Shown: one piece after another, positions 1-64,000 of the stretch
Position numbering within the stretch: the first letter of the stretch is position 1
Layout: each line of letters opens with the position of its first letter
NCBI RefSeq assembly: GCF_003003075.1
Contig: NZ_PVTX01000005.1
Coordinates: 124,001 to 188,000, forward strand
DNA from: Isoptericola halotolerans
Lineage (GTDB): Bacteria; Actinomycetota; Actinomycetes; Actinomycetales; Cellulomonadaceae
Direction of reading: 5' to 3'
DNA: 64,000 nucleotides
The notes under the pieces: generated by a model
The model's input: the letters and a program-made list of their open reading frames with translations, nothing else
Told to the model about the DNA's origin: nothing
Databases searched by the model: none
Made by a program: the position numbers and the translations under genes

Positions 1-902
1 CGTGGTGGACCATGCTCGTGCTGAGCGTGTGCATCGCCACCCTCGCCGTGCTCCAGGACTCCACCGCCGTCGTCATCGGCGCGATGCTCGTCGCACCGCT
101 GATGACGCCGATCCTCGGGCTCGCCGCTGCCGTGGTCAGCGGCTGGCCACGCCGGGCGATCGGCTCCCTGGTGCTCATCGTGGCGGGCGCGACGGTCGCC
201 GTGGTCATCGCGTTCGTCATCGCGTCGTGGGTGCCGGCCGTGGTGCCGTTCGACACGAACAGCCAGATCAGCTCGCGCGTGGACCCGACGCTCCTCGACA
301 TGCTCGTGGCGGTGGCGGCCGGTGCGGCCGGGGCGTTCGCCACCGTCGACCGCCGCGTCGCGCCGTCGATCGCGGGGGTCGCGATCGCCGTCGCCCTGGT
401 GCCACCGCTGTCCGTGGTGGGGGTCGCGCTGAGCGCGGGACGGCCGGGGGACGCCGCCGGCGCCCTGCTGCTGTTCTCGACCAACTTCGTGTCGATCGTG
501 CTGTCCGCCTCGGTGGTGTTCGTCCTCGCGGGCCTGACGAACGCCCACCGCCTGCGCCGTGACGCCCGGCGGGTGCTGCTCACCCTCACGCCGTTCGTCG
601 CGGCGGCCCTGCTGATCCTCTTCCCGCTGCTGCTGACCACCGACGGCCTGCTCTCCACGTCGGCGGACGAGCGGGCGGCGCAGACCGCCGTGAGCGACTG
701 GCTCGGCGACGACCCCGCGCTCAGCACGACCGACGTGGCCGTCACCGACGCCACCGTGACGGTCGGGCTGGCGGGGTCCGCGGACGACCTGCCGCCGCTC
801 GAGGAGCTGCAGTCGGCCCTCGACGACGCGCTGGACGGCAGCTACGCCGTCGAGGTCGCCGTCACCCCCGTGGTGACGCAGCGCCTGCCGGCGTCCGGCT
901 GA
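1..902 (+). CDS. DUF389 family membrane protein, 5' end outside window
   Basis: The frame is already open at the first bases (it reads WWTMLVLS from base 3), so the true start is upstream and this is the C-terminal part, about 300 residues. Several hydrophobic segments are visible, with the DUF389 signature region near VVIGAMLVAPLMTPILG, followed by helices around VAVAAGAAGAFATV, VAIAVALVPPLSVVGVAL and LLFSTNFVSIVLSA. The last 90 residues are a soluble tail with repeated DV/VTV strands. DUF389 proteins are inner-membrane proteins of unknown transport or structural role. No substrate can be inferred. The gene converges on the acetyltransferase at 922, with no clear terminator in the 19-base gap. 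Confidence 0.8.
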   Translation, partial: WWTMLVLSVCIATLAVLQDSTAVVIGAMLVAPLMTPILGLAAAVVSGWPRRAIGSLVLIVAGATVAVVIAFVIASWVPAVVPFDTNSQISSRVDPTLLDMLVAVAAGAAGAFATVDRRVAPSIAGVAIAVALVPPLSVVGVALSAGRPGDAAGALLLFSTNFVSIVLSASVVFVLAGLTNAHRLRRDARRVLLTLTPFVAAALLILFPLLLTTDGLLSTSADERAAQTAVSDWLGDDPALSTTDVAVTDATVTVGLAGSADDLPPLEELQSALDDALDGSYAVEVAVTPVVTQRLPASG

Positions 903-921
903 ACCGGGCGGCCGGCACCGC

Positions 922-1371
922 TCACGCCGCTCGCCGCCGCAGGCGCATGGGGACGTGCGGGATGTCGTCCTCCAGGTACTCCGGGCCGTCGACGGCGAAC
1001 CCGAACGTCCCGTACCAGCCGGCCAGCGGGGCCTGCGCGCCCAGCACCACGTCCGCCTCGGGGGCGGCGGCCGACGCCGCGGCGAGCGCCGCGCGCATCA
1101 GCTCGCCCGACGCGCCGGTCCCCCGCACGTCCGGGTGGCACACGACGCGGCCGATGCGCTGGACCTCGCCGTCGTCGAGGACCCGGGCGGTGCCGACCAC
1201 CCGGTCGTCGTCCAGCAGGACCACGTGCCGGGTGTCGGCCTCGAGGTCCCGGCCGTCGAGGTCCGGGTAGGGGCAGTCCTGCTCGACGACGAACACGTCC
1301 TGGCGCAGCCGCCAGACGCCGTAGGCGGTGCGGGGGTCGAGCGCCTCGAAGGCCTGGGTCAGGGTGTGCAC
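922..1371 (-). CDS. GNAT family N-acetyltransferase (ElaA-like)
   Basis: 149 residues, the usual size of a single GNAT domain. The opening WRLRQDVFVVEQDCPYPDLDGRD is typical of the ElaA subfamily. The acetyl-CoA loop is RVVCHPDVRGTGASGELM (about residues 73-90), close to the R/Q-x-x-G-x-G/A pattern, and WYGTFGFAVDG is the C-terminal strand. The start is GTG at 1371, six bases after GATCAT, a weak leaderless-type -10. The substrate is unknown; family members acetylate small molecules or protein amines. It lies just downstream of the DUF456 gene on the same strand, 34 bases away, so co-transcription is possible. Confidence 0.8.
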   Translation of the reverse strand: MHTLTQAFEALDPRTAYGVWRLRQDVFVVEQDCPYPDLDGRDLEADTRHVVLLDDDRVVGTARVLDDGEVQRIGRVVCHPDVRGTGASGELMRAALAAASAAAPEADVVLGAQAPLAGWYGTFGFAVDGPEYLEDDIPHVPMRLRRRAA

Positions 1372-1405
1372 GGCGCCATGATCACACGCGCGCCGGGTGC
1401 CCTGG

Positions 1406-1888
1406 TCAGGTGACGACGAGGCCGACGACCCATACCCCGGTCGCCAGCAGCCCGCCGAGCAGCTGCACGCCGATGGTGATGGCGGTGGCCTGCAGCGCGG
1501 CGACGGTGGCGCGCCAGGCGGCCCGGGCGTCCCGGCGACGCAGGTACTCCATCACCAGCACCGCGAGCGTGAAGAACAGGAACAGCCCCACCACGGGGAC
1601 GACGAAGAACCCGACGATGCCGGCCAGGCCCCCGACCGCGAGGGTCGACCACGGCACCTCGGCGCGGCGCATGTGGCGTCCCGCCAGCAGCCACTGGGCG
1701 GCCTCCGCGACGACGATCAGCAGCGCCGCGACGGCGAAGCAGACCCAGGCTGCGGTACCGCCGGTGGCCCAGGCCCACACCAGCACCGCGCCGAGCACCA
1801 GGGCGTTGCCCGGCAGGACCTGGACGACGATGCCGACCAGCCCGACGGCGATCGCCAGGCCGACGAGGACCTCTCCGAGCATGCTCAT
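1406..1888 (-). CDS. DUF456 domain membrane protein
   Basis: 160 residues, almost entirely hydrophobic, with about four to five membrane helices and short basic loops (GRHMRRAEVP, EYLRRRDARAAW). The pattern LPGNALVLGAVLVWAW near residue 27 followed by a glycine-rich GGLAGIVGFFVVPVVGLFLFF segment fits DUF456, a family of small bacterial membrane proteins without an assigned function. It follows the small membrane protein gene at 1935-2306 by 46 bases on the same strand and probably shares its transcript. Confidence 0.75.
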   Translation of the reverse strand: MSMLGEVLVGLAIAVGLVGIVVQVLPGNALVLGAVLVWAWATGGTAAWVCFAVAALLIVVAEAAQWLLAGRHMRRAEVPWSTLAVGGLAGIVGFFVVPVVGLFLFFTLAVLVMEYLRRRDARAAWRATVAALQATAITIGVQLLGGLLATGVWVVGLVVT

Positions 1889-1934
1889 CGGGCGCGTCCG
1901 CCCGGGGCGGGGGCCGGCGTCGTGCCGGGGCCGG

Positions 1935-2306
1935 TCACCAGAAGACGGCGACGACGATGTTGACGAGCGTCAGGGCACCGATCGTGTGCTTGAGGGCGGG
2001 GCTGACGGCGCCCGTCCCGTTGTCCGCCTTGCTCCCCTGCCGCTTGGCGACGAACGCCAGGACCGTGATGATCAGGGCGACGGTCAGCTTGACGCCGATC
2101 TTCGCCATCGAGGGACCGCCGTCGTCCCACATCCCGCTCATCTCCGCGGTGCCGACCATGAGGATGCCCGCGACCAGCGCCGTCGCCGCACCGTGGAAGA
2201 CCCCGCGGTAGAGCCCGGGGCTGCGCATCGAGGCGAGGTAGCCGCCGAGGACGATCGCCCACCCGACGAAGTGCAGCACGGTGAAGACGTTGTAGAGGAA
2301 TTCCAT
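1935..2306 (-). CDS. small integral membrane protein
   Basis: 123 residues with four predicted membrane segments beginning MEFLYNVFTVLHFVGWAIVLGGYLASM. The start at 2306 is preferred over an in-frame ATG further upstream because TAGGCT (2319-2314, minus strand) lies exactly seven bases before it, a leaderless promoter arrangement, and because the hydrophobic N-terminus starts there. I do not recognise a functional family; similar small four-helix proteins in actinobacteria are uncharacterised. It is divergent from the sulfite reductase leader, with 167 bases between the two starts. Confidence 0.7.
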   Translation of the reverse strand: MEFLYNVFTVLHFVGWAIVLGGYLASMRSPGLYRGVFHGAATALVAGILMVGTAEMSGMWDDGGPSMAKIGVKLTVALIITVLAFVAKRQGSKADNGTGAVSPALKHTIGALTLVNIVVAVFW

Positions 2307-2460
2307 GGGCGACAGCCTATCCGCGGGGTGGTCCGTGCCGAGACCGCCCCGTCCGTCGTCAGGGGACGCCGGCGCCGGGCGCCGAGGCCCGGCTCGTCTC
2401 ACCCTGTGGCGTTCGTCCCAGCATGCGGACCCGGGGTTTCGCGAGGTGGGCATCCCGGGT

Positions 2461-2466
2461 TAGATT
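2461..2466 (+). promoter_or_regulatory. -10 element of leaderless promoter for the cysteine leader peptide
   Basis: TAGATT matches TANNNT, and the A of the leader ATG (2474) lies after exactly seven bases, so transcription probably starts on the start codon. No convincing -35 element is seen around 2438. The remaining divergent region, 2307-2460, holds the opposing -10 at 2314-2319 and no other site that I can support. Confidence 0.55.
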
Positions 2467-2473
2467 CCTCGGC

Positions 2474-2578
2474 ATGACCACGGCCGCGCCCCGCTCCCTC
2501 ACGACCACCCGTCGTGGGATGTCGGCGCGCCCCTGCCTGCGCATGCGCATGTGCAGCTGTCAGTGCTGCTGTCGCTGA
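2474..2578 (+). CDS. cysteine-rich leader peptide (attenuator ORF) upstream of sirA
   Basis: A 34-residue open frame with six cysteines, five of them in the last eight residues (C27, C29, C31, C32, C33, with C21 earlier). It ends MCSCQCCCR just before a TGA, 130 bases upstream of sirA. Cysteine is otherwise rare in this genome. Polycysteine leaderless short ORFs that act as cysteine-responsive attenuators of sulfur operons are known in mycobacteria. Here too the ORF has no Shine-Dalgarno and sits seven bases after a -10. Ribosome stalling at the Cys codons when charged tRNA-Cys is short would be expected to change folding of the 2579-2708 leader and expose the sirA ribosome-binding site. The function is inferred; the ORF itself is seen directly. 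Confidence 0.75.
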   Translation: MTTAAPRSLTTTRRGMSARPCLRMRMCSCQCCCR

Positions 2579-2708
2579 TCGCGCCCCACCTCAGCCCCAC
2601 CCGCACCCGCGGACCTGAGCACCGGCGCGCGCCGTCGGTCTCGGCCCACCCCTGCTGAGCCTTCGTCGTCGCGCGTCCCGCCCCCGAGGACCCGAGGAAC
2701 CCCCAGAG
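2579..2708 (+). promoter_or_regulatory. sirA 5' leader with candidate RBS-masking pairing
   Basis: 130 bases between leader-peptide stop and sirA start. Two GAGGA motifs lie at 2686-2690 and 2694-2698; the second is ten bases from the ATG and is the likely ribosome-binding site. GGTCTCGG at 2637-2644 can pair with CCGAGGACC at 2684-2692 with one bulge, which would hide the first motif and crowd the second. This is a hand-drawn pairing, not a computed fold. Confidence 0.35.
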
Positions 2709-4442
2709 ATGACGACGCAGACCACCCCCGCCACGCAGGACCCCGCCGACGCACCCGCGCGCCCCGCTCGTCCGGCCCGCGCCGCGCGGCCGAACGGCCA
2801 GTGGAAGATCGACGGCACGACCCCGCTGAACCACAACGAGGAGTTCAAGCAGGAGTCCGACTCCCTCGCCGTGCGCGAGCGGATCGAGAACATCTACGCC
2901 CACGAGGGCTTCGACTCCATCGCCGACGACGACCTGCACGGTCGTTTCCGCTGGTGGGGCCTGTACACCCAGCGCAAGCCCGGCATCGACGGCGGCCGGA
3001 CCGCGACGCTCGAGCCGCACGAGCTCGAGGACCGCTACTTCATGCTCCGCGTGCGCACCGACGGCCAGGCACTCGACCCGGCCGCGCTGCGCGTGCTCGG
3101 CGGCATCTCGGCCGACTACGGCCGCGGCAGCGCCGACATCACCGACCGGCAGAACATCCAGTACCACTGGATCGAGGTCGAGAGCATGCCGGACATCTGG
3201 CGCCGCCTCGACACCGTGGGCCTGGAGACGACGACCGCCTGCGGCGACTCGCCCCGCGCGTTCCTCGGGAGCCCGGTCGCGGGCGTCGCGGCGGACGAGA
3301 TCATCGACCCCACCCCGGTGATCCTCGAGATCAAGAAGCGCTACATCGGCGACCCGGAGCTGGCGAACCTGCCGCGCAAGTTCAAGACGGCGATCACCGG
3401 GCACCCGAGCCTCGACGTGGTCCACGAGATCAACGACATCTCGCTCGTCGGGGTGCGCCACCCCGAGCTCGGCGCGGGCTACGACCTGTGGGTCGGCGGC
3501 GGGTTGTCCACCAACCCGCGGCTCGGCGAGCGGCTCGGCGTGTTCGTCACGGCCGAGCAGGCGCCCGACGTCTGGCACGGCGTCATCCGGATCTTCCGGG
3601 ACTACGGCTACCGCCGTCTGCGCAACAAGGCTCGTCTGAAGTTCCTGCTCAAGGACTGGGGCACCCAGAAGTTCCGCCAGGTCCTGGAGGACGAGTACCT
3701 CGGCTACGCGCTCCCCGACGGTCCCCCGCCCGCACCGGCCACGCGGCCCGGCGACCACGTGGGCGTCCACGAGCAGAAGGACGGTCGGTTCTACGTGGGC
3801 GCGGCGCCCGTCGTGGGACGGGTCGGGGGCGGCACGCTCACCGGTCTCGCCGACCTCATCGAGTCCGTGGGCGCGGAGTCCGCCCGGCTCACCGCGCACC
3901 AGAAGGTCGTGATCCTCGGGGTGCCCGCCGACCGGGTGGACGACCTGGTCGCCGGCCTGGAGCCCCTCGGCCTGACGGCGCGGCCCAGCCTGTTCCGCCG
4001 CTCGACCATCGCCTGCACCGGCATCGAGTACTGCAAGCTGGCCATCGTCGACACCAAGGACACCGCCACGCGCGTGATCGGTGAGCTGGAGGAGCGGCTC
4101 GGCGACATCGAGGACCGCCTCGGCAAGCCCATCGAGCTGAACGTCAACGGCTGCCCCAACTCCTGCGCCCGGATCCAGACGGCGGACGTCGGCCTCAAGG
4201 GCCAGATCATCACCGTCGACGGCGAGCAGGTGCCCGGCTTCCAGGTGCACCTGGGCGGCGGGCTCGTCGACGAGGGCCGCGAGGCGGGCGAGCTCGGCCG
4301 CACCGTGCGCGGGCTCAAGGTCCCGGCCACGGAGGTCGCCGACTACGTCGAGCGCGTCGTGCGCCGCTACGAGTCCGACCGGGACGGCACCGAGACGTTC
4401 GCCCAGTGGGCGCACCGGGCGGACGAGGAGGCCCTGCAGTGA
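2709..4442 (+). CDS. sirA: ferredoxin-dependent assimilatory sulfite reductase (SirA/NirA family)
   Basis: 577 residues, the normal length. It reduces sulfite to sulfide with six electrons, using siroheme coupled to a 4Fe-4S cluster. Cluster and siroheme ligands are visible as C436-x5-C442 (ACTGIEYC) and C482-x3-C486 (GCPNSC). Tyr86 (GLYTQR) and Cys178 (TACGDSPR) lie 92 residues apart, the same spacing as the Tyr69-Cys161 covalent pair of mycobacterial SirA, which favours sulfite over nitrite as substrate. The first 25 residues are a low-complexity PAR-rich tail. The stop overlaps the cysH start by four bases, so the two are translationally coupled. Siroheme genes follow directly. Expression is probably set by the cysteine leader peptide upstream. 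Confidence 0.93.
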   Translation: MTTQTTPATQDPADAPARPARPARAARPNGQWKIDGTTPLNHNEEFKQESDSLAVRERIENIYAHEGFDSIADDDLHGRFRWWGLYTQRKPGIDGGRTATLEPHELEDRYFMLRVRTDGQALDPAALRVLGGISADYGRGSADITDRQNIQYHWIEVESMPDIWRRLDTVGLETTTACGDSPRAFLGSPVAGVAADEIIDPTPVILEIKKRYIGDPELANLPRKFKTAITGHPSLDVVHEINDISLVGVRHPELGAGYDLWVGGGLSTNPRLGERLGVFVTAEQAPDVWHGVIRIFRDYGYRRLRNKARLKFLLKDWGTQKFRQVLEDEYLGYALPDGPPPAPATRPGDHVGVHEQKDGRFYVGAAPVVGRVGGGTLTGLADLIESVGAESARLTAHQKVVILGVPADRVDDLVAGLEPLGLTARPSLFRRSTIACTGIEYCKLAIVDTKDTATRVIGELEERLGDIEDRLGKPIELNVNGCPNSCARIQTADVGLKGQIITVDGEQVPGFQVHLGGGLVDEGREAGELGRTVRGLKVPATEVADYVERVVRRYESDRDGTETFAQWAHRADEEALQ

Positions 4443-5323
4443 CCGCCGTCTCCGTCGCCCTCGGGGTCGGCCCGAACGCCAGCGGCGCACCCGCGCCGGC
4501 CAGCTCCTCGCTGGCCGGTGCCGCCGCGGCGGCCAAGCGCCGTGCCGCGGAGCGGGAGCAGTCCCGCGCCCGACGCCGCGCACGCGTCGACGGGCGCGAG
4601 CGTCGCCGCCGCTCGGACTCCGAGCTGAGCCAGATCGCCGCCCGAGGACGCCGCGAGCTCGGCGGCTCGGGGATCGGCTCGGCGGACGAGGCCTCGGCGC
4701 ACGAGGTCATCGCGTGGGCCGTCGAGCAGTTCGGCGACTCCCTCGCCGTCGCGTCCTCCATGACCGACTCGGTCCTGGCCGCGCTGGTCAGCGAGCAGCT
4801 GCCGTGGGTCGACGTCCTGTTCGGCGACACGGGCTACCACTTCGCCGAGACGCTGGGCACCCGCGACGCGGTCGCGCACCAGCTCGACGTGACGGTCGTG
4901 GACGTGCGCCCGCGCCTCAGCGTCGCGGAGCAGGCCGAGGCCTACGGTCCCGACCTGTTCGCCCGCGACCCCGAGGCGTGCTGCCGCATCCGCAAGGTCG
5001 AGCCCATGCGGGACATCCTCACGGGCTACGAGGCCTGGGCCACCGGCGTCCGCCGCGCGGACTCCGGCTCGCGCGCCTCGGCCGAGCTCGTCTCCTGGGA
5101 CGCGTCGAACAACCTGGTGAAGATCAACCCGATCGCCGCCTGGTCGGACGACGAGCTGGTCGGCTACGCGCTGGCCAACGGGCTCACCGTCAACCCGCTC
5201 CTGAACGACGGGTACCCGTCGATCGGCTGCGAGCCCTGCACCCGCCGGGTCGCCCCGGGCGAGGACGTCCGCGCCGGCCGCTGGTCCGGCGTGGACAAGT
5301 CCGAGTGCGGCCTGCACATCTGA
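4439..5323 (+). CDS. cysH: adenylyl-sulfate reductase (CysH, 4Fe-4S type)
   Basis: 294 residues from a GTG whose GTGA overlaps the sirA stop. It reduces activated sulfate to sulfite with thioredoxin. Paired cysteines CCRIRK (about residue 180) and GCEPCTRR (about residue 262) are the 4Fe-4S ligands that mark APS rather than PAPS reductases, and the C-terminal SECGLHI carries the catalytic cysteine. SSMTDSVLAALV and FGDTGYHFAET are the nucleotide-binding regions. The first 75 residues are an unusual Ala/Arg-rich extension (AAAKRRAAEREQSRARRRAR) absent from most CysH proteins; an internal start could shorten it, but no better ribosome-binding site is seen. No ATP sulfurylase genes follow in this window. 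Confidence 0.93.
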   Translation: MTAVSVALGVGPNASGAPAPASSSLAGAAAAAKRRAAEREQSRARRRARVDGRERRRRSDSELSQIAARGRRELGGSGIGSADEASAHEVIAWAVEQFGDSLAVASSMTDSVLAALVSEQLPWVDVLFGDTGYHFAETLGTRDAVAHQLDVTVVDVRPRLSVAEQAEAYGPDLFARDPEACCRIRKVEPMRDILTGYEAWATGVRRADSGSRASAELVSWDASNNLVKINPIAAWSDDELVGYALANGLTVNPLLNDGYPSIGCEPCTRRVAPGEDVRAGRWSGVDKSECGLHI

Positions 5324-5342
5324 GGCTGCGAGGATCAGCGCT

Positions 5343-6605
5343 GTGAGCGACCTCTACCCCCTCGGCCTGCGCGTGCGCGGCCGGCTCGTCGTCGTCGTCG
5401 GCGGCGGGCCGGTCGCCGCGCGCCGGGTGCGCGGCCTCCTCGACGTCGGTGCCCGGGTGCGCGTCGTCGCGCCCGCGCTCGCCGGTGACCTCGCCGAGCT
5501 CGCGGCGGCCGACGCCGTCGAGCACCGCGCACGCGAGTACGCCCCCGGCGACCTCGACGGCGCGTGGCTCGTCCACACCGCGACCGGCGTCCCGGCCGTG
5601 GACGCCGCCGTGGCCGACGACGCCGAGGGCCTCCGCACGTTCTGCGTCGTCGCCGCCGACGCCGCGGCCGCCTCCGCCTGGATCCCGGCGTCCGCCACGC
5701 TGGCCGAGGAGCAGGTCGTCGTCGCGGTGCACGCCGGCCGCGACCCTCGCCGCGCCGTGCGGCTCCGCGACGGGATCGCGGCCGCGCTCGAGGCGGGCGA
5801 GCTGCCGCTGCGCCGGGTCCGTCCGCGCGGTGCGGACGGACCCGGCGCCACGCCGGCTCACCCCGGGCGGGTGGCCCTCGTGGGCGGCGGGCCCGGCGCG
5901 CCGGGGCTGGTCACCGGCCGCGGGCGCCGCCTCCTGGCGAGTGCCGACGTCGTCGTCGTGGACCGGCTCGGGCCGCGGTCGCTGCTCGGGACGCTCTCCG
6001 ACGACGTCGAGGTGATCGACGTGGGCAAGACCGCGGGCAACCACCCCGTGCCGCAGGAGCGCATCAACGAGCTCCTCGTGGAGCACGCGCTGGCCGGGCG
6101 CGACGTCGTGCGCCTCAAGGGCGGCGACCCCTACGTGTTCGGGCGCGGCGGCGAGGAGCTGGCCGTCTGCCGCGCGGCGGGGATCGACGTCGAGGTGGTG
6201 CCCGGGGTGACGTCGGCCGTCTCGGTGCCCGCCGCCGTCGGCATCCCGGTGACGCACCGCGGCGTCGCCGGCGGGTTCAGCGTGCTCACGGCGCACGAGG
6301 CGGTGGCCCACGTCCCCGGAGGGGCCGACCACACGCTCGTGCTCCTCATGGGTGTCACCCGCCTGGCCCGGACGGCGGAGGCGCTCGTCGCCGCCGGACG
6401 GCCGGCGTCCACCCCGGTAGCCGTCGTGGAGGACGGCTACGGCCCCCGCCAGCGGGCCACCTTCGGGACCCTGGCGGACATCGCCGGGCGCGCCGCGGAC
6501 GCCGGGGTGCAGCCGCCGGCCGTCACCGTGGTGGGCGACGTCGTGCGCCTCGCGCCGGGCTGGGCCGCTCACACCGCCGACGACCGGTCCGTGAGCACCT
6601 CGTGA
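5343..6605 (+). CDS. cysG: siroheme synthase: precorrin-2 dehydrogenase fused to uroporphyrinogen-III C-methyltransferase
   Basis: 420 residues, GTG start. Residues 1-150 form the NAD-dependent precorrin-2 dehydrogenase module with the nucleotide loop VVVGGGPVAARR. From about residue 175 comes the SAM-dependent methyltransferase, with VALVGGGPGAPGLVT, VRLKGGDPYVFGRGGEE and PGVTSAVSVPAAVGIPVTHR. It converts uroporphyrinogen III to precorrin-2 and then oxidises it to sirohydrochlorin. Iron insertion is likely done by the chelatase encoded next. The gene starts 19 bases after cysH and supplies the cofactor of SirA. The N-terminal module is shorter than the full CysG ferrochelatase part of enterobacteria, so the separate chelatase makes sense. 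Confidence 0.9.
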   Translation: MSDLYPLGLRVRGRLVVVVGGGPVAARRVRGLLDVGARVRVVAPALAGDLAELAAADAVEHRAREYAPGDLDGAWLVHTATGVPAVDAAVADDAEGLRTFCVVAADAAAASAWIPASATLAEEQVVVAVHAGRDPRRAVRLRDGIAAALEAGELPLRRVRPRGADGPGATPAHPGRVALVGGGPGAPGLVTGRGRRLLASADVVVVDRLGPRSLLGTLSDDVEVIDVGKTAGNHPVPQERINELLVEHALAGRDVVRLKGGDPYVFGRGGEELAVCRAAGIDVEVVPGVTSAVSVPAAVGIPVTHRGVAGGFSVLTAHEAVAHVPGGADHTLVLLMGVTRLARTAEALVAAGRPASTPVAVVEDGYGPRQRATFGTLADIAGRAADAGVQPPAVTVVGDVVRLAPGWAAHTADDRSVSTS

Positions 6606-6661
6606 CACACGGTCACGCGGACGTCACCCCGGTGTTCGATCCGGCGCGTAGCGTGGCGGGC

Positions 6662-7375
6662 ATGGCCGCACCGACACTCCTCGCCATCTCCCACGGCACC
6701 TCGTCGCCCGTCGGCGCCGGCGCCGTGGCCACCCTCGTCGACGCCGTCGCCGCACGGCTGGCCGACGAGGCGCCCGTGCACGCCGGGTTCGTCGACGTCC
6801 AGCAGCCCGACGTGGCGACCTGCCTCGACGGGCTGCGCCAGGAGAGCACCGTGATCGTGCCGCTGCTGCTCTCCGCGGGCTTCCACGTGCACGTCGACCT
6901 GCGCCACGAGATCGACGACGCCGTCGGTGCCGGCATCGACGTGCGCCTCGCCGGTGCCCTCGGCCCGGACCGCCGGCTGATCGACCTGCTCGAACGCCGG
7001 CTGACCGAGGCCGGCCTGGCCGCCGGCGACGTCGTCGTGCTCGCCGCCGCCGGCTCCTCGGACGCCCGGGCCGTGACCGACTGCGAGCGCACGGGAGAGC
7101 TGCTCGCCGACCGCACCGGGCACCCGGTGAGCGTGGGCTACATCGCCAACGCCACCCCCCGTGTGCCGGACGTCGTCGCGTCGGTGCGGGCGGAGCACCC
7201 CGGCGCACGCGTGGTCACGGCGAGCTACCTCATGGCGCCGGGGTACTTCCAGACGCTGGCCGAGAAGGCCGGTGGGGACGTCACCACCGACCCGCTGCTG
7301 CCGGCCGACGGCGAGGCGCCCGAGGAGATGGTCGACATCGTGATCGAGCGCTACCGCGCGACCCGCCCGGCCTAG
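6662..7375 (+). CDS. sirB: sirohydrochlorin chelatase (SirB/CbiX family)
   Basis: 237 residues. LLAISHGTSSPVG at the N-terminus carries the histidine of the chelatase active site, and VPLLLSAGFHVHVDL a second conserved His region; VVTASYLMAPGYFQTL is the matching C-terminal half. It probably inserts Fe2+ into sirohydrochlorin to give siroheme. The start at 6662 is supported by TAGCGT at 6649-6654 followed by exactly seven bases, a leaderless arrangement giving it a promoter of its own inside the sulfur operon. The alternative, a cobalt chelatase role, is unlikely given the sirA-cysH-cysG context. It converges on the response regulator with four bases between the stops. Confidence 0.88.
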   Translation: MAAPTLLAISHGTSSPVGAGAVATLVDAVAARLADEAPVHAGFVDVQQPDVATCLDGLRQESTVIVPLLLSAGFHVHVDLRHEIDDAVGAGIDVRLAGALGPDRRLIDLLERRLTEAGLAAGDVVVLAAAGSSDARAVTDCERTGELLADRTGHPVSVGYIANATPRVPDVVASVRAEHPGARVVTASYLMAPGYFQTLAEKAGGDVTTDPLLPADGEAPEEMVDIVIERYRATRPA

Positions 7376-7379
7376 CGGC

Positions 7380-8039
7380 TCAGAGCAGGCGGCGCGCCGC
7401 GGCCCACCGCGTCAGCTCGTTGCGGTTCGACAGCTGGAGCTTGCGCAGCACCGCCGAGACGTGGGTCTCGACCGTCTTGACCGAGATGAACAGGTCGCCC
7501 GCCACCTCCCGGTAGGTGTACCCGCGGGCGATGAGCCGCATCACCTCCTGCTCGCGCTTGGAGAGGCGGTCGAGCTCGTCGTCGGCCACCGCGACGTCCC
7601 CCGCGGCGGTGCCGAACGCGTCCAGCACGAACCCGGCGAGCCGTGGCGAGAACACCGCGTCCCCCGCGGCCACCCGCACGACCGCGCCGGACAGGTCCGA
7701 CGCCGAGATGTTCTTCGTGACGTAGCCGCGCGCGCCGGCGCGGATGACGGAGACGACGTCCTCCGCGGCGTCGGAGACCGACAGCGCGAGGAACCGGGTC
7801 CCGGCCAGCAGGTCGGCGCACCGCCGCACCACCTCGGCACCACCGCCCCCGCTGCCCCCGGGGAGGTGCACGTCGAGCAGGACGACGGGCGGCTTCTCCG
7901 CGTGCACGACGGCGACCGCCTCGTCGACGTCGGCGGCCTCCCCCACCACGCGCACCCGGCCGTCGAGGCTCGCCCGCACTCCCGTGCGGAACATGTGGTG
8001 GTCGTCCACCAGGACGACGGGGACAGGGTTCTCGCTCAC
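7380..8039 (-). CDS. LuxR/NarL-family response regulator (LiaR-like)
   Basis: 219 residues. The receiver domain has VDD at residues 11-13, the phosphoacceptor Asp56 (VVLLDVHLPG) and a conserved Lys in GYVTKNIS. The LuxR helix-turn-helix is LSKREQEVMRLIARGYTYREVAGDLFISVKTVETHVSAVLRKL near residue 165. The GTG start overlaps the stop of the upstream histidine kinase (GTGA), so the pair is translationally coupled. The kinase carries a PspC domain and the divergent operon encodes PspC-like membrane proteins, so this system likely answers cell-envelope stress. Targets cannot be read from sequence, but TCAGGG repeats in the divergent region are candidates. Confidence 0.9.
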   Translation of the reverse strand: MSENPVPVVLVDDHHMFRTGVRASLDGRVRVVGEAADVDEAVAVVHAEKPPVVLLDVHLPGGSGGGGAEVVRRCADLLAGTRFLALSVSDAAEDVVSVIRAGARGYVTKNISASDLSGAVVRVAAGDAVFSPRLAGFVLDAFGTAAGDVAVADDELDRLSKREQEVMRLIARGYTYREVAGDLFISVKTVETHVSAVLRKLQLSNRNELTRWAAARRLL

Positions 8040-9364
8040 GGGTGGGCTCCTTCGTCGGCTGTGGTGTCGTGGGTGTCCGCCGCGCCGGCAGCCGGCGGCG
8101 CGTCCGGGGTCCCGGCGCTGTGCTCCCGGCCCGCGTCCCGCGGCACGGACAGCCGTACCTCGGTCCCCCACCCGGGCCGGCTGACCACCTCGGCGGTGCC
8201 GCCACGACGGCGCACCCGCCCGCAGATGGACTCGCGCACCCCGAACCGGTCCGGGGCGATGTCGTCGAGGTCGAACCCGTCGCCCCGGTCGCGCACGAAC
8301 ACGTCCGCGGCCGCGTCCGTCACCTCGAGGTAGACGGTCACCGGCGGGGCACCGTGCACGACGGCGTTGACGAGGGCCTCGCGCGTGGCCTGCAGCAGCG
8401 CGTGGGTCGTGGCGGTCGGCGGGCAGTCCCCGACGGCGACCAGCTCGATCTCGACCGCCCGGCCGTCCTCCACCTCGGCGACGAGGTCGCGCAGGTCCGT
8501 CGCCAACGAGGTGCCCGGCGCCTGCCGGTCGTCGTAGAGCCACTCGCGCAGCTCGCGCTCCTGGGCGCGGGCCATGCGCGCGACCTCGTCCGCGTCGTGC
8601 GCGCGAGCCCGGATGAGGGCGAGGGTCTGCAGCACGGAGTCGTGCAGGTGCGCGGCGATGTCGGCGCGCTCGGCCTCCCGCTCGCGTGCGGCGCGCTCGT
8701 CGCCGAGCTCGCGCACCAGGCGCAGCCACCAGGGCGCCAGCACCAGCGCGACGCCGACCAGCACGGCCAGCGACGCCAGCGTCACGGTGAGCAGCTCGGC
8801 CGGGGGCGTGCCCTGCACGAACAGCAGCAGCACGCCCGCCGTGACGAGGACCAGTCCGCCGATCAGCCGCAGCAGCGTGCTGGAGCGCGACGGCGACGCG
8901 CCCGTCTCGCGGGAGCGCTGCACGGCGTCGAGCTGGCTCCACGCCAGGCCCGCGCCACCCGCGACGACGAGCAGCGGCAGCCACATCGTCGGCAGGTCCC
9001 AGCCCGAACGCAGGGCGACCAGGAGCGCCGCCACGACGAGCAGCGCCACCCCGATGCCGACGTCGCGCCGCGAGAGCCCGGCGACCGGTCCGCCGCGCCG
9101 CAGCCGCGGTGCGAGCCGGGCCAGCGCTGCCGGCCGAGCCTCCTGCGCCACGTCGCGCGGGTCGCCCGCGGGCACGGTGAGCCACCAGAACACGTAGAGC
9201 GCCAGGCCCATGCCACCGAGCAGGAGCAGCACCACCATGACCAGGCGGACCAGCCGGACGGAGACGCCCAGGTGCGCCGCGACCCCGGCGCACACGCCAC
9301 CGATCCACCGCCCCTGCCGGGGACGGCGCAGCGGCAGCCGCACGGGCGTCGGGATCGTCGTCAC
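8036..9364 (-). CDS. PspC-domain sensor histidine kinase (NarL-type partner)
   Basis: 442 residues. An N-terminal PspC domain (RWIGGVCAGVAAHLGVS, then a long helix) is followed by three or four further membrane helices and a cytoplasmic HisKA_3 module with the phosphoacceptor His241 in AHLHDSVLQTLAL. The ATPase domain shows EALVNAVVHGAP (N box), DRGDGFDLDDI (G1) and GGTAEVVSRPGWGTEVRL (G2). A PspC sensor fused to a kinase is a known actinobacterial layout. GTG start at 9364; a longer reading upstream is low-complexity and overlaps the divergent gene. It shares a 124-base divergent region with the PspC membrane protein. Confidence 0.9.
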   Translation of the reverse strand: MTTIPTPVRLPLRRPRQGRWIGGVCAGVAAHLGVSVRLVRLVMVVLLLLGGMGLALYVFWWLTVPAGDPRDVAQEARPAALARLAPRLRRGGPVAGLSRRDVGIGVALLVVAALLVALRSGWDLPTMWLPLLVVAGGAGLAWSQLDAVQRSRETGASPSRSSTLLRLIGGLVLVTAGVLLLFVQGTPPAELLTVTLASLAVLVGVALVLAPWWLRLVRELGDERAAREREAERADIAAHLHDSVLQTLALIRARAHDADEVARMARAQERELREWLYDDRQAPGTSLATDLRDLVAEVEDGRAVEIELVAVGDCPPTATTHALLQATREALVNAVVHGAPPVTVYLEVTDAAADVFVRDRGDGFDLDDIAPDRFGVRESICGRVRRRGGTAEVVSRPGWGTEVRLSVPRDAGREHSAGTPDAPPAAGAADTHDTTADEGAHP

Positions 9365-9488
9365 CCCCTGATCGTGGCACGTCAGGGACGTCCGCGGTGC
9401 GAGATCCGGGGTTCGTAGCGGTGGTCTCAGGGTCGGTTCAGGGGTACACCCCATGGTTCCGCGGGCACCGGGGGGCCAGCATGGAGAC
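9365..9488. promoter_or_regulatory. divergent promoter region of PspC kinase and PspC membrane protein operons
   Basis: 124 bases serving both directions. It contains TCAGGG three times (9382-9387, 9427-9432, 9438-9443); the last two are spaced eleven bases apart, one helical turn, as expected for a dimeric LuxR-type regulator on direct repeats. No strong -35/-10 pair stands out. The kinase start has CACGAT six bases before it. Confidence 0.35.
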
Positions 9489-10994
9489 ATGACCACGAAC
9501 GACACCCCCGGCCCGGACACCCCGGGCGGTGCCGCCGGACCCGGCGGCACGGACGGCGCCGCCGCGCCGCCACCCCCTGCGCCGCCGTCCCGACCGGCCG
9601 GCGACGGGTTCTTCGACTCCGTGCGCCGCATCGGCGTCACCCGCTCCGACGACCGCTGGGTCGGTGGCGTCGCCGCCGGCATCGCGGACCGGTTCCGCCT
9701 CGACCCGCTCCTCGTGCGCGGCCTGCTGATCCTCAGCTTCTTCGTCGCGGGTGCGGGACTCGTCCTGTACGGCGTCGCCTGGGCGCTGCTGCCCGAGCGG
9801 TCCGACGGGCGGATCCACCTCCAGGAGGCCATCCGCGGCACGTTCGACGTCGCCATGGTCGGCGCGGGCATCACCACCCTGCTGGGCCTGATCTGGGGCG
9901 GCGGCTTCTGGCCGTGGTGGGGCGGACCGGCCGAGTGGGTCTCCGTGCTGCTGTGGATCGCGTTCTGGGTCGCGGTCGTGTGGCTGATCGTCAAGCTGGT
10001 GCGTTCGCGCAGCCAGTCCCCCCGCCCGGTGCCGTCGTCCGCCGCACCCGGCTACCCGACGGGCGCCCCGCCGTCGGCACCCTTCCCGCAGGAGACCGGC
10101 ATGAGCCCGTCCGAGCCCTTCACCCCCGCGCCCCGCGCCTCCTACGTGCCGGCCGCGCCGCCGGCCGGTGGCGTCGGCGCGACCTCCTCGACCGCGTACG
10201 CGGCTCCGCCGACCCCGCCCGTGCGGCCGGGCGTCCCGCAGTACGCGGCACCGCCCGCTCCGCCGGCACCCTCCGTGCCGCCGGCCCCACCCGCCCCGCG
10301 GCCACGCCGCACGGTCGGCGGTGGCACCGTCGGCGCCGTCGTCGGTCTCGTGCTCCTGGCCGGTGCCGCCCTGCTCGTGGCGGACCGCGTCCTCGACGTC
10401 ACCCTGCCGCTGTGGCCCGTCTGGGTCGGCACCGCCGTCGTCGTCGTCGGCGTGGGCATCGTCATCGGCGGCCTGCGTGGGCTGCGCGGCGGTTGGCTGA
10501 CCGTCCTGGCGTGGTTCGGCATCGTCACGGCGGCCACCGCGTGGTCGTTCGCGTCCGAGGACGACCCGTGGCCCTGGGACGAGCCCCAGGTCACCACGAT
10601 GTCCGGGACCGTGATCAGCCAGGGCACCGTCACGCCACGGTCGGTCGCCGCGGCCGAGGACGGCATCCGCGTGCAGTTCGGCGAGGCGGACATCGACCTC
10701 ACGCAGCTCGACCTGTCCGGCGTCACCCCGGGCGACCCGGTCGAGGTCCCCATCGACATGACCGCGGGCCGCACCGTGGTGGAGATCCCCGCCGACACGG
10801 CCGTCGAGATCTCCGCCGACGTCAACGCCGGCAACCTCGTGATCGACGTGGACGACCAGCGCGCGGTGACGTCCGGCTTCACCGGCGGCCCCGCCGACTA
10901 CCAGACCGACGAGGTCGCCGAGCTCGGCGGCGCCGTGCTGCAGCTCGACATCGACGCCCGTGCCGGCGAGATCGTCATCAAGGAGGAACGATGA
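9489..10994 (+). CDS. PspC-domain membrane protein with C-terminal LiaF-like domain
   Basis: 501 residues from ATG 9489 (GGAGA just upstream; the longer frame back to 9453 lacks support). The N-terminal 30 residues are Pro/Gly-rich, followed by a PspC domain (RSDDRWVGGVAAGIADRFRLDP), several helices, a Pro/Ala-rich linker at about 180-275, more helices, then a soluble beta-rich end (PIDMTAGRTVVEIPADTAVEISADVNAGNLVI) resembling the LiaF/DUF4097 cell-wall stress domain. Such proteins usually hold back a LiaRS-type kinase until the envelope is damaged. Divergent from the PspC kinase; its stop overlaps the next gene. Confidence 0.82.
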   Translation: MTTNDTPGPDTPGGAAGPGGTDGAAAPPPPAPPSRPAGDGFFDSVRRIGVTRSDDRWVGGVAAGIADRFRLDPLLVRGLLILSFFVAGAGLVLYGVAWALLPERSDGRIHLQEAIRGTFDVAMVGAGITTLLGLIWGGGFWPWWGGPAEWVSVLLWIAFWVAVVWLIVKLVRSRSQSPRPVPSSAAPGYPTGAPPSAPFPQETGMSPSEPFTPAPRASYVPAAPPAGGVGATSSTAYAAPPTPPVRPGVPQYAAPPAPPAPSVPPAPPAPRPRRTVGGGTVGAVVGLVLLAGAALLVADRVLDVTLPLWPVWVGTAVVVVGVGIVIGGLRGLRGGWLTVLAWFGIVTAATAWSFASEDDPWPWDEPQVTTMSGTVISQGTVTPRSVAAAEDGIRVQFGEADIDLTQLDLSGVTPGDPVEVPIDMTAGRTVVEIPADTAVEISADVNAGNLVIDVDDQRAVTSGFTGGPADYQTDEVAELGGAVLQLDIDARAGEIVIKEER

Positions 10995-11488
10995 GCACCG
11001 ACCCCCAGCCCCGACCCGACGGCCCCGAACACGACGAGCGCATCACCGACGGCGAGGTGCCCGCCACGCAGCAGCTCCCGTCCGGAGAGGTGCCGGCCAC
11101 CCAGCAGCTCCCGTCCGGAGAGGTGCCCGCCACGCAGCAGCTCCCGTCCGGAGAGGTGCCGACGACCGCGTCCCCGCGCTCCTCGGCTCGCGCGTCGGAG
11201 GACCCGCTCGCCGTCTTCGACGAGCCGGCGCGTTCCGCTGACCCGGCACCCGCCACGGACGTGCCGGCCGGCTCGCCGCCGCTGGTGCGCTCCGGACCGC
11301 GGACCACCACCATCGTGTGGGGGCTCGTCGTCGTCGCGATCGGCGTCGGCCTGCTGGCCCGCAGCGCCGGTGCGACGATCGACGTCGAGCTCGCGGCGAT
11401 CCTGCTGCTGGGCGCGGCCGGCCTGCTGCTCGTGGTCGGTTCGGTGGCCGGTGGCGTCCGACGCCGCCGGCGCACGACCGCGGCCTGA
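10991..11488 (+). CDS. small membrane protein with N-terminal tandem repeats
   Basis: 165 residues. The ATG overlaps the previous stop (ATGA) after AAGGAGG, a strong ribosome-binding site. The N-terminal half is disordered and contains three copies of GEVPATQQLPS (residues about 21-53) plus a fourth partial copy. The C-terminal half has two membrane helices (TTIVWGLVVVAIGVGLLARS and LAAILLLGAAGLLLVVGSVAGGV) and ends RRRRRTTAA. Translational coupling with the PspC protein suggests a shared membrane role; I do not recognise a named family. Confidence 0.75.
   Translation: MSTDPQPRPDGPEHDERITDGEVPATQQLPSGEVPATQQLPSGEVPATQQLPSGEVPTTASPRSSARASEDPLAVFDEPARSADPAPATDVPAGSPPLVRSGPRTTTIVWGLVVVAIGVGLLARSAGATIDVELAAILLLGAAGLLLVVGSVAGGVRRRRRTTAA
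11051..11159 (+). repeat. 33-bp in-frame tandem repeat, 3.3 copies
   Basis: Units at 11051-11083, 11084-11116 and 11117-11149, then a 10-base partial copy. They differ by only a few bases and encode GEVPATQQLPS. Near identity at the DNA level, including synonymous sites, indicates recent slippage or unequal crossover. Confidence 0.9.
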
Positions 11489-11509
11489 GCCGGCCGCTGC
11501 ACCGAACAC

Positions 11510-11545
11510 GGCGCGGGGCCCCACCGACCGGTGGGGCCCCGCGCC
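11510..11545. terminator. bidirectional intrinsic terminator hairpin
   Basis: Two perfect 16-base arms (11510-11525 and 11530-11545) separated by the tetraloop GACC. It lies between the convergent genes ending at 11488 and 11571. There is no T-tract, which is usual for high-GC actinobacterial terminators. Confidence 0.85.
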
Positions 11546-11570
11546 TCGTGCGTCCCGCGCTACGGAGACC

Positions 11571-12164
11571 TCAGGTGCGCGGCGGGTCCGTCCGGCCCGA
11601 CGGCGGCGCGGCGTCGGGCCGGGTGGTGTGCCGCTCCGGCGGCGCGGCGGTGCCGGCCGACGACTCGGCGTGCCGGGGCGGGGCGGAGAGATCACCCTGG
11701 GACGTGCTGCCCGGCGTCTCCACCGCGACCGCCGGTCCCCCGGCGAGCTTGCGCAGCGCGGCACCGATGAGGATGAACAGCAGCCCCAGGCCGATCACCA
11801 GCGCGCAGACGCCGAACGCCACGACCGACGTGAACAGCGACGCCCGCAGGAACGACGCGTTCATGACCGTCGCCCGAACGGGGTCGTCCTGGTCCAGCTC
11901 GGCGTAGGTCTGGCCGTCGGCCATCTCCAGCGCGTGCATGTCGATGACCTCCGCCTGGGCGTAGGCCGTGAACGGGCCGGCGACCTGCTGGCCCGCGAAC
12001 ATGTTCGCATCGTCCGAGACGACGATCTGCTCGTCGGAGAGCGTCATCGAGACGACGATCCAGACCGCGATGCCGGCCAGGACGAGGACGATGCCGGCGA
12101 TGATGGAGAACATGCCGATCCCGCGAACTCCCTTGGCGGGTCGGACCGTGACAGTGCTCGACAT
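11571..12164 (-). CDS. two-helix membrane protein of unknown function
   Basis: 197 residues. One helix near residues 18-40 (MFSIIAGIVLVLAGIAVWIVVSM), an extracytoplasmic segment of about 70 residues (EQIVVSDDANMFAGQQVAGPF), a second helix near 112-138, then a 55-residue disordered Pro/Ser/Thr tail. Proteins of this shape are widespread in actinobacteria and are sometimes mislabelled as aromatic ring-opening dioxygenase LigA; no catalytic motif supports that name. GGAAGG lies seven bases before the ATG. The 131 bases between this start and the guaA stop hold no site I can support. Confidence 0.7.
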   Translation of the reverse strand: MSSTVTVRPAKGVRGIGMFSIIAGIVLVLAGIAVWIVVSMTLSDEQIVVSDDANMFAGQQVAGPFTAYAQAEVIDMHALEMADGQTYAELDQDDPVRATVMNASFLRASLFTSVVAFGVCALVIGLGLLFILIGAALRKLAGGPAVAVETPGSTSQGDLSAPPRHAESSAGTAAPPERHTTRPDAAPPSGRTDPPRT

Positions 12165-12294
12165 GGCGGTGCCTTCCGTCGGTCACGCAGTGGGTGTGAT
12201 GCGGATCACCGCCAACATAGCGCTCCCGGCACGGACCGGCACGGGCAGGGCCCCAGGTCAGGGGACCAGGTCAGGACACCCGGAGCCCGCCGTC

Positions 12295-13900
<1,606 letters not shown>

Positions 13901-13949
13901 CGCACCAGGATAGTGGCCCGACGCCGGGCCTCGGACGCCCGTCCGCGCG

Positions 13950-14645
13950 TCAGGACGTCGGGTAGGTCACCTCGACGCGACGGTTCAACGCGCGGCCCGC
14001 CGGGTTGTCGGCGCCGTCGACCTCGTTCTCCGCGACCGGGTCGTCCTCGCCGTGGCCGCGCACGGTGAACGAGAGGTCGTCCCGCTCGTCGCGCAGCACC
14101 GAGGCGACCGCCTTCGCGCGCCGCTCGGACAGCTCGTCGTTGTCGGCCGCCGAGCCAATGGAGTCGGTGTGCCCGTCGACGCCGACCTCGGCACCGTCGG
14201 GGATCTGCGCCGCGAGCTCGGCGACGGCGGCCCGGGCGGGACCGGTCAGCTCGGCCGAGCCGAACGCGAACAGCAGGTCGGAGGTGAGGGTGGTGACGGT
14301 GTCGCCCTCCTCCTCGACGGTCGATTCCAGCGTGGTGGTCGCGTCGTCCGGGCTCAGCGGGAACGTCGAGTCGTCAGCGCGCAGGAGGTGCGTCGCGTCG
14401 TCGGCGGCGAGGTCGACGACGGCGGCGGCACGCATCGCGTCCGTGACCTCGGTGCTCTCGATGCGCTCACGGTCCGCGGCGAGGTGCTCGGCCGCCTCCT
14501 CGACGAGCGCCGGGTCCGGCGTCGACGCGCCGGGCGACGGCGACGAGCTCGGGTCGGTACCCGTACCCGCCGCGGCCGCCGCGGGACCGGTGACGACCAG
14601 GGCGACGGCCACGACCGCCGCGCTCCGGGGACGTCGCACCGTCAC
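13950..14645 (-). CDS. secreted OmpA-family peptidoglycan-binding protein
   Basis: 231 residues starting at a GTG that overlaps the stop of the preceding lipoprotein gene (GTGA). A signal peptide ([23 protein letters not shown]) leads into a Ser/Pro linker, then about 90 residues without a known domain, then an OmpA-like domain from about residue 140: [46 protein letters not shown] and [10 protein letters not shown]. The Asp and Arg that hold diaminopimelate in this fold are present. It probably sits outside the membrane and anchors to peptidoglycan. It likely acts with the lipoprotein encoded just upstream. Confidence 0.82.
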
Positions 14646-15310
14646 TCCTGGGAGCCGTCGAGGTAGGTCACCGTGGCGTCGGTGAACAGCGGGAGCCCTT
14701 CCGCCGGCGCGACGTCGAGCGTCGCGGGCTCGCCCTCCGGGGCGGGCAGGACCGCCCAGGCCTCGATCGTGCCGTGGTTGGGGAACTTGAAGCCGATGTT
14801 CTCGAGCGGCGACACGAGCATCGACTCGGAACACCTCAACCGCTCCAGGCTCGCGTCGGTGGCGCTCGTCGTGTCCGCCTGCCAGGCACCTTCGGTGCAG
14901 TACGGCTTGTAGGCCTTGAGGGCGTCACGGTCGGTCACGGTCGTCGTCGGGACGACACCCATGTCGTAGTAGCTGGCCCCGGCGTCGGCGGGCGCCTCGT
15001 CGTCGTCCCACCGCAGCGCCCAGCGCACGGTCATGTTCTCGCCGCCCACCTCCACGGAGCGCAGGGTGACCGTGACCTCACCGCCCCACGAGTCCCCGCC
15101 GCCGTGCGGTGTGGCGATGGTCTGCTCGCCCATGACCTGGTCCGCGACCGACGCGGTGCCGGGGTCGGTCACCACGGCCTCGGAGCCGCCGTCGGCGGCC
15201 GCCTGCGACCCCTCGGTCGCGCCGGCGGACGTCGGGTCGTCCGCGGTGCACCCCGCGAGGGCGACCACGGCGGCGAACAGCGGTACGGCGAGACGGGCAC
15301 GGGACGTCAT
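14642..15310 (-). CDS. predicted lipoprotein of unknown function
   Basis: 222 residues. The N-terminus MTSRARLAVPLFAAVVALAGC is a lipoprotein signal with lipobox LAGC. The mature part is beta-rich with two cysteines in the middle (YKPYCTEG and LRCSESM) that could form a disulfide. No family is recognised. It is coupled by a four-base overlap to the OmpA-family protein, suggesting a shared cell-surface role. The 96 bases upstream to 15407 hold a GGAGCC-type ribosome-binding region close to the ATG and no other clear signal. Confidence 0.72.
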   Translation of the reverse strand: MTSRARLAVPLFAAVVALAGCTADDPTSAGATEGSQAAADGGSEAVVTDPGTASVADQVMGEQTIATPHGGGDSWGGEVTVTLRSVEVGGENMTVRWALRWDDDEAPADAGASYYDMGVVPTTTVTDRDALKAYKPYCTEGAWQADTTSATDASLERLRCSESMLVSPLENIGFKFPNHGTIEAWAVLPAPEGEPATLDVAPAEGLPLFTDATVTYLDGSQE

Positions 15311-15406
15311 GGGGCTCCTCGGGTCGGTCGGGCAGGTGGTCGGGATCGTGCCACGCCCGTCCGCGTCCGACGCGGTCGCCCGGTGCGTGAGACGGCGGCC
15401 CGGCGG

Positions 15407-15823
15407 TCAGCGGACGCCGTACCGCTCGGCGAGCGCCGCCAGCTTCGTCTCGGCCTCGGCGTGCACCTTCTTCTCCAGGACGAACGACATGACCGGGACG
15501 ACGCCGGCGATCACCATCGTGACCAGGCGGCCGTAGCCCCAGCGCATCTTGGCCCACAGGTCGAGCACCGTGACGAGGTAGACGACGTAGACCCAGCCGT
15601 GCGCGAACGGCACCCACTCGAGGTAGGCCATGACGCCGTCGACGTCCACGAAGGAGCCGACGCCGTACTTGATGGTCAGCTCGACGCAGAGCACCAGGAG
15701 CATCGTGCCGGTCACCAGCGCCAGCCAGCGGTAGCGCGCCAGGGATCCGCGGGCCTTGCGGATCGCGGTGGCGGCCTGCTCGGAGGTCGGTGTGGGGGCG
15801 GCGGGCTCGGGGGCGGCAGTCAC
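15407..15823 (-). CDS. DUF3817 domain membrane protein
   Basis: 138 residues. After an Ala/Pro-rich N-terminus of about 28 residues, three or four helices follow (LVTGTMLLVLCVELTIKYG, FAHGWVYVVYLVTVLDLW and LVTMVIAGVVPVMSFVLEKKV), the arrangement of DUF3817, an uncharacterised family often found near guaA in actinobacteria. The GTG start at 15823 is supported by TACCAT (15835-15830) six bases upstream. It is divergent from the ABC exporter, whose start is 64 bases away. Confidence 0.78.
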   Translation of the reverse strand: MTAAPEPAAPTPTSEQAATAIRKARGSLARYRWLALVTGTMLLVLCVELTIKYGVGSFVDVDGVMAYLEWVPFAHGWVYVVYLVTVLDLWAKMRWGYGRLVTMVIAGVVPVMSFVLEKKVHAEAETKLAALAERYGVR

Positions 15824-15887
15824 CCCCCGATGGTAGGCGGGAAAATGCGGTGCCCGATGTCGGTCGCGCGACCTACGCTCGAGAACT

Positions 15888-17693
15888 GTGCGACCCCTCC
15901 CCCTGCCCGACCCGGGCACCCCTCCCCTGACGTCCGCGTCACGGCTGCTCACCTGGCAGGCGTGGCGGCAGCGCGACGTCCTGCTCCGGTCGATGGCCGT
16001 GGGCACCGTCTCGATGCTCGCCGCCGGCAGCGCGCCGCTGCTGCTCGGCGAGGCCGTCGACTCGGGTCTCGCCTCCGGGTTCGGGCCCGAGCTGTTGATG
16101 TGGTGCGGGTGGATGCTCGTCGCCGCCGCCGCCATCGTCGTCTCGGGCGTCTTCAGCCACAGCGCGGACGTGGAGAGCTGGCTGCGGGCCGCGTTCTCGT
16201 TCTCGGGCCTGGTCGGGGACAAGGCCTCCCGCGCCGGCCACGCCATCACCCGGCGCCTGCCCACCGGCGAGGTCGTCGCCGCCGTCGCCAACGACGCGCT
16301 GCGCGTGGGCGACATGTTCGCGATGGCGGGACGCTTCACGGGCGGCGTCGTCACCTACCTGGTGGTGGCGGCCTACATGCTGTCCCAGGACCTCGGGCTC
16401 GGGCTCGTCCTCGCGCTCGGCATCCCCGTCGTCGCGGCGGTCCTCGCCCTCCTGGTCCGTCCGCTGCAGGCACGCCAGCGCGTGCACCGCGAGTCCACCG
16501 GGCGCCTCACGGCGCTCGGTGCCGACACCGTCTCCGGGCTCCGGATCCTGCGCGGTATCGGCGGCGAGGAGGTCTTCGCCGGCCGCTACGCCCGGCAGTC
16601 GCAGGAGGTCCGGCGTCGTGGCGTGCGGGTCGCCGCCGTGCAGTCCGTGCTGGACGGGCTGCAGGTGCTGCTGCCCGGCCTGCTGGTCGCGCTCGTGCTG
16701 TGGCTCGGGGCCCGCGCCGTGGTGCGCGGTGACCTCACGAGCGGTCAGCTCGTCACGTTCTACGGCTACGCCGCGTTCCTCGCCTGGCCGGTGCAGATGG
16801 CCACCCAGATGCTGCAGATGACGACCAACGCGGTGGTCTCGGGCCGCAAGATCCTCGACGTCCTGCGGGTGACCGAGGCGACGCCGCAGCCCGCCGCCCC
16901 GGCGCCGGCGCCGCCGTCGGGCAGCGAGCTGGTGGACGAGACCAGCGGACTGGTGCTGCGCCCCGGCCGCGTCGTCGGGCTGGTCTGCGCCGACCCCGAC
17001 GTCTCGGCACGGCTCGCGACGCGGCTCGCGAGGGTCGACGACGACGCCGAGGCCGCCACGCCCGTGACCCTCGGCGGGGTGCGGCTCGCCGCGCTGGACA
17101 AGGCGGCGCTGCGGCAGCGCCTCGTCGTCGCCGAGGCCACGCCGCACCTGTTCTCCGGGATCCTGGGCGAGGAGCTCGACGCGCGCGGGCGCGCGACGGA
17201 GGCCGAGCTCATGGCGGCCGTCCTGGTCGCCGACGCCCGCGACGTGCTCGACTCCGTGCCCGGCGCGCTGGCCGGCGAGCTGCCCGAGAAGGGCCGGTCC
17301 CTGTCGGGCGGCCAGCGTCAACGGGTCGCCCTGGCCCGCGCCCTGCTCACCGATCCCGAGATCCTGGTGCTCGTCGAACCCACCAGCGCCGTGGACGCGC
17401 ACACCGAGGCGCGGATCGCCGAGCGGGTGGCGGCGGCCCGGCGCGGACGGACCACCCTCGTCGTCACGGCGAGCCCCCTCGTCCTCGACCACGTCGACGA
17501 GGTCGTGCTGCTGTCCGCCGCGGGGACCGTCGTCACCTCCGGCCACCACGGCGAGCTGCTCGCCCGCCCGGACGCGGACGGCGCCGCCTACCGGTCCGTC
17601 GTCGGCCGCAGCATGGCCGAGGAGCCCGACCCTGACGCCGCGGCTGCCGCCGGCGACGACCGTGACCCCACCCTGGAAGGAGCCGCGCGATGA
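15888..17693 (+). CDS. ABC exporter half-transporter with degenerate nucleotide site
   Basis: 601 residues: six-helix membrane domain (about 30-325) fused to an ATPase domain (about 330-580). The signature LSGGQRQRVALARALL is intact. The P-loop region (about 361-376) reads GLVCADPDVSARLAT with no GxxGxGKS, the Walker B aspartate is replaced (ILVLVEPTS, catalytic Glu kept) and the H-loop histidine is absent (VTASPLVLDH). It therefore probably cannot hydrolyse ATP at its own site and works as a heterodimer with the next gene. GTG start eight bases after TACGCT. The substrate is unknown; the family exports drugs, lipids or peptides. Confidence 0.88.
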   Translation: MRPLPLPDPGTPPLTSASRLLTWQAWRQRDVLLRSMAVGTVSMLAAGSAPLLLGEAVDSGLASGFGPELLMWCGWMLVAAAAIVVSGVFSHSADVESWLRAAFSFSGLVGDKASRAGHAITRRLPTGEVVAAVANDALRVGDMFAMAGRFTGGVVTYLVVAAYMLSQDLGLGLVLALGIPVVAAVLALLVRPLQARQRVHRESTGRLTALGADTVSGLRILRGIGGEEVFAGRYARQSQEVRRRGVRVAAVQSVLDGLQVLLPGLLVALVLWLGARAVVRGDLTSGQLVTFYGYAAFLAWPVQMATQMLQMTTNAVVSGRKILDVLRVTEATPQPAAPAPAPPSGSELVDETSGLVLRPGRVVGLVCADPDVSARLATRLARVDDDAEAATPVTLGGVRLAALDKAALRQRLVVAEATPHLFSGILGEELDARGRATEAELMAAVLVADARDVLDSVPGALAGELPEKGRSLSGGQRQRVALARALLTDPEILVLVEPTSAVDAHTEARIAERVAAARRGRTTLVVTASPLVLDHVDEVVLLSAAGTVVTSGHHGELLARPDADGAAYRSVVGRSMAEEPDPDAAAAAGDDRDPTLEGAAR

Positions 17694-19477
17694 GCGCCAC
17701 CACCGCACCGCCGTCCGCGGCCGACCCGCGCCGCCTGCCCATCGCCGACAGCAGCGAGGTCCGGCGCACCGTCGGGCGTCTCTTCCGTCGCCACCGCGGG
17801 GAGCTCGGCGGCGTCGCCGTCCTGCACACCGTCGCGGCGGTCGCCGGTCTCGCCGGGCCGTTCCTGCTCGGCCGGTTCATCGACGAGGTCGCGGGCGGCA
17901 CCACGACGGAGCGGGTCGACACGCTCGCCCTGGTCCTGGTCGCCGCCGTGGTCGTCCAGGCCGTGGTGACCCGGTTCGCGCAGCGCCTGTCCATGGTCTT
18001 CGGCGAGCGGGTGTTCGCCGAGCTCCGCGAGGAGTTCATGGACACCGTCACCCGCCTGCCGCTGTCCACGGTGGAGAAGGCCGGCACGGGCGACCTCGTG
18101 GCCCGCACCACCAACGACGTCAACAAGCTGCAGCACGCGGTGCGCTTCGGCGTGCCCCGGGTGCTGGTGTGCGTCGTCACCATCGGGCTCACCCTCGTCG
18201 CGTCGTTCCTGACCGACCCGCTGGTGGCGCTCGGGCTGCTCGTCGGCGTGCCGATCATCTGGGCGGCCACCCGGTGGTACCTGCGGCGGGCCACTCCCGG
18301 CTACCTGCGCGAGTCCGCCGCCTACGCCACGCTCAACGGCACCATCACCGAGGCCGTGGAGGGTGCGCGCACCACGGACCTGCTCTGGCTCGGGTCACGG
18401 GTGCGCCGGCGGCTGCGCCGTGACCTGTCCGAGGCGTTCGCCGCCGAGAGCTACACGCTCGGGCTGCGGCTGCGCCTCATCCCGTCGCTGGACACCGCCG
18501 TGGCGATCGCGCCGATCGCCGTCGTGCTCTGGGGCGCCTGGCTCGCCTCGCAGGACCTCGCGAGCGTCGGCACCGTCGCGACCATCGCGCTGTACGCGCA
18601 CCAGATGGGCGGACCCGTCTTCGACCTCGTCTTCTGGCTCGACGAGCTCCAGGTCGCCGCCGTCGCGCTCGCCCGCGTCGTCGGTGTCGGCCTGGTCGGG
18701 CCGGACCGCGTGACCTCGGGTGCCGTCCCGACCTCCGAGGAGGTGCACGCCCGCGAGGTGCGGTACGCCTACCGGGAGGGGCACGACGTGCTCCACGGGG
18801 TCTCGGTGGACCTGCGGCCCGGCGAGCGGCTCGCCGTCGTCGGCCCGTCCGGCGCGGGCAAGTCGACGCTCGGCCGGATGCTCGCCGGCATCCACCCGCC
18901 CACCGGCGGCTCCGTCACGGTCGGGGACGTCCCTCTGGTCGACCTGCCGCTGGAGGACCTGCGCGGCCACGTCGCCCTGGTCACCCAGGAGCACCACGTG
19001 TTCGTGGGCACGCTCGCGGAGAACCTGCGGCTGGCGGACCCGGCCGCCTCCGACGACGCGCTGCGGCAAGCCCTCGAGGCGGTCGACGCGCGCGCCTGGG
19101 CGGACGACCTGCCGGCGGGGCTCGCCACCGAGGTCGGGTCCGGCGGGCACCCGCTGAGCGCGGCCCAGGCGCAGCAGGTCGCGCTGGCCCGGCTCGTGCT
19201 GCTCGACCCGCACACGCTGGTGCTCGACGAGGCCACCTCGTTGCTCGACCCCCGCGCGGCCCGGCACCTCGAGCGCTCGCTCAACGCCGTGCTCACCGGC
19301 CGGACCGTCGTCGCGATCGCGCACCGGCTGCACACCGCGCACGACGCCGACCGGGTCGCCGTCGTCGACGCCGGCCGGATCGCGGAGATCGGCCCGCACG
19401 AGGAGCTGGTGGCCGCGGGCGGCGACTACGCCCGGCTGTGGCACAGCTGGCAGCACGAGGGCGGCGGCACCTCGTAG
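17690..19477 (+). CDS. ABC exporter half-transporter, catalytic partner
   Basis: 595 residues, overlapping the previous gene by ATGA. It has a six-helix membrane domain, then an ATPase domain with intact Walker A (VVGPSGAGKST), Walker B (LVLDEATSLLD) and H-loop (IAHRLHTAHD), but a broken signature, LSAAQAQQ instead of LSGGQ. This is the exact complement of its partner. In the head-to-tail dimer, Walker A of this subunit meets the good signature of the other to form one active site, while the second site is degenerate on both sides. The same asymmetry is known from TM287/288-type exporters. Confidence 0.9.
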   Translation: MSATTAPPSAADPRRLPIADSSEVRRTVGRLFRRHRGELGGVAVLHTVAAVAGLAGPFLLGRFIDEVAGGTTTERVDTLALVLVAAVVVQAVVTRFAQRLSMVFGERVFAELREEFMDTVTRLPLSTVEKAGTGDLVARTTNDVNKLQHAVRFGVPRVLVCVVTIGLTLVASFLTDPLVALGLLVGVPIIWAATRWYLRRATPGYLRESAAYATLNGTITEAVEGARTTDLLWLGSRVRRRLRRDLSEAFAAESYTLGLRLRLIPSLDTAVAIAPIAVVLWGAWLASQDLASVGTVATIALYAHQMGGPVFDLVFWLDELQVAAVALARVVGVGLVGPDRVTSGAVPTSEEVHAREVRYAYREGHDVLHGVSVDLRPGERLAVVGPSGAGKSTLGRMLAGIHPPTGGSVTVGDVPLVDLPLEDLRGHVALVTQEHHVFVGTLAENLRLADPAASDDALRQALEAVDARAWADDLPAGLATEVGSGGHPLSAAQAQQVALARLVLLDPHTLVLDEATSLLDPRAARHLERSLNAVLTGRTVVAIAHRLHTAHDADRVAVVDAGRIAEIGPHEELVAAGGDYARLWHSWQHEGGGTS

Positions 19478-19486
19478 GCTCGGCGT

Positions 19487-20734
19487 GTGCGCAGCGCCCT
19501 CCCGACCGCCCCGTCCCTCCCGCCGCTGGTCGCGCCGGGTCCCGAGCTGACCGTCGAGCAGGTCGGCCGGTTCGCCCGGCACCTGTCCCTGCCCGGCATC
19601 GGCGTCGAGGGCCAGCGGCGCCTCGCGGCGGCGCGGGTGCTGGTGGTCGGCGCCGGCGGGCTCGGCAGCCCGGCGCTGCTCTACCTCGCCGCGGCGGGCG
19701 TCGGCACGCTGGGCGTCGTGGACGACGACGTCGTGGACGCCTCGAACCTGCAGCGCCAGGTGCTGCACGGCACGGCCGACGTCGGGCGCGCCAAGACCGC
19801 CTCCGCGCGCGACGCCGTGGCCGACGTCGCCCCGGCGGTGACCGTCGTCGAGCACCGCGAGCGTCTGACCGCGGCCAACGCGCTCGAGGTGCTGCGCGGC
19901 TACGACCTCGTGCTGGACGGGGCGGACAACTTCGCGACGCGGTACCTGGTCTCCGACGCGGCGGAGATCGCCGGCGTCCCTGTGGTGTGGGGCGGGCTCT
20001 ACCGGTACCAGGGGCAGGTGGCGACGTTCTGGGCGGCGCCCCCGGCCGGGGCCGACGGCGAACCGCAGGGCGTGACGTACCGCGACGTGTTCCCCGAGCC
20101 GCCGCCGGCCGCGCTGGCTCCCGACTGCGCCACCGGTGGGGTGCTCGGTGCGCTGTGCGGCACCGTCGGGTCGGTCATGGCGACCGAGGCGATCAAGCTG
20201 ATCACGGGTGCCGGCCGGACCCTGCTCGGGCGGCTCGCCGTCTACGACGCGCTCGACCTCACGTGGCGCCACCTCGACGTCCGGCCCGACCCGTCGCGGG
20301 AACCGGTGACCGCCCTGCCCGACGACGCCGCGTACGCCACGTTCTGCGGGCTCGGTCCGGTCGGGCCCGCCACCATGGAGGACGAATCTGTCAGCCCCGC
20401 GGCGGTGGCCGCCCTGCGCGCGGCGGCTGCCGAGGGTGACGGCGTCGAGCCGTACGTCCTCGACGTGCGCGAACCGTGGGAGGTGGAGCTCGCCGCCGTC
20501 GCCGGCGCGGACCTCGTGGGGCTGGGCGAGCTCCTCGGCCCGGACCGGGACGGCGCCGTCCTGCGGGTGGCCGAGCGTGCCCAGGGCCGCCCGGTGCACG
20601 TCCTGTGCAAGATGGGCGGTCGCGCCGCGCAGGCGGCCGCCGTGCTCCGGGAGGAGGGGCTGCCCGCCCGCGTCATCGCGGGCGGCATCCTCGCGTGGTC
20701 GCGCGACGTCGACCCGTCCGTGCCGGCGTACTGA
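19487..20734 (+). CDS. ThiF/MoeB-type adenylyltransferase fused to rhodanese (MoeZ-like)
   Basis: 415 residues. The E1-like domain shows VVGAGGLGSPALLYLAAAGVG (ATP loop), SNLQRQVLH and DCATGGVLGALCGTVGS with the likely catalytic Cys. A rhodanese domain follows from about residue 310, with active-site Cys in VLCKMGGRAAQAA. The zinc CxxC pairs of E. coli MoeB are absent, as in many MoeZ proteins. It should adenylate the C-terminal Gly of a ubiquitin-like sulfur carrier and pass sulfur to it. Here the likely carrier is ThiS, encoded 0.9 kb away, although MoaD or CysO may also be served. TAGGCT six bases before the GTG indicates a leaderless mRNA. Confidence 0.87.
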   Translation: MRSALPTAPSLPPLVAPGPELTVEQVGRFARHLSLPGIGVEGQRRLAAARVLVVGAGGLGSPALLYLAAAGVGTLGVVDDDVVDASNLQRQVLHGTADVGRAKTASARDAVADVAPAVTVVEHRERLTAANALEVLRGYDLVLDGADNFATRYLVSDAAEIAGVPVVWGGLYRYQGQVATFWAAPPAGADGEPQGVTYRDVFPEPPPAALAPDCATGGVLGALCGTVGSVMATEAIKLITGAGRTLLGRLAVYDALDLTWRHLDVRPDPSREPVTALPDDAAYATFCGLGPVGPATMEDESVSPAAVAALRAAAAEGDGVEPYVLDVREPWEVELAAVAGADLVGLGELLGPDRDGAVLRVAERAQGRPVHVLCKMGGRAAQAAAVLREEGLPARVIAGGILAWSRDVDPSVPAY

Positions 20735-20744
20735 CCGGGGCTTC

Positions 20745-20807
20745 GTTCGGCAGTTCCAGCCTTGTTCGGCAGTTCAAGGTGCCGAACCGAGCAGGAACTG
20801 CCGAACA
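20745..20807. repeat. cluster of inverted GTTCGGCAGTTC repeats between convergent genes
   Basis: Copies at 20745-20757 (GTTCGGCAGTTCC) and 20763-20775 (TGTTCGGCAGTTC) are each perfectly complementary, over 13 bases, to 20794-20807. A related core in inverted orientation, TGCCGAACC, lies at 20780-20788. Two alternative hairpins with the same 3' arm are possible. The position between the stops of the thiF-like gene and thiG fits a bidirectional terminator or a REP-like element. Confidence 0.75.
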
Positions 20808-20815
20808 GGGCGACG

Positions 20816-23024
<2,209 letters not shown>

Positions 23025-23029
23025 GCGTG

Positions 23030-23109
23030 CTCCCTTCGCTGGCATGACCCAGATCAGGTTCGACGGTCGGCGGACCTCGCCCTCTCAGCCCTGGCTCAGG
23101 GCTCCCGTG
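23030..23109 (-). promoter_or_regulatory. TPP riboswitch (THI element)
   Basis: On the minus strand the conserved blocks appear in order: CACGGGAGC, a short P3-type hairpin, GGCTGAGAGG, then ACCTGATCTGGGTCATGCCA and GCGAAGGGAG. These are the pyrimidine-sensing CUGAGA and pyrophosphate-sensing domains of the TPP aptamer. The 3' strand of the closing stem includes AGGGAG, seven bases from the thiO start, so control is probably at translation initiation. It governs thiO-thiS-thiG; the divergent thiE lies outside it. Confidence 0.95.
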
Positions 23110-23148
23110 CTGCGCCCACCCTACTGCCGCGTGGCTACGCTGGCCGCC

Positions 23149-23811
23149 GTGCCCACACCTGCCACGGCGCCCGCCGACCCCCGCGCCCGCCTCGCCGACG
23201 CCCGCCTGTACCTGTGCACCGACGCCCGCTCGTCGGCCGCCGACCTCGAGGACTTCCTGCACGCGGCCCTGCGCGGCGGCGTCGACGTGGTCCAGCTGCG
23301 GGACAAGACGCTGGACGTCGCGCGCGAGCTGGAGCTGCAGGACCTGGTGGCGCGCGTCGCGGGGAGCCACGGAGCCCTGTGGGCCGTCAACGACCGGGCG
23401 GACGTCGCCTCGCTGACCGGGGCGCCGGTGGTCCACATGGGTCAGGGCGACCTGCCGACCGGCGGGGTGCGGCGCCTGCTCGGGGCGGGCCCCGTGCTCG
23501 GGCGCTCCACGCACTCCGCGGAGCAGGCCGCGGCCGCCGACGCCGACCCGGGCGTCGACTACTTCTGCGTGGGCCCGCTGTGGGCCACCCCCACCAAGCC
23601 GGGGCGCACCGCCGTCGGGCTCGACCTGCTGCGCCAGGTCGCCGCGTCGGAGCCGGCCACCCCGTGGTTCGCGATCGGGGGCGTCGACGGGGCCCGGCTG
23701 GACGCGGTGCTCGACGCCGGGGCGCGCCGCGTCGTCGTCGTCCGGGCGATCACCGAGGCGCCGGACCCGGAGCGGGCCGCCCGCGCGCTGCGCGAGCGCC
23801 TCGCCGGCTAG
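23149..23811 (+). CDS. thiE: thiamine-phosphate synthase
   Basis: 220 residues. It couples HMP pyrophosphate with thiazole phosphate to thiamine phosphate. Visible motifs are [32 protein letters not shown] and [20 protein letters not shown] 23149 is chosen because TACGCT (23136-23141) stands exactly seven bases before it and no Shine-Dalgarno is present. It is divergent from the riboswitch-controlled thi operon, so it appears to escape TPP control in cis. No thiC or thiD is present in the window. Confidence 0.93.
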
Positions 23812-23815
23812 CGGC

Positions 23816-23912
23816 CCAGCCCCCTCCCCCCCAGCGCTGTGGGTGCACGACACGCCGTCGGATCATTCAGGCCAGCGGCGCGTCGTGCACCCACAGCGGC
23901 GGAGGGGGCTGG
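23816..23912. terminator. long two-part hairpin between convergent genes
   Basis: Outer arms 23816-23827 and 23901-23912 (12 bases, perfect); inner arms 23835-23856 and 23877-23898 (22 bases, a single G-U type mismatch); loop of 20 bases. The right side lies inside the last codons of the GyrI-like gene (PPPPLWVHDAPLA). It probably terminates both thiE and that gene, but it is far longer than a normal terminator. Confidence 0.7.
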
Positions 23913-24508
23913 ACCGGCTGGCGGATGATCGTCCGCATCCTCTCCGGCGCGGCCCGGCGCGGGTCCGACAGGTAGATCTCGTGGTGGGTGCCGGCCAGCA
24001 CGAGGCCCTCGGCCGCGACGAACTCGTGCAGCCCGGCGACGGTCGGGGCCTCCGCGGCATACGGCCCCACGTGCAGTACCTGCGCCGTGTCCCCGTCGCC
24101 GAAGTGCTCGTAGCGGACGCGGTCGCCGGCGGGCAGCGCCTTCGTCGCCGTCGTGCGGGCCAGGACGTCGGGGACGTCGACGGAGGCGACGGCGTCGGGC
24201 AGGCAGATCATCAGCGTCCACCGCCAGTCGTCCTTGGCCTCGACGCTGAACCGGCTCATGTCGTCCGCCCACCAGAGGCCCTCGAGCGGCATCACGGTGT
24301 ACGCGTCACCCGTGGCCTCCTTCACCGCGGCCCGCACCGCGTAGGCCAGCGGGTACAGCGACTGGACGCACGCACGGTAGACGCCCGCGGTGTTCGGGTC
24401 GCCCTCCCCGTCGGCGAGCAGGTAGGGACGCGACGGCACGGTCACCCGGGACGGCGTCGTCGTCGCGCGGTAGTCGGGGTACGACTTCTTCAGGTCGATG
24501 GACGCCAC
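23867..24508 (-). CDS. GyrI-like/AraC effector-binding domain protein
   Basis: 213 residues from GTG 24508. The sequence VASIDLKKSYPDYRATTTPSRV, the paired MPLEGLWWADD and WRWTLMICLPDAV, then VLHVGPYAAEAPTVAGLHEFVAAEGL and GTHHEIYLSDPRRAAPERMRTIIRQPV are characteristic of the stand-alone GyrI-like small-molecule-binding family, which binds or hydrolyses diverse hydrophobic compounds. The ligand is unknown. The last thirteen residues are encoded by one arm of a large hairpin and look like an added tail. Only 17 bases separate it from SURF1 upstream. Confidence 0.85.
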   Translation of the reverse strand: MASIDLKKSYPDYRATTTPSRVTVPSRPYLLADGEGDPNTAGVYRACVQSLYPLAYAVRAAVKEATGDAYTVMPLEGLWWADDMSRFSVEAKDDWRWTLMICLPDAVASVDVPDVLARTTATKALPAGDRVRYEHFGDGDTAQVLHVGPYAAEAPTVAGLHEFVAAEGLVLAGTHHEIYLSDPRRAAPERMRTIIRQPVQPPPPLWVHDAPLA

Positions 24509-24525
24509 GGGGCCCAGCCTGGCAC

Positions 24526-25446
24526 CTACCCGGCGGGCAGGCCCGCGATGCCGGTGCCCACCGGGTCGCCCGCATCGCCGCCCCGGCCGCGACCGCCGCG
24601 ACGGGACCGGCGCTCGCGCACGCCGCCGGCCATCTCGTCCCGCACCAGCCGGACCCAGAGGGCCACGGCGAACAGGCCGAAGACCCACCACTGCAGGGCG
24701 TAGAAGAAGTTCTGCAGGTTGACGTCCGCGCCGCCCTCGAGCACCGGTCGGGGCAGGGGTGCCGGACCACCGGCGGCAGCGGGCGTCTGCTCCGGGGTGG
24801 AGTCGGTGAGCACCACGTAGGCGGTGTAGATCGGGCCCTCCCAGGTGTTCGCCAGCGCGCTCGAGGCGATGTCCTGCGTCAGGGGCGGGCCGCCCGGGTT
24901 CTCCGGCACGACGCCGGTGCGAGCGGTGGACTCCGAGGCCTGCAGCCAGCCGTCCAGCGTCACCTGGCCCGCCGGAACCTCGAGGGCGGCGTCCCCGGGC
25001 GTCGCCGAGTCGACCCAGCCCCGCACCACCGGCAGCACGGGCGGACCGGACAGCGACGCCCACGACGCGCCGTCGGTGCCGTCGTCGGACACGCGCAGCG
25101 GGGTGAGGACCAGGTAGCCGTCGACCCCGTCCAGGGAACGGCCGGCGACGAGCATCTGCCCCTCCGGCTCGTACGAGCCCGTCACCGCCACCTCGCGCCC
25201 GACCAGATCTCCCGGGAACGACGACTGCGGCGCGAGCACCTCGCCGAGGTCGACGGGCGCCGCCGCGGCCGCCTCCGCCGCCTCCTGCTGCGCAGCGAGG
25301 TTGGCCCGCTCGTAGGCCCGGTCGATCTGCCACACACCCAGCCGCCCGCACACGGCCGCCGCGGCGAGGAAGACCAGCAGGATCGCGATCATCCGCGGCT
25401 GGCGGGCGACCGCCCCGAAGGATCGGCGCACAGGCGGGTTCGGCAC
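24526..25446 (-). CDS. SURF1 family protein
   Basis: 306 residues. Two membrane helices frame the protein: residues about 17-38 (MIAILLVFLAAAAVCGRLGVWQ) and about 250-270 (FFYALQWWVFGLFAVALWVRLV); the extracytoplasmic middle carries the SURF1 pattern (GSYEPEGQMLVAGRSLDGVDGYLVLTPL and PVVRGWV). SURF1 assists cytochrome c oxidase assembly. GTG at 25446 is preferred over a GTG three codons earlier because TACCGT (25459-25454) lies exactly seven bases upstream. The C-terminal 30 residues are Arg/Gly-rich. Confidence 0.88.
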   Translation of the reverse strand: MPNPPVRRSFGAVARQPRMIAILLVFLAAAAVCGRLGVWQIDRAYERANLAAQQEAAEAAAAAPVDLGEVLAPQSSFPGDLVGREVAVTGSYEPEGQMLVAGRSLDGVDGYLVLTPLRVSDDGTDGASWASLSGPPVLPVVRGWVDSATPGDAALEVPAGQVTLDGWLQASESTARTGVVPENPGGPPLTQDIASSALANTWEGPIYTAYVVLTDSTPEQTPAAAGGPAPLPRPVLEGGADVNLQNFFYALQWWVFGLFAVALWVRLVRDEMAGGVRERRSRRGGRGRGGDAGDPVGTGIAGLPAG

Positions 25447-25556
25447 GGGCACCACGGTATCCGCGCGCGGAGGCCGACCAGGAATCCCGTGGCGAACCTC
25501 ACGCGCGTCCGTCGCCGCCGCCGGTCCCGCGCGTCATGCTGCGCCGGGACGCGGCG

Positions 25557-25571
25557 TGCGATGGAATGAGC
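25557..25571 (+). promoter_or_regulatory. shared 15-base motif upstream of xfp
   Basis: TGCGATGGAATGAGC lies 38 bases before the xfp start. A near copy, TGCGGTGGAATGGAC, lies 35 bases before pta. It may be a common operator or a GGAAT-type -35 of an alternative sigma factor. The rest of 25447-25609 shows the SURF1 -10 and nothing else that I can support. Confidence 0.4.
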
Positions 25572-25609
25572 AGCGAGCACGATCGTCCCTCTCCCCGTAG
25601 GAGCGTCAG

Positions 25610-28105
25610 ATGAGCACCTCGACCGCCGACTCCCCGACCTGGCCCGCGACGGGCGTCGCGGAGCTCTCGGACACGGACGTCGAACGCCTCGACCAGTGGT
25701 GGCGTGCCGCCAACTACCTGTCGATCGGCCAGATCTACCTGCTCGACAACCCGATGCTGCGGCGCACGCTGGAGCGCGAGGACGTCAAGCCCCGCCTGCT
25801 CGGGCACTGGGGCACCACCCCTGGCTTGAACTTCCTCTACACGCACCTCAACCGCATCATCCGCGAGCGCCGGCAGTCGACGGTCTACGTCGCCGGCCCG
25901 GGCCACGGCGGTCCCGGCCTGGTGGCCAGCACGTACCTCGAGGGCACGTACTCCGAGATCTACACCGACGTGACCCAGGACGACGAGGGGATGCAGCGGC
26001 TGTTCAAGCAGTTCTCCTTCCCCGGCGGCATCCCGTCGCACGTGGCGCCGGAGACCCCCGGCTCGATCCACGAGGGCGGCGAGCTCGGCTACGCGCTGTC
26101 GCACGCCTACGGCGCCGCGTTCGACAACCCCGACCTGCTGGTGGCGGCCGTCGTCGGCGACGGCGAGGCCGAGACCGGCCCGCTGGCCACGAGCTGGCAC
26201 TCGAACAAGTTCGTCAACCCCCGCACGGACGGCGTCGTGCTGCCGATCCTGCACCTGAACGGCTACAAGATCGCCAACCCGACGGTGCTCGCCCGCATCA
26301 GCGACGACGAGCTGCGCGACCTGATGGTCGGCTACGGGCACACGCCCTACTTCTTCACCGGCGGGTTCGACGGCGAGGACCACGCTGCGGTCCACCGCCG
26401 GTTCGCGCAGCTGCTCGACGAGGTGATGGACCACATCGCCCGCATCAAGGCGGCGGCCCAGGACTCGCCGGCGGACGAGCAGGAGCGGCCCGCCTGGCCG
26501 ATGATCGTCTTCCGCACCCCCAAGGGCTGGACCTGCCCGCCGGAGATCGACGGGCACCGGACGGAGGGCTCCTGGCGGGCCCACCAGGTCCCGCTCGCCA
26601 GCGCGCGCGACACCCCCGAGCACCTGGACGTGCTGCGCGGCTGGCTGCAGTCGTACCGGCCGCACGAGCTGTTCGACGACGCCGGCCGGCTGCGCGACGA
26701 GATCGCCGCGCAGGCCCCGGAGGGCGAGCTGCGCATGGGGGCCAACCCGCACGCCAACGGCGGGCTGCTGCTCCAGGACCTGCGGCTGCCGGACTTCCGC
26801 GACTTCGCCGTCGACGTCCCCCAGCCGGCCGGCGCCATGGCGGAGTCCACCCGGGTTCTGGGCACCTGGCTGACGGAGGTCATCCGCCGCAACCCGGACA
26901 CCTTCCGGATCTTCGGGCCGGACGAGGTCGCCTCGAACCGCCTCCAGGCCGTCTACGACGTCACGGACAAGCAGTGGAACGCGGACTTCCACGGGCCCGA
27001 CGTCGACGAGCACCTCGCCCGCGCCGGTCGCGTCATGGAGATGCTCAGCGAGCACCAGTGCCAGGGCTGGCTGGAGGGCTACCTCCTGACGGGACGCCAC
27101 GGCCTGTTCACCAGCTACGAGGCGTTCATCCACATCGTCGACTCGATGTTCAACCAGCACGCCAAGTGGCTCAAGGTCACGAACCACATCCCGTGGCGCC
27201 GGCCGATCGCGTCCCTCAACTACCTGCTGTCCAGCCACGTGTGGCGGCAGGACCACAACGGGTTCTCCCACCAGGACCCGGGGTTCATCGACCACGTGGT
27301 CAACAAGAAGGCGGAGATCGTCCGGGTCTACCTGCCGCCGGACGCCAACACCCTCCTCAGCACGTACGACCACTGCCTGCGCAGCCGGCAGTACGTGAAC
27401 GTGGTCGTGGCCGGCAAGCAGCCCGCACCGCAGTTCCTGCCGATGGACGACGCGATCGCGCACTGCACGCGGGGGCTCGGCATCTGGGAGTGGGCCGGCA
27501 CGGAGGTTCCCGGGCAGGACCCCGACGTCGTGCTCGGCTGCGCGGGCGACGTTCCCACCCTCGAGACGCTGGCCGCCGCGCACATCCTGCGCGAGGAGCT
27601 GCCGGACCTGAAGGTCCGGGTCATCAACGTGGTGGACCTCATGCGCCTGCAGGACGAGCGGGAGCACCCGCACGGCCTGTCGGACAAGGACTTCGACGGG
27701 TTGTTCACCCCCGACCGGCCGGTCATCTTCAACTACCACGGCTACCCGTGGCTCATCCACCGGCTCACCTACCGCCGCCGCAACCACCCGAACATCCACG
27801 TGCGCGGCTACAAGGAGGAGGGCACCACCACCACGCCGTTCGACATGGCGATGCTGAACGACATCGACCGGTACCACCTGGTCCTCGACGTCATCGACCG
27901 GGTGCCGGGGCTGGGTTCGAAGGTCGCCGGCCTGCGCCAGCGGATGGTGGACGCGCGCCTCGCGGCACGGCAGTACACCCGCGAGCACGGCGAGGACATC
28001 CCCGAGGTGCGCGACTGGGTGTGGCCCGACGCCGGACAGACGGCCACGGACGACGCCGGCCCGATGTACGACGCCGCCACGGCGACCGGCGGTGACAACG
28101 AGTGA
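25610..28105 (+). CDS. xfp: phosphoketolase (xylulose-5-P/fructose-6-P)
   Basis: 831 residues, full length. A thiamine-diphosphate enzyme that splits xylulose 5-phosphate or fructose 6-phosphate with phosphate into acetyl phosphate plus a shorter sugar phosphate. Visible features are [70 protein letters not shown] (ThDP/Mg site) and [25 protein letters not shown] precedes the ATG. pta and ackA follow, giving an ATP-yielding route from sugar phosphate to acetate. The link to thiamine synthesis 2 kb upstream is suggestive only. Confidence 0.96.
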
Positions 28106-28159
28106 CCCGCCGGGAGTGACCAAGCCGACGCCGCGGTACCGGTGCGCCGCCGTCGTGCA

Positions 28160-28174
28160 TGCGGTGGAATGGAC
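28160..28174 (+). promoter_or_regulatory. shared 15-base motif upstream of pta
   Basis: TGCGGTGGAATGGAC, twelve of fifteen bases identical to the element before xfp and at nearly the same distance from the start codon. It suggests that pta-ackA has a promoter or operator of its own inside the 104-base gap. Confidence 0.4.
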
Positions 28175-28209
28175 GTGACCACCGCCCGACGCGAGCGAAC
28201 AGGCAGGCA

Positions 28210-30330
28210 GTGAGCACACGCAGCATCTACATCGCGTCCCCCGAGGGGGACACCGGCAAGTCGACGGTCGCGCTCGGCGTGCTCGACCTCCTGGTCCGCC
28301 AGGTCCAGCGGGTGGGCGTCTTCCGGGCGGTCTCCCGGGTCCCGGAACGCCCCGCGGCCGACGGCGGGACGGGCGTCCGGGACCACGTCCTGGAGATGAT
28401 GCTCGCGCACGACGGCGTCGACCTGGACTACGCGGACGCCGTCGGGGTCACGTACGACGACGTCCACGCCGACCCGGACGAGGCGCTCGCGCGGATCGTC
28501 GCGCGGTACCACGCGGTCGCCGCCCGGTCCGACGCCGTCGTGGTGCTCGGCACGGACTACACGGACGTGTCGGGCGCGACGGAGCTCGCGTTCAACGCAC
28601 GGGTGGCGGCCAACCTCGACGCCCCCGTGCTGCTCGTGGTCTCCGGGCGCGGCCGGGGGCTCGAGGACGTCTCGACCCTGACCCGGCTGAGCGTGGCGGA
28701 GCTGCGCGCGAGCCACGCCCAGCCGATCGCCGTCGTCGTGAACCGGGCCGAAGAGGCCGTGACGGACGCGCCCGCGGCCGTGCGGGCCGGCATCTCCGGT
28801 GAGGACCTGCCCACCTGGGTCATCCCGGAGGAGCCGTTCCTCGGCGCACCGACGGTGGCCCAGCTCGCCGACGCGGTCGACGGCACGCTGCTGCTCGGTG
28901 ACCGCGACCTCCTCGCGCGGGAGGCGCTCGACGTCATCGTCGGCGCCATGACGTTCGAGCACATGCTCGGCCACCTCGCGGACGGCACCGTGGTCATCAC
29001 GCCCGGCGACCGCACGGACGTGCTGCTCGGGCTGCTGTCGGTGCAGGCCGCACAACGCTTCCCGTCGCTCGCCGGCCTGATCCTCACCGGTGGGTACCGG
29101 CCGTCGGGCCGGTCGGGCCAGCTCGCCGCGGCGCTCGAACCGCACGTGCCGATCATCGCCACCACCATGGACACCTACGAGGTCGCAGGGGTCGCGGCAC
29201 GGACCCGCGGCGCCATGACGGCGACGGCGCAGCGCAAGCACGACGTCGCCCGGGCGATGTTCGAGCAGCGGGTGGACGGTGCCGAGCTGCTGGCCCGGCT
29301 CGCCGTCGAGCGCACCCCCGTGGTCACGCCCCTCATGTTCGAGCACGAGCTGATCGAGCGCGCCCGCGGTGACCGCCGTCGTGTGGTGCTGCCCGAGGGC
29401 GACGACGACCGCATCCTGCGCGCCGCCTCCACGGTGCTGGCCCGCGGCATCGCCGACCTGGTGATCCTCGGCGACGAGACGGCGATCCGGGGACGGGCCA
29501 CCGAGCTCGGCCTCGACATCGACGCCGCCCAGGTGATCGCGCCCACCGACGCGGAGCACGTCGAGCGGTTCGCCGCCGAGTACACCCGGTTGCGCGCGCA
29601 CAAGGGCATGACCGTGGAGCGGGCGCGGGAGATCGTCACGGACGTGTCCTACTTCGGCACGATGATGGTCCACCTCGGCCTGGCCGACGGCATGGTCTCC
29701 GGCGCCGCGCACACGACCGCGCACACGATCCGGCCGTCCTTCGAGATCATCAGGACGAAGCCGGGCGTGTCCGTGGTGTCGTCGGTGTTCCTCATGTGCC
29801 TGCCCGACCGGGTGCTCGTCTACGGCGACTGCGCGGTCAACCCGGACCCGACGGCGGAGCAGCTCGCCGACATCGCCGCGTCCTCGGCGGCCACGGCCGA
29901 CCAGTTCGGTGTGCAGCCGCAGGTCGCCATGCTGTCCTACTCGACCGGCACCTCCGGCACGGGCGCCGACGTCGACAAGGTGCGCGCCGCGACCGACCTG
30001 GTGCGCGAGCGGCACCCGGAGCTGAGCGTCGAGGGCCCGATCCAGTACGACGCCGCCGTGGACGTCTCGGTCGCGGCCTCGAAGCTGCCCGAGTCGTCGG
30101 TGGCCGGACGGGCCAGCGTGTTCATCTTCCCGGACCTCAACACGGGTAACAACACCTACAAGGCGGTGCAGCGGTCGGCCGGCGCCGTGGCGATCGGGCC
30201 GGTGCTGCAGGGCCTCAACAAGCCGGTCAACGACCTGTCCCGCGGCGCGCTGGTGCCGGACATCGTCAACACCGTGGCGATCACCGCGATCCAGGCGCAG
30301 TCCGCCCCCTCGAACGGAGCCCGAGCATGA
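28210..30330 (+). CDS. pta: phosphate acetyltransferase (long form)
   Basis: 706 residues from GTG 28210, after AGGCAGG. The N-terminal BioD-like P-loop domain ([21 protein letters not shown]) and a central DRTGG domain precede the catalytic PTA_PTB domain from about residue 375 ([17 protein letters not shown] and [16 protein letters not shown]). It interconverts acetyl phosphate and acetyl-CoA. The long N-terminus is regulatory in family members. The stop overlaps ackA by four bases. Together with phosphoketolase it lets acetyl phosphate enter either ATP formation or acetyl-CoA. Confidence 0.95.
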
Positions 30331-31607
30331 GCATCGTCCCCGAGTCCGACCGGCCCAACCCGTACAGCGCGTACGGGGCGCACGGCTCGGTGCTGGTGCT
30401 CAACTCGGGCTCGTCATCGTTGAAGTACCAGCTCGTGAACCCCGTCGGGGGCGAGGCGATCGCCGCCGGCACGGTGGAACGGATCGGCGAGTCGGGCAGC
30501 TCGACCGGCATCGTGACGCACACCTTCGCCGGCAACCGCACCCGGCGCGAGCTCGAGGTGCCCGACCACGGCGAGGCGTTGCGGCTGGCCCTCGGCATGT
30601 TCGACGAGATCGGGCCCCGCCTCGCCGACGCCGGCATCTACGCCGTCGGGCACCGCGTGGTGCACGGCGGCGCGGAGTTCTCCGGGCCGGTGGTGGTGGA
30701 CGACGACGTCGTGGACCGCATCGAGGCGCTCGTGCCGCTCGCTCCGCTGCACAACCCGGCGAACGTCCAGGGCATCCGCGTGGCTCGCGAGCTGCTCGGT
30801 GACGTGCCGCACGTCGCCGTGTTCGACACGGCGTTCTTCCAGGCGCTGCCCGCCGAGGCCTACACCTACGCCATCGACCGGGAGATCGCCCGCGAGCACG
30901 ACGTCCGCCGCTACGGGTTCCACGGCACCAGCCACCAGTACGTGGCGGGCAAGGTGGCCCGCGTCCTGGGCCGGCGCGTGCAGGACCTCAACACGATCGT
31001 GCTGCACCTCGGCAACGGGGCCTCGGCGTCGGCCGTGCGCGGCGGCGTCCCCGTCGACACGTCCATGGGCATGACGCCGCTCGAGGGACTGGTCATGGGC
31101 ACGCGGTCCGGCGACATCGACCCGGCCGTCGTGTTCCACCTCGCGCGCAACGCCGGGATGAGCATCGACGAGCTCGACACGCTGCTCAACAAGCGCTCGG
31201 GCATGCTGGGGCTCTCGGGCGTCAACGACTTCCGCGAGCTGCGCCAGCTCATCGACGACGGCGACGATGACGCGGCGCTCGCGTTCGACGTCTACGTCCA
31301 CCGGCTCACGAAGTACGTCGGCGCCTACGCGGCGCTGCTCGGGCGGGTGGACGTCATCGCCTTCACCGCGGGCGTCGGGGAGAACGACGCGGCGGTGCGC
31401 GCCGCCGTCTGCGCGGGCCTGGAGAACTTCGGGATCGCCGTCGACGCCGACCGCAACGCGGCGCGCGGTGGCGAGCGCATCATCTCCCCGGACTGGGCGA
31501 AGACCCTCGTCATGGTGGTCCCGACCATGGAGGAGCTGGCGATCGCCCGCCAGTGCGTGGAGGCCGTCGACGGCCGGGAGCCGACGGCGGCGGTCACCAC
31601 CGGGTGA
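30327..31607 (+). CDS. ackA: acetate kinase
   Basis: 426 residues. ASKHA-fold enzyme making ATP and acetate from acetyl phosphate. Family motifs are [62 protein letters not shown] and [14 protein letters not shown]. The first 16 residues ([16 protein letters not shown]) are an extra tail, but the ATG overlaps the pta stop, so it is the probable start. The gene ends before a hairpin terminator. Confidence 0.96.
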
Positions 31608-31643
31608 CGCTTGCGCGCTGATCCCCTCGCCGGGCAGGCGACG

Positions 31644-31678
31644 GTGCGGGGGCCCGACGCACCGCCGGGCCCCCACGC
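31644..31678. terminator. hairpin terminator between ackA and gntP
   Basis: Perfect nine-base arms GGGGGCCCG (31648-31656) and CGGGCCCCC (31666-31674) around a nine-base loop, between convergent genes. Likely bidirectional. Confidence 0.75.
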
Positions 31679-31684
31679 CTCGCG

Positions 31685-33067
31685 TCAGGCCACCGCGAAG
31701 ACCAGGCCCGCGATCGCGAAGCCCATCACACCGATGCCCGTCTCCATGACGGTCCACGTGCGCAGCGTCGTCCGCACGTCCATGTCGAAGAACCGGCCCA
31801 CGAGCCAGAAGCCGGAGTCGTTGACGTGGCTGAGCACGACGGACCCGGCGGCGACGGCGACGACGATCGCCGCCAGCTCGACCGCTCCGTAGCCGCCGGC
31901 GGCCACGGCCGGGGCGATGAGCCCTGCCGCGGTGGTCAGCGCGACCGTCGCGGAGCCCTGGGCGACGCGTAGCACCGCGGCGATGAGGAAGCCGGCCACG
32001 ATGACGGGCAGGCCGAGGTCGCCGAGGACCTCCGCCAGGGCGTCGCCGATGCCGGTGGCCCGCAGCACCCCGCCGAACATGCCGCCGGCACCGGTGATGA
32101 GGATGACCGACGCGACCGGGCCGAGCGCGGAGTCCAGCGTCTTCTCCAGCGCGGTGCCCTCGATCCCCCGGCGACGCCCGAGCACCCACGCGGCCACCAG
32201 CACCGTGACGAGCAGGGCGACCGGGGTCGCGCCGACCAGGCCGGCGACCGCCACGACCGTCGAGTCCCCGTCGACCCAGCCGGCCGATGCCGCCGTCTCC
32301 AGCCCGGTGTTGGCGAAGATCAGCACCAGCGGCAGCAGCAGGATGCCGACGACGGTCCCGAAGCGTGGCGGGTTCGCGGTCTGTGCGTCGTCGGCGCGGC
32401 CGAGGATCTCCGGCACGGGCAGCTCGAAGCGACGGCCGGCCCATCGACCGAAGAGGTAGGCGGTGACGTACCAGGTCGGCAGCGCGGCCACGAGGCCGAC
32501 GAGCAGCACGGTCGCGACGTCCGCCCCGAGGAACTCCGAGGCGGCCACCGGCCCCGGGTGCGGGGGCACGTAGATGTGCATCACGGAGAACGCGCCGGCG
32601 ACGGGCAGGCCGTACAGCAGCACGGACCCGCCGAGCCGCCGCGCGACGGCGAACACGATGGGCAGCATGACCACGAGGCCGGCGTCGAAGAAGATCGGGA
32701 ACCCGAACAGCAGCGAGGCGACGCCCAGCGCGAGCGGGGCCCGACGCTCGCCGAACCGGTCGACGAGCACGTCGGTGAGCACCTTCGCCCCGCCGCTGGT
32801 CTCGACGAGCCGGCCGAGCATCGCGCCGAGCCCGACGAGCAGCGCGACCGCCGCCAGCGTGGACCCGAAGCCGTCGAGCAGGACGTCGACGACGCTCCCG
32901 CTCGGCAGGCCGGCTGCCACGGCGGTCAGCAGGCTGACGAGGATCAAGGCGACGAACGCGTGCAGGTGGACCTTGATGATGAGGACGAGCAGCAGGGCGA
33001 CGGCGGCCGCCGCGATGGCGAGCAGCGGCCCCGCGGTGAGGGTCTGGGTCCAGTCGTCAGGCGTCAT
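31685..33067 (-). CDS. gntP: gluconate:H+ symporter (GntP family)
   Basis: 460 residues with about twelve to fourteen membrane helices. VGLGAMLGRLVETSGGAKVLTDVLVDRFGERRAPLALGVASLLFGFPIFFDAGLVVMLPI and the YVPPHPGPVAASEFLGAD loop are hallmarks of GntP permeases. It imports gluconate or a related sugar acid. Its start overlaps the end of gntK by 11 bases, so uptake and phosphorylation are coupled. Likely repressed by the divergent GntR protein through the operators at 33699-33736. Confidence 0.92.
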   Translation of the reverse strand: MTPDDWTQTLTAGPLLAIAAAAVALLLVLIIKVHLHAFVALILVSLLTAVAAGLPSGSVVDVLLDGFGSTLAAVALLVGLGAMLGRLVETSGGAKVLTDVLVDRFGERRAPLALGVASLLFGFPIFFDAGLVVMLPIVFAVARRLGGSVLLYGLPVAGAFSVMHIYVPPHPGPVAASEFLGADVATVLLVGLVAALPTWYVTAYLFGRWAGRRFELPVPEILGRADDAQTANPPRFGTVVGILLLPLVLIFANTGLETAASAGWVDGDSTVVAVAGLVGATPVALLVTVLVAAWVLGRRRGIEGTALEKTLDSALGPVASVILITGAGGMFGGVLRATGIGDALAEVLGDLGLPVIVAGFLIAAVLRVAQGSATVALTTAAGLIAPAVAAGGYGAVELAAIVVAVAAGSVVLSHVNDSGFWLVGRFFDMDVRTTLRTWTVMETGIGVMGFAIAGLVFAVA

Positions 33068-33653
33068 GGGTGGTCCTCCCGGAGGTCGGGGCGGAGCATC
33101 GGGCGACGACGTCGTCCACGATCTCCTCGGGCGGTGCGGCGACGTCGGCGGTGAGCCCGTCCTCGTCGTCGTCGAGGGGTTCGAGGGTGGCGAGCTGCGA
33201 CGGGAGCAGCGAGGTGGGCATGAAGTGGCCGGACCGCCCCGTCATCCGTTCGGCCAGCAGCTCGGGCGACCCGTGCAGGTGCAGGAACCACACGCGGCCC
33301 CGCGCTGCACGCAGCACGTCGCGGTACGAACGCTTGAGGGCGGAGCAGGTCACGACGGCGGTGCGTCCGGCGTCGGCCTCGGTGCTGAGCCAGTCGCGGA
33401 TCGCGGCCAGCCACGGCGCCCTGTCCTCGTCGGTCAGCGGGGTGCCCGCGCTCATCTTGGCGATGTTCGCCTCGGAGTGGAACTGGTCGGCCTCGGCGTA
33501 CTCGACGCCGATCCGGTCGGCCAGCATCCGGGCGACGGTGGTCTTGCCCGAGCCGGCGACCCCCATGACGACGACGTGCGTGACGGCGTCGGCCGCCTCG
33601 TCGCGGAGGTCCTGCGCGGGGCCGGGTTCGGCAGGTGTGACGTCGGTGTCCAT
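33057..33653 (-). CDS. gntK: gluconokinase
   Basis: 198 residues. Walker A GVAGSGKTT near residue 31, then GVEYAEADQFHSEANIAKMSAGTPLTDEDRAPWL, the conserved gluconate-binding stretch, and CSALKRSYRDVLR and GSGHF-like RSGHFMPTSLL. It phosphorylates gluconate to 6-phosphogluconate, feeding the pentose phosphate pathway and, via xylulose 5-phosphate, the phosphoketolase encoded 5 kb away. The first 23 residues are an acidic, alanine-rich extension. First gene of the gntK-gntP operon. Confidence 0.93.
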   Translation of the reverse strand: MDTDVTPAEPGPAQDLRDEAADAVTHVVVMGVAGSGKTTVARMLADRIGVEYAEADQFHSEANIAKMSAGTPLTDEDRAPWLAAIRDWLSTEADAGRTAVVTCSALKRSYRDVLRAARGRVWFLHLHGSPELLAERMTGRSGHFMPTSLLPSQLATLEPLDDDEDGLTADVAAPPEEIVDDVVARCSAPTSGRTTHDA

Positions 33654-33698
33654 CGGTTCGACTTCCGTGTCGGCGGGTCAGTTCCACGAGGATGCATG

Positions 33699-33736
33699 AT
33701 TGGTAGCACCTTTGGCAAGCCATTGGTGTGACCAAT
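33699..33736. promoter_or_regulatory. paired GntR operators between gntK and gntR
   Basis: Right site: ATTGGT (33722-33727), GTG, ACCAAT (33731-33736), a perfect palindrome. Left site: ATTGGTAGCACC (33699-33710), the same inner core TTGGT-N3-ACC with a degenerate outer half. The TGGT-N3-ACCA core is typical of FadR-subfamily GntR regulators. The right site lies at about -48 to -34 relative to the presumed leaderless start of gntR, so autoregulation is likely. Confidence 0.75.
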
Positions 33737-33769
33737 TGCGGCCCGTGCCGGTCTCGGTAGGCTCCCCCC

Positions 33770-34480
33770 ATGCCACCCCCCGCCCTGCACAACGCCGTCC
33801 TCGACGCCGTGGGGCGAGCCATCACCAGCGGCGACGTGGCACCCGGCACCCCGCTGACCCTCGAGTCGATCGGAACACAGCACCACGTTTCTCGCACCGT
33901 CGCCCGGGAGGTCATGCGGATGCTCGAAGGCCTCGGGCTGGTCCGCTCACGCCGACGGGTCGGTCTCGTCGTGCTGCCCCGGGAGGAGTGGAACGTGCTC
34001 GACCCGCGGGTGATCCGGTGGCGCCTCGCCGGCCCGGGCCGCGACGAGCAGCTCCGCACCCTCACCGAGCTGCGTCACGCCGTCGAGCCGCTGGCCGCCG
34101 CGGGCGCCGCCCGGCACGCCTCCGCCGCCGAGCGCGCCGAGCTCGTCGACCTCGCCGCCCGCATGCGCGTGCTGGGTTCCCGCGGCGACCTCACCGACTT
34201 CCTCGCGCTCGACGTCCGGATGCACGAGCTCCTGCTGCGCGCGAGCGGCAACGAGATGTTCGGCGCGCTCGCCGTCGTGGTCGCCGAGGTGCTGGCCGGC
34301 CGCACGCATCTCGGCCTGATGCCGGCCTCCCCCGTGCCGGAGGCGCTCGACCAGCACGAGGCCGTCGCGCACGCGGTGGCCGCCGGCGACGCGCCGGCCG
34401 CCGAGGCCGCCATGGCCGCACTGGTCGGCGAGGTCCGCCGTGCCCTCGACACCGCGACGCCCGCCGAGGAGACGCCGTGA
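33770..34480 (+). CDS. GntR/FadR-family transcriptional repressor
   Basis: 236 residues. Winged helix at residues about 8-75 (LHNAVLDAVGRAITSGDVAPGTPLTLESIGTQHHVSRTVAREVMRMLEGLGLVRSRRRVGLVV), followed by an all-helical FCD ligand domain with the metal-type histidines in DVRMHELLLRASGN and LDQHEAVAHAVAAGD. Divergent from gntK-gntP and most likely their gluconate-responsive repressor. TAGGCT (33758-33763) six bases before ATG indicates leaderless transcription. The stop overlaps the next gene. Confidence 0.92.
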   Translation: MPPPALHNAVLDAVGRAITSGDVAPGTPLTLESIGTQHHVSRTVAREVMRMLEGLGLVRSRRRVGLVVLPREEWNVLDPRVIRWRLAGPGRDEQLRTLTELRHAVEPLAAAGAARHASAAERAELVDLAARMRVLGSRGDLTDFLALDVRMHELLLRASGNEMFGALAVVVAEVLAGRTHLGLMPASPVPEALDQHEAVAHAVAAGDAPAAEAAMAALVGEVRRALDTATPAEETP

Positions 34481-35421
34481 CCGTCCTCGTCGACCCGCCG
34501 GCCTGGCCGGCGCACGACCGCCTCTGGTCGCACCTCGTCTCGGACGCGTCGCTGCACGAGCTGCGGACGTTCGCGCGCGCGGCCGGCATCCCCGACCGAG
34601 CCTTCGACCTCGACCACTACGACGTCCCGGACGAGCGGTACGACGAACTCGTCGCCGCCGGGGCGACGCCGGTGGACGGCCGTGAGCTGGCCCGGCGGCT
34701 CGCCGCCACTCCCCTGCGGGTCCCGGGCCACGAACGACGACGGGCGAAGCGCCCGGCCCTCCTGGCACGATGGGCCGCGCTCTGGGCCGCGGGCGCTGAC
34801 CCGGCGGCGCACGACGCCGGCGGGATCACCGCGGTCGGCGAGGACGTCGTCGACCGGTGGCGCGAGCCGCACCGGGTCTACCACGGCCGCCTCCACCTGG
34901 CCGACGTCCTCGACGCGATCGGCCCTCTCGCGCGCGAGACCGGCGCACCCGCCCGGGAGGCATGGCGCGCCGAGGTGGCGCTGTGGTTCCACGACGCGGT
35001 GCACGACGGCGCCACCCCGGACGACGAGGAACGCTCCGCCGCGCTGGTCGGCGTCCTTCTGGCACCGCTCGAGCGACGCCGGGTGCTCTCGGCCGGGGAC
35101 GTGGCGGAGATCGGACGTCTCGTGCTCGTGACGGCCGGGCACGACCCGGCTCCCGAGGATCTGGCGGGATGTCTGGTCAGCGACGCCGACCTCGCCGTCC
35201 TCGGCGGCGACGCCGGCCGCTACGCGCGCTACGTGGCCCAGGTGCGCGCCGAGTACGGCCAGGTGCCCGACGCCGACTTCCGGGCCGGGCGCGGCGCGGT
35301 GCTCGACCAGCTGCTCACCCTGCACACCGGTCCCGGTCTGTTCCGCACGCCGGCCGCCCGGCACCGCTGGGCCGACCAGGCCGAGCGGAACCTGCGCGCC
35401 GAGCTCGCCGCGCTGCGGTGA
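34477..35421 (+). CDS. DUF4031-HD domain fusion protein
   Basis: 314 residues from GTG 34477 (GTGA overlap with gntR). Residues 1-90 match DUF4031 (VTVLVDPPAWPAHDRLWSHLVSDASLHELRTFARAAGI and FDLDHYDVPDERYDELVAAGATPVDGRELARRLAA). Residues 120-314 resemble predicted HD phosphohydrolases: RVYHGRLHLADVLDAI, ALWFHDAVHD and VTAGHDPAP provide His and His-Asp metal ligands. The substrate is unknown. The coupling to gntR may be coincidental. The stop directly abuts the stop of the convergent aldehyde dehydrogenase with no base between. Confidence 0.8.
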   Translation: MTVLVDPPAWPAHDRLWSHLVSDASLHELRTFARAAGIPDRAFDLDHYDVPDERYDELVAAGATPVDGRELARRLAATPLRVPGHERRRAKRPALLARWAALWAAGADPAAHDAGGITAVGEDVVDRWREPHRVYHGRLHLADVLDAIGPLARETGAPAREAWRAEVALWFHDAVHDGATPDDEERSAALVGVLLAPLERRRVLSAGDVAEIGRLVLVTAGHDPAPEDLAGCLVSDADLAVLGGDAGRYARYVAQVRAEYGQVPDADFRAGRGAVLDQLLTLHTGPGLFRTPAARHRWADQAERNLRAELAALR

Positions 35422-37044
35422 TCAGGGCAGGCGCAGCCGCCGCATCCCCCGCAACGCCTGGGTGAGCGCCCGGCTGGGCACGTCCCCGCCGAGCGCGTAG
35501 AGCGTGTCCAGGGACAGTCCCGCGCTGAGCCCGCGCTGCGCGACGACGCTCTGCACCTCCGTGACCGCCTCGATCGCCTCGCGGCCGTGGCGCCGTCCGA
35601 GGCCGGAGGCCTTCATGCCCCCCATCGGCGCGCTCGCGGAACCCCAGGCCTGGAGGTAGCCGTCGTTGATGACCACGGTGCCGGCCTCGACCCGCGCCGC
35701 GACCTGGCGGGCGCGCACGACGTCGCGCGACCAGATGGACGCGTTGAGCCCGAACTCGGTGTCGTTCATGACCCGGACCGCCTCGTCGTCGCTCGCGACG
35801 CGCGAGACCGCCACGACGGGCCCGAACGTCTCCTCGCGCAGGCAGACCGCGTCCTCGGGGAGGTCGTCGAGCACCGTGGGTGCGTAGAAGTACGGACCCA
35901 CGTCGGCACGGTGCACGCCGCCGGTCAGGGCCCGCGCGCCCTTGGCCAGGGCGTCGTCGACGTGCGCGGCCACCCTCTCGAGCTGGTCGGCCGAGACCAG
36001 CGACCCGATGTCCGCGGTGTAGTCGAGCCCGGCGCCGAGCGCGAGCTCGCGCACCGCGGGCACGAACCGCTCGAGGAACGCGTCGGCGATGCGCTCGTGC
36101 AGCACGAGACGCTCGATCGACATGCAGAGCTGCCCGGCGTTGGAGAAGCAGGCGCGGACCACGCCCGGCACGGCGGCGTCGAGGTCGGCGTCGGCCGCGA
36201 CGTACAACGGGTTCTTGCCGCCCAGCTCGAGCGTCGCGCCGATGAGCCGCTCGCCCGCGCGCGCCGCCACCGTGCGGCCCACGGCCGTGGACCCGGTGAA
36301 CGCGATGTGGTCGACGTGGTCCACCAGCGCCGCCCCGATCTCACCGCCCCCGGCGACGACCGAGAACAGGTCGTCGGGCAGCCCGGCCTCCGCGAGCAGC
36401 TCGGCGGCCCACAGCGCGGACAGCGTGGTCTGCGGGTCGGGCTTGAGCACGACGGCGTTGCCCGCCAGCAGCGCGGGGATCGCCTCGCAGAGCGCGAGCG
36501 TGAGGGGGTAGTTCCAGGGGGAGATCACGCCCACCACCCCGACCGGGCGCCGGTGGACGCGGGCGCCGGTCAGGACCGACAGGGCACCCGGCACGCGACG
36601 GTCCGCCAGGTAGCGCGGCCCGCGCACCACGTAGTGGCGGCAGGCCTGGGCGATGTCGGCGACCTCCTCGAACGCGCTGCGCCGCGACTTGCCGGACTCC
36701 ATCTGGATGAGGTCGAGGATCTCCGACTGACGGTCGAGCACCAGCGTGCCCAGCCGGTCGAGGACCCGGGCGCGCTCGGCGAGAGGTGTCGCGGCCCAGT
36801 CGTGCTGGGCGACCCGGGCGCGCTCCACGGCGTCGGCGACGTCGTCGGTGCTCGAGAGCGGCACCGCGGCGAGCGGTGCGCCGGTGAACGGCGACGTGCT
36901 GCGGTGGGTGCCGGCGTCGTGCGAAGTCACGACCCTCTTGACCAGCGGGGACACGACCTCGGGTTCGAGGACGTAGGTGGACGAGGGAAGCTCGGGATCG
37001 ATGAGATCGCCCAGAGCGCCGTCGCTCTCGTGCGCGGTTGCCAT
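35422..37044 (-). CDS. NAD(P)-dependent aldehyde dehydrogenase (succinic semialdehyde type)
   Basis: 540 residues. Catalytic cysteine in FSNAGQLCMSIERLVLHE, general base Glu in GATLELGGKNPLYVA, cofactor loop AFTGSTAVGRTVAARAG, and GVISPWNYPLTLAL. The family oxidises succinate semialdehyde or similar aldehydes. ATG 37044 (MATAHESD) is preferred over the ATG three codons upstream because TAGAGT (37057-37052) lies exactly seven bases before it. No GABA transaminase neighbour is seen, so the physiological substrate is open. Confidence 0.9.
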   Translation of the reverse strand: MATAHESDGALGDLIDPELPSSTYVLEPEVVSPLVKRVVTSHDAGTHRSTSPFTGAPLAAVPLSSTDDVADAVERARVAQHDWAATPLAERARVLDRLGTLVLDRQSEILDLIQMESGKSRRSAFEEVADIAQACRHYVVRGPRYLADRRVPGALSVLTGARVHRRPVGVVGVISPWNYPLTLALCEAIPALLAGNAVVLKPDPQTTLSALWAAELLAEAGLPDDLFSVVAGGGEIGAALVDHVDHIAFTGSTAVGRTVAARAGERLIGATLELGGKNPLYVAADADLDAAVPGVVRACFSNAGQLCMSIERLVLHERIADAFLERFVPAVRELALGAGLDYTADIGSLVSADQLERVAAHVDDALAKGARALTGGVHRADVGPYFYAPTVLDDLPEDAVCLREETFGPVVAVSRVASDDEAVRVMNDTEFGLNASIWSRDVVRARQVAARVEAGTVVINDGYLQAWGSASAPMGGMKASGLGRRHGREAIEAVTEVQSVVAQRGLSAGLSLDTLYALGGDVPSRALTQALRGMRRLRLP

Positions 37045-37113
37045 GGGCGACACTCTATGCGGCGCCGGTGACGGCCCGGTGAACGAGGCGTCAGATCTCC
37101 GTGTCGTTCGCTC

Positions 37114-37572
37114 TCAGCGGGACTCGTCCATCCATCGACCGAGGACGGCGACATCTTGGGCGGTGTAACCCAGACTCCCGTAGAAGTCATGCACGTGCTC
37201 GTTCGCCGTGCGCACCATGAGCATGACCTTGCTGGTCCCGGCGCCCCGCAACCAGTCCTCCGCGGCCTCGACGAGCCGCCGCCCGAGCCCTGACCTCTGG
37301 AGCGAGGGGGCCACGGCCACGTAGTAGAGCCACCCGCGGTGGCCCTCGTACCCGGCCATCACCGAGCCGACGACGCCGGAGGTCGCGTCGAGCGCGACGA
37401 GCACCGTGGACGTGGGGTTGCGCCGCGCGTCGGCGATGTCGCGGTGGGGGTCGTTCCACGGACGCGTGAGGTCGCACTCGCGCCACAGGGCGACGACCTG
37501 CTCGACGTCGCCGTCCGTGATCTCCCGCAGGAGCGTGCCGGCCAGGACCTGCGGTGCGGGCTCCGGGGTCAC
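37114..37572 (-). CDS. GNAT family N-acetyltransferase (YpeA/RimI-like)
   Basis: 152 residues. LREITDGDVEQVVALWRECDLTRPWNDPHRDI, GWLYYVAVAPSLQRSGLGRRLVEAAEDWL (acetyl-CoA loop RSGLGRR) and VMLMVRTANEHVHDFYGSLGYTAQDVAVLGRWM match the YpeA subgroup. Substrate unknown. The start overlaps the guaB3 stop by four bases, suggesting co-expression. 69 bases separate it from the aldehyde dehydrogenase, with no clear terminator. Confidence 0.85.
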   Translation of the reverse strand: MTPEPAPQVLAGTLLREITDGDVEQVVALWRECDLTRPWNDPHRDIADARRNPTSTVLVALDATSGVVGSVMAGYEGHRGWLYYVAVAPSLQRSGLGRRLVEAAEDWLRGAGTSKVMLMVRTANEHVHDFYGSLGYTAQDVAVLGRWMDESR

Positions 37573-38693
37573 CGCGGCTGGTAGGGCGACATGACGACCT
37601 CGACCCGCTGGAACTCCTTGAGGTCGGAGTAGCCGGTCGTGGCCATCGCCCGGCGCAGCGCACCGACCAGGTTCGTGGTGCCGTCCGCCTGGCGGCCCGG
37701 CCCGAAGAGGATCTCCTCGAGGGTGCCGCCGGTGCCCACCGAGACCCGCTCGCCGCGCGGGAGCTGCGAGTGGTGCGCCTCGGGCCCCCAGTGCCAGCCC
37801 TGCCCGGGCGCCTCGGAGGCGCGGGCCAGCGCGGCGCCGAGCATGACGGCGTCGGCGCCGCAGGCCACGGCCTTGACGATGTCGCCCGAGTGGCCCACGC
37901 CGCCGTCGGCGATGACGTGCACGTAGCGGCCCCCGGACTCGTCGAGGTAGTCACGGCGCGCGGCCGCGACGTCGGAGACGGCGGTCGCCATGGGGGCGTG
38001 GATGCCGAGGCTGACGCGGGTGGTGTGGGCGGCCCCGCCGCCGAAGCCGACGAGCACGCCCGCGGCACCGGTGCGCATGAGGTGCAGGGCCGCGGTGTAG
38101 GTCGAGGCCCCGCCGACGACGACGGGGACGTCGAGCTCGTAGATGAACCGCTTGAGGTTCAGCGGCTCGGCGTTCCCGGAGACGTGCTCCGCCGAGACGG
38201 TGGTGCCGCGGATGACGAACAGGTCCACCCCGGCGTCCACGACCGTCTGGTAGTGCTCCTGGGTCCGCTGCGGGGTGAGCGCGCCGGCGACCGTGACGCC
38301 GGCCGCGCGGACCTCCTTGATGCGTTGCGTGATGAGCTCGGGCTTGATCGGCTCGGCGTAGATCTCCTGCATGCGGCGCGTCGCCTGGTCGGCCGGCAGC
38401 TCGCGGATCTCGGCGAGCAGCGGCTCCGGGGACTCGTAGCGGGTCCACAGGCCCTCGAGGTCCAGCACGCCGAGACCGCCGTGGTTGCCCAGCGCGACCG
38501 CCGTGTCCGGGCTCATCACCGAGTCCATCGGCGCCGCCATGATCGGCAGGTCGAAGTGGTAGGCGTCGATCTGCCACTCGGTGGAGACGTCCTTCGGGTC
38601 GCGGGTGCGGCGCGACGGCACCACCGCGACGTCGTCGAAGGAGTACGCACGGCGACCGCGCTTGCCACGTCCGATCTCGATCTCGTTGCTCAC
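37569..38693 (-). CDS. guaB3: GuaB3 family IMP dehydrogenase-related protein
   Basis: 374 residues, an IMPDH/GMP-reductase barrel without CBS domains. The position of the catalytic loop reads GGGAAHTTR, so the IMPDH catalytic cysteine is replaced by His223. The FMN-type phosphate loop VIADGGVGHSGDIVKAVACGADAVMLG is kept. GuaB3 proteins occur throughout actinobacteria; a cyanobacterial relative has been reported as a GMP reductase. Its reaction here is uncertain. GTG 38693 sits six bases after TACGCT (38705-38700). Confidence 0.88.
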   Translation of the reverse strand: MSNEIEIGRGKRGRRAYSFDDVAVVPSRRTRDPKDVSTEWQIDAYHFDLPIMAAPMDSVMSPDTAVALGNHGGLGVLDLEGLWTRYESPEPLLAEIRELPADQATRRMQEIYAEPIKPELITQRIKEVRAAGVTVAGALTPQRTQEHYQTVVDAGVDLFVIRGTTVSAEHVSGNAEPLNLKRFIYELDVPVVVGGASTYTAALHLMRTGAAGVLVGFGGGAAHTTRVSLGIHAPMATAVSDVAAARRDYLDESGGRYVHVIADGGVGHSGDIVKAVACGADAVMLGAALARASEAPGQGWHWGPEAHHSQLPRGERVSVGTGGTLEEILFGPGRQADGTTNLVGALRRAMATTGYSDLKEFQRVEVVMSPYQPR

Positions 38694-38791
38694 CCCGCAA
38701 GCGTACCGGGCAGGCCGGACCCGGGACCGCAGGGGCGCTGTCGGTGGCTGGTGGCATCGTCACGGGCGAGGACACGAGGAAGGAGTCCGAC

Positions 38792-39514
38792 ATGGACGAC
38801 ACCGCCTGGGCGGGTGGCCCGCTGCTCGGTTTCGACACCGAGACCACCGGGGTGGACGTGCACACCGACCGCATCGTCACCGCGGCCGTCGTGCTGCGCA
38901 CGGCGACCACGACGGACGTGCGCACCTGGCTGGTCGACCCGGGCGTGGAGATCCCCGCCGAGGCCGCGGCCATCCACGGCGTGACGACGGAGCACGCCCG
39001 CGCCCACGGCATCCCTCCGCGGCAGGCGCTGGCCGAGATCGCGGCGGTCCTCGCCGAGCACACGCGCGCCGGGGTACCGGTCGTGGCGTACAACGCGGCG
39101 TTCGACCTCACTCTCCTCGACGCCGAGCTGGTCCGCCACGGGCTCGCCACGCTGCCGGAGCGCCTCGGGCGGCCCGTGTCGCCGGTGCTCGACCCGCTGG
39201 TGATCGACCGGTGGCAGGACCGCTACCGCCGGGGCAAGCGGCGGCTGGGTGACCTGGTCGAGCTGTACGGGATCACCGGGGAGGGCGAGCTGCACAGCGC
39301 CGACGTGGACGTCCTGGCGACGCTCGACGTGCTCGACGCGCAGCTCCACCGCTACCCGGACCTGCGGGCCGTCGCGCTGGACGCCCTGCACTCCGCCCAG
39401 CAGGAGGCCCACCACCGCTGGGCGACGAGCTTCAACGAGTGGCGCCGCACGAAGGGCCTCGACGGGCCGGGGGCGTCGACGGCGTGGCCGGTCGAGCCGC
39501 CCGTGGCGGGCTGA
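38792..39514 (+). CDS. DEDDh 3'-5' exonuclease domain protein
   Basis: 240 residues from ATG 38792, preceded by AAGGAG. LLGFDTETTGVDVHTDRIVTAAVVL holds the first Asp-Glu pair, VVAYNAAFDLTLLDAEL the second Asp, and ELHSADVDVLATLDVL the His and last Asp. This is the epsilon-subunit/RNase T exonuclease fold. The stand-alone form may be a proofreading or repair nuclease. The C-terminal 50 residues are an extra tail. It sits between the two IMPDH-type genes and converges on guaB. Confidence 0.9.
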   Translation: MDDTAWAGGPLLGFDTETTGVDVHTDRIVTAAVVLRTATTTDVRTWLVDPGVEIPAEAAAIHGVTTEHARAHGIPPRQALAEIAAVLAEHTRAGVPVVAYNAAFDLTLLDAELVRHGLATLPERLGRPVSPVLDPLVIDRWQDRYRRGKRRLGDLVELYGITGEGELHSADVDVLATLDVLDAQLHRYPDLRAVALDALHSAQQEAHHRWATSFNEWRRTKGLDGPGASTAWPVEPPVAG

Positions 39515-39525
39515 GCCCGGTCAGG

Positions 39526-41063
<1,538 letters not shown>

Positions 41064-41148
41064 CTACGGCGCGCGCCGAGGCCTCCGGGGTGCCGTCCGT
41101 CACGCCGGACGCTCCCCCGCGCGGGACGGCGGGCGCCCCGTCCGCCGC

Positions 41149-42261
41149 TCAGGAGGAGACGACGGCGAGCACCTCGTGCAGCAGCCCCGTGAAGGAGCGC
41201 ACGCGCTGCACCTGGGCGGCCAGGGGGATCTCGCTCGCGGCGTCGTCACGCCGCAGGCCGACGAAGATCGGCAGGTCGGGGAAGCCCTCGTGCACCGCGT
41301 GCACCACGTCGAGATCGGGCCGCCGCTGCGTCGTCGCCAGCACGAGGGCTGCGGGGCGCACCATCGTCACGAGCTCGAGGGAGCGGCGTGTGCTCGCCGG
41401 GCCGGTGACGATCCGCGCCGTCTTGCCCTTCGCCGTCAGGGCGGCGGCGAGCGCGTGCGCGGAGAGCGGCACGACCTCGTCGGGCGCGGCGAAGATCAGC
41501 ACGATGTTGCGCATGCGGCTCGGGTGGTTGGCCGGCGGCCCGCCGTTCTGCACCACCGCCTGCTCGAAGGCCTCCGTGAACGAGCGCAGCGCGTGCAGCG
41601 CGGCGGTGGCGAGCACGACCTCGGGGACGGCCCCGGGCCCGGCGAGCACGGTGCGCTCGGCGACGCGGTTCCAGGCCGGCTCCAGGAGGTGCGCCCACCA
41701 GACGGCAGGGTCCCCCTGGGCGGGGATCCGCAGGAGGTCGTCGCAGCGGGCCTGGTCGTAGGCGAGGGCGGCGTCGACGACCGCCGACACCTTGCCCGAG
41801 GCGTTCTGCCCGGGCCCGCCGTGGCCGGGTGCGGTCTGCGCACCCTGCCCGCCGCCGGGGATCGCGCGCAGGTGGGCACGGCCGGGACGCGCCCCGCCGT
41901 CGTCGCCGGCCGGAGCCGGCTCGGCCTCCGGCTCGGCCGCCTCCGGGGGCGCGGGCGGGCCGGACCGCTGCGCCTCCTCGAGCTCGTCGACGTCGGCGTC
42001 CAGCGCCGCCTGCGCGGCGTCGACGGGCGCGACGCCCTCGAGCGTGAGACGGCGCATGACCAGCAGCCGGGCCACGTCGTCGGGGGTGTACCGCCGGTGC
42101 GAGCCGGCCGTGCGGTCGGAGGGCCCGAGCCCGTACCGCCGGTCCCAGGTCCGCAGGGTCGCCGGGGCCACCCCGAGGCGGCGTGCGACCGCCGCGACTG
42201 CCAGGCCGGGGCCCGACGGGCGTGACCCGCCCGAGTCCTGGGCCGGTCGCGAGGAGGTCAT
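41149..42261 (-). CDS. MerR-family regulator with B12-binding-like domain
   Basis: 370 residues. MerR winged helix at about 20-90 (LAVAAVARRLGVAPATLRTWDRRYGLGPSDRTAGSHRRYTPDDVARLLVMRRLTLEG), a Pro/Glu-rich linker, then a four-helix plus Rossmann-like part resembling CarH/LitR photoreceptors. At W197 the CarH motif W-x9-E-H reads W-x9-A-G, so adenosylcobalamin contacts appear lost; only a histidine in LSAHALAAAL remains near the lower-ligand position. It may sense something else or nothing. Divergent from whiB; an 18-bp palindrome lies 61 bases upstream of its start. Confidence 0.82.
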   Translation of the reverse strand: MTSSRPAQDSGGSRPSGPGLAVAAVARRLGVAPATLRTWDRRYGLGPSDRTAGSHRRYTPDDVARLLVMRRLTLEGVAPVDAAQAALDADVDELEEAQRSGPPAPPEAAEPEAEPAPAGDDGGARPGRAHLRAIPGGGQGAQTAPGHGGPGQNASGKVSAVVDAALAYDQARCDDLLRIPAQGDPAVWWAHLLEPAWNRVAERTVLAGPGAVPEVVLATAALHALRSFTEAFEQAVVQNGGPPANHPSRMRNIVLIFAAPDEVVPLSAHALAAALTAKGKTARIVTGPASTRRSLELVTMVRPAALVLATTQRRPDLDVVHAVHEGFPDLPIFVGLRRDDAASEIPLAAQVQRVRSFTGLLHEVLAVVSS

Positions 42262-42321
42262 GCCTCGATTCTGCCAGGGCTGCGCCCGACCGCCACTGCG
42301 GCCCCCGGCGCGTCACGATCC

Positions 42322-42339
42322 GAGACGGGATCCCGTCTC
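42322..42339. promoter_or_regulatory. perfect 18-bp palindrome in the merR-whiB divergent region
   Basis: GAGACGGGATCCCGTCTC, perfectly self-complementary, lies 61 bases from the MerR-type start and 124 from whiB. A second shorter palindrome, TGACC-T-GGTCA, lies at 42373-42383. The position fits an operator for the MerR-like protein, although TetR-type operators look similar. Confidence 0.6.
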
Positions 42340-42426
42340 AAAGCAGGTCATCGGTCCGACGAAACCGGTTCATGACCTGGTCAACCCTGTCGCCGCTCCT
42401 CATGGTGGCCAACTTGCGCTACCCCC

Positions 42427-42459
42427 TTGAACAACCTCTGCACAACTTGTAGGTTGTTC
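42427..42459 (+). promoter_or_regulatory. whiB promoter overlapped by inverted repeat
   Basis: -35 TTGAAC (42427-42432), 17-base spacer, -10 TAGGTT (42450-42455), then seven bases to the ATG at 42463, so the mRNA is probably leaderless. Perfect nine-base arms GAACAACCT (42429-42437) and AGGTTGTTC (42451-42459) cover both the -35 and -10 boxes, as expected of a repressor or regulator site. Confidence 0.65.
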
Positions 42460-42462
42460 GCC

Positions 42463-42753
42463 ATGACGGAGATCTCAAGACTGCCCGGACCGGTCATGGA
42501 GCTGTGGGAGTGGCAGTACCAGGGCGCGTGCCGCGACGCGGACGACACCCTGTTCTTCCACCCCGAGGGCGAGCGCGGGTCCACGCGACGACGACGGGCC
42601 GAGGCCGCGAAGGCCATCTGCCACTCGTGCCCGGTGATGATGCAGTGCCGCGAGCAGTCGCTGCGGGTCCGCGAGCCGTACGGCGTCTGGGGCGGGCTCA
42701 GCGAGGACGAGCGCAGCGCCGCGCTCGTCGGTCGCGACCGCAAGGTCGGCTGA
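42463..42753 (+). CDS. WhiB-family transcriptional regulator
   Basis: 96 residues. The four iron-sulfur ligands are C23, C53, C56 and C62 (C-x29-C-x2-C-x5-C), followed by the GVWGGL turn at about 74-79 and a basic end (GRDRKVG). WhiB proteins bind 4Fe-4S clusters and act with the principal sigma factor in development, cell division or redox response. Size and spacing fit the WhiB2/WhmD type more than WhiB1, but I would not assign the subtype firmly. ATG 42463 is chosen over upstream frames since it begins the conserved region and follows the promoter. Confidence 0.93.
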   Translation: MTEISRLPGPVMELWEWQYQGACRDADDTLFFHPEGERGSTRRRRAEAAKAICHSCPVMMQCREQSLRVREPYGVWGGLSEDERSAALVGRDRKVG

Positions 42754-42776
42754 GCCGGGAGTCCCCCGGAGACATG

Positions 42777-42812
42777 ACGAGGCCCCGCATCACGGATGAT
42801 GCGGGGCCTCGT
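42777..42812. terminator. bidirectional terminator between whiB and groES
   Basis: Perfect 15-base arms (42777-42791 and 42798-42812) with the loop ACGGAT, between convergent stops at 42753 and 42835. Confidence 0.88.
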
Positions 42813-42834
42813 GCGTCAGCGTCGAGAGCTGGGA

Positions 42835-43131
42835 TCAGCTCACGACGACGGCGAGGATGTCGCGCGCGGAGAGCACCAGGTACTCCTCGCCCGCGTACTT
42901 GACCTCGGTGCCGCCGTACTTGCTGTAGATGACCTTGTCGCCGACCTTGACGTCGACCGGGACACGGTTGCCCTGGTCGTCGAAACGGCCGTCGCCGACC
43001 GCCAGGACCTCGCCCTCCTGGGGCTTCTCCTTGGCGGTGTCCGGGATGACCAGGCCGGAAGCGGTCGTGGTCTCGGCCTCGACGGCCTTGACGACGATCC
43101 GGTCCTCGAGCGGCTTGATGGGGACCGACAC
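42835..43131 (-). CDS. groES: co-chaperonin GroES
   Basis: 98 residues, GTG start behind a strong [47 protein letters not shown] and [35 protein letters not shown] are diagnostic; the mobile loop TASGLVIPD that contacts GroEL is present. It caps GroEL during folding. It is followed by a terminator and convergent whiB, so groEL is not co-transcribed here. Heat control is expected from the CIRCE element upstream. Confidence 0.97.
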
Positions 43132-43241
43132 GTCGGACCTCCTTGTTCGCGATGACTAGCTGGACTGGGACGCACCCTGTCGCTGGCCGTCGTCGCGGGT
43201 GCCGGCTCAGCGTGAGCGCTGGGACCAAATCTAGGCAGCCG

Positions 43242-43268
43242 TTAGCACTCTGACAAGTCGAGTGCCAG
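43242..43268. promoter_or_regulatory. CIRCE element (HrcA operator) of groES
   Basis: TTAGCACTC (43242-43250), nine bases, GAGTGCCAG (43260-43268). The consensus is TTAGCACTC-N9-GAGTGCTAA; the left arm is perfect and the right arm differs in two of the last three bases. It lies 111 bases upstream of groES. Confidence 0.9.
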
Positions 43269-43326
43269 GATTCCTCTGCGGGCGTCATCGGCGCACCCCT
43301 GCCGCCACGCCTGAGACGATGTCGCC

Positions 43327-44598
43327 ATGGACGCGGCCTCCCTCAGCAAGCTGCTCAGCCCCGAGGGCTGGGCGCTGCTCAACGCCCTGCCACCGTACGA
43401 CGACCAGCAGGCGATGGTGCTGGCCACGCGGCTCCGTGCCGAGGGGGTCGATCCTGACCTCGCCGCCGCCGCCCTGACCCAGTCACGGTTGCGCGCCAAG
43501 GCCCGTGGCAAGCTCGGAGCGTTCGCCGAGGGGATGCTCCTCACCCCCGACGGCCTGGAGCAGGCCACCCGCCTCGTCGTCGCCGCGCAGCACGCCCGCC
43601 GCTACCTCGCCGCGGGCGTCACCCGGGTCGCCGACCTCACCTGCGGCATCGGCGCCGACTCCCTCGCCTTCGCCGGCGTCGGCCTCGACGTGCTGGCCAC
43701 CGACCTCGACGAGGTCACCGCCGCGCTGGCCACGGTCAACCTGCGCGCCTTCCCCGAGGCGTCGGTCCGGCACGCCGACGGACTCGGTCTCGACCTCGTC
43801 GCGGAGGGCGTCGACGGCGTCTACGCCGACCCGGCCCGCCGGACCCGGGGCGGGCGGCGCATCTTCGACCCGGCGGCCTACGCGCCGCCGCTCGACGCCG
43901 TGTGGGCGCTGCGCGATCAGGTGCCGGCCCTCGGCATCAAGGTCGGCCCCGGCATCCCGCACCACGGCCTGCCCGCGGACGCCGAGACCCAGTGGGTCTC
44001 CGTCGACGGCGACGTCGTCGAGGCCGGGCTCTGGTTCGGTCCCCTCGCACCCGACGGCCCTGGCCGCTCCGCGCACGTCCTGCGCGCCGTCGCCGTACCG
44101 GCCGACGGCGGCGCACACGACGGCGCCGAGAGCTCCGGCACGATCACCCGCACCCTGCGCACCGGACCGCAGGACGCCGACCTGGTGCCCGACGTCGGGC
44201 AGGTCGGCGCCTACCTGTACGAGCCGGACGGCGCCGTCGTGCGGGCGGGGCTGGTGGCGCACGCGGCCGACGAGCTCGGGGGCCGGCTCGTGGACCGCAC
44301 CATCGCCTACGTCACCACCGACGCGCCTGCCCCCGCGCCGCCGTCGGGCACCGCGGCGATCGCGACCGGGTACCGGGTGCTGGACGTCATGCCGTTCAAC
44401 CTGAAGAAGCTGAAGGCCTATCTGCGCGAGCGCGGCGTCGGGCGGCTCACGGTCAAGAAGCGCGGCACGGCCGTGACCCCGGAGCAGCTCCGCGCCCAGC
44501 TCGCCCTCAAGGGCGACGCGGCGGCCACCCTCGTCCTCACCCGGGTGGCCGGCCGCCAGCACGTGCTCGTCGTCGAGCCGCTCGCCGGCGGCCGCTAG
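43327..44598 (+). CDS. class I SAM-dependent methyltransferase with THUMP-like C-terminal domain
   Basis: 423 residues. A helical N-terminal part (about 1-95) precedes the methyltransferase fold with VADLTCGIGADSLAFAGVGLDVLATDLDE (SAM loop) and VDGVYADPARRTRGGRRIFDP, a DPPR-like DPAR catalytic loop suggestive of nucleic-acid base methylation. The C-terminal 100 residues (YRVLDVMPFNLKKLKAYLRERGVGRLTVKKRG) resemble the THUMP-like domain of this uncharacterised actinobacterial family. An RNA substrate is inferred only. Divergent from groES, sharing the CIRCE-containing region. Confidence 0.82.
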   Translation: MDAASLSKLLSPEGWALLNALPPYDDQQAMVLATRLRAEGVDPDLAAAALTQSRLRAKARGKLGAFAEGMLLTPDGLEQATRLVVAAQHARRYLAAGVTRVADLTCGIGADSLAFAGVGLDVLATDLDEVTAALATVNLRAFPEASVRHADGLGLDLVAEGVDGVYADPARRTRGGRRIFDPAAYAPPLDAVWALRDQVPALGIKVGPGIPHHGLPADAETQWVSVDGDVVEAGLWFGPLAPDGPGRSAHVLRAVAVPADGGAHDGAESSGTITRTLRTGPQDADLVPDVGQVGAYLYEPDGAVVRAGLVAHAADELGGRLVDRTIAYVTTDAPAPAPPSGTAAIATGYRVLDVMPFNLKKLKAYLRERGVGRLTVKKRGTAVTPEQLRAQLALKGDAAATLVLTRVAGRQHVLVVEPLAGGR

Positions 44599-44637
44599 GA
44601 GGCAGCGGCCACCCCCGCGGCGTGGAACCATGGCCCC

Positions 44638-45786
44638 ATGCCGCTGGACTTCGCGCCGTCCCCTCGCTCGAGCGTCGGCCTCGAGTGGGAGCTCGCGCTC
44701 GTCGACGCCGACTCCGGCAACCTCCGGCAGGTGGCGCCCGCCGTGATGGACGCGCTCGCCGCGGACGAGCGGGCCCGGTACGTGAAGCCGGAGTTCCTGC
44801 GCAACACCCTCGAGGTCGTCTCGGACGTGTGCGACACGGTCGGGTCCGCGGTCCGCGACCTGGAGGCCGGCATCGCGGCGATCCGGGACGTCATCGAGCC
44901 GATGCGGGCGGAGATCATGGGCGCCGGCACCCATCCGTTCGCGCACTGGTCGCAGCAGCAGGTCACCGACAAGCAGCGGTACGCCACGGTCGTGGACCGC
45001 ACCCAGGTGTGGGGACGCCAGCAGGTCGTCTACGGCGTGCACGTGCACGTCGGGATCGAGGACCGCGCCAAGGTGCTGCCGATCGTACGGTCCCTGCTGG
45101 TCTACGTCGCCCACCTGCAGGCGTTGTCGGCGTCGTCGCCCTACTGGGGCGCCGACGACACCGGCTACGCCTCCATGCGTGCGCTGATCTTCCAGCAGCT
45201 GCCCACGGCCGGGCTCCCGTACCAGTTCGCCGAATGGGGGCAGCTCGAGCAGTACGTGGACGACATGCTCAAGACCGGCGTCATCGACGACTTCACCGAG
45301 GTCCGCTGGGACGTGCGACCGGCGCCCCACTTCGGCACGGTGGAGGTGCGGGTCTGCGACGGCACCTCGAACGTGCTGGAGCTGGCTGCTCTCGGTGCGC
45401 TCGTGCACTGCCTCGTCGAGCACTTCTCCACCCTGCTCGACGAGGGACGGGAGCTGCCCGCCATGCCGCGCTGGTTCGTCCACGAGAACAAGTGGCGCGC
45501 CGCCCGCTACGGCATGGACGCCATCATCATCCTCGACGCCGACGGCAACGAGGAGCTGATCACCGACGCGCTGCCGCGCCTGCTGGACGAGCTGGCGCCG
45601 GTCGCCGCACGGCTGGGGTGCACCGCCGAGCTGGAGGGGGTCCACGAGATCGTGCGGGCCGGCGCCTCCTACCAGCGCCAGCGCGCCGTCGCCGCCGCGC
45701 ACGGCGGCGGGCAGCCCGGCCTCGAGGCCGTCGTGCGGTCCCTGGTGGCCGAGCTCCGGGCCGGACGCCCCCTGCCCGTGGGCTGA
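44638..45786 (+). CDS. glutamate-cysteine ligase 2 type carboxylate-amine ligase (YbdK family)
   Basis: 382 residues. SVGLEWELALVDADSGNL at the N-terminus, LEVVSDVCDTVGSAVRDL, VYGVHVHVGIEDRAKVLPIVRSLL, and TEVRWDVRPAPHFGTVEVRVCDG are characteristic of the GCS2/YbdK group, which has weak glutamate-cysteine ligase activity and whose real substrates are often unknown. Actinobacteria mostly use mycothiol, so glutathione synthesis is doubtful. 39 bases downstream of the methyltransferase. It converges on the SDR gene with 33 bases between. Confidence 0.88.
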   Translation: MPLDFAPSPRSSVGLEWELALVDADSGNLRQVAPAVMDALAADERARYVKPEFLRNTLEVVSDVCDTVGSAVRDLEAGIAAIRDVIEPMRAEIMGAGTHPFAHWSQQQVTDKQRYATVVDRTQVWGRQQVVYGVHVHVGIEDRAKVLPIVRSLLVYVAHLQALSASSPYWGADDTGYASMRALIFQQLPTAGLPYQFAEWGQLEQYVDDMLKTGVIDDFTEVRWDVRPAPHFGTVEVRVCDGTSNVLELAALGALVHCLVEHFSTLLDEGRELPAMPRWFVHENKWRAARYGMDAIIILDADGNEELITDALPRLLDELAPVAARLGCTAELEGVHEIVRAGASYQRQRAVAAAHGGGQPGLEAVVRSLVAELRAGRPLPVG

Positions 45787-45819
45787 CGACCGCCACGCAG
45801 CCGGTCCCGGGCGCGCACC

Positions 45820-46803
45820 TCACGCTCGCCGACGTCGTTGCGCGCCTCGCGCCAGGACCGCCCCGCCGACGACGACACCGACCGTGAGCAGCCGGCGCTG
45901 TGCCGTCCGTCGCCGCCCGCCCCAGCCACCGTGGACCGCCCCGGCGGACTCGGGACCGGGCTCGAAGAGGTTGCCGGAGGTGGCCTCGGCGGCCTGCCGG
46001 CGGGACAGCTGCAGCAGGTCCGTCTGCGCGGCCATCGTCGCCTCGACCGCTCGCGGCGAGAGCCGGTGCTGCCACGCCATCAGCCGCCCGGCGGTGCTCA
46101 CGACCACCTCCCGCCGGGGCGACCGGACGGCACCGACGACGGCCCGGGCCACCCGCTCCGGGGAGTACACCGGCGGCATCGCTCTGACCGCGCGGCCGCT
46201 GTCGTTGGCCACCTGGTCGAACAGCGGCGTGTCGATCGTGGGCGGCAGCACGGTGGTGACCTCGATGCCGGTGAGCCCGTCCAGCGCCAGCTCGGAGCGC
46301 ACGGAGACCGACAGCGAGCGGACCGCGGCCTTCGACAGGCAGTAGGCCGCGGTGTACGGCTGCGGGACCTCGCCCAGGATCGAGGCGATGTTGACGATCA
46401 CGCCCCGCCCCTGGGGCCGCATGTGGGCCAGCGCGGCACGGACCCCGTGCACGGTCCCCATGACGTTGACGTCGACCAGCCGGCGGAAGTCCTCCAGCGG
46501 GACGTCGGTGACGCGTCCGAAGAGGCTGACGGCGGCGTCGTTCACCCAGACGTCGATACGGCCGAACCGCGCCGCGGCATGCCGGGCCAGGCGCTCGACC
46601 GCGTCGGCGTCCGAGACGTCGGTGGGGACGGCCAGCGCGCGGACACCGTGGCGCCGGCACTCCGCGGCCGCCGACTCGAGCGCGCCCGGGCGGCGGGCGG
46701 CGAGGACGACGTCGGCGCCGGACCTCGCGAGCCGCAGCGCGGTGGCGCGGCCGATGCCCGACGACGCACCGGTGACGACGGCGACGGAACCCTTGACCTT
46801 CAT
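45820..46803 (-). CDS. short-chain dehydrogenase/reductase with C-terminal extension
   Basis: 327 residues. Rossmann loop TGASSGIGRATALRLARSGADVVL, catalytic Ser in VNIASILGE, and Tyr-x3-Lys in YTAAYCLSKAAVRSLS, so a complete SDR active site. After the core (about 250 residues) comes a tail with ALVVRGPR-type basic residues ending in a short helix (TVGVVVGGAVLARGAQRRRRA) that may anchor the protein to the membrane. The substrate is unknown. The upstream neighbours DUF4166 and SRPBCC, also found with lipid-like ligands, suggest a joint pathway. 114 bases separate it from DUF4166; nothing clear lies there. Confidence 0.88.
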   Translation of the reverse strand: MKVKGSVAVVTGASSGIGRATALRLARSGADVVLAARRPGALESAAAECRRHGVRALAVPTDVSDADAVERLARHAAARFGRIDVWVNDAAVSLFGRVTDVPLEDFRRLVDVNVMGTVHGVRAALAHMRPQGRGVIVNIASILGEVPQPYTAAYCLSKAAVRSLSVSVRSELALDGLTGIEVTTVLPPTIDTPLFDQVANDSGRAVRAMPPVYSPERVARAVVGAVRSPRREVVVSTAGRLMAWQHRLSPRAVEATMAAQTDLLQLSRRQAAEATSGNLFEPGPESAGAVHGGWGGRRRTAQRRLLTVGVVVGGAVLARGAQRRRRA

Positions 46804-46917
46804 GGCACTCCCCGGGCTGGCGGCACGTTCGCGTCCAGGACACGCCAGCCGGCCGATGCCCGCACATCGGGGCCCACCGGGCCTGGCCGGGGCCGCGCAG
46901 CGTCGCGCGGAGCCGCG

Positions 46918-47646
46918 TCAGAGCCGGCGCTCGTGCCGGACGGGCCGGAGCCGCTGGGGCGCCGTCGACGCCTCCGGGTACTCGCAGGTGAAGGTGCCGT
47001 CGTAGCCGAAGAGGAAGCCGAACAGCCGGTGGTGGACCTCCAGGTCGATGCGGAAGACGCCGGCCTCGTCGTCGAAGCGCTCGCGCAGCGTCGCCCGGCC
47101 CGAGAACAGCATCGGGAAGCGGAACCCGAGCACACCCTCGTAGAAGCGCTGGGCGCCCGAGCGCAGGAGCAGCGACCCGTCCGGCTCCACCCGCAGGTCC
47201 AGGTCGACCGCCAGGTGCTGGTGCGTGCCGAGGTAGTCGACGATCGTGCCGCGGCCCGCGTCGAGGACCATCGTCGCGTCGAAGCGGCTCGGCCGCCGCC
47301 GCCCCGGGACCCGGTACTCGCGGACGAACGTGACGGTCTCGCGCCCGTACGGGTCCTGGTACGGGTAGTTCTCCACGGTGAAGGGCACGTCCTCGCCGAC
47401 GTCCGCGACGAGGATGTTGCGCAGCCGGCCGATCTGCAGGAACGGCACCGTCCACCAGGGGCCGCGGCGGATGCGGCGCATGACGCCACGCCCCACGCAC
47501 GCGTACCCGCCGTCGGTCGACACCCCGAAGCGTCGCCGGAGCTCGGGGTGCAGCCGGTCGAAGTCCGCGCCCAGGGCCCGGCGGAAGATGCTCGCACCGG
47601 CCTCGGCCGGGGTCGCGGCCGGCGTCTCGTGCGGTGTCCCGGTCAC
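46918..47646 (-). CDS. DUF4166 domain protein
   Basis: 242 residues from a GTG overlapping the preceding stop (GTGA). The opening IFRRALGADFDRLHPELRRRFGVSTDGGYACVGRGVMRRIRRGPWWTVPFL and the later VPFTVENYPYQDPYGRETVTFVREY and RRPSRFDATMV are typical of DUF4166, a family of unknown function often found beside saccharopine-dehydrogenase or SDR genes. Translationally coupled to the SRPBCC protein. Confidence 0.8.
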   Translation of the reverse strand: MTGTPHETPAATPAEAGASIFRRALGADFDRLHPELRRRFGVSTDGGYACVGRGVMRRIRRGPWWTVPFLQIGRLRNILVADVGEDVPFTVENYPYQDPYGRETVTFVREYRVPGRRRPSRFDATMVLDAGRGTIVDYLGTHQHLAVDLDLRVEPDGSLLLRSGAQRFYEGVLGFRFPMLFSGRATLRERFDDEAGVFRIDLEVHHRLFGFLFGYDGTFTCEYPEASTAPQRLRPVRHERRL

Positions 47647-48242
47647 GGTGCCTCCAGGGTGTCGAGGGAGCGCGGGGCGTCGCGCATCGGGTCCCGCCCC
47701 GGGCGCCGGGTGACGCAGCGGGACGCTCGCGGGCGGTCCCGGCGCCAGAGGGCCAGCACCGAGGCGAGCGGCCACCGCTCGGGCGGGACGCCCGTCTCGG
47801 CCCAGATCCGCAGCCGGTCGAAGCTCCACGCCGTCATCCACAGCACGAGCGGACGCAGCACACGGTCGGCCGCGCGGCCGAACCCCGGGGTGTAGTCGTA
47901 CCCGGTGACGAAGCGGACCCCGCCCTCGACCGGGGTGTACCTCCAGTACCCACGCCCGTCCCGCAACGGCGAGGTGCGGTCGTCGGTGCCGAAGCGCAGC
48001 GCGGAGGTACGGGTGCCGTCGGGGCCGTGGCGCTCCCCCAGAGAGGTGCCGGTGCCGCGGATCGTGTGCGGTCCGAGCGCTCGCTCGTAGCGGAACCGGG
48101 TGGCACCCGTGGCCGTGGTGCCGGTGGGCACGATCCGGCTGAACCGCAGGTCCCAGCGCGCGTGCTGCTCGGGGTCCTGGGTGAGCTCCCAGATCCGGTC
48201 CATCGTGGTGCGGACCGTCACCTCGACGTACAGCGCCCGCAC
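47643..48242 (-). CDS. SRPBCC (START-like) family protein
   Basis: 199 residues. VEVTVRTTMDRIWELTQDPEQHARWDLRFSRIV at the N-terminus and GGVRFVTGYDYTPGFGRAADRVLRPLVLWMTAWSFDRLRIWAE near the end outline the helix-grip fold of polyketide cyclase/START-like ligand binders. The last 50 residues are basic and disordered. It starts four bases after the tsaD stop on the same strand and is probably co-transcribed with tsaD and DUF4166. Ligand unknown. Confidence 0.8.
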   Translation of the reverse strand: MRALYVEVTVRTTMDRIWELTQDPEQHARWDLRFSRIVPTGTTATGATRFRYERALGPHTIRGTGTSLGERHGPDGTRTSALRFGTDDRTSPLRDGRGYWRYTPVEGGVRFVTGYDYTPGFGRAADRVLRPLVLWMTAWSFDRLRIWAETGVPPERWPLASVLALWRRDRPRASRCVTRRPGRDPMRDAPRSLDTLEAP

Positions 48243-48246
48243 GCGG

Positions 48247-49305
48247 TCAGACCGTGATCGCGGTCAGCGGCATCGAGGAGTCGACCCCGATGTCGAGGTC
48301 CGACGGCGCCACCCCGGCCCGCACGACGGCGGAGCCCAGCGCCGCGATCATCGCCCCGTTGTCGGTGCAGTAGCGGATCGGCGGGATGCGCAGGTCGATG
48401 CCCGCCTCGGCGCAGCGCTCGGCCGCCATGTCGCGCAGCTGGCTGTTCGCGGAGAACCCGCCGCCGATCACCAGGGTGTCCACGTCGTGCGCCCGGCACG
48501 CCGCGATCGTCTTGGCCGTCAGCACGTCGACGACCGCGGCGGCGAAGGAGGCCGCGACGTCGGCCACCGGCACCTCGCGGCCGGCGTCCTGGCACGACTC
48601 GACCCACCGGGCCACGGCCGTCTTGAGCCCGGAGAAGCTGAAGTCGTAGGCGTGCTTCTCCTGGTCCTTGCGCGCCGTGAGCCCGCGCGGGAACCGGATC
48701 GCCTCGGGGTCACCCTCGCGGGCGAGCCGGTCGATGTGCGGACCGCCCGGGTAGGGCAGGCCGAGCAGGCGACCCACCTTGTCGAAGGCCTCGCCCGCCG
48801 CGTCGTCGAGCGTGGACCCGAGCTCGGTGACGTCGGTCGCGATGTCGTCGACCAGGAGCAGCGAGCTGTGGCCGCCGGAGACGACCAGCGCCATCGAGCG
48901 CCCGGTGAAGGGGCCGTCGACGAGCTGGTTGACCGCCGCGTGCCCGATGACGTGGTTGACGCCGTAGAGCGGCTTGCCGAGACCGATCGACAGCGCCTTG
49001 GCGGCGCTCGCACCGATGGTCAGCGGCCCGACCAGCCCCGGCCCGGCGGTCACGGCGATCGCGTCGACCTCGGACAGGTCGACGTCGGCCTCGCCCAGCG
49101 CGCGCCGGATCGTCGGGACCATCGCCTCGAGGTGGGCGCGGCTGGCCACCTCCGGGATGATGCCGCCGTAGCGGGCGTGCTCGTCCATGGAGCTCGCGAC
49201 GGCGTCGAAGAGCAGCGTGTCGCCACGCACCAGCGCGACGCCGGTCTCGTCGCAGGAGGTCTCGATCCCGAGCACCAGGGGCTCGCCACCGGTCTGGTCA
49301 GTCAT
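48247..49305 (-). CDS. tsaD: tRNA N6-adenosine threonylcarbamoyltransferase TsaD
   Basis: 352 residues. With TsaB and TsaE it transfers the threonylcarbamoyl group to A37 of ANN-reading tRNAs. [15 protein letters not shown] is the ATP-type N-terminus, [11 protein letters not shown] the HxxxH metal site, [16 protein letters not shown], and [15 protein letters not shown] the C-terminal metal/nucleotide region. ATG 49305 is chosen; an ATG three codons upstream is possible. GATCAT stands seven bases before 49305. Its partner tsaB with rimI lies 14 kb away on the same strand, beyond the urea block. Confidence 0.96.
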
Positions 49306-49372
49306 GGCACCCATGATCGCATCGCGCGCGGGGCGGCCCGACGTCGAGGCAGGTCAGGTCGGCCCGTGGGTG

Positions 49373-49399
49373 GAAACACGAAAGTTACGCGGGGCTGAC
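49373..49399 (+). promoter_or_regulatory. candidate GlnR box upstream of urtA
   Basis: GAAAC (49373-49377), six bases, GTTAC (49384-49388), six bases, CTGAC (49395-49399). The actinobacterial GlnR consensus alternates GTnAC and GAAAC sites with six-base spacing, which is what is seen here; the third site has a mismatch in its first base. It lies directly upstream of and overlaps the presumed -35, as expected for a nitrogen-limitation activator of urea uptake. Confidence 0.6.
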
Positions 49400-49442
49400 A
49401 GACCGGACACCTCGGCGTACTTAGGTTCATCTGAACCTAAGT
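49395..49442 (+). promoter_or_regulatory. urtA promoter with 24-bp palindrome at the start site
   Basis: -35 CTGACA (49395-49400), 17 bases, -10 TACTTA (49418-49423). A palindrome with perfect 11-base arms (49419-49429, ACTTAGGTTCA, and 49432-49442) and two-base centre covers -10 to about +12. This is a classic repressor position. The arms resemble DtxR iron boxes, but the spacing is one base too long. The rest of 49306-49488 holds the tsaD start region and an ACGGAGC ribosome-binding site for urtA. Confidence 0.65.
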
Positions 49443-49488
49443 CCCGGTCCCGGAGCCACCCGGAACCCCGCCACGAACGGAGCACGTC

Positions 49489-50757
49489 ATGCGTCTACGG
49501 ACACACGCCGGCACGAGAAGTCTCGGCGTCCTCTCCATCGCAGCACTGGCCGTCACGGCCCTGACGGCCTGCGGGGCACAGGTCGACGCCGCGGGCGCCG
49601 ACCCGTCGGCCGGCACCGCGGACAGCTGCGTCGACACCTCGGGCGACACCGTGCGGATCGGCTTCCTCAACTCGCTGTCCGGCACCATGGCCATCTCCGA
49701 GCAGACGGTGCACGACTCGCTCCAGCTCGCCGCGGCGGAGATCAACGCCGACGGCGGCGTCCTGGGCAAGCAGCTCGAGGTCGTCACCGAGGACGGGCAG
49801 TCCGAGCCCACGGTGTTCGCCGAGAAGGCGACCAAGCTCATCACCAGCGACTGCGTCGCCGCGGTCTTCGGCGGGTGGACGTCGGCCTCGCGCAAGGCGA
49901 TGCTCCCCGTCTTCGAGTCGAACGACTCGCTGCTGTTCTACCCGGTGCAGTACGAGGGCCTGGAGGCCTCGCCCAACATCTTCTACACCGGCGCCACGAC
50001 GAACCAGCAGATCGTCCCGGCCCTGGACTACCTGGCCGAGCAGGGCGTCGAGTCGCTGTTCCTCGTCGGGTCCGACTACGTCTTCCCCCGCACCGCGAAC
50101 AAGATCATCAACGCCTACGCCGAGGCGCACGGCATCGAGGTCCTCGGCGAGGAGTACGCGCCGCTGGGCCACACCGACTTCTCCACGATCGTCAACAAGG
50201 TGCGGTCGGCGGACGCCGACGCCGTGTTCAACACGCTCAACGGCGACTCCAACGTCGCGTTCTTCAAGGAGTACTCCAACGCGGGACTCGCCGCCGACGA
50301 GATGCCCGTCCTGTCGGTGTCGATCGCCGAGGAGGAGATCGGCGGCATCGGCGTCGAGAACGTCGAGGGCCAGCTCACCGCCTGGAACTACTACCAGACG
50401 GTGGACACCCCGGAGAACGCCGCCTTCGTCGAGGCGTTCAAGGCCGAGTACGGCGAGGACCGCGTCACCTCGGACCCGATGGAGGCCGCCTACGACTCCC
50501 TCCACCTCTGGAAGGGCATGGTCGAGAAGGCCGGGTCGTTCGCCGTCGCGGACGTCCAGGAGGCGGCCGACGGCGTCAGCTTCGACGCCCCGGAGGGCAC
50601 GGTCACCGTCGACGGCGACAACCACCACATCGCCAAGACCGCGCTCATCGGCCGGATCGGCGCCGACGGCCTGATCCACACCGAGTGGAGCTCGGACGGC
50701 CCCATCGAGCCCGACCCGTTCCTCGAGGGCTACGACTGGGCCGACGGCCTCTCCTGA
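49489..50757 (+). CDS. urtA: urea ABC transporter substrate-binding lipoprotein UrtA
   Basis: 422 residues. Lipoprotein signal with lipobox LTAC (Cys28), then a type I periplasmic-binding fold of the branched-chain amino acid class. [17 protein letters not shown]-like opening, [54 protein letters not shown] and [17 protein letters not shown] are highly characteristic of urea and amide binders (UrtA/FmdD/AmiC). Urea is favoured by the linked urease genes. First gene of urtABCDE, behind a GlnR-like box. Confidence 0.96.
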
Positions 50758-50793
50758 CCCGGTCCGGACGCCGACGACGACGGGACATCGACC

Positions 50794-51675
50794 ATGGACA
50801 TCCTGAACCAGCTCTTCGCGGGCCTGAGCCTCGGCTCGGTCCTCCTCCTCGCCGCGCTCGGCCTCGCGCTGACGTTCGGCCAGATGGGGGTGATCAACAT
50901 GGCCCACGGAGAGTTCATGATGGCCGGCGCCTACACGGCCTTCGTGGTGCAGGGCGTCGTCGGGAGCGCCGGTGTGAGCCTGCTGGTCGCGCTGCCCCTC
51001 GGCTTCCTGGTCGGTGGCGTCCTGGGGCTGGTGCTCGAGGCGACCCTCATCCACCGGATGTACCACCGGCCGCTGGACACGTTGCTCGTCACGTGGGGCG
51101 TCGCGCTGGTCCTCCAGCAGGTGGCGCGCGACGTGTTCGGTGCGCCCAACGTCGACGTGACCGCGCCGGAGTGGCTCTCCGGCGCGGTCACCGTCGGCGG
51201 TGTCGCCCTGCCGAAGACCCGCCTGTTCATCCTCGCGGTCGCCGTCGTCTGCGTCGCCACGCTCGCCCTCGTCCTGCAGGCCACCCCGCTCGGCCGACGG
51301 ATCCGCGCCGTGGTCCAGCACCGCGACCTGGCGGAGGCGTCCGGCATCTCGTCCCGGGGCACCGACCGGCTGACCTTCTTCATCGGGTCCGGGATGGCGG
51401 GGATCGCCGGCGTCGCCCTCACCCTGCTGGGCTCGATCGGCCCGACCCTCGGGACCAGCTACATCGTCGACGCCTTCCTCGTGGTGGTGGCCGGCGGTAT
51501 CGGTCAGATCAAGGGCACCGTCATCGCGGCGACGGCCCTCGGCCTGATGCAGTCGTTCTTCGAGTACTCCACGACGGCCTCGGTGGCCAAGGTGCTCGTC
51601 TTCGTCGTGATCGTCGCGTTCCTGCAGGTGCGGCCCCAGGGGCTGGTCACCGTGCGGACGAGGAGCCTGGTATGA
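50794..51675 (+). CDS. urtB: urea ABC transporter permease UrtB
   Basis: 293 residues, about eight membrane helices. LNQLFAGLSLGSVLLLAALGLALTFGQMGVINMAHGEFMMAGAY is the LivH-type signature, and TSYIVDAFLVVVAGGIGQIKGTVIAATALGL the conserved cytoplasmic coupling region of UrtB. It lacks the long N-terminal domain seen in some cyanobacterial and proteobacterial UrtB proteins. The stop overlaps urtC by four bases. Confidence 0.94.
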   Translation: MDILNQLFAGLSLGSVLLLAALGLALTFGQMGVINMAHGEFMMAGAYTAFVVQGVVGSAGVSLLVALPLGFLVGGVLGLVLEATLIHRMYHRPLDTLLVTWGVALVLQQVARDVFGAPNVDVTAPEWLSGAVTVGGVALPKTRLFILAVAVVCVATLALVLQATPLGRRIRAVVQHRDLAEASGISSRGTDRLTFFIGSGMAGIAGVALTLLGSIGPTLGTSYIVDAFLVVVAGGIGQIKGTVIAATALGLMQSFFEYSTTASVAKVLVFVVIVAFLQVRPQGLVTVRTRSLV

Positions 51676-52796
51676 CCACCACGCACCGCACCACCGACCG
51701 GCTCGCCGCCCTGCTGCGCCCCGGCCGCTCCCGGGCCCTGGCCGGCTTCGCGCTCGCCGCCGTCGTCCTCTTCGCCGTGGCACCGCTGCTGCTCAGCCCG
51801 TTCCGGCTCAGCCTGCTCGCCAAGTTCCTGTGCCTGGCGATGGTCGCGGTCGGCATCGGTCTCGCCTGGGGACGTGGCGGCCTGCTGACCCTCGGCCAGG
51901 GCGTGTACTTCGGCCTCGGCGCCTACCTCATGGCGATGCACCTCAAGCTGGCCGACGCCGGACCCGGCGGGGTGCCGGACTTCATGAGCCTGTACGGCAC
52001 CGGAGAGGTCCCGTGGTGGTGGGAACCCCTGCGGTCGCCCGTGGCCACGATCCTGCTCATCGCGCTGGTGCCCGCGCTGCTGGCCGGGCTGCTCGGCTGG
52101 GCCGTCTTCACCCGGCGGGTCCGCGGCGCCTACTTCGCGATCCTCTCCCAGGCGCTCGCTGCCGCGTTCGCGATCCTGCTGATCGGCCAGCAGCAGACCA
52201 CCGGCGGGACCAACGGGCTCAACGGGTTCCGTGCCTTCTTCGGCTACGACCTCACCGACCCCGTCAACCAGCGGATGCTCTACCTCGTCGCGGCCGGTGC
52301 GCTGCTGGCCATGGTCCTGGTCGCCCGCCAGCTCATGGTCTCGCGGTTCGGCGAGCTGCTCGTCGCCGTGCGCGACGGCGAGGACCGCGTCCGGTTCCTC
52401 GGGTACGACCCGGCCCTGGTCAAGACGGTGGCGTACGTCGTCGCCGCCGTGATGGCGGCCGTCGGCGGGGCGCTCTTCGTGCCGGTCGTCGGCATCATCT
52501 CCCCCGCCGACGTCGGGGTGGTGCCCTCGATCGGGTTCCTCGTCGGCGTCGCCATCGGCGGTCGGGCCACCCTGCTCGGCCCGGTGCTGGGCTCGATCGC
52601 CGTCAGCTGGGCGCAGACCTCCATCTCGGAGCAGTTCCCCTCCGGCTGGATCTACTTCCAGGGCGCCCTGTTCATCGGCGTCGTCGCGTTCCTGCCGGGC
52701 GGCCTCGCCTCCCTCGTGCGCCGCCGACGGCGCAGGAGCGCCGCCCGGAGCGCCCCGCCCGCACCTGTCACGCAGACCGAGGGGAGCACCCCATGA
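51672..52796 (+). CDS. urtC: urea ABC transporter permease UrtC
   Basis: 374 residues with about nine to ten helices. LCLAMVAVGIGLAWGRGGLLTLGQGVYFGLGAYLMAMHLKL and PDFMSLYGTGEVPWWWEPLRSP are typical of UrtC, and SPADVGVVPSIGFLVGVAIGGRATLLGPVLGSIAVSWAQTSISEQFPSGW is the C-terminal conserved block. ATG overlaps urtB and the stop overlaps urtD, so the transporter is one tightly coupled operon. The last 30 residues form a basic cytoplasmic tail. Confidence 0.94.
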   Translation: MTTTHRTTDRLAALLRPGRSRALAGFALAAVVLFAVAPLLLSPFRLSLLAKFLCLAMVAVGIGLAWGRGGLLTLGQGVYFGLGAYLMAMHLKLADAGPGGVPDFMSLYGTGEVPWWWEPLRSPVATILLIALVPALLAGLLGWAVFTRRVRGAYFAILSQALAAAFAILLIGQQQTTGGTNGLNGFRAFFGYDLTDPVNQRMLYLVAAGALLAMVLVARQLMVSRFGELLVAVRDGEDRVRFLGYDPALVKTVAYVVAAVMAAVGGALFVPVVGIISPADVGVVPSIGFLVGVAIGGRATLLGPVLGSIAVSWAQTSISEQFPSGWIYFQGALFIGVVAFLPGGLASLVRRRRRRSAARSAPPAPVTQTEGSTP

Positions 52797-53674
52797 CCCA
52801 CGTCCCCACCGCCGAGACCGCGGCCGGCGCCGAGCCCACCGGCACCGCCGCGGAGGCCCTGCTCGGGACCGACTCCACACGGTTCCGGCACGACTACCTG
52901 GAGGTGCGCGGGCTGCGTGTCGCCTTCGGTGGCTTCGTCGCCGTCCGCGACGTCGACCTGACGGTGACCCAGGGCGACCTCCGGTTCCTCATCGGACCCA
53001 ACGGCGCCGGCAAGACGACGCTGATCGACGCGGTGACCGGGCTGGCGAGCGCCACGGGCTCGGCCCGGTTCGGCGGCAAGGAGCTGCTCGGGCGGGGCAC
53101 GCACCGGATCGCCCGGGACGGCGTCGGCCGCACGTTCCAGACGGCCAGCGTCTTCGAGGAGCTGACCGTGCTGCAGAACCTGGACATCGCGGCCGGCGCC
53201 CGCCGTGGACCGCTGACCATGCTGCGCCGCCGCGGCGCGGTACCCGAGGCCGTCGAGCAGGCGCTCGAGCTCGTAGGGCTGACGGCTCTGCGGGACACTG
53301 CCGCCGGCGTGCTCGCCCACGGCCAGAAGCAGTGGCTCGAGATCGGGATGCTGCTGGTCCAGGACGCCCACCTGCTGCTGCTCGACGAGCCCGTGGCGGG
53401 CATGACCCACGCGGAACGGGAGGCCACCGGCGAGCTGCTGCGGCGCATCGGGTCCCAGCGCGTGGTGGTCGTCGTCGAGCACGACATGGACTTCCTGCGG
53501 TCGTTCGCCGACTCGGTCACCGTCATGCACCAGGGCCAGGTCCTCGCCGAGGGCACGGTCGCGGAGGTGCAGAACGACCCCGCCGTCGTCGAGGTCTACC
53601 TCGGCAGCCCGGTCTCGACCGAGCCCCCGACCACCCAGGCCGCCGGACCCCTGACCACCCAGGAGGACGCATGA
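52793..53674 (+). CDS. urtD: urea ABC transporter ATP-binding protein UrtD
   Basis: 293 residues. LivG-type ATPase with Walker A GPNGAGKTT, the signature-equivalent LAHGQKQWLEIGMLL (the LSGGQ of usual ABC proteins is replaced by AHGQ, normal for UrtD), Walker B LLLLDEPVAGMTHAE and H-loop VVVEHDMDF. N- and C-terminal tails of about 35 and 20 residues ([18 protein letters not shown]) are extra to the fold. Couples with UrtE to drive import. Confidence 0.95.
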   Translation: MTHVPTAETAAGAEPTGTAAEALLGTDSTRFRHDYLEVRGLRVAFGGFVAVRDVDLTVTQGDLRFLIGPNGAGKTTLIDAVTGLASATGSARFGGKELLGRGTHRIARDGVGRTFQTASVFEELTVLQNLDIAAGARRGPLTMLRRRGAVPEAVEQALELVGLTALRDTAAGVLAHGQKQWLEIGMLLVQDAHLLLLDEPVAGMTHAEREATGELLRRIGSQRVVVVVEHDMDFLRSFADSVTVMHQGQVLAEGTVAEVQNDPAVVEVYLGSPVSTEPPTTQAAGPLTTQEDA

Positions 53675-54369
53675 CGCTCGAGCTCACCGGCCTGAGCACC
53701 GGCTACGGACGCACCACGGTGGTGCACGGCGTCGACCTCACCGTGCCGGACGGCGGCCTGACCGCCGTCCTCGGCCACAACGGGGCCGGCAAGACGACCC
53801 TGCTGCGCGCGGTCCTCGGGCTCCTGCCCGCCCGGGCCGGCACGGTCCGCCTCGCCGGCACGGACGTGACCGGCTGGCCGCCGCACCGCCGCGTGCGTCG
53901 CGGTATCGCCTACGTCCCGCAGGGCCAGCAGTCGTTCGGCCAGCTCACCGCCCGGGAGAACCTGCAGGTGGTGGCCGACGCGTACGGCGCCGCGGGCCGC
54001 CGTCGGACCGACGAGGCCCTGAACCTCTTCCCCGCCCTGGGGCCGCTGCTCGGCCGGCAGGCGGGACTCCTCTCGGGGGGGCAGCGCCAGCAGCTCGCCA
54101 TCGCCCGCGCCCTGGTGACCGGGCCGCGGCTGCTCGTCCTGGACGAACCGACCGAGGGCATCCAGCCCAACGTGGTGCGCGAGATCTACGACGCGATCAC
54201 CGACCTGTCGAGCGGTGGCGAGCTGTCCGTGCTGCTCGTCGAGCAGCACATCGGCTACGCGGTGGAGCACGCCGGGGAGTACCTCGTCATGACGTCCGGC
54301 CGGATCACGCACCGTGCGCCCGGCGGGGCCGCGGCGGTGCACGACGCCCGGGAGGCGATGGCGCTGTGA
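53671..54369 (+). CDS. urtE: urea ABC transporter ATP-binding protein UrtE
   Basis: 232 residues. LivF-type ATPase: Walker [11 protein letters not shown]-loop [20 protein letters not shown], signature [16 protein letters not shown], Walker [17 protein letters not shown] and H-loop [18 protein letters not shown] lies before the ATG, which overlaps the urtD stop. Urease genes follow after 34 bases with no terminator, so urt and ure probably form one transcript. Confidence 0.95.
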
Positions 54370-54403
54370 CCGGCCACCCCGCCCGTCGGACGCCGGAGGC
54401 ACC

Positions 54404-54706
54404 GTGCACCTGACCCCCGCCGACACCGAGAAGCTGCTGCTCGCCGTCGCCGGCATGGTCGCCCGCGACCGTCTGGGCCGCGGCGTCCGGCTCAACCACC
54501 CCGAGGCGGTCGCCCTGCTGTCCTGCTGGGTGCTGGAGCGTGCCCGCGAGGGCGCCGACGTCGCCACCCTCATGCGTGACGGCAGCAGCGTGCTCGCGCG
54601 CGACCAGGTCATGGACGGTGTGCCCGAGATGCTCACCGACGTCCAGGTCGAGGCCACGTTCCCCGACGGCCGCAAGCTCGTCACCCTCCACCACCCGATC
54701 CCGTAG
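54404..54706 (+). CDS. ureA: urease subunit gamma
   Basis: 100 residues, normal size, GTG start after [54 protein letters not shown] and [30 protein letters not shown] are diagnostic. Structural subunit of the cytosolic nickel urease that hydrolyses urea to ammonia and carbamate. Confidence 0.97.
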
Positions 54707-54713
54707 GAGCACC

Positions 54714-55117
54714 GTGAGCGCCCACAGCACCACCGGCCCCGGCGCGATCCGCGTCGTTCCGGGCCGGATCGAGCTCAACGCCGACCGCACCCCCGCCGAG
54801 CGTCTGCGGCTCGTCGTGACCAACACCGGCGACCGTCCCGTGCAGGTCGGCTCGCACGTCCACCTGCCGGACGCCAACCCGGCCCTGCGCCTCGACCGCG
54901 CCGCCGCGCACGGCTTCCGCCTCGACGTCCCCGCCGGCACCTCGCAGCGGTTCGAGCCCGGGGTGAGCCGCGAGGTCGACGCCGTCGCCGTCCGCGGTGC
55001 CCGCCGGGTGCCCGGCCTGCAGCGGGACAAGGTCGACGGCGGCCGCCTGGGCGCCGTCGACCCCACTGCCGTGGCCTCCCACGGCAGCACCACGGCCGAC
55101 GCCGGGACGGTGCGCTG

Positions 55118-55118
<1 letters not shown>
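54714..55118 (+). CDS. ureB: urease subunit beta
   Basis: 134 residues, GTG start just after [81 protein letters not shown] is the compact beta fold of UreB. The last 30 residues are an extra tail. The stop shares one base with the ureC start (TGATG). Confidence 0.96.
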
Positions 55119-56821
<1,703 letters not shown>

Positions 56822-56824
56822 CCC

Positions 56825-57553
56825 GTGCCGACACCTCCTCCCGCCACCACCCGATCCGCCGAGCGCACTGCCCCGGCCCCGGGCACGGTCGCCCTGCTGC
56901 TGGCCGACGCCCGCCTGCCGGGCGGCGGTCACGCGCACTCCGCGAGCCTCGAGCCGGCCCTGCTCGGCGGACTCCCCGTCGACGACGTCCCGGCCTGGAT
57001 GGCCGGCCGCGCCACGACGGTCAGCCTCGTCGAGGCGGGCACGGCCGTCGTCACCGCCCATGTCCTCACGACCGGCGGCGCGCACGGGCTCGACGCCGTC
57101 GCCCGCGCGTGGGCGGCCCGGACGCCCTCGGGCGCGCTGCGCGACGCCGCCCGCCTGCTGGGACGGGGCTACCTGCGCGTGGCCCGGACCCTGTGGGCCG
57201 ACCACCACGCCGTCGCTGCCGCCGCCGGGCTGGCCGTCCGGCACGGCAGCGTGCCTCGCGCCGTCGTGCTCGGGGCGGTCGCCGCCGCCTGCGGGCTCGG
57301 TCCCGCCGACCTCGTCCGGCTGACGGTGTACGACGACGCCCAGACGGCGGCGTCGGCCCTGCTCAAGCTCGAGCCCCTGGACCCGCTCGTCCCGGCCCGA
57401 TGGGTCCTCGACGCCTGCGCCGCCGCCGAGCCCCACGTGGCCCGGGTCGCGGCGTGCACCACCCCGGACGACATCCCGTCGTCCGGCGCTCCCCTGACCG
57501 AAGGCTGGGCCGAGGCCCACGCCCTGACCCAGCAGAGGTTGTTCCGTGCCTGA
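56825..57553 (+). CDS. ureF: urease accessory protein UreF
   Basis: 242 residues, GTG start three bases after the ureC stop. All-helical protein that bridges the UreG GTPase and the UreD-urease complex. [40 protein letters not shown] and [20 protein letters not shown] fit the actinobacterial UreF type, which is divergent from the enterobacterial one. It overlaps ureG by eight bases. Confidence 0.9.
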
Positions 57554-58331
57554 GAACCCGCTCCCCGAGACCGCACCGACCACGACGGCCCGGCCGCTGC
57601 GCCTCGGCGTCGCCGGCCCCGTGGGCGTCGGCAAGTCGTCGCTCATCGCGACCGTGTGCCGCGCCCTGGCCACCGAGCTCGAGATCGGTGTCATCACCAA
57701 CGACATCTACACCGACGAGGACGCCCGGTTCCTGCGGTCCGCCGGCGTGCTGGAACCGGAGCGGATCCGCGCCGTGGAGACGGGCGCCTGCCCGCACACC
57801 GCGATCCGCGACGACGTCACCGCGAACCTTCTCGCGGCCGAGGACCTCGCGGCGGACTTCGCACCGCTCGACCTCGTCGTCATCGAGTCCGGCGGCGACA
57901 ACCTCACCGCCACCTTCTCCCCGGCGCTGGTCGACGCGCAGATCTTCGTCCTCGACGTCGCCGGTGGCGGCGACGTCGCCCGCAAGGGCGGCCCCGGCAT
58001 CGGCCGGGCGGACCTGCTGGTCGTCAACAAGACCGACCTGGCCCCGCACGTCGGCGTCGACGTCGAACGGATGGTGGCCGACGCCTCCGCGGCACGGGAG
58101 GGTCGCGCGGTGATCGCCCTGTCCCGCACCGACGAGAGCTCCGTGGCGGCGCTGCGCGCGTGGGTGCTCGACGTGCTCGCCGCCTACCGTTCCGGGGCGC
58201 ACGTGGCCCAGGACCCCGGCCCGATGGCACCGCACTTCCACGCCGACGAGGACGGCGGCGTGCTCCACAGCCACGCCGACGGCGATCACGCGCACTCGCA
58301 CGCCGATGACCACGACGTCGTCGCTCGCTGA
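57546..58331 (+). CDS. ureG: urease accessory GTPase UreG with C-terminal histidine-rich tail
   Basis: 261 residues. P-loop [18 protein letters not shown], metal-binding Cys-Pro-His in [30 protein letters not shown] and [12 protein letters not shown] (G4) are all present. The extra C-terminal tail after about residue 225 contains eight His and many Asp residues and should bind nickel. In most species a His-rich stretch, if present, is N-terminal or in UreE; ureE is absent here. It overlaps ureD by 26 bases. Confidence 0.95.
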
Positions 58332-59085
58332 CACCCGGGCGACGACCGCCGTCCGCCTGAGCCGCGGCACCGTTCCCGGCTCGCCGGTGCGGGTGGACGC
58401 GACCGACGGGCTGCTCGCCGTGCGGACCGTCTCCCGCGGCGCGGTCCGGGCGGAGGTCGCGCTGGTCGCCACGGGCGCCGTGCTGCTCGGCGGCGACCAC
58501 GTCGTCGTACGGGTCGACGTGGCCGACGGCTGCGCGCTGCGGATCACCGACGTCGGGGGGACGGTCGCCTACGACGGCGAGGGCGCGGCCTGCCGCTGGG
58601 ACGTCGAGGTCCGCCTGGGGCGCGGCGCCCGGCTGGACTGGGCCGGGATGCCGCTCGTCGTCGCCGGCGGCGCCAACGTGGTCCGGGCGACCACCGTCCG
58701 CCTCGGCGCGGGCGCGCGCCTGGTCCTGCGCGAGACCGTCGTGCTGGGCCGCGACGGCGAGCACGGCGGCCGCGTCGTCGTCCGCAGCGACGTGGCCGAC
58801 GACGTCGGGCCCGTGCTCGTCGAGGAGGTCGTCGCCTCCGGCACGGCCCCCGTCCCGGGCGTGCTCGGTCCGTACCGCGTGCTCGACACCCTCACCGACG
58901 TGCACGCGACCGACGAGCTCGAGGCCCTGGAGGAGTCGGACCTGCCGGGGCCGGTCCCCGGCGCGACCACCCTGCGGCTCGACCGCGGCGGGACCGTCAC
59001 CCGCTGGCTGGGGGCGGCGACGCACCTCAGCCCGGTCGAGCGCGCGCTCGCCCACCACCGACCGAAACCCGGAGAAGACGGATGA
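58306..59085 (+). CDS. ureD: urease accessory protein UreD
   Basis: 259 residues. Beta-rich scaffold that holds apo-urease during activation. [63 protein letters not shown] and [25 protein letters not shown] match the actinobacterial UreD/UreH type. It begins within the His-rich tail codons of ureG and its stop overlaps the nickel permease start by four bases. Confidence 0.9.
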
Positions 59086-60125
59086 CCAGGATGCCCACCC
59101 ACCGGCCCACCCACGTGCCCACCCACGTGCCCACCCGCCTGCCGGCCCGCACCGCACGCCGGCACCTGACGGTGCCGGTTGTCGCGGCGCTGCACGTCGT
59201 CGGCCTCGCCGGCCTCGCCGCCGTCGTGGTCCTGCAGGACGGCGGCACCGCCGTGCTGCTCACCCTCGGTCTCACCGCGTACGGCCTCGGCCTGCGGCAC
59301 GCGTTCGACCCGGACCACATCGCCACGATCGACAACACCACCCGACGACTCGTCCGCACCGAGCGTGACGCCCGCGGCGTCGGCCTGTGGTTCTCCCTCG
59401 GTCACTCGACCGTCGTGGTCGTGGCCGCCGCGCTCCTCACCCTCGGCGTGCAGGCGCTGGCGCCGATGCTGGACGACGACTCCTCGCTGCTGCGCCGCGT
59501 CACCGGGGTGTGGGGGCCGCTGGTCGCCAGCACGTTCCTGCTCGTGATCGGCGCCGTGAACGTCGTCCTGCTGCGCCGCGCGCTGCGCTCCCCCACCACG
59601 GCCCCGGACGGCGTGGGCGGCGGTCCCGTCTCCTGGCTCCTGCGCCGCTTCGAGTGGGCCACCGACCGACCTGCCCGGATGTACGGCGTGGGGCTGCTGT
59701 TCGGTCTCGGCTTCGACACCGCCACCTCGATCGGCCTGCTGGCGGTGGCCGGCGCCGCCACCCTCGACCAGAGCAGCTGGTACGCCGCCCTGCCGCTCGC
59801 GCTGCTCTTCGCCGCGGGGATGTCCCTGCTCGACTCGGCCCAGGGTGCCGTGGCCCGGCGGGTCTACGTCACGGCAGGCGCGCGGCCCACGGGGCGCCGA
59901 CGGATGCGCTACGACGTGCTGGTCACGGGGGTCTCCGCGGCCGCCGCGCTGGGGATCGCGGTGGTCACCCTGGTCCAGACCCTCGCCGAGCACGTTCCCA
60001 GCGCAGCGGCCGTCCCGGGAGCGTCCGTCGACCTCGCCCCCTACGGCGTCGCGCTGACCGTGGTGCTGGTCGTGGCGTGGGGCGCCGGGGTGCTAGTCCT
60101 GCGCCAGCAGCGTCGTGAGGCGTGA
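59082..60125 (+). CDS. NiCoT family nickel permease
   Basis: 347 residues, about eight helices. The signature RHAFDPDHIATIDNTTR in helix II is the NixA/HoxN metal-selectivity motif, supported by LWFSLGHSTVVV and GLLFGLGFDTATSIGLLAV. The N-terminus has PTH repeated three times (PTHRPTHVPTHVPTRLP), encoded by short direct repeats, possibly a cytoplasmic metal-binding segment. Nickel, not cobalt, is expected as it is coupled to urease assembly. Its last 33 bases overlap the convergent MarR gene. Confidence 0.93.
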   Translation: MTRMPTHRPTHVPTHVPTRLPARTARRHLTVPVVAALHVVGLAGLAAVVVLQDGGTAVLLTLGLTAYGLGLRHAFDPDHIATIDNTTRRLVRTERDARGVGLWFSLGHSTVVVVAAALLTLGVQALAPMLDDDSSLLRRVTGVWGPLVASTFLLVIGAVNVVLLRRALRSPTTAPDGVGGGPVSWLLRRFEWATDRPARMYGVGLLFGLGFDTATSIGLLAVAGAATLDQSSWYAALPLALLFAAGMSLLDSAQGAVARRVYVTAGARPTGRRRMRYDVLVTGVSAAAALGIAVVTLVQTLAEHVPSAAAVPGASVDLAPYGVALTVVLVVAWGAGVLVLRQQRREA

Positions 60126-60476
60126 CAGGACGTCACGGCCGCGGGCGGAGAGGAACACCCGGATCACCCGGCGGTCGAGCCCGTCGACCTCGCGGTAGAC
60201 CAGGGCACGGGTGACCAGGGAGTCGACCCGGCGCCCGAGGGTCGCCTTGTCCGTGACGGTGGCCTCGCGCAGCTCGCTCATCGTCAGGCCGTCCGCGTCC
60301 TCCAGGGTGCCGAGCACGAGCCACTCGTCCAGGGTGAACCCCTCCGTGCGCAGGACGTCGCCCGCGCGGCGCGAGGACCGGCGGGCGCCCAGCACCGACT
60401 CGCGCAGGACGGCGGCGGCCATGGCCGACTCGACGTCGGTGCGGCGCCGGCCGACCGTCCCAGGTGGTGTCCGCAT
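60093..60476 (-). CDS. MarR-family transcriptional regulator
   Basis: 127 residues from ATG 60476, preceded by AAGGAGAG. Winged helix with GFTLDEWLVLGTLEDADGLTMSELREATVTDKATLGRRVDSLVTRALVYREVDGLDRRVIRVFLSARGRDVLSRL. It is the only regulator within the urea block and is a candidate to bind the palindrome before urtA, or the 82-base region between itself and the AmiC-like gene. Its 3' end is antisense to the nickel permease for 33 bases. Ligand unknown. Confidence 0.87.
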   Translation of the reverse strand: MRTPPGTVGRRRTDVESAMAAAVLRESVLGARRSSRRAGDVLRTEGFTLDEWLVLGTLEDADGLTMSELREATVTDKATLGRRVDSLVTRALVYREVDGLDRRVIRVFLSARGRDVLSRLTTLLAQD

Positions 60477-60558
60477 CCTGATCTCTCCTTCTCGGTGCTC
60501 GTAGAATACCCGCCAACACAGGCCGGGGCCCGCGGGTCCCCCGCGGGGACGGGGCGTC
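60477..60558. promoter_or_regulatory. marR / amiC-like divergent region
   Basis: TAGAAT (60502-60507) is a good -10 for the plus strand, and its complement TATTCT (60508-60503) reads as a -10 for marR. A hairpin with seven-base arms (60529-60535 and 60541-60547) lies shortly before the amiC-like start and could affect its translation. No clear palindromic operator is seen. Confidence 0.4.
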
Positions 60559-61614
60559 ATGTCTGACTTCGTCGTCGGCGTCCTGCTGCACTTCCAGGGG
60601 CCCGGCGGGATCTACGGCCCGTCGTGCCAGGCGGTCACCGAGCTCGCGGTCGCGGAGATCAACGCGACCGGTGGTGTCCTCGGCAGACCGGTGCGGGCCG
60701 AGCTGTTCGACGCCGGTCAGCCGCCGCCGGTCCTGCGGCGCGAGCTGGGCGCCGCCCTCGACGCCGGTCGCCTCGACGCGCTGACCGGTTGGCACACGTC
60801 CGCCGTGCGCAACGCCGTCGTGCCGGTGGTGCAGCAGCGGGTGCCGTACGTCTACCCCGCCGCCTACGAGGGCGCGGAACGCAGGTCCGGGCTGTACGTG
60901 ACCGGCGAGGTGCCCTCGGCGCAGCTCTTCCCGGCGATCCGGCGCCTCCGGGCCACCCGCGGCGTCCGGCGCTGGTACGTGGTGGGGGACGACTACGCCT
61001 GGCCGCGCGGGACGTTCCGGGTGCTCACGCGCCAGATCGCCGGGCTCGACGCGCAGTTCGCCGGCGCGCGGTTCCTGCCGGCGGCCGGCGCGAGCGCGCC
61101 CGTCCTGGCGGCCACCCTGGACGCGGTGGAGGCGGCCCGGGCGGACGGTGTGCTGCTGCTGATGGTCGGGCAGAACGGAGTGCGGTTCAACCGCGCCTTC
61201 GCCCGCCGTGGCCTGCACGAGCGGATGCTGCGGCTCAGCACGCTCATGGAGGAGAACATGCTGCTCGGCAGCGGTGCCGGCGCCACGACGGACCTCTACT
61301 CGGCGGGCGGCTGGTTCCGCAGCCTCGCCACGGGCGAGGCCCTCGACCTCATCGGGCGGTACACGGCCCACCACGGGCTCCACGCGCCGGCCGTGGGAGC
61401 GGCGGCGGAGGCGTGCTACGAGGGGATCTTCGCCCTGCGCTCGATCGTGCAGCGGGCCGGGAGCCCCGCCGTCGCCGCCACGGACCGGTCGGTGGACGGG
61501 CTCGTCTACGAGGGGCCTCGCGGACCGATGCAGTTCAGCGGCAACCACGCCGCCCAGCGCCTCTACCTGGCACGCGCCGACGGGGTCGACTTCGAGCTGC
61601 TCACCGAGCTCTGA
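60559..61614 (+). CDS. cytosolic AmiC/UrtA-like amide-binding protein
   Basis: 351 residues. Type I periplasmic-binding fold, with FVVGVLLHFQGPGGIYGPSCQAVTELAVAEINATGGVLGRPVRAEL, LTGWHTSAVRNAVVPVVQQRVPYVYPAAYEGAERRSGLYVTGEVPSAQLFPAI and WYVVGDDYAWPRGTFRV, clearly akin to UrtA but starting directly at the first beta strand. There is no signal peptide and no DNA-binding domain. AmiC of Pseudomonas is the known case: a cytoplasmic amide sensor that restrains the antiterminator AmiR. No ANTAR protein is present here. It may be an internal sensor of urea or amides. Confidence 0.85.
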   Translation: MSDFVVGVLLHFQGPGGIYGPSCQAVTELAVAEINATGGVLGRPVRAELFDAGQPPPVLRRELGAALDAGRLDALTGWHTSAVRNAVVPVVQQRVPYVYPAAYEGAERRSGLYVTGEVPSAQLFPAIRRLRATRGVRRWYVVGDDYAWPRGTFRVLTRQIAGLDAQFAGARFLPAAGASAPVLAATLDAVEAARADGVLLLMVGQNGVRFNRAFARRGLHERMLRLSTLMEENMLLGSGAGATTDLYSAGGWFRSLATGEALDLIGRYTAHHGLHAPAVGAAAEACYEGIFALRSIVQRAGSPAVAATDRSVDGLVYEGPRGPMQFSGNHAAQRLYLARADGVDFELLTEL

Positions 61615-61686
61615 GGCCCGCCGACCGTGTCGCACGTCACCGCTGCGGCAGGAATCATCCGCAAGCATGAACACGTTGCTCGGGGC

Positions 61687-62307
61687 ATGACCGACACCCT
61701 TCTCGAGACCGCTCCCCTCGCCATCGACGAGACCGCGGCCGACCGCATCTTCCGCCAGGCCCGCACCACCTCGCAGTGGACCGACGCCGAGGTCACCGAC
61801 GCCCAGCTCCAGGCTGCCTGGGACCTCGCCAAGCTCGGCCCGACGGCGATGAACACCCTGCCCCTGCGCCTGCTGGTGGTCCGCTCCGCCGAGGCCCGGC
61901 AGCGGCTGGTGCCGCACATGGCCGAGGGGAACAGGCCCAAGGTCGAGGCCGCTCCGGTCTCCCTGGTCCTCGCCGCGGACCCGGCGTTCCACGAGCACCT
62001 GGACGAGCTCTTCCCGGTCTACCCCGGCATCCGCGAGCAGCTCGCGCCCGCGACCGAGGTGCGGGAGGGCATGGCCCGCAAGAACGCGCTGCTGCAGGCC
62101 GGCTACCTCGTCGTCGCGCTGCGTGCGGTCGGTCTGGCTGCCGGGCCGATGGACGGGATGGACTTCGACGGGGTCGACGGCGAGTTCTTCGCCGGGACCG
62201 GCTGGAAGTCCTTCATGGTCGTGAACGTCGGCGTCGCCGAGGGCGAGGGGTCCCCGTACCCGCGCAACCCGCGCCTCGCGTTCGACCAGGTCGCCGAGGT
62301 CCTCTGA
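61687..62307 (+). CDS. nitroreductase-family malonic semialdehyde reductase (RutE-like)
   Basis: 206 residues. RIFRQARTTSQWTDAEVTDAQLQAAWDLAKLGPTAMNTLPLRLLVVRS and DGMDFDGVDGEFFAGTGWKSFMVVNVG are characteristic of the RutE/HadB flavin reductases, which reduce malonic semialdehyde in the uracil-degrading Rut pathway. No other rut genes are seen, so a detoxifying role is as likely. Uracil breakdown releases urea-like nitrogen compounds, which may explain the location. The 72 bases upstream hold no strong promoter. Confidence 0.85.
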   Translation: MTDTLLETAPLAIDETAADRIFRQARTTSQWTDAEVTDAQLQAAWDLAKLGPTAMNTLPLRLLVVRSAEARQRLVPHMAEGNRPKVEAAPVSLVLAADPAFHEHLDELFPVYPGIREQLAPATEVREGMARKNALLQAGYLVVALRAVGLAAGPMDGMDFDGVDGEFFAGTGWKSFMVVNVGVAEGEGSPYPRNPRLAFDQVAEVL

Positions 62308-62338
62308 CCCTCCCCCGCCTGGCCCCTCGGGGGGTCAG
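62304..62338. terminator. hairpin enclosing both convergent stop codons
   Basis: CTGACCC (62304-62310) pairs with GGGTCAG (62332-62338), extended by C-rich and G-rich runs with one bulge. The left arm contains the TGA of the RutE-like gene and the right arm the TCA (stop) of the sulfurtransferase gene, a compact bidirectional terminator. Confidence 0.65.
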
Positions 62339-63207
62339 GCGGTGGCGACCGGGCGGGCCGGGTCGTTCGACCACTGGGACCACGACCCCGGGTACAGGGC
62401 GGCCGTGACACCCACGGAGGCCAGCGCGGCCACCTCGTGCGCCGCCGTCACGCCGGACCCGCAGTAGACGCCCACCGATCGGTCCGCCGTCGCGCCGAGC
62501 GTGGCGAACCGTTCCGTGAGCTCCGCCGCCGGGCGGAACGTCCCGTCGTCGGCCAGGTTGCCGGCGGTGGGGGCCGAGACGGCACCCGGGACGTGGCCCG
62601 CCCGGGGGTCCACCGGCTCGACCTCGCCGCGGTACCGCTCGGCCGCCCGCGCGTCGAGCAGGACACCGTTCCTCGCGAGCTCCGCCGCCTCGTCGACGTC
62701 CAGCACGGGCATCCCGCCGGGGCGCACGACGACGTCGCCGCGCTCGCGCTCGACGGAGCCCGCCTCGAGCGGGTGGCCGGCCCGCACCCAGGCGGCCAGC
62801 CCGCCGTCGAGGATCTGCACCTGCCGGTGCCCGAACCAGCGCAGGAGCCACCAGGCTCGCGCGGCGGACGTGCCGCCGACGGCGTCGTACACGACGACGC
62901 GCGAGCCCGTCCCGATCCCCCAGCTCCGTGCTGCCTCCTGGAAGGCGGTCGCCGACGGCAACGGGTGGCGTCCCTCGGCCGGCGACGGCGGCGCGGCCAG
63001 ACCGGTCTCGAGGTCGACGAACACCGCACCCGGCAGATGCCCGGCCTCGTACTGCTCGCGGCCGTCGCTCCGGCCGAGCTCCCAGCGCACGTCGAGCAGC
63101 ACCGGCGCGCCTCCGGCCGGGTCCTCCAGCCCTCCGAGCTGGAGGTCCGCCGCCAGCGTGGCGACGTCGACCAGGACCTGCTCGCGCGCCGCGGGCCCTC
63201 CGCTCAC
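62335..63207 (-). CDS. thiosulfate/3-mercaptopyruvate sulfurtransferase
   Basis: 290 residues from a GTG overlapping the rimI stop (GTGA). Two rhodanese domains: the inactive N-terminal one (VLLDVRWELGRSDGREQYEAGHLPGAVFVDLE) and the catalytic C-terminal one with YCGSGVTAAHEV, whose CGSGVT loop favours 3-mercaptopyruvate/thiosulfate type activity. It moves sulfane sulfur to cyanide or thiols. Coupling to rimI looks structural rather than functional. Confidence 0.92.
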   Translation of the reverse strand: MSGGPAAREQVLVDVATLAADLQLGGLEDPAGGAPVLLDVRWELGRSDGREQYEAGHLPGAVFVDLETGLAAPPSPAEGRHPLPSATAFQEAARSWGIGTGSRVVVYDAVGGTSAARAWWLLRWFGHRQVQILDGGLAAWVRAGHPLEAGSVERERGDVVVRPGGMPVLDVDEAAELARNGVLLDARAAERYRGEVEPVDPRAGHVPGAVSAPTAGNLADDGTFRPAAELTERFATLGATADRSVGVYCGSGVTAAHEVAALASVGVTAALYPGSWSQWSNDPARPVATA

Positions 63208-63734
63208 GCGGCGTCCCCGGGCGCCGTCGAACCCGTCTGCGACTGCGCCAGGTTCATCCGCATCGTGAAGGCGTCCTTGTCCTCGGGCTGGTAGTAGCGC
63301 TTGCGCACCCCGAGGCGCTCGAACCCGAACTGCTCGTACAGGGCGATCGCGTGGGCGTTGTCCACCGCGACCTCCAGGAACAGCGCCCGGGCGCGCAGCT
63401 CGCGGGACCGGTCGACCAGCGCCTGCAGCAGCAGCCGCCCCACCCCGCGGCTCTGGTACCTCCGCGCGGTGCCGAGGGTCATCACCTGCGCCACCTCGCC
63501 GTCGAACCACAGGCCCGCGTACCCGATCACGGGTCGCCGCCCGAGTCCGTAGCGCTCCGCGGCGTCGGCGGGCTCGGCCACGACGTACCACCGGCCGAGG
63601 CCCGCGAGCTCGTCGGCGAGCATCCCGTACGTCCACGCGCCCGCCCCGAAGAGCTCGCGCTCCAGCTCGAGAACGCGGTCGAAGTCGGCGCTCTCCAGGG
63701 GTCGCAGCCGGACCTCCAGCGCGTTCTGGGTCAT
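63204..63734 (-). CDS. rimI: ribosomal protein S18-alanine N-acetyltransferase RimI
   Basis: 176 residues. VRLRPLESADFDRVLELERELFGAGAWTYGMLADELAGLGRWYVVAE, VMTLGTARRYQSRGVGRLLLQALV (acetyl-CoA loop) and LFLEVAVDNAHAIALYEQFGFERLGVRKRYYQPEDKDAFTMRMNL are typical of actinobacterial RimI, which sits with TsaB and TsaD in many genomes. The start overlaps the tsaB stop by four bases. Downstream one would expect tsaD, but a sulfurtransferase follows. Confidence 0.92.
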   Translation of the reverse strand: MTQNALEVRLRPLESADFDRVLELERELFGAGAWTYGMLADELAGLGRWYVVAEPADAAERYGLGRRPVIGYAGLWFDGEVAQVMTLGTARRYQSRGVGRLLLQALVDRSRELRARALFLEVAVDNAHAIALYEQFGFERLGVRKRYYQPEDKDAFTMRMNLAQSQTGSTAPGDAA

Positions 63735-64000
63735 GCCGCGCCTCCGGCGGCGGACTGCACCCGCTTGGCCCCGGCCGGCTCCTGCACGTCGGGGCGGCGC
63801 AGGTACAGCGGCTCGGTCGGCAGGTCCGCGCCGGCCGCGCGCCGGGCGAGCGCGACCCGCGCCAGCACCGTCGCGTCCGGGACCAGCGGGGCGTCGTCGG
63901 CGGGCGGCAGGTCCTCGGGGTAGAGCGCTGCGCCCTCGCCGACGACGGCGAGCCGCGCGCCTGCTTCGGCAGGGACGTCGAGCTGTGCCGCGGCCACCTC
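63731..64000 (-). CDS. tsaB: TsaB, 3' part only (runs out of window)
   Basis: At least 89 codons of the C-terminal region; the frame stays open to the last base, so the start is beyond the window. The ending AALYPEDLPPADDAPLVPDATVLARVALARRAAGADLPTEPLYLRRPDVQEPAGAKRV is the usual C-terminus of TsaB (PLYLRRPDV), the scaffold partner of TsaD in threonylcarbamoyl-adenosine synthesis. Context with rimI supports the call. Confidence 0.85.
   Translation of the reverse strand, partial: EVAAAQLDVPAEAGARLAVVGEGAALYPEDLPPADDAPLVPDATVLARVALARRAAGADLPTEPLYLRRPDVQEPAGAKRVQSAAGGAA

Follow-up and report, generated by a model that had tools for sequence, protein, structure and literature searches.

A conserved polycysteine leader ORF and adjoining competing hairpins as a probable cysteine-responsive attenuator of the sirA-cysH-siroheme operon in Isoptericola halotolerans

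In Isoptericola halotolerans, the genes for sulfite reduction are preceded by a short ORF of 34 codons that is densely packed with Cys codons next to its stop and, judging from comparative analysis, very probably acts as a cysteine gauge for sulfur-assimilation genes. Together with an RNA element immediately past its stop, this ORF probably constitutes a cysteine-responsive, ribosome-mediated attenuator of the sirA-cysH-siroheme operon. The locus lies close to one end of the window, by which we mean the whole stretch of 64,000 nucleotides (64 kb) that was analysed, and includes the following coding features:

2474-2578, + strand: polycysteine leader ORF, 34 codons, with the conserved start MTTAA and the conserved end SCxCCCR directly before the stop
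2564-2572, + strand: conserved Cys run TGC-TGC-TGT, the predicted stall site; each Cys is kept in 14 to 16 of 16 species
2709-4442, + strand: sirA, sulfite reductase of the ferredoxin type (NCBIfam nitrite/sulfite reductase families; best match under the curated cut-offs)
4406-5323, + strand: cysH, (phospho)adenylyl-sulfate reductase (NF002537, 242 bits, over the cut-off; start codon uncertain)
5343-6605, + strand: siroheme synthase-like (cysG-like) gene, precorrin-2 dehydrogenase plus uroporphyrinogen-III C-methyltransferase (TIGR01469 and TIGR01470, both over the cut-off)

The ORF that follows the siroheme synthase-like gene looks, by eye, like a sirohydrochlorin chelatase. Among named organisms, I. 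halotolerans and I. cucumis have the closest relatives of the window sirA, and a genome search places them in the same genus.

The leader, with the translation MTTAAPRSLTTTRRGMSARPCLRMRMCSCQCCCR, contains six Cys codons, which begin at 2534, 2552, 2558, 2564, 2567 and 2570 (codons 21, 27, 29, 31, 32 and 33), five of them among the final eight sense codons. The leader stop ends at 2578 and sirA begins at 2709, leaving a gap of 130 nt, and a TAGATT hexamer (2461-2466) lies 7 nt ahead of the leader ATG; on all these points, and in its coordinates throughout, the sequence-only reading that drew attention to this locus was correct. Among all ORFs of the window, on both strands, the leader is unique in having at least five Cys in the final eight codons, and ORFs with even four such Cys were absent from 2.56 Mb of sequence simulated with an order-1 Markov model. 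The bare motif CCCx-stop is not enriched genome-wide (10 matches, compared to 10 for the reversed control) and is thus not rare in this genome, so that the leader has to be judged by its density of Cys, its location and its conservation. A longer form of the leader, read from the ATG at 2423, was rejected because the -10 box falls between this ATG and 2474, where the conserved peptide begins.

The region from the leader to sirA is present in all 18 Isoptericola genomes, and in the 16 species that were compared in detail, the peptide starts with MTTA(A/T) and nearly always ends with SC(Q/L)CCCR. All 15 indels in the leader ORF within the genus are multiples of three (3, 6 or 12 nt), a pattern typical of translated frames; among the 90 indels in the spacer, one is a multiple of three and 88 are 1 or 2 nt long. 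Conserved terminal Cys codons, on which the sequence-only reading had staked its case, are present in all 16 species and across the family. Comparison of sequences thus indicates that the leader is coding, that its Cys codons and its distance from the promoter are conserved, and that the element downstream is unique to this locus. The control-level frequency of CCCx-stop would be compatible with a Cys-rich frame that arose by chance, with no function, from GC-rich intergenic sequence, but such an origin is exceedingly improbable, being refuted by conservation in 18 of 18 genomes of the genus, the in-frame indels, the fixed promoter spacing and the absence of comparable ORFs from the simulation.

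Beyond the genus, about 52 of 70 GTDB family genomes encode at least three Cys within the last ten residues of the ORF upstream of sirA, a count obtained by a mechanical criterion and with some uncertain ORF starts; in several of the remaining genomes, the ORF is Cys-rich but has fewer Cys or has them at internal positions. Among the named genomes, the leader was found in Isoptericola, Cellulosimicrobium, Oerskovia, Sanguibacter, Promicromonospora and Luteimicrobium, and the latter five genera have other Cys-rich ends and synonymous TGC/TGT changes. Named genomes of Arthrobacter, Microbacterium, Agromyces, Brachybacterium and Knoellia lack the leader as defined by the three-Cys criterion. Cys-rich ORFs are also present ahead of sirA in two other families of the order (f9 and f11).

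Two features upstream of the leader are conserved in position:

2461-2466, + strand: -10 box TAGATT (TANNNT)
2415-2430, no strand assigned: imperfect palindrome resembling an operator, GTCCCA-N2-ATGCGGAC, located before the promoter and 44-59 nt ahead of the ATG

A TANNNT box lies exactly 7 nt ahead of the leader ATG in all 16 Isoptericola species, none of which has a Shine-Dalgarno sequence between the two; no consensus sigma-70 promoter was found at the locus. From the position of the box, the transcript is expected to begin at the leader ATG or one base earlier, and the sirA leader mRNA is probably leaderless. The palindrome, in the form GTCCCA-N2-ATG(C/T)GGAC, occupies the same place in 16 of 16 species, with the first base changed (ATCCCA) in two, and a weaker version of it, GTCTCA...TGTGG, lies at 2396-2409; no other exact copies were found in the whole genome. 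The palindrome suggests that an additional protein regulator (a transcription factor) acts on the sirA operon.

Evolution of the ORF as a translated frame and retention of the palindrome in all 16 species could also be accommodated by a functional Cys-rich microprotein, involved in metal or sulfide binding, that would be next to sirA incidentally, with regulation exerted through the palindrome, at which further control may come from a repressor or activator. We consider this unlikely given that, between genera, the peptide is altered nearly everywhere except for the Cys near the stop, the number and spacing of which vary freely, and that neither a bias to rare codons nor an RNA element tied to the stop would be expected for a protein function. 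TGT accounts for 107 of the 176 terminal Cys codons in leaders across the family (61%) compared to 12 of 220 in the long ORFs of the window (about 5%), so that most sensor codons are of the rare type; sirA-cysH-cysG contain no TGT among their 12 Cys codons.

The interval between the leader stop and sirA contains the following RNA features:

2580-2594, + strand: segment 1, CGCGCC (2580-2585) and CTCAG (2590-2594), identified in alignments, 1 nt past the leader stop; pairs with segment 2
2615-2629, + strand: segment 2, CTGAG (2615-2619) and GGCGCG (2624-2629), common to hairpins 1:2 and 2:3
2633-2645, + strand: segment 3, CGTCGGT-CTCGGC, with segment 2 (hairpin 2:3), GCTGAG (2654-2659) or 2684-2692 as possible partners
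2654-2659, + strand: GCTGAG, pairs with CTCGGC (2640-2645) or CTCAGC (2590-2595)
2664-2717, + strand: predicted hairpin around the sirA ribosome-binding site, CGTCGTC (2664-2670) with GACGACG (2711-2717), in the fold of 2660-2720 (z -1.5)

Hairpin 1:2 (2580-2585 with 2624-2629, and 2590-2594 with 2615-2619) and hairpin 2:3 (2615-2627 with 2633-2644) are mutually exclusive. The predicted fold of 2579-2662 is hairpin 1:2 (-33.1 kcal/mol, z -2.1), and removal of the first ten bases, which mimics a stalled ribosome, yields hairpin 2:3. The nearly invariant blocks after the leader stop also include CGTCGTC at 2664-2670, the region of the sirA Shine-Dalgarno sequence (GAGGA at 2694-2698, with the ATG at 2709) and ATGACGACG. 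In the helix formed by GCTGAG at 2654-2659, pair 122:143 appears as G-U, A-U or G-C across genera, with pairing kept. The arms of the conserved element begin 1-3 nt past the leader stop. A covariance model of the element (R1) detects the window copy with an E-value of 8e-12, the next match being at 0.16, and among 150 family genomes, 40 have exactly one match, every one immediately ahead of sirA; the best matches in more distant genera begin 0-2 nt past the leader stop. No covariance model of the Rfam cis-regulatory families produced a match near its gathering score within 2300-2900.

The leaders of Antribacter (L057) and of three members of the Myceligenerans group (L079, L078 and L158) were found only via the RNA model. 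As read by hand, these ORFs have two or three internal Cys and overlap the match to the model (VIRSMRPEAMRGTRMCLCPL..., MTGLLMCSARCCLSARAVGD...).

The sequence-only reading had proposed a single pairing, of GGTCTCGG (2637-2644) with CCGAGGACC (2684-2692), as a way to hide the sirA ribosome-binding region. This pairing can form, with one bulged base, but it does not stand as the whole device: it is lost in one species (L009) and lies outside the predicted minimum-energy folds. It covers the GAGGA at 2686-2690, which is too distant from the ATG to be the Shine-Dalgarno sequence, and not the adjoining Shine-Dalgarno sequence itself. As far as can be judged from the alignments, what is conserved is a group of hairpins that compete with each other and start directly behind the leader stop.

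In trp-type attenuators, the position of the ribosome on amino-acid-specific codons picks between mutually exclusive 1:2 and 2:3 hairpins. The sirA leader would share this choice between 1:2 and 2:3 hairpins, but unlike these attenuators, has no intrinsic terminator (GC-rich hairpin and T run) within 2330-2760, and its output is probably access to the ribosome-binding site. We infer that, on an mRNA beginning at or beside the leader ATG, a ribosome provided with plentiful cysteine, that is, charged tRNA-Cys, would complete the leader and depart; segment 1 would then pair with segment 2, freeing segment 3, and in this hairpin 1:2 state, the sirA ribosome-binding region would be structured and expression low. 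When cysteine is scarce, the ribosome would stall on the terminal Cys run with its leading edge masking segment 1, hairpin 2:3 would form, the sirA ribosome-binding site would open more easily, and sulfite reduction would be turned on. With the ribosome paused for Cys at 2564, 2567 or 2570, its front would lie near 2577-2584 and reach segment 1, a geometry that agrees with the concentration of Cys codons at the end of the leader and with the few bases that separate the stop from segment 1 in all genera carrying the element. The regulated step is probably the translation of sirA.

An independent case in the same genome makes such a design more believable for sirA. The cysK gene (G000:C7, locus L293, match beginning at 1501) is preceded by the ORF MSTTAFPRAAFPASPRSRLLVRVPVGCAPMTACCCR, which ends 219 nt ahead of the aligned cysK start and is led by GGGGAGGAACCG-ATG, a Shine-Dalgarno sequence, so that this second leader is not leaderless. 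Its TAG stop adjoins the arm GAGCGTC, which pairs with GACGCTC downstream and could be masked by a stalled ribosome. A Cys-rich leader was detected ahead of cysK in 28 of 30 family loci, by the looser criterion of two Cys within the final nine residues. In other genera, the arms read GAGCGCT:AGCGCTC, GAGCGTT:AACGCTC and GGGCGTC:GACGCCC, with double-sided changes at three of the seven pairs and every cell paired, in a comparison for which the arms were paired by hand and the loci picked for a clean helix. A genome-wide hunt for the motif CCCx-TGA/TAA had left sirA as the sole plausible case; the cysK leader was missed because its stop is TAG and surfaced through the gene search. No polycysteine leader was found upstream of cysD.

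The evidence for the structural switch itself is mixed. With the native segment 1, the sirA Shine-Dalgarno-AUG region is harder to open than with a scrambled segment in 28 of 29 sequences, by 1.55 kcal/mol on average, these sequences coming from Isoptericola, Cellulosimicrobium, Oerskovia and Antribacter and being related to each other; the effect is absent from 24 leaders of more distant genera (9 of 24 positive, mean -0.13). Pairing energies between segments are unexceptional for such GC-rich sequence (mean z -0.2) and were rejected as evidence, shuffled GC-rich sequences pairing equally well. In hairpin 1:2, compensatory changes replace C-G by U-A in two Promicromonospora and A-U by G-C in Luteimicrobium, where one of the three G-C cells comes from a doubtful placement (L061), and the A5 covariation counts include one chance row (L006:2365-2425) that gives one further double change. 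Within the four nearest genera, covariation is uninformative because the segments and their pairs are nearly invariant. Altogether, the covariation support for the sirA element, as drawn from these alignments, is thin.

In two genera (g21 and g17; L071, L073, L094, L074 and L095), the sirA start codon is located within a strong local hairpin, GCGCC-N-AUGGCGC, and opening of the region from the Shine-Dalgarno sequence to the AUG is predicted to cost 11-15 kcal/mol, which may be another means of concealing the start.

The lack of the opening-energy effect in distant genera is compatible with a second account, under which the same cysteine-sensing leader regulates transcription: once the ribosome leaves, Rho would load on the C-rich spacer and terminate before sirA, and a stalled ribosome or hairpin 2:3 would block loading. 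On the sense strand, C makes up 52% and G 27% of the spacer (2579-2693), compared to a C/G ratio of 1.06 in the window, and the spacer is similarly C-rich in seven other species examined; Rho was also suggested for polycysteine leaders by Seliverstov et al. 2005 (PMC1262725). We view Rho-dependent regulation as a possible but doubtful alternative. C-richness alone is no proof of Rho dependence, the spacer having no intrinsic terminator either, a structural switch is favored by the conservation of the paired segments and by the covariation of the cysK hairpin, and the mycobacterial work is reported to support attenuation of translation. Given this mixed structural evidence, we deem the cysteine sensor well supported by the comparative data and the translational switch only the likelier of the two readings.

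The principle of such sensing is already known from mycobacteria and has been predicted in a few other actinobacteria. Mycobacterial leaderless polycysteine ORFs are reported to confer cysteine-responsive attenuation (Canestrari et al. 2020, PMID 32181921), and the window leader resembles these ORFs in being short, with a Cys run near the stop, probably leaderless, and located before a cysteine-metabolism operon. It differs from the mycobacterial leaders in its taxon, in its peptide and in the specific conserved RNA element downstream. NCBIfam includes the Cys-rich leader families Ms4527A (NF042936, the mycobacterial sirA leader) and Ms5788A (NF042933), and MSMEG_4527 is a ferredoxin sulfite reductase, so that sirA is already known as a target of polycysteine leaders in mycobacteria. 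The window leader does not match the profiles of these two families at E-values up to 1, then up to 10. Seliverstov et al. predicted leader peptides containing Cys runs for the cys operons of Mycobacterium and Propionibacterium acnes and, in Bifidobacterium longum, for cbs. As in the window leader, the Cys runs of these short ORFs ahead of cys genes lie close to the stop, non-mycobacterial actinobacteria included, but conserved terminator hairpins were not seen in that set, whereas the sirA element has conserved competing hairpins adjoining the stop. The sequence-only reading had called the arrangement on a sirA operon outside mycobacteria unusual; given the mycobacterial target and the predictions of 2005, this claim is weaker than stated.

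In four other families of the order (L106, L124 and L130-L133), sirA is preceded by a leader of the RRHVDL type that belongs to, or is close to, NF042934, annotated as a putative leader peptide. Like the window leader, this is a short leader before sirA, but it is a different peptide with one or two Cys, and the window leader has no match over the cut-off to the NF042934 cis_reg_atten profile. Thus, different types of leaders occupy the same place in different lineages. In Streptomyces lividans, the leaderless leader metL (MSTTSDRTPATEATTTPGARCMCRRMCAF; PMC8079986, Table 4) also has a Cys-rich end and may respond to cysteine no less than to methionine.

What is new here is a well-conserved example of a probable cysteine-sensing leader, the RNA element of which is newly described and which has a counterpart ahead of cysK. 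These findings extend cysteine-sensing leader ORFs, experimentally studied in mycobacteria, to another actinobacterial family and provide a candidate RNA switch with its segments named to the base, where the study of 2005 saw no conserved terminator hairpins in mycobacteria. The leader belongs to a class of unannotated genes that is overlooked by standard annotation pipelines. We regard it as an evenly balanced proposition that Promicromonosporaceae and their relatives possess a cysteine 'ribosome regulon' of two attenuator designs, namely a leaderless one ahead of sirA, with competing hairpins past the stop, and a Shine-Dalgarno-led one ahead of cysK, with the stop adjoining an arm of a covarying hairpin. 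Both would sense cysteine via dense terminal Cys codons; neither peptide is represented in NCBIfam, nor the sirA element in Rfam. The sirA and cysK leaders suggest that, outside mycobacteria, several sulfur operons are co-ordinated through the pausing of ribosomes at Cys codons.
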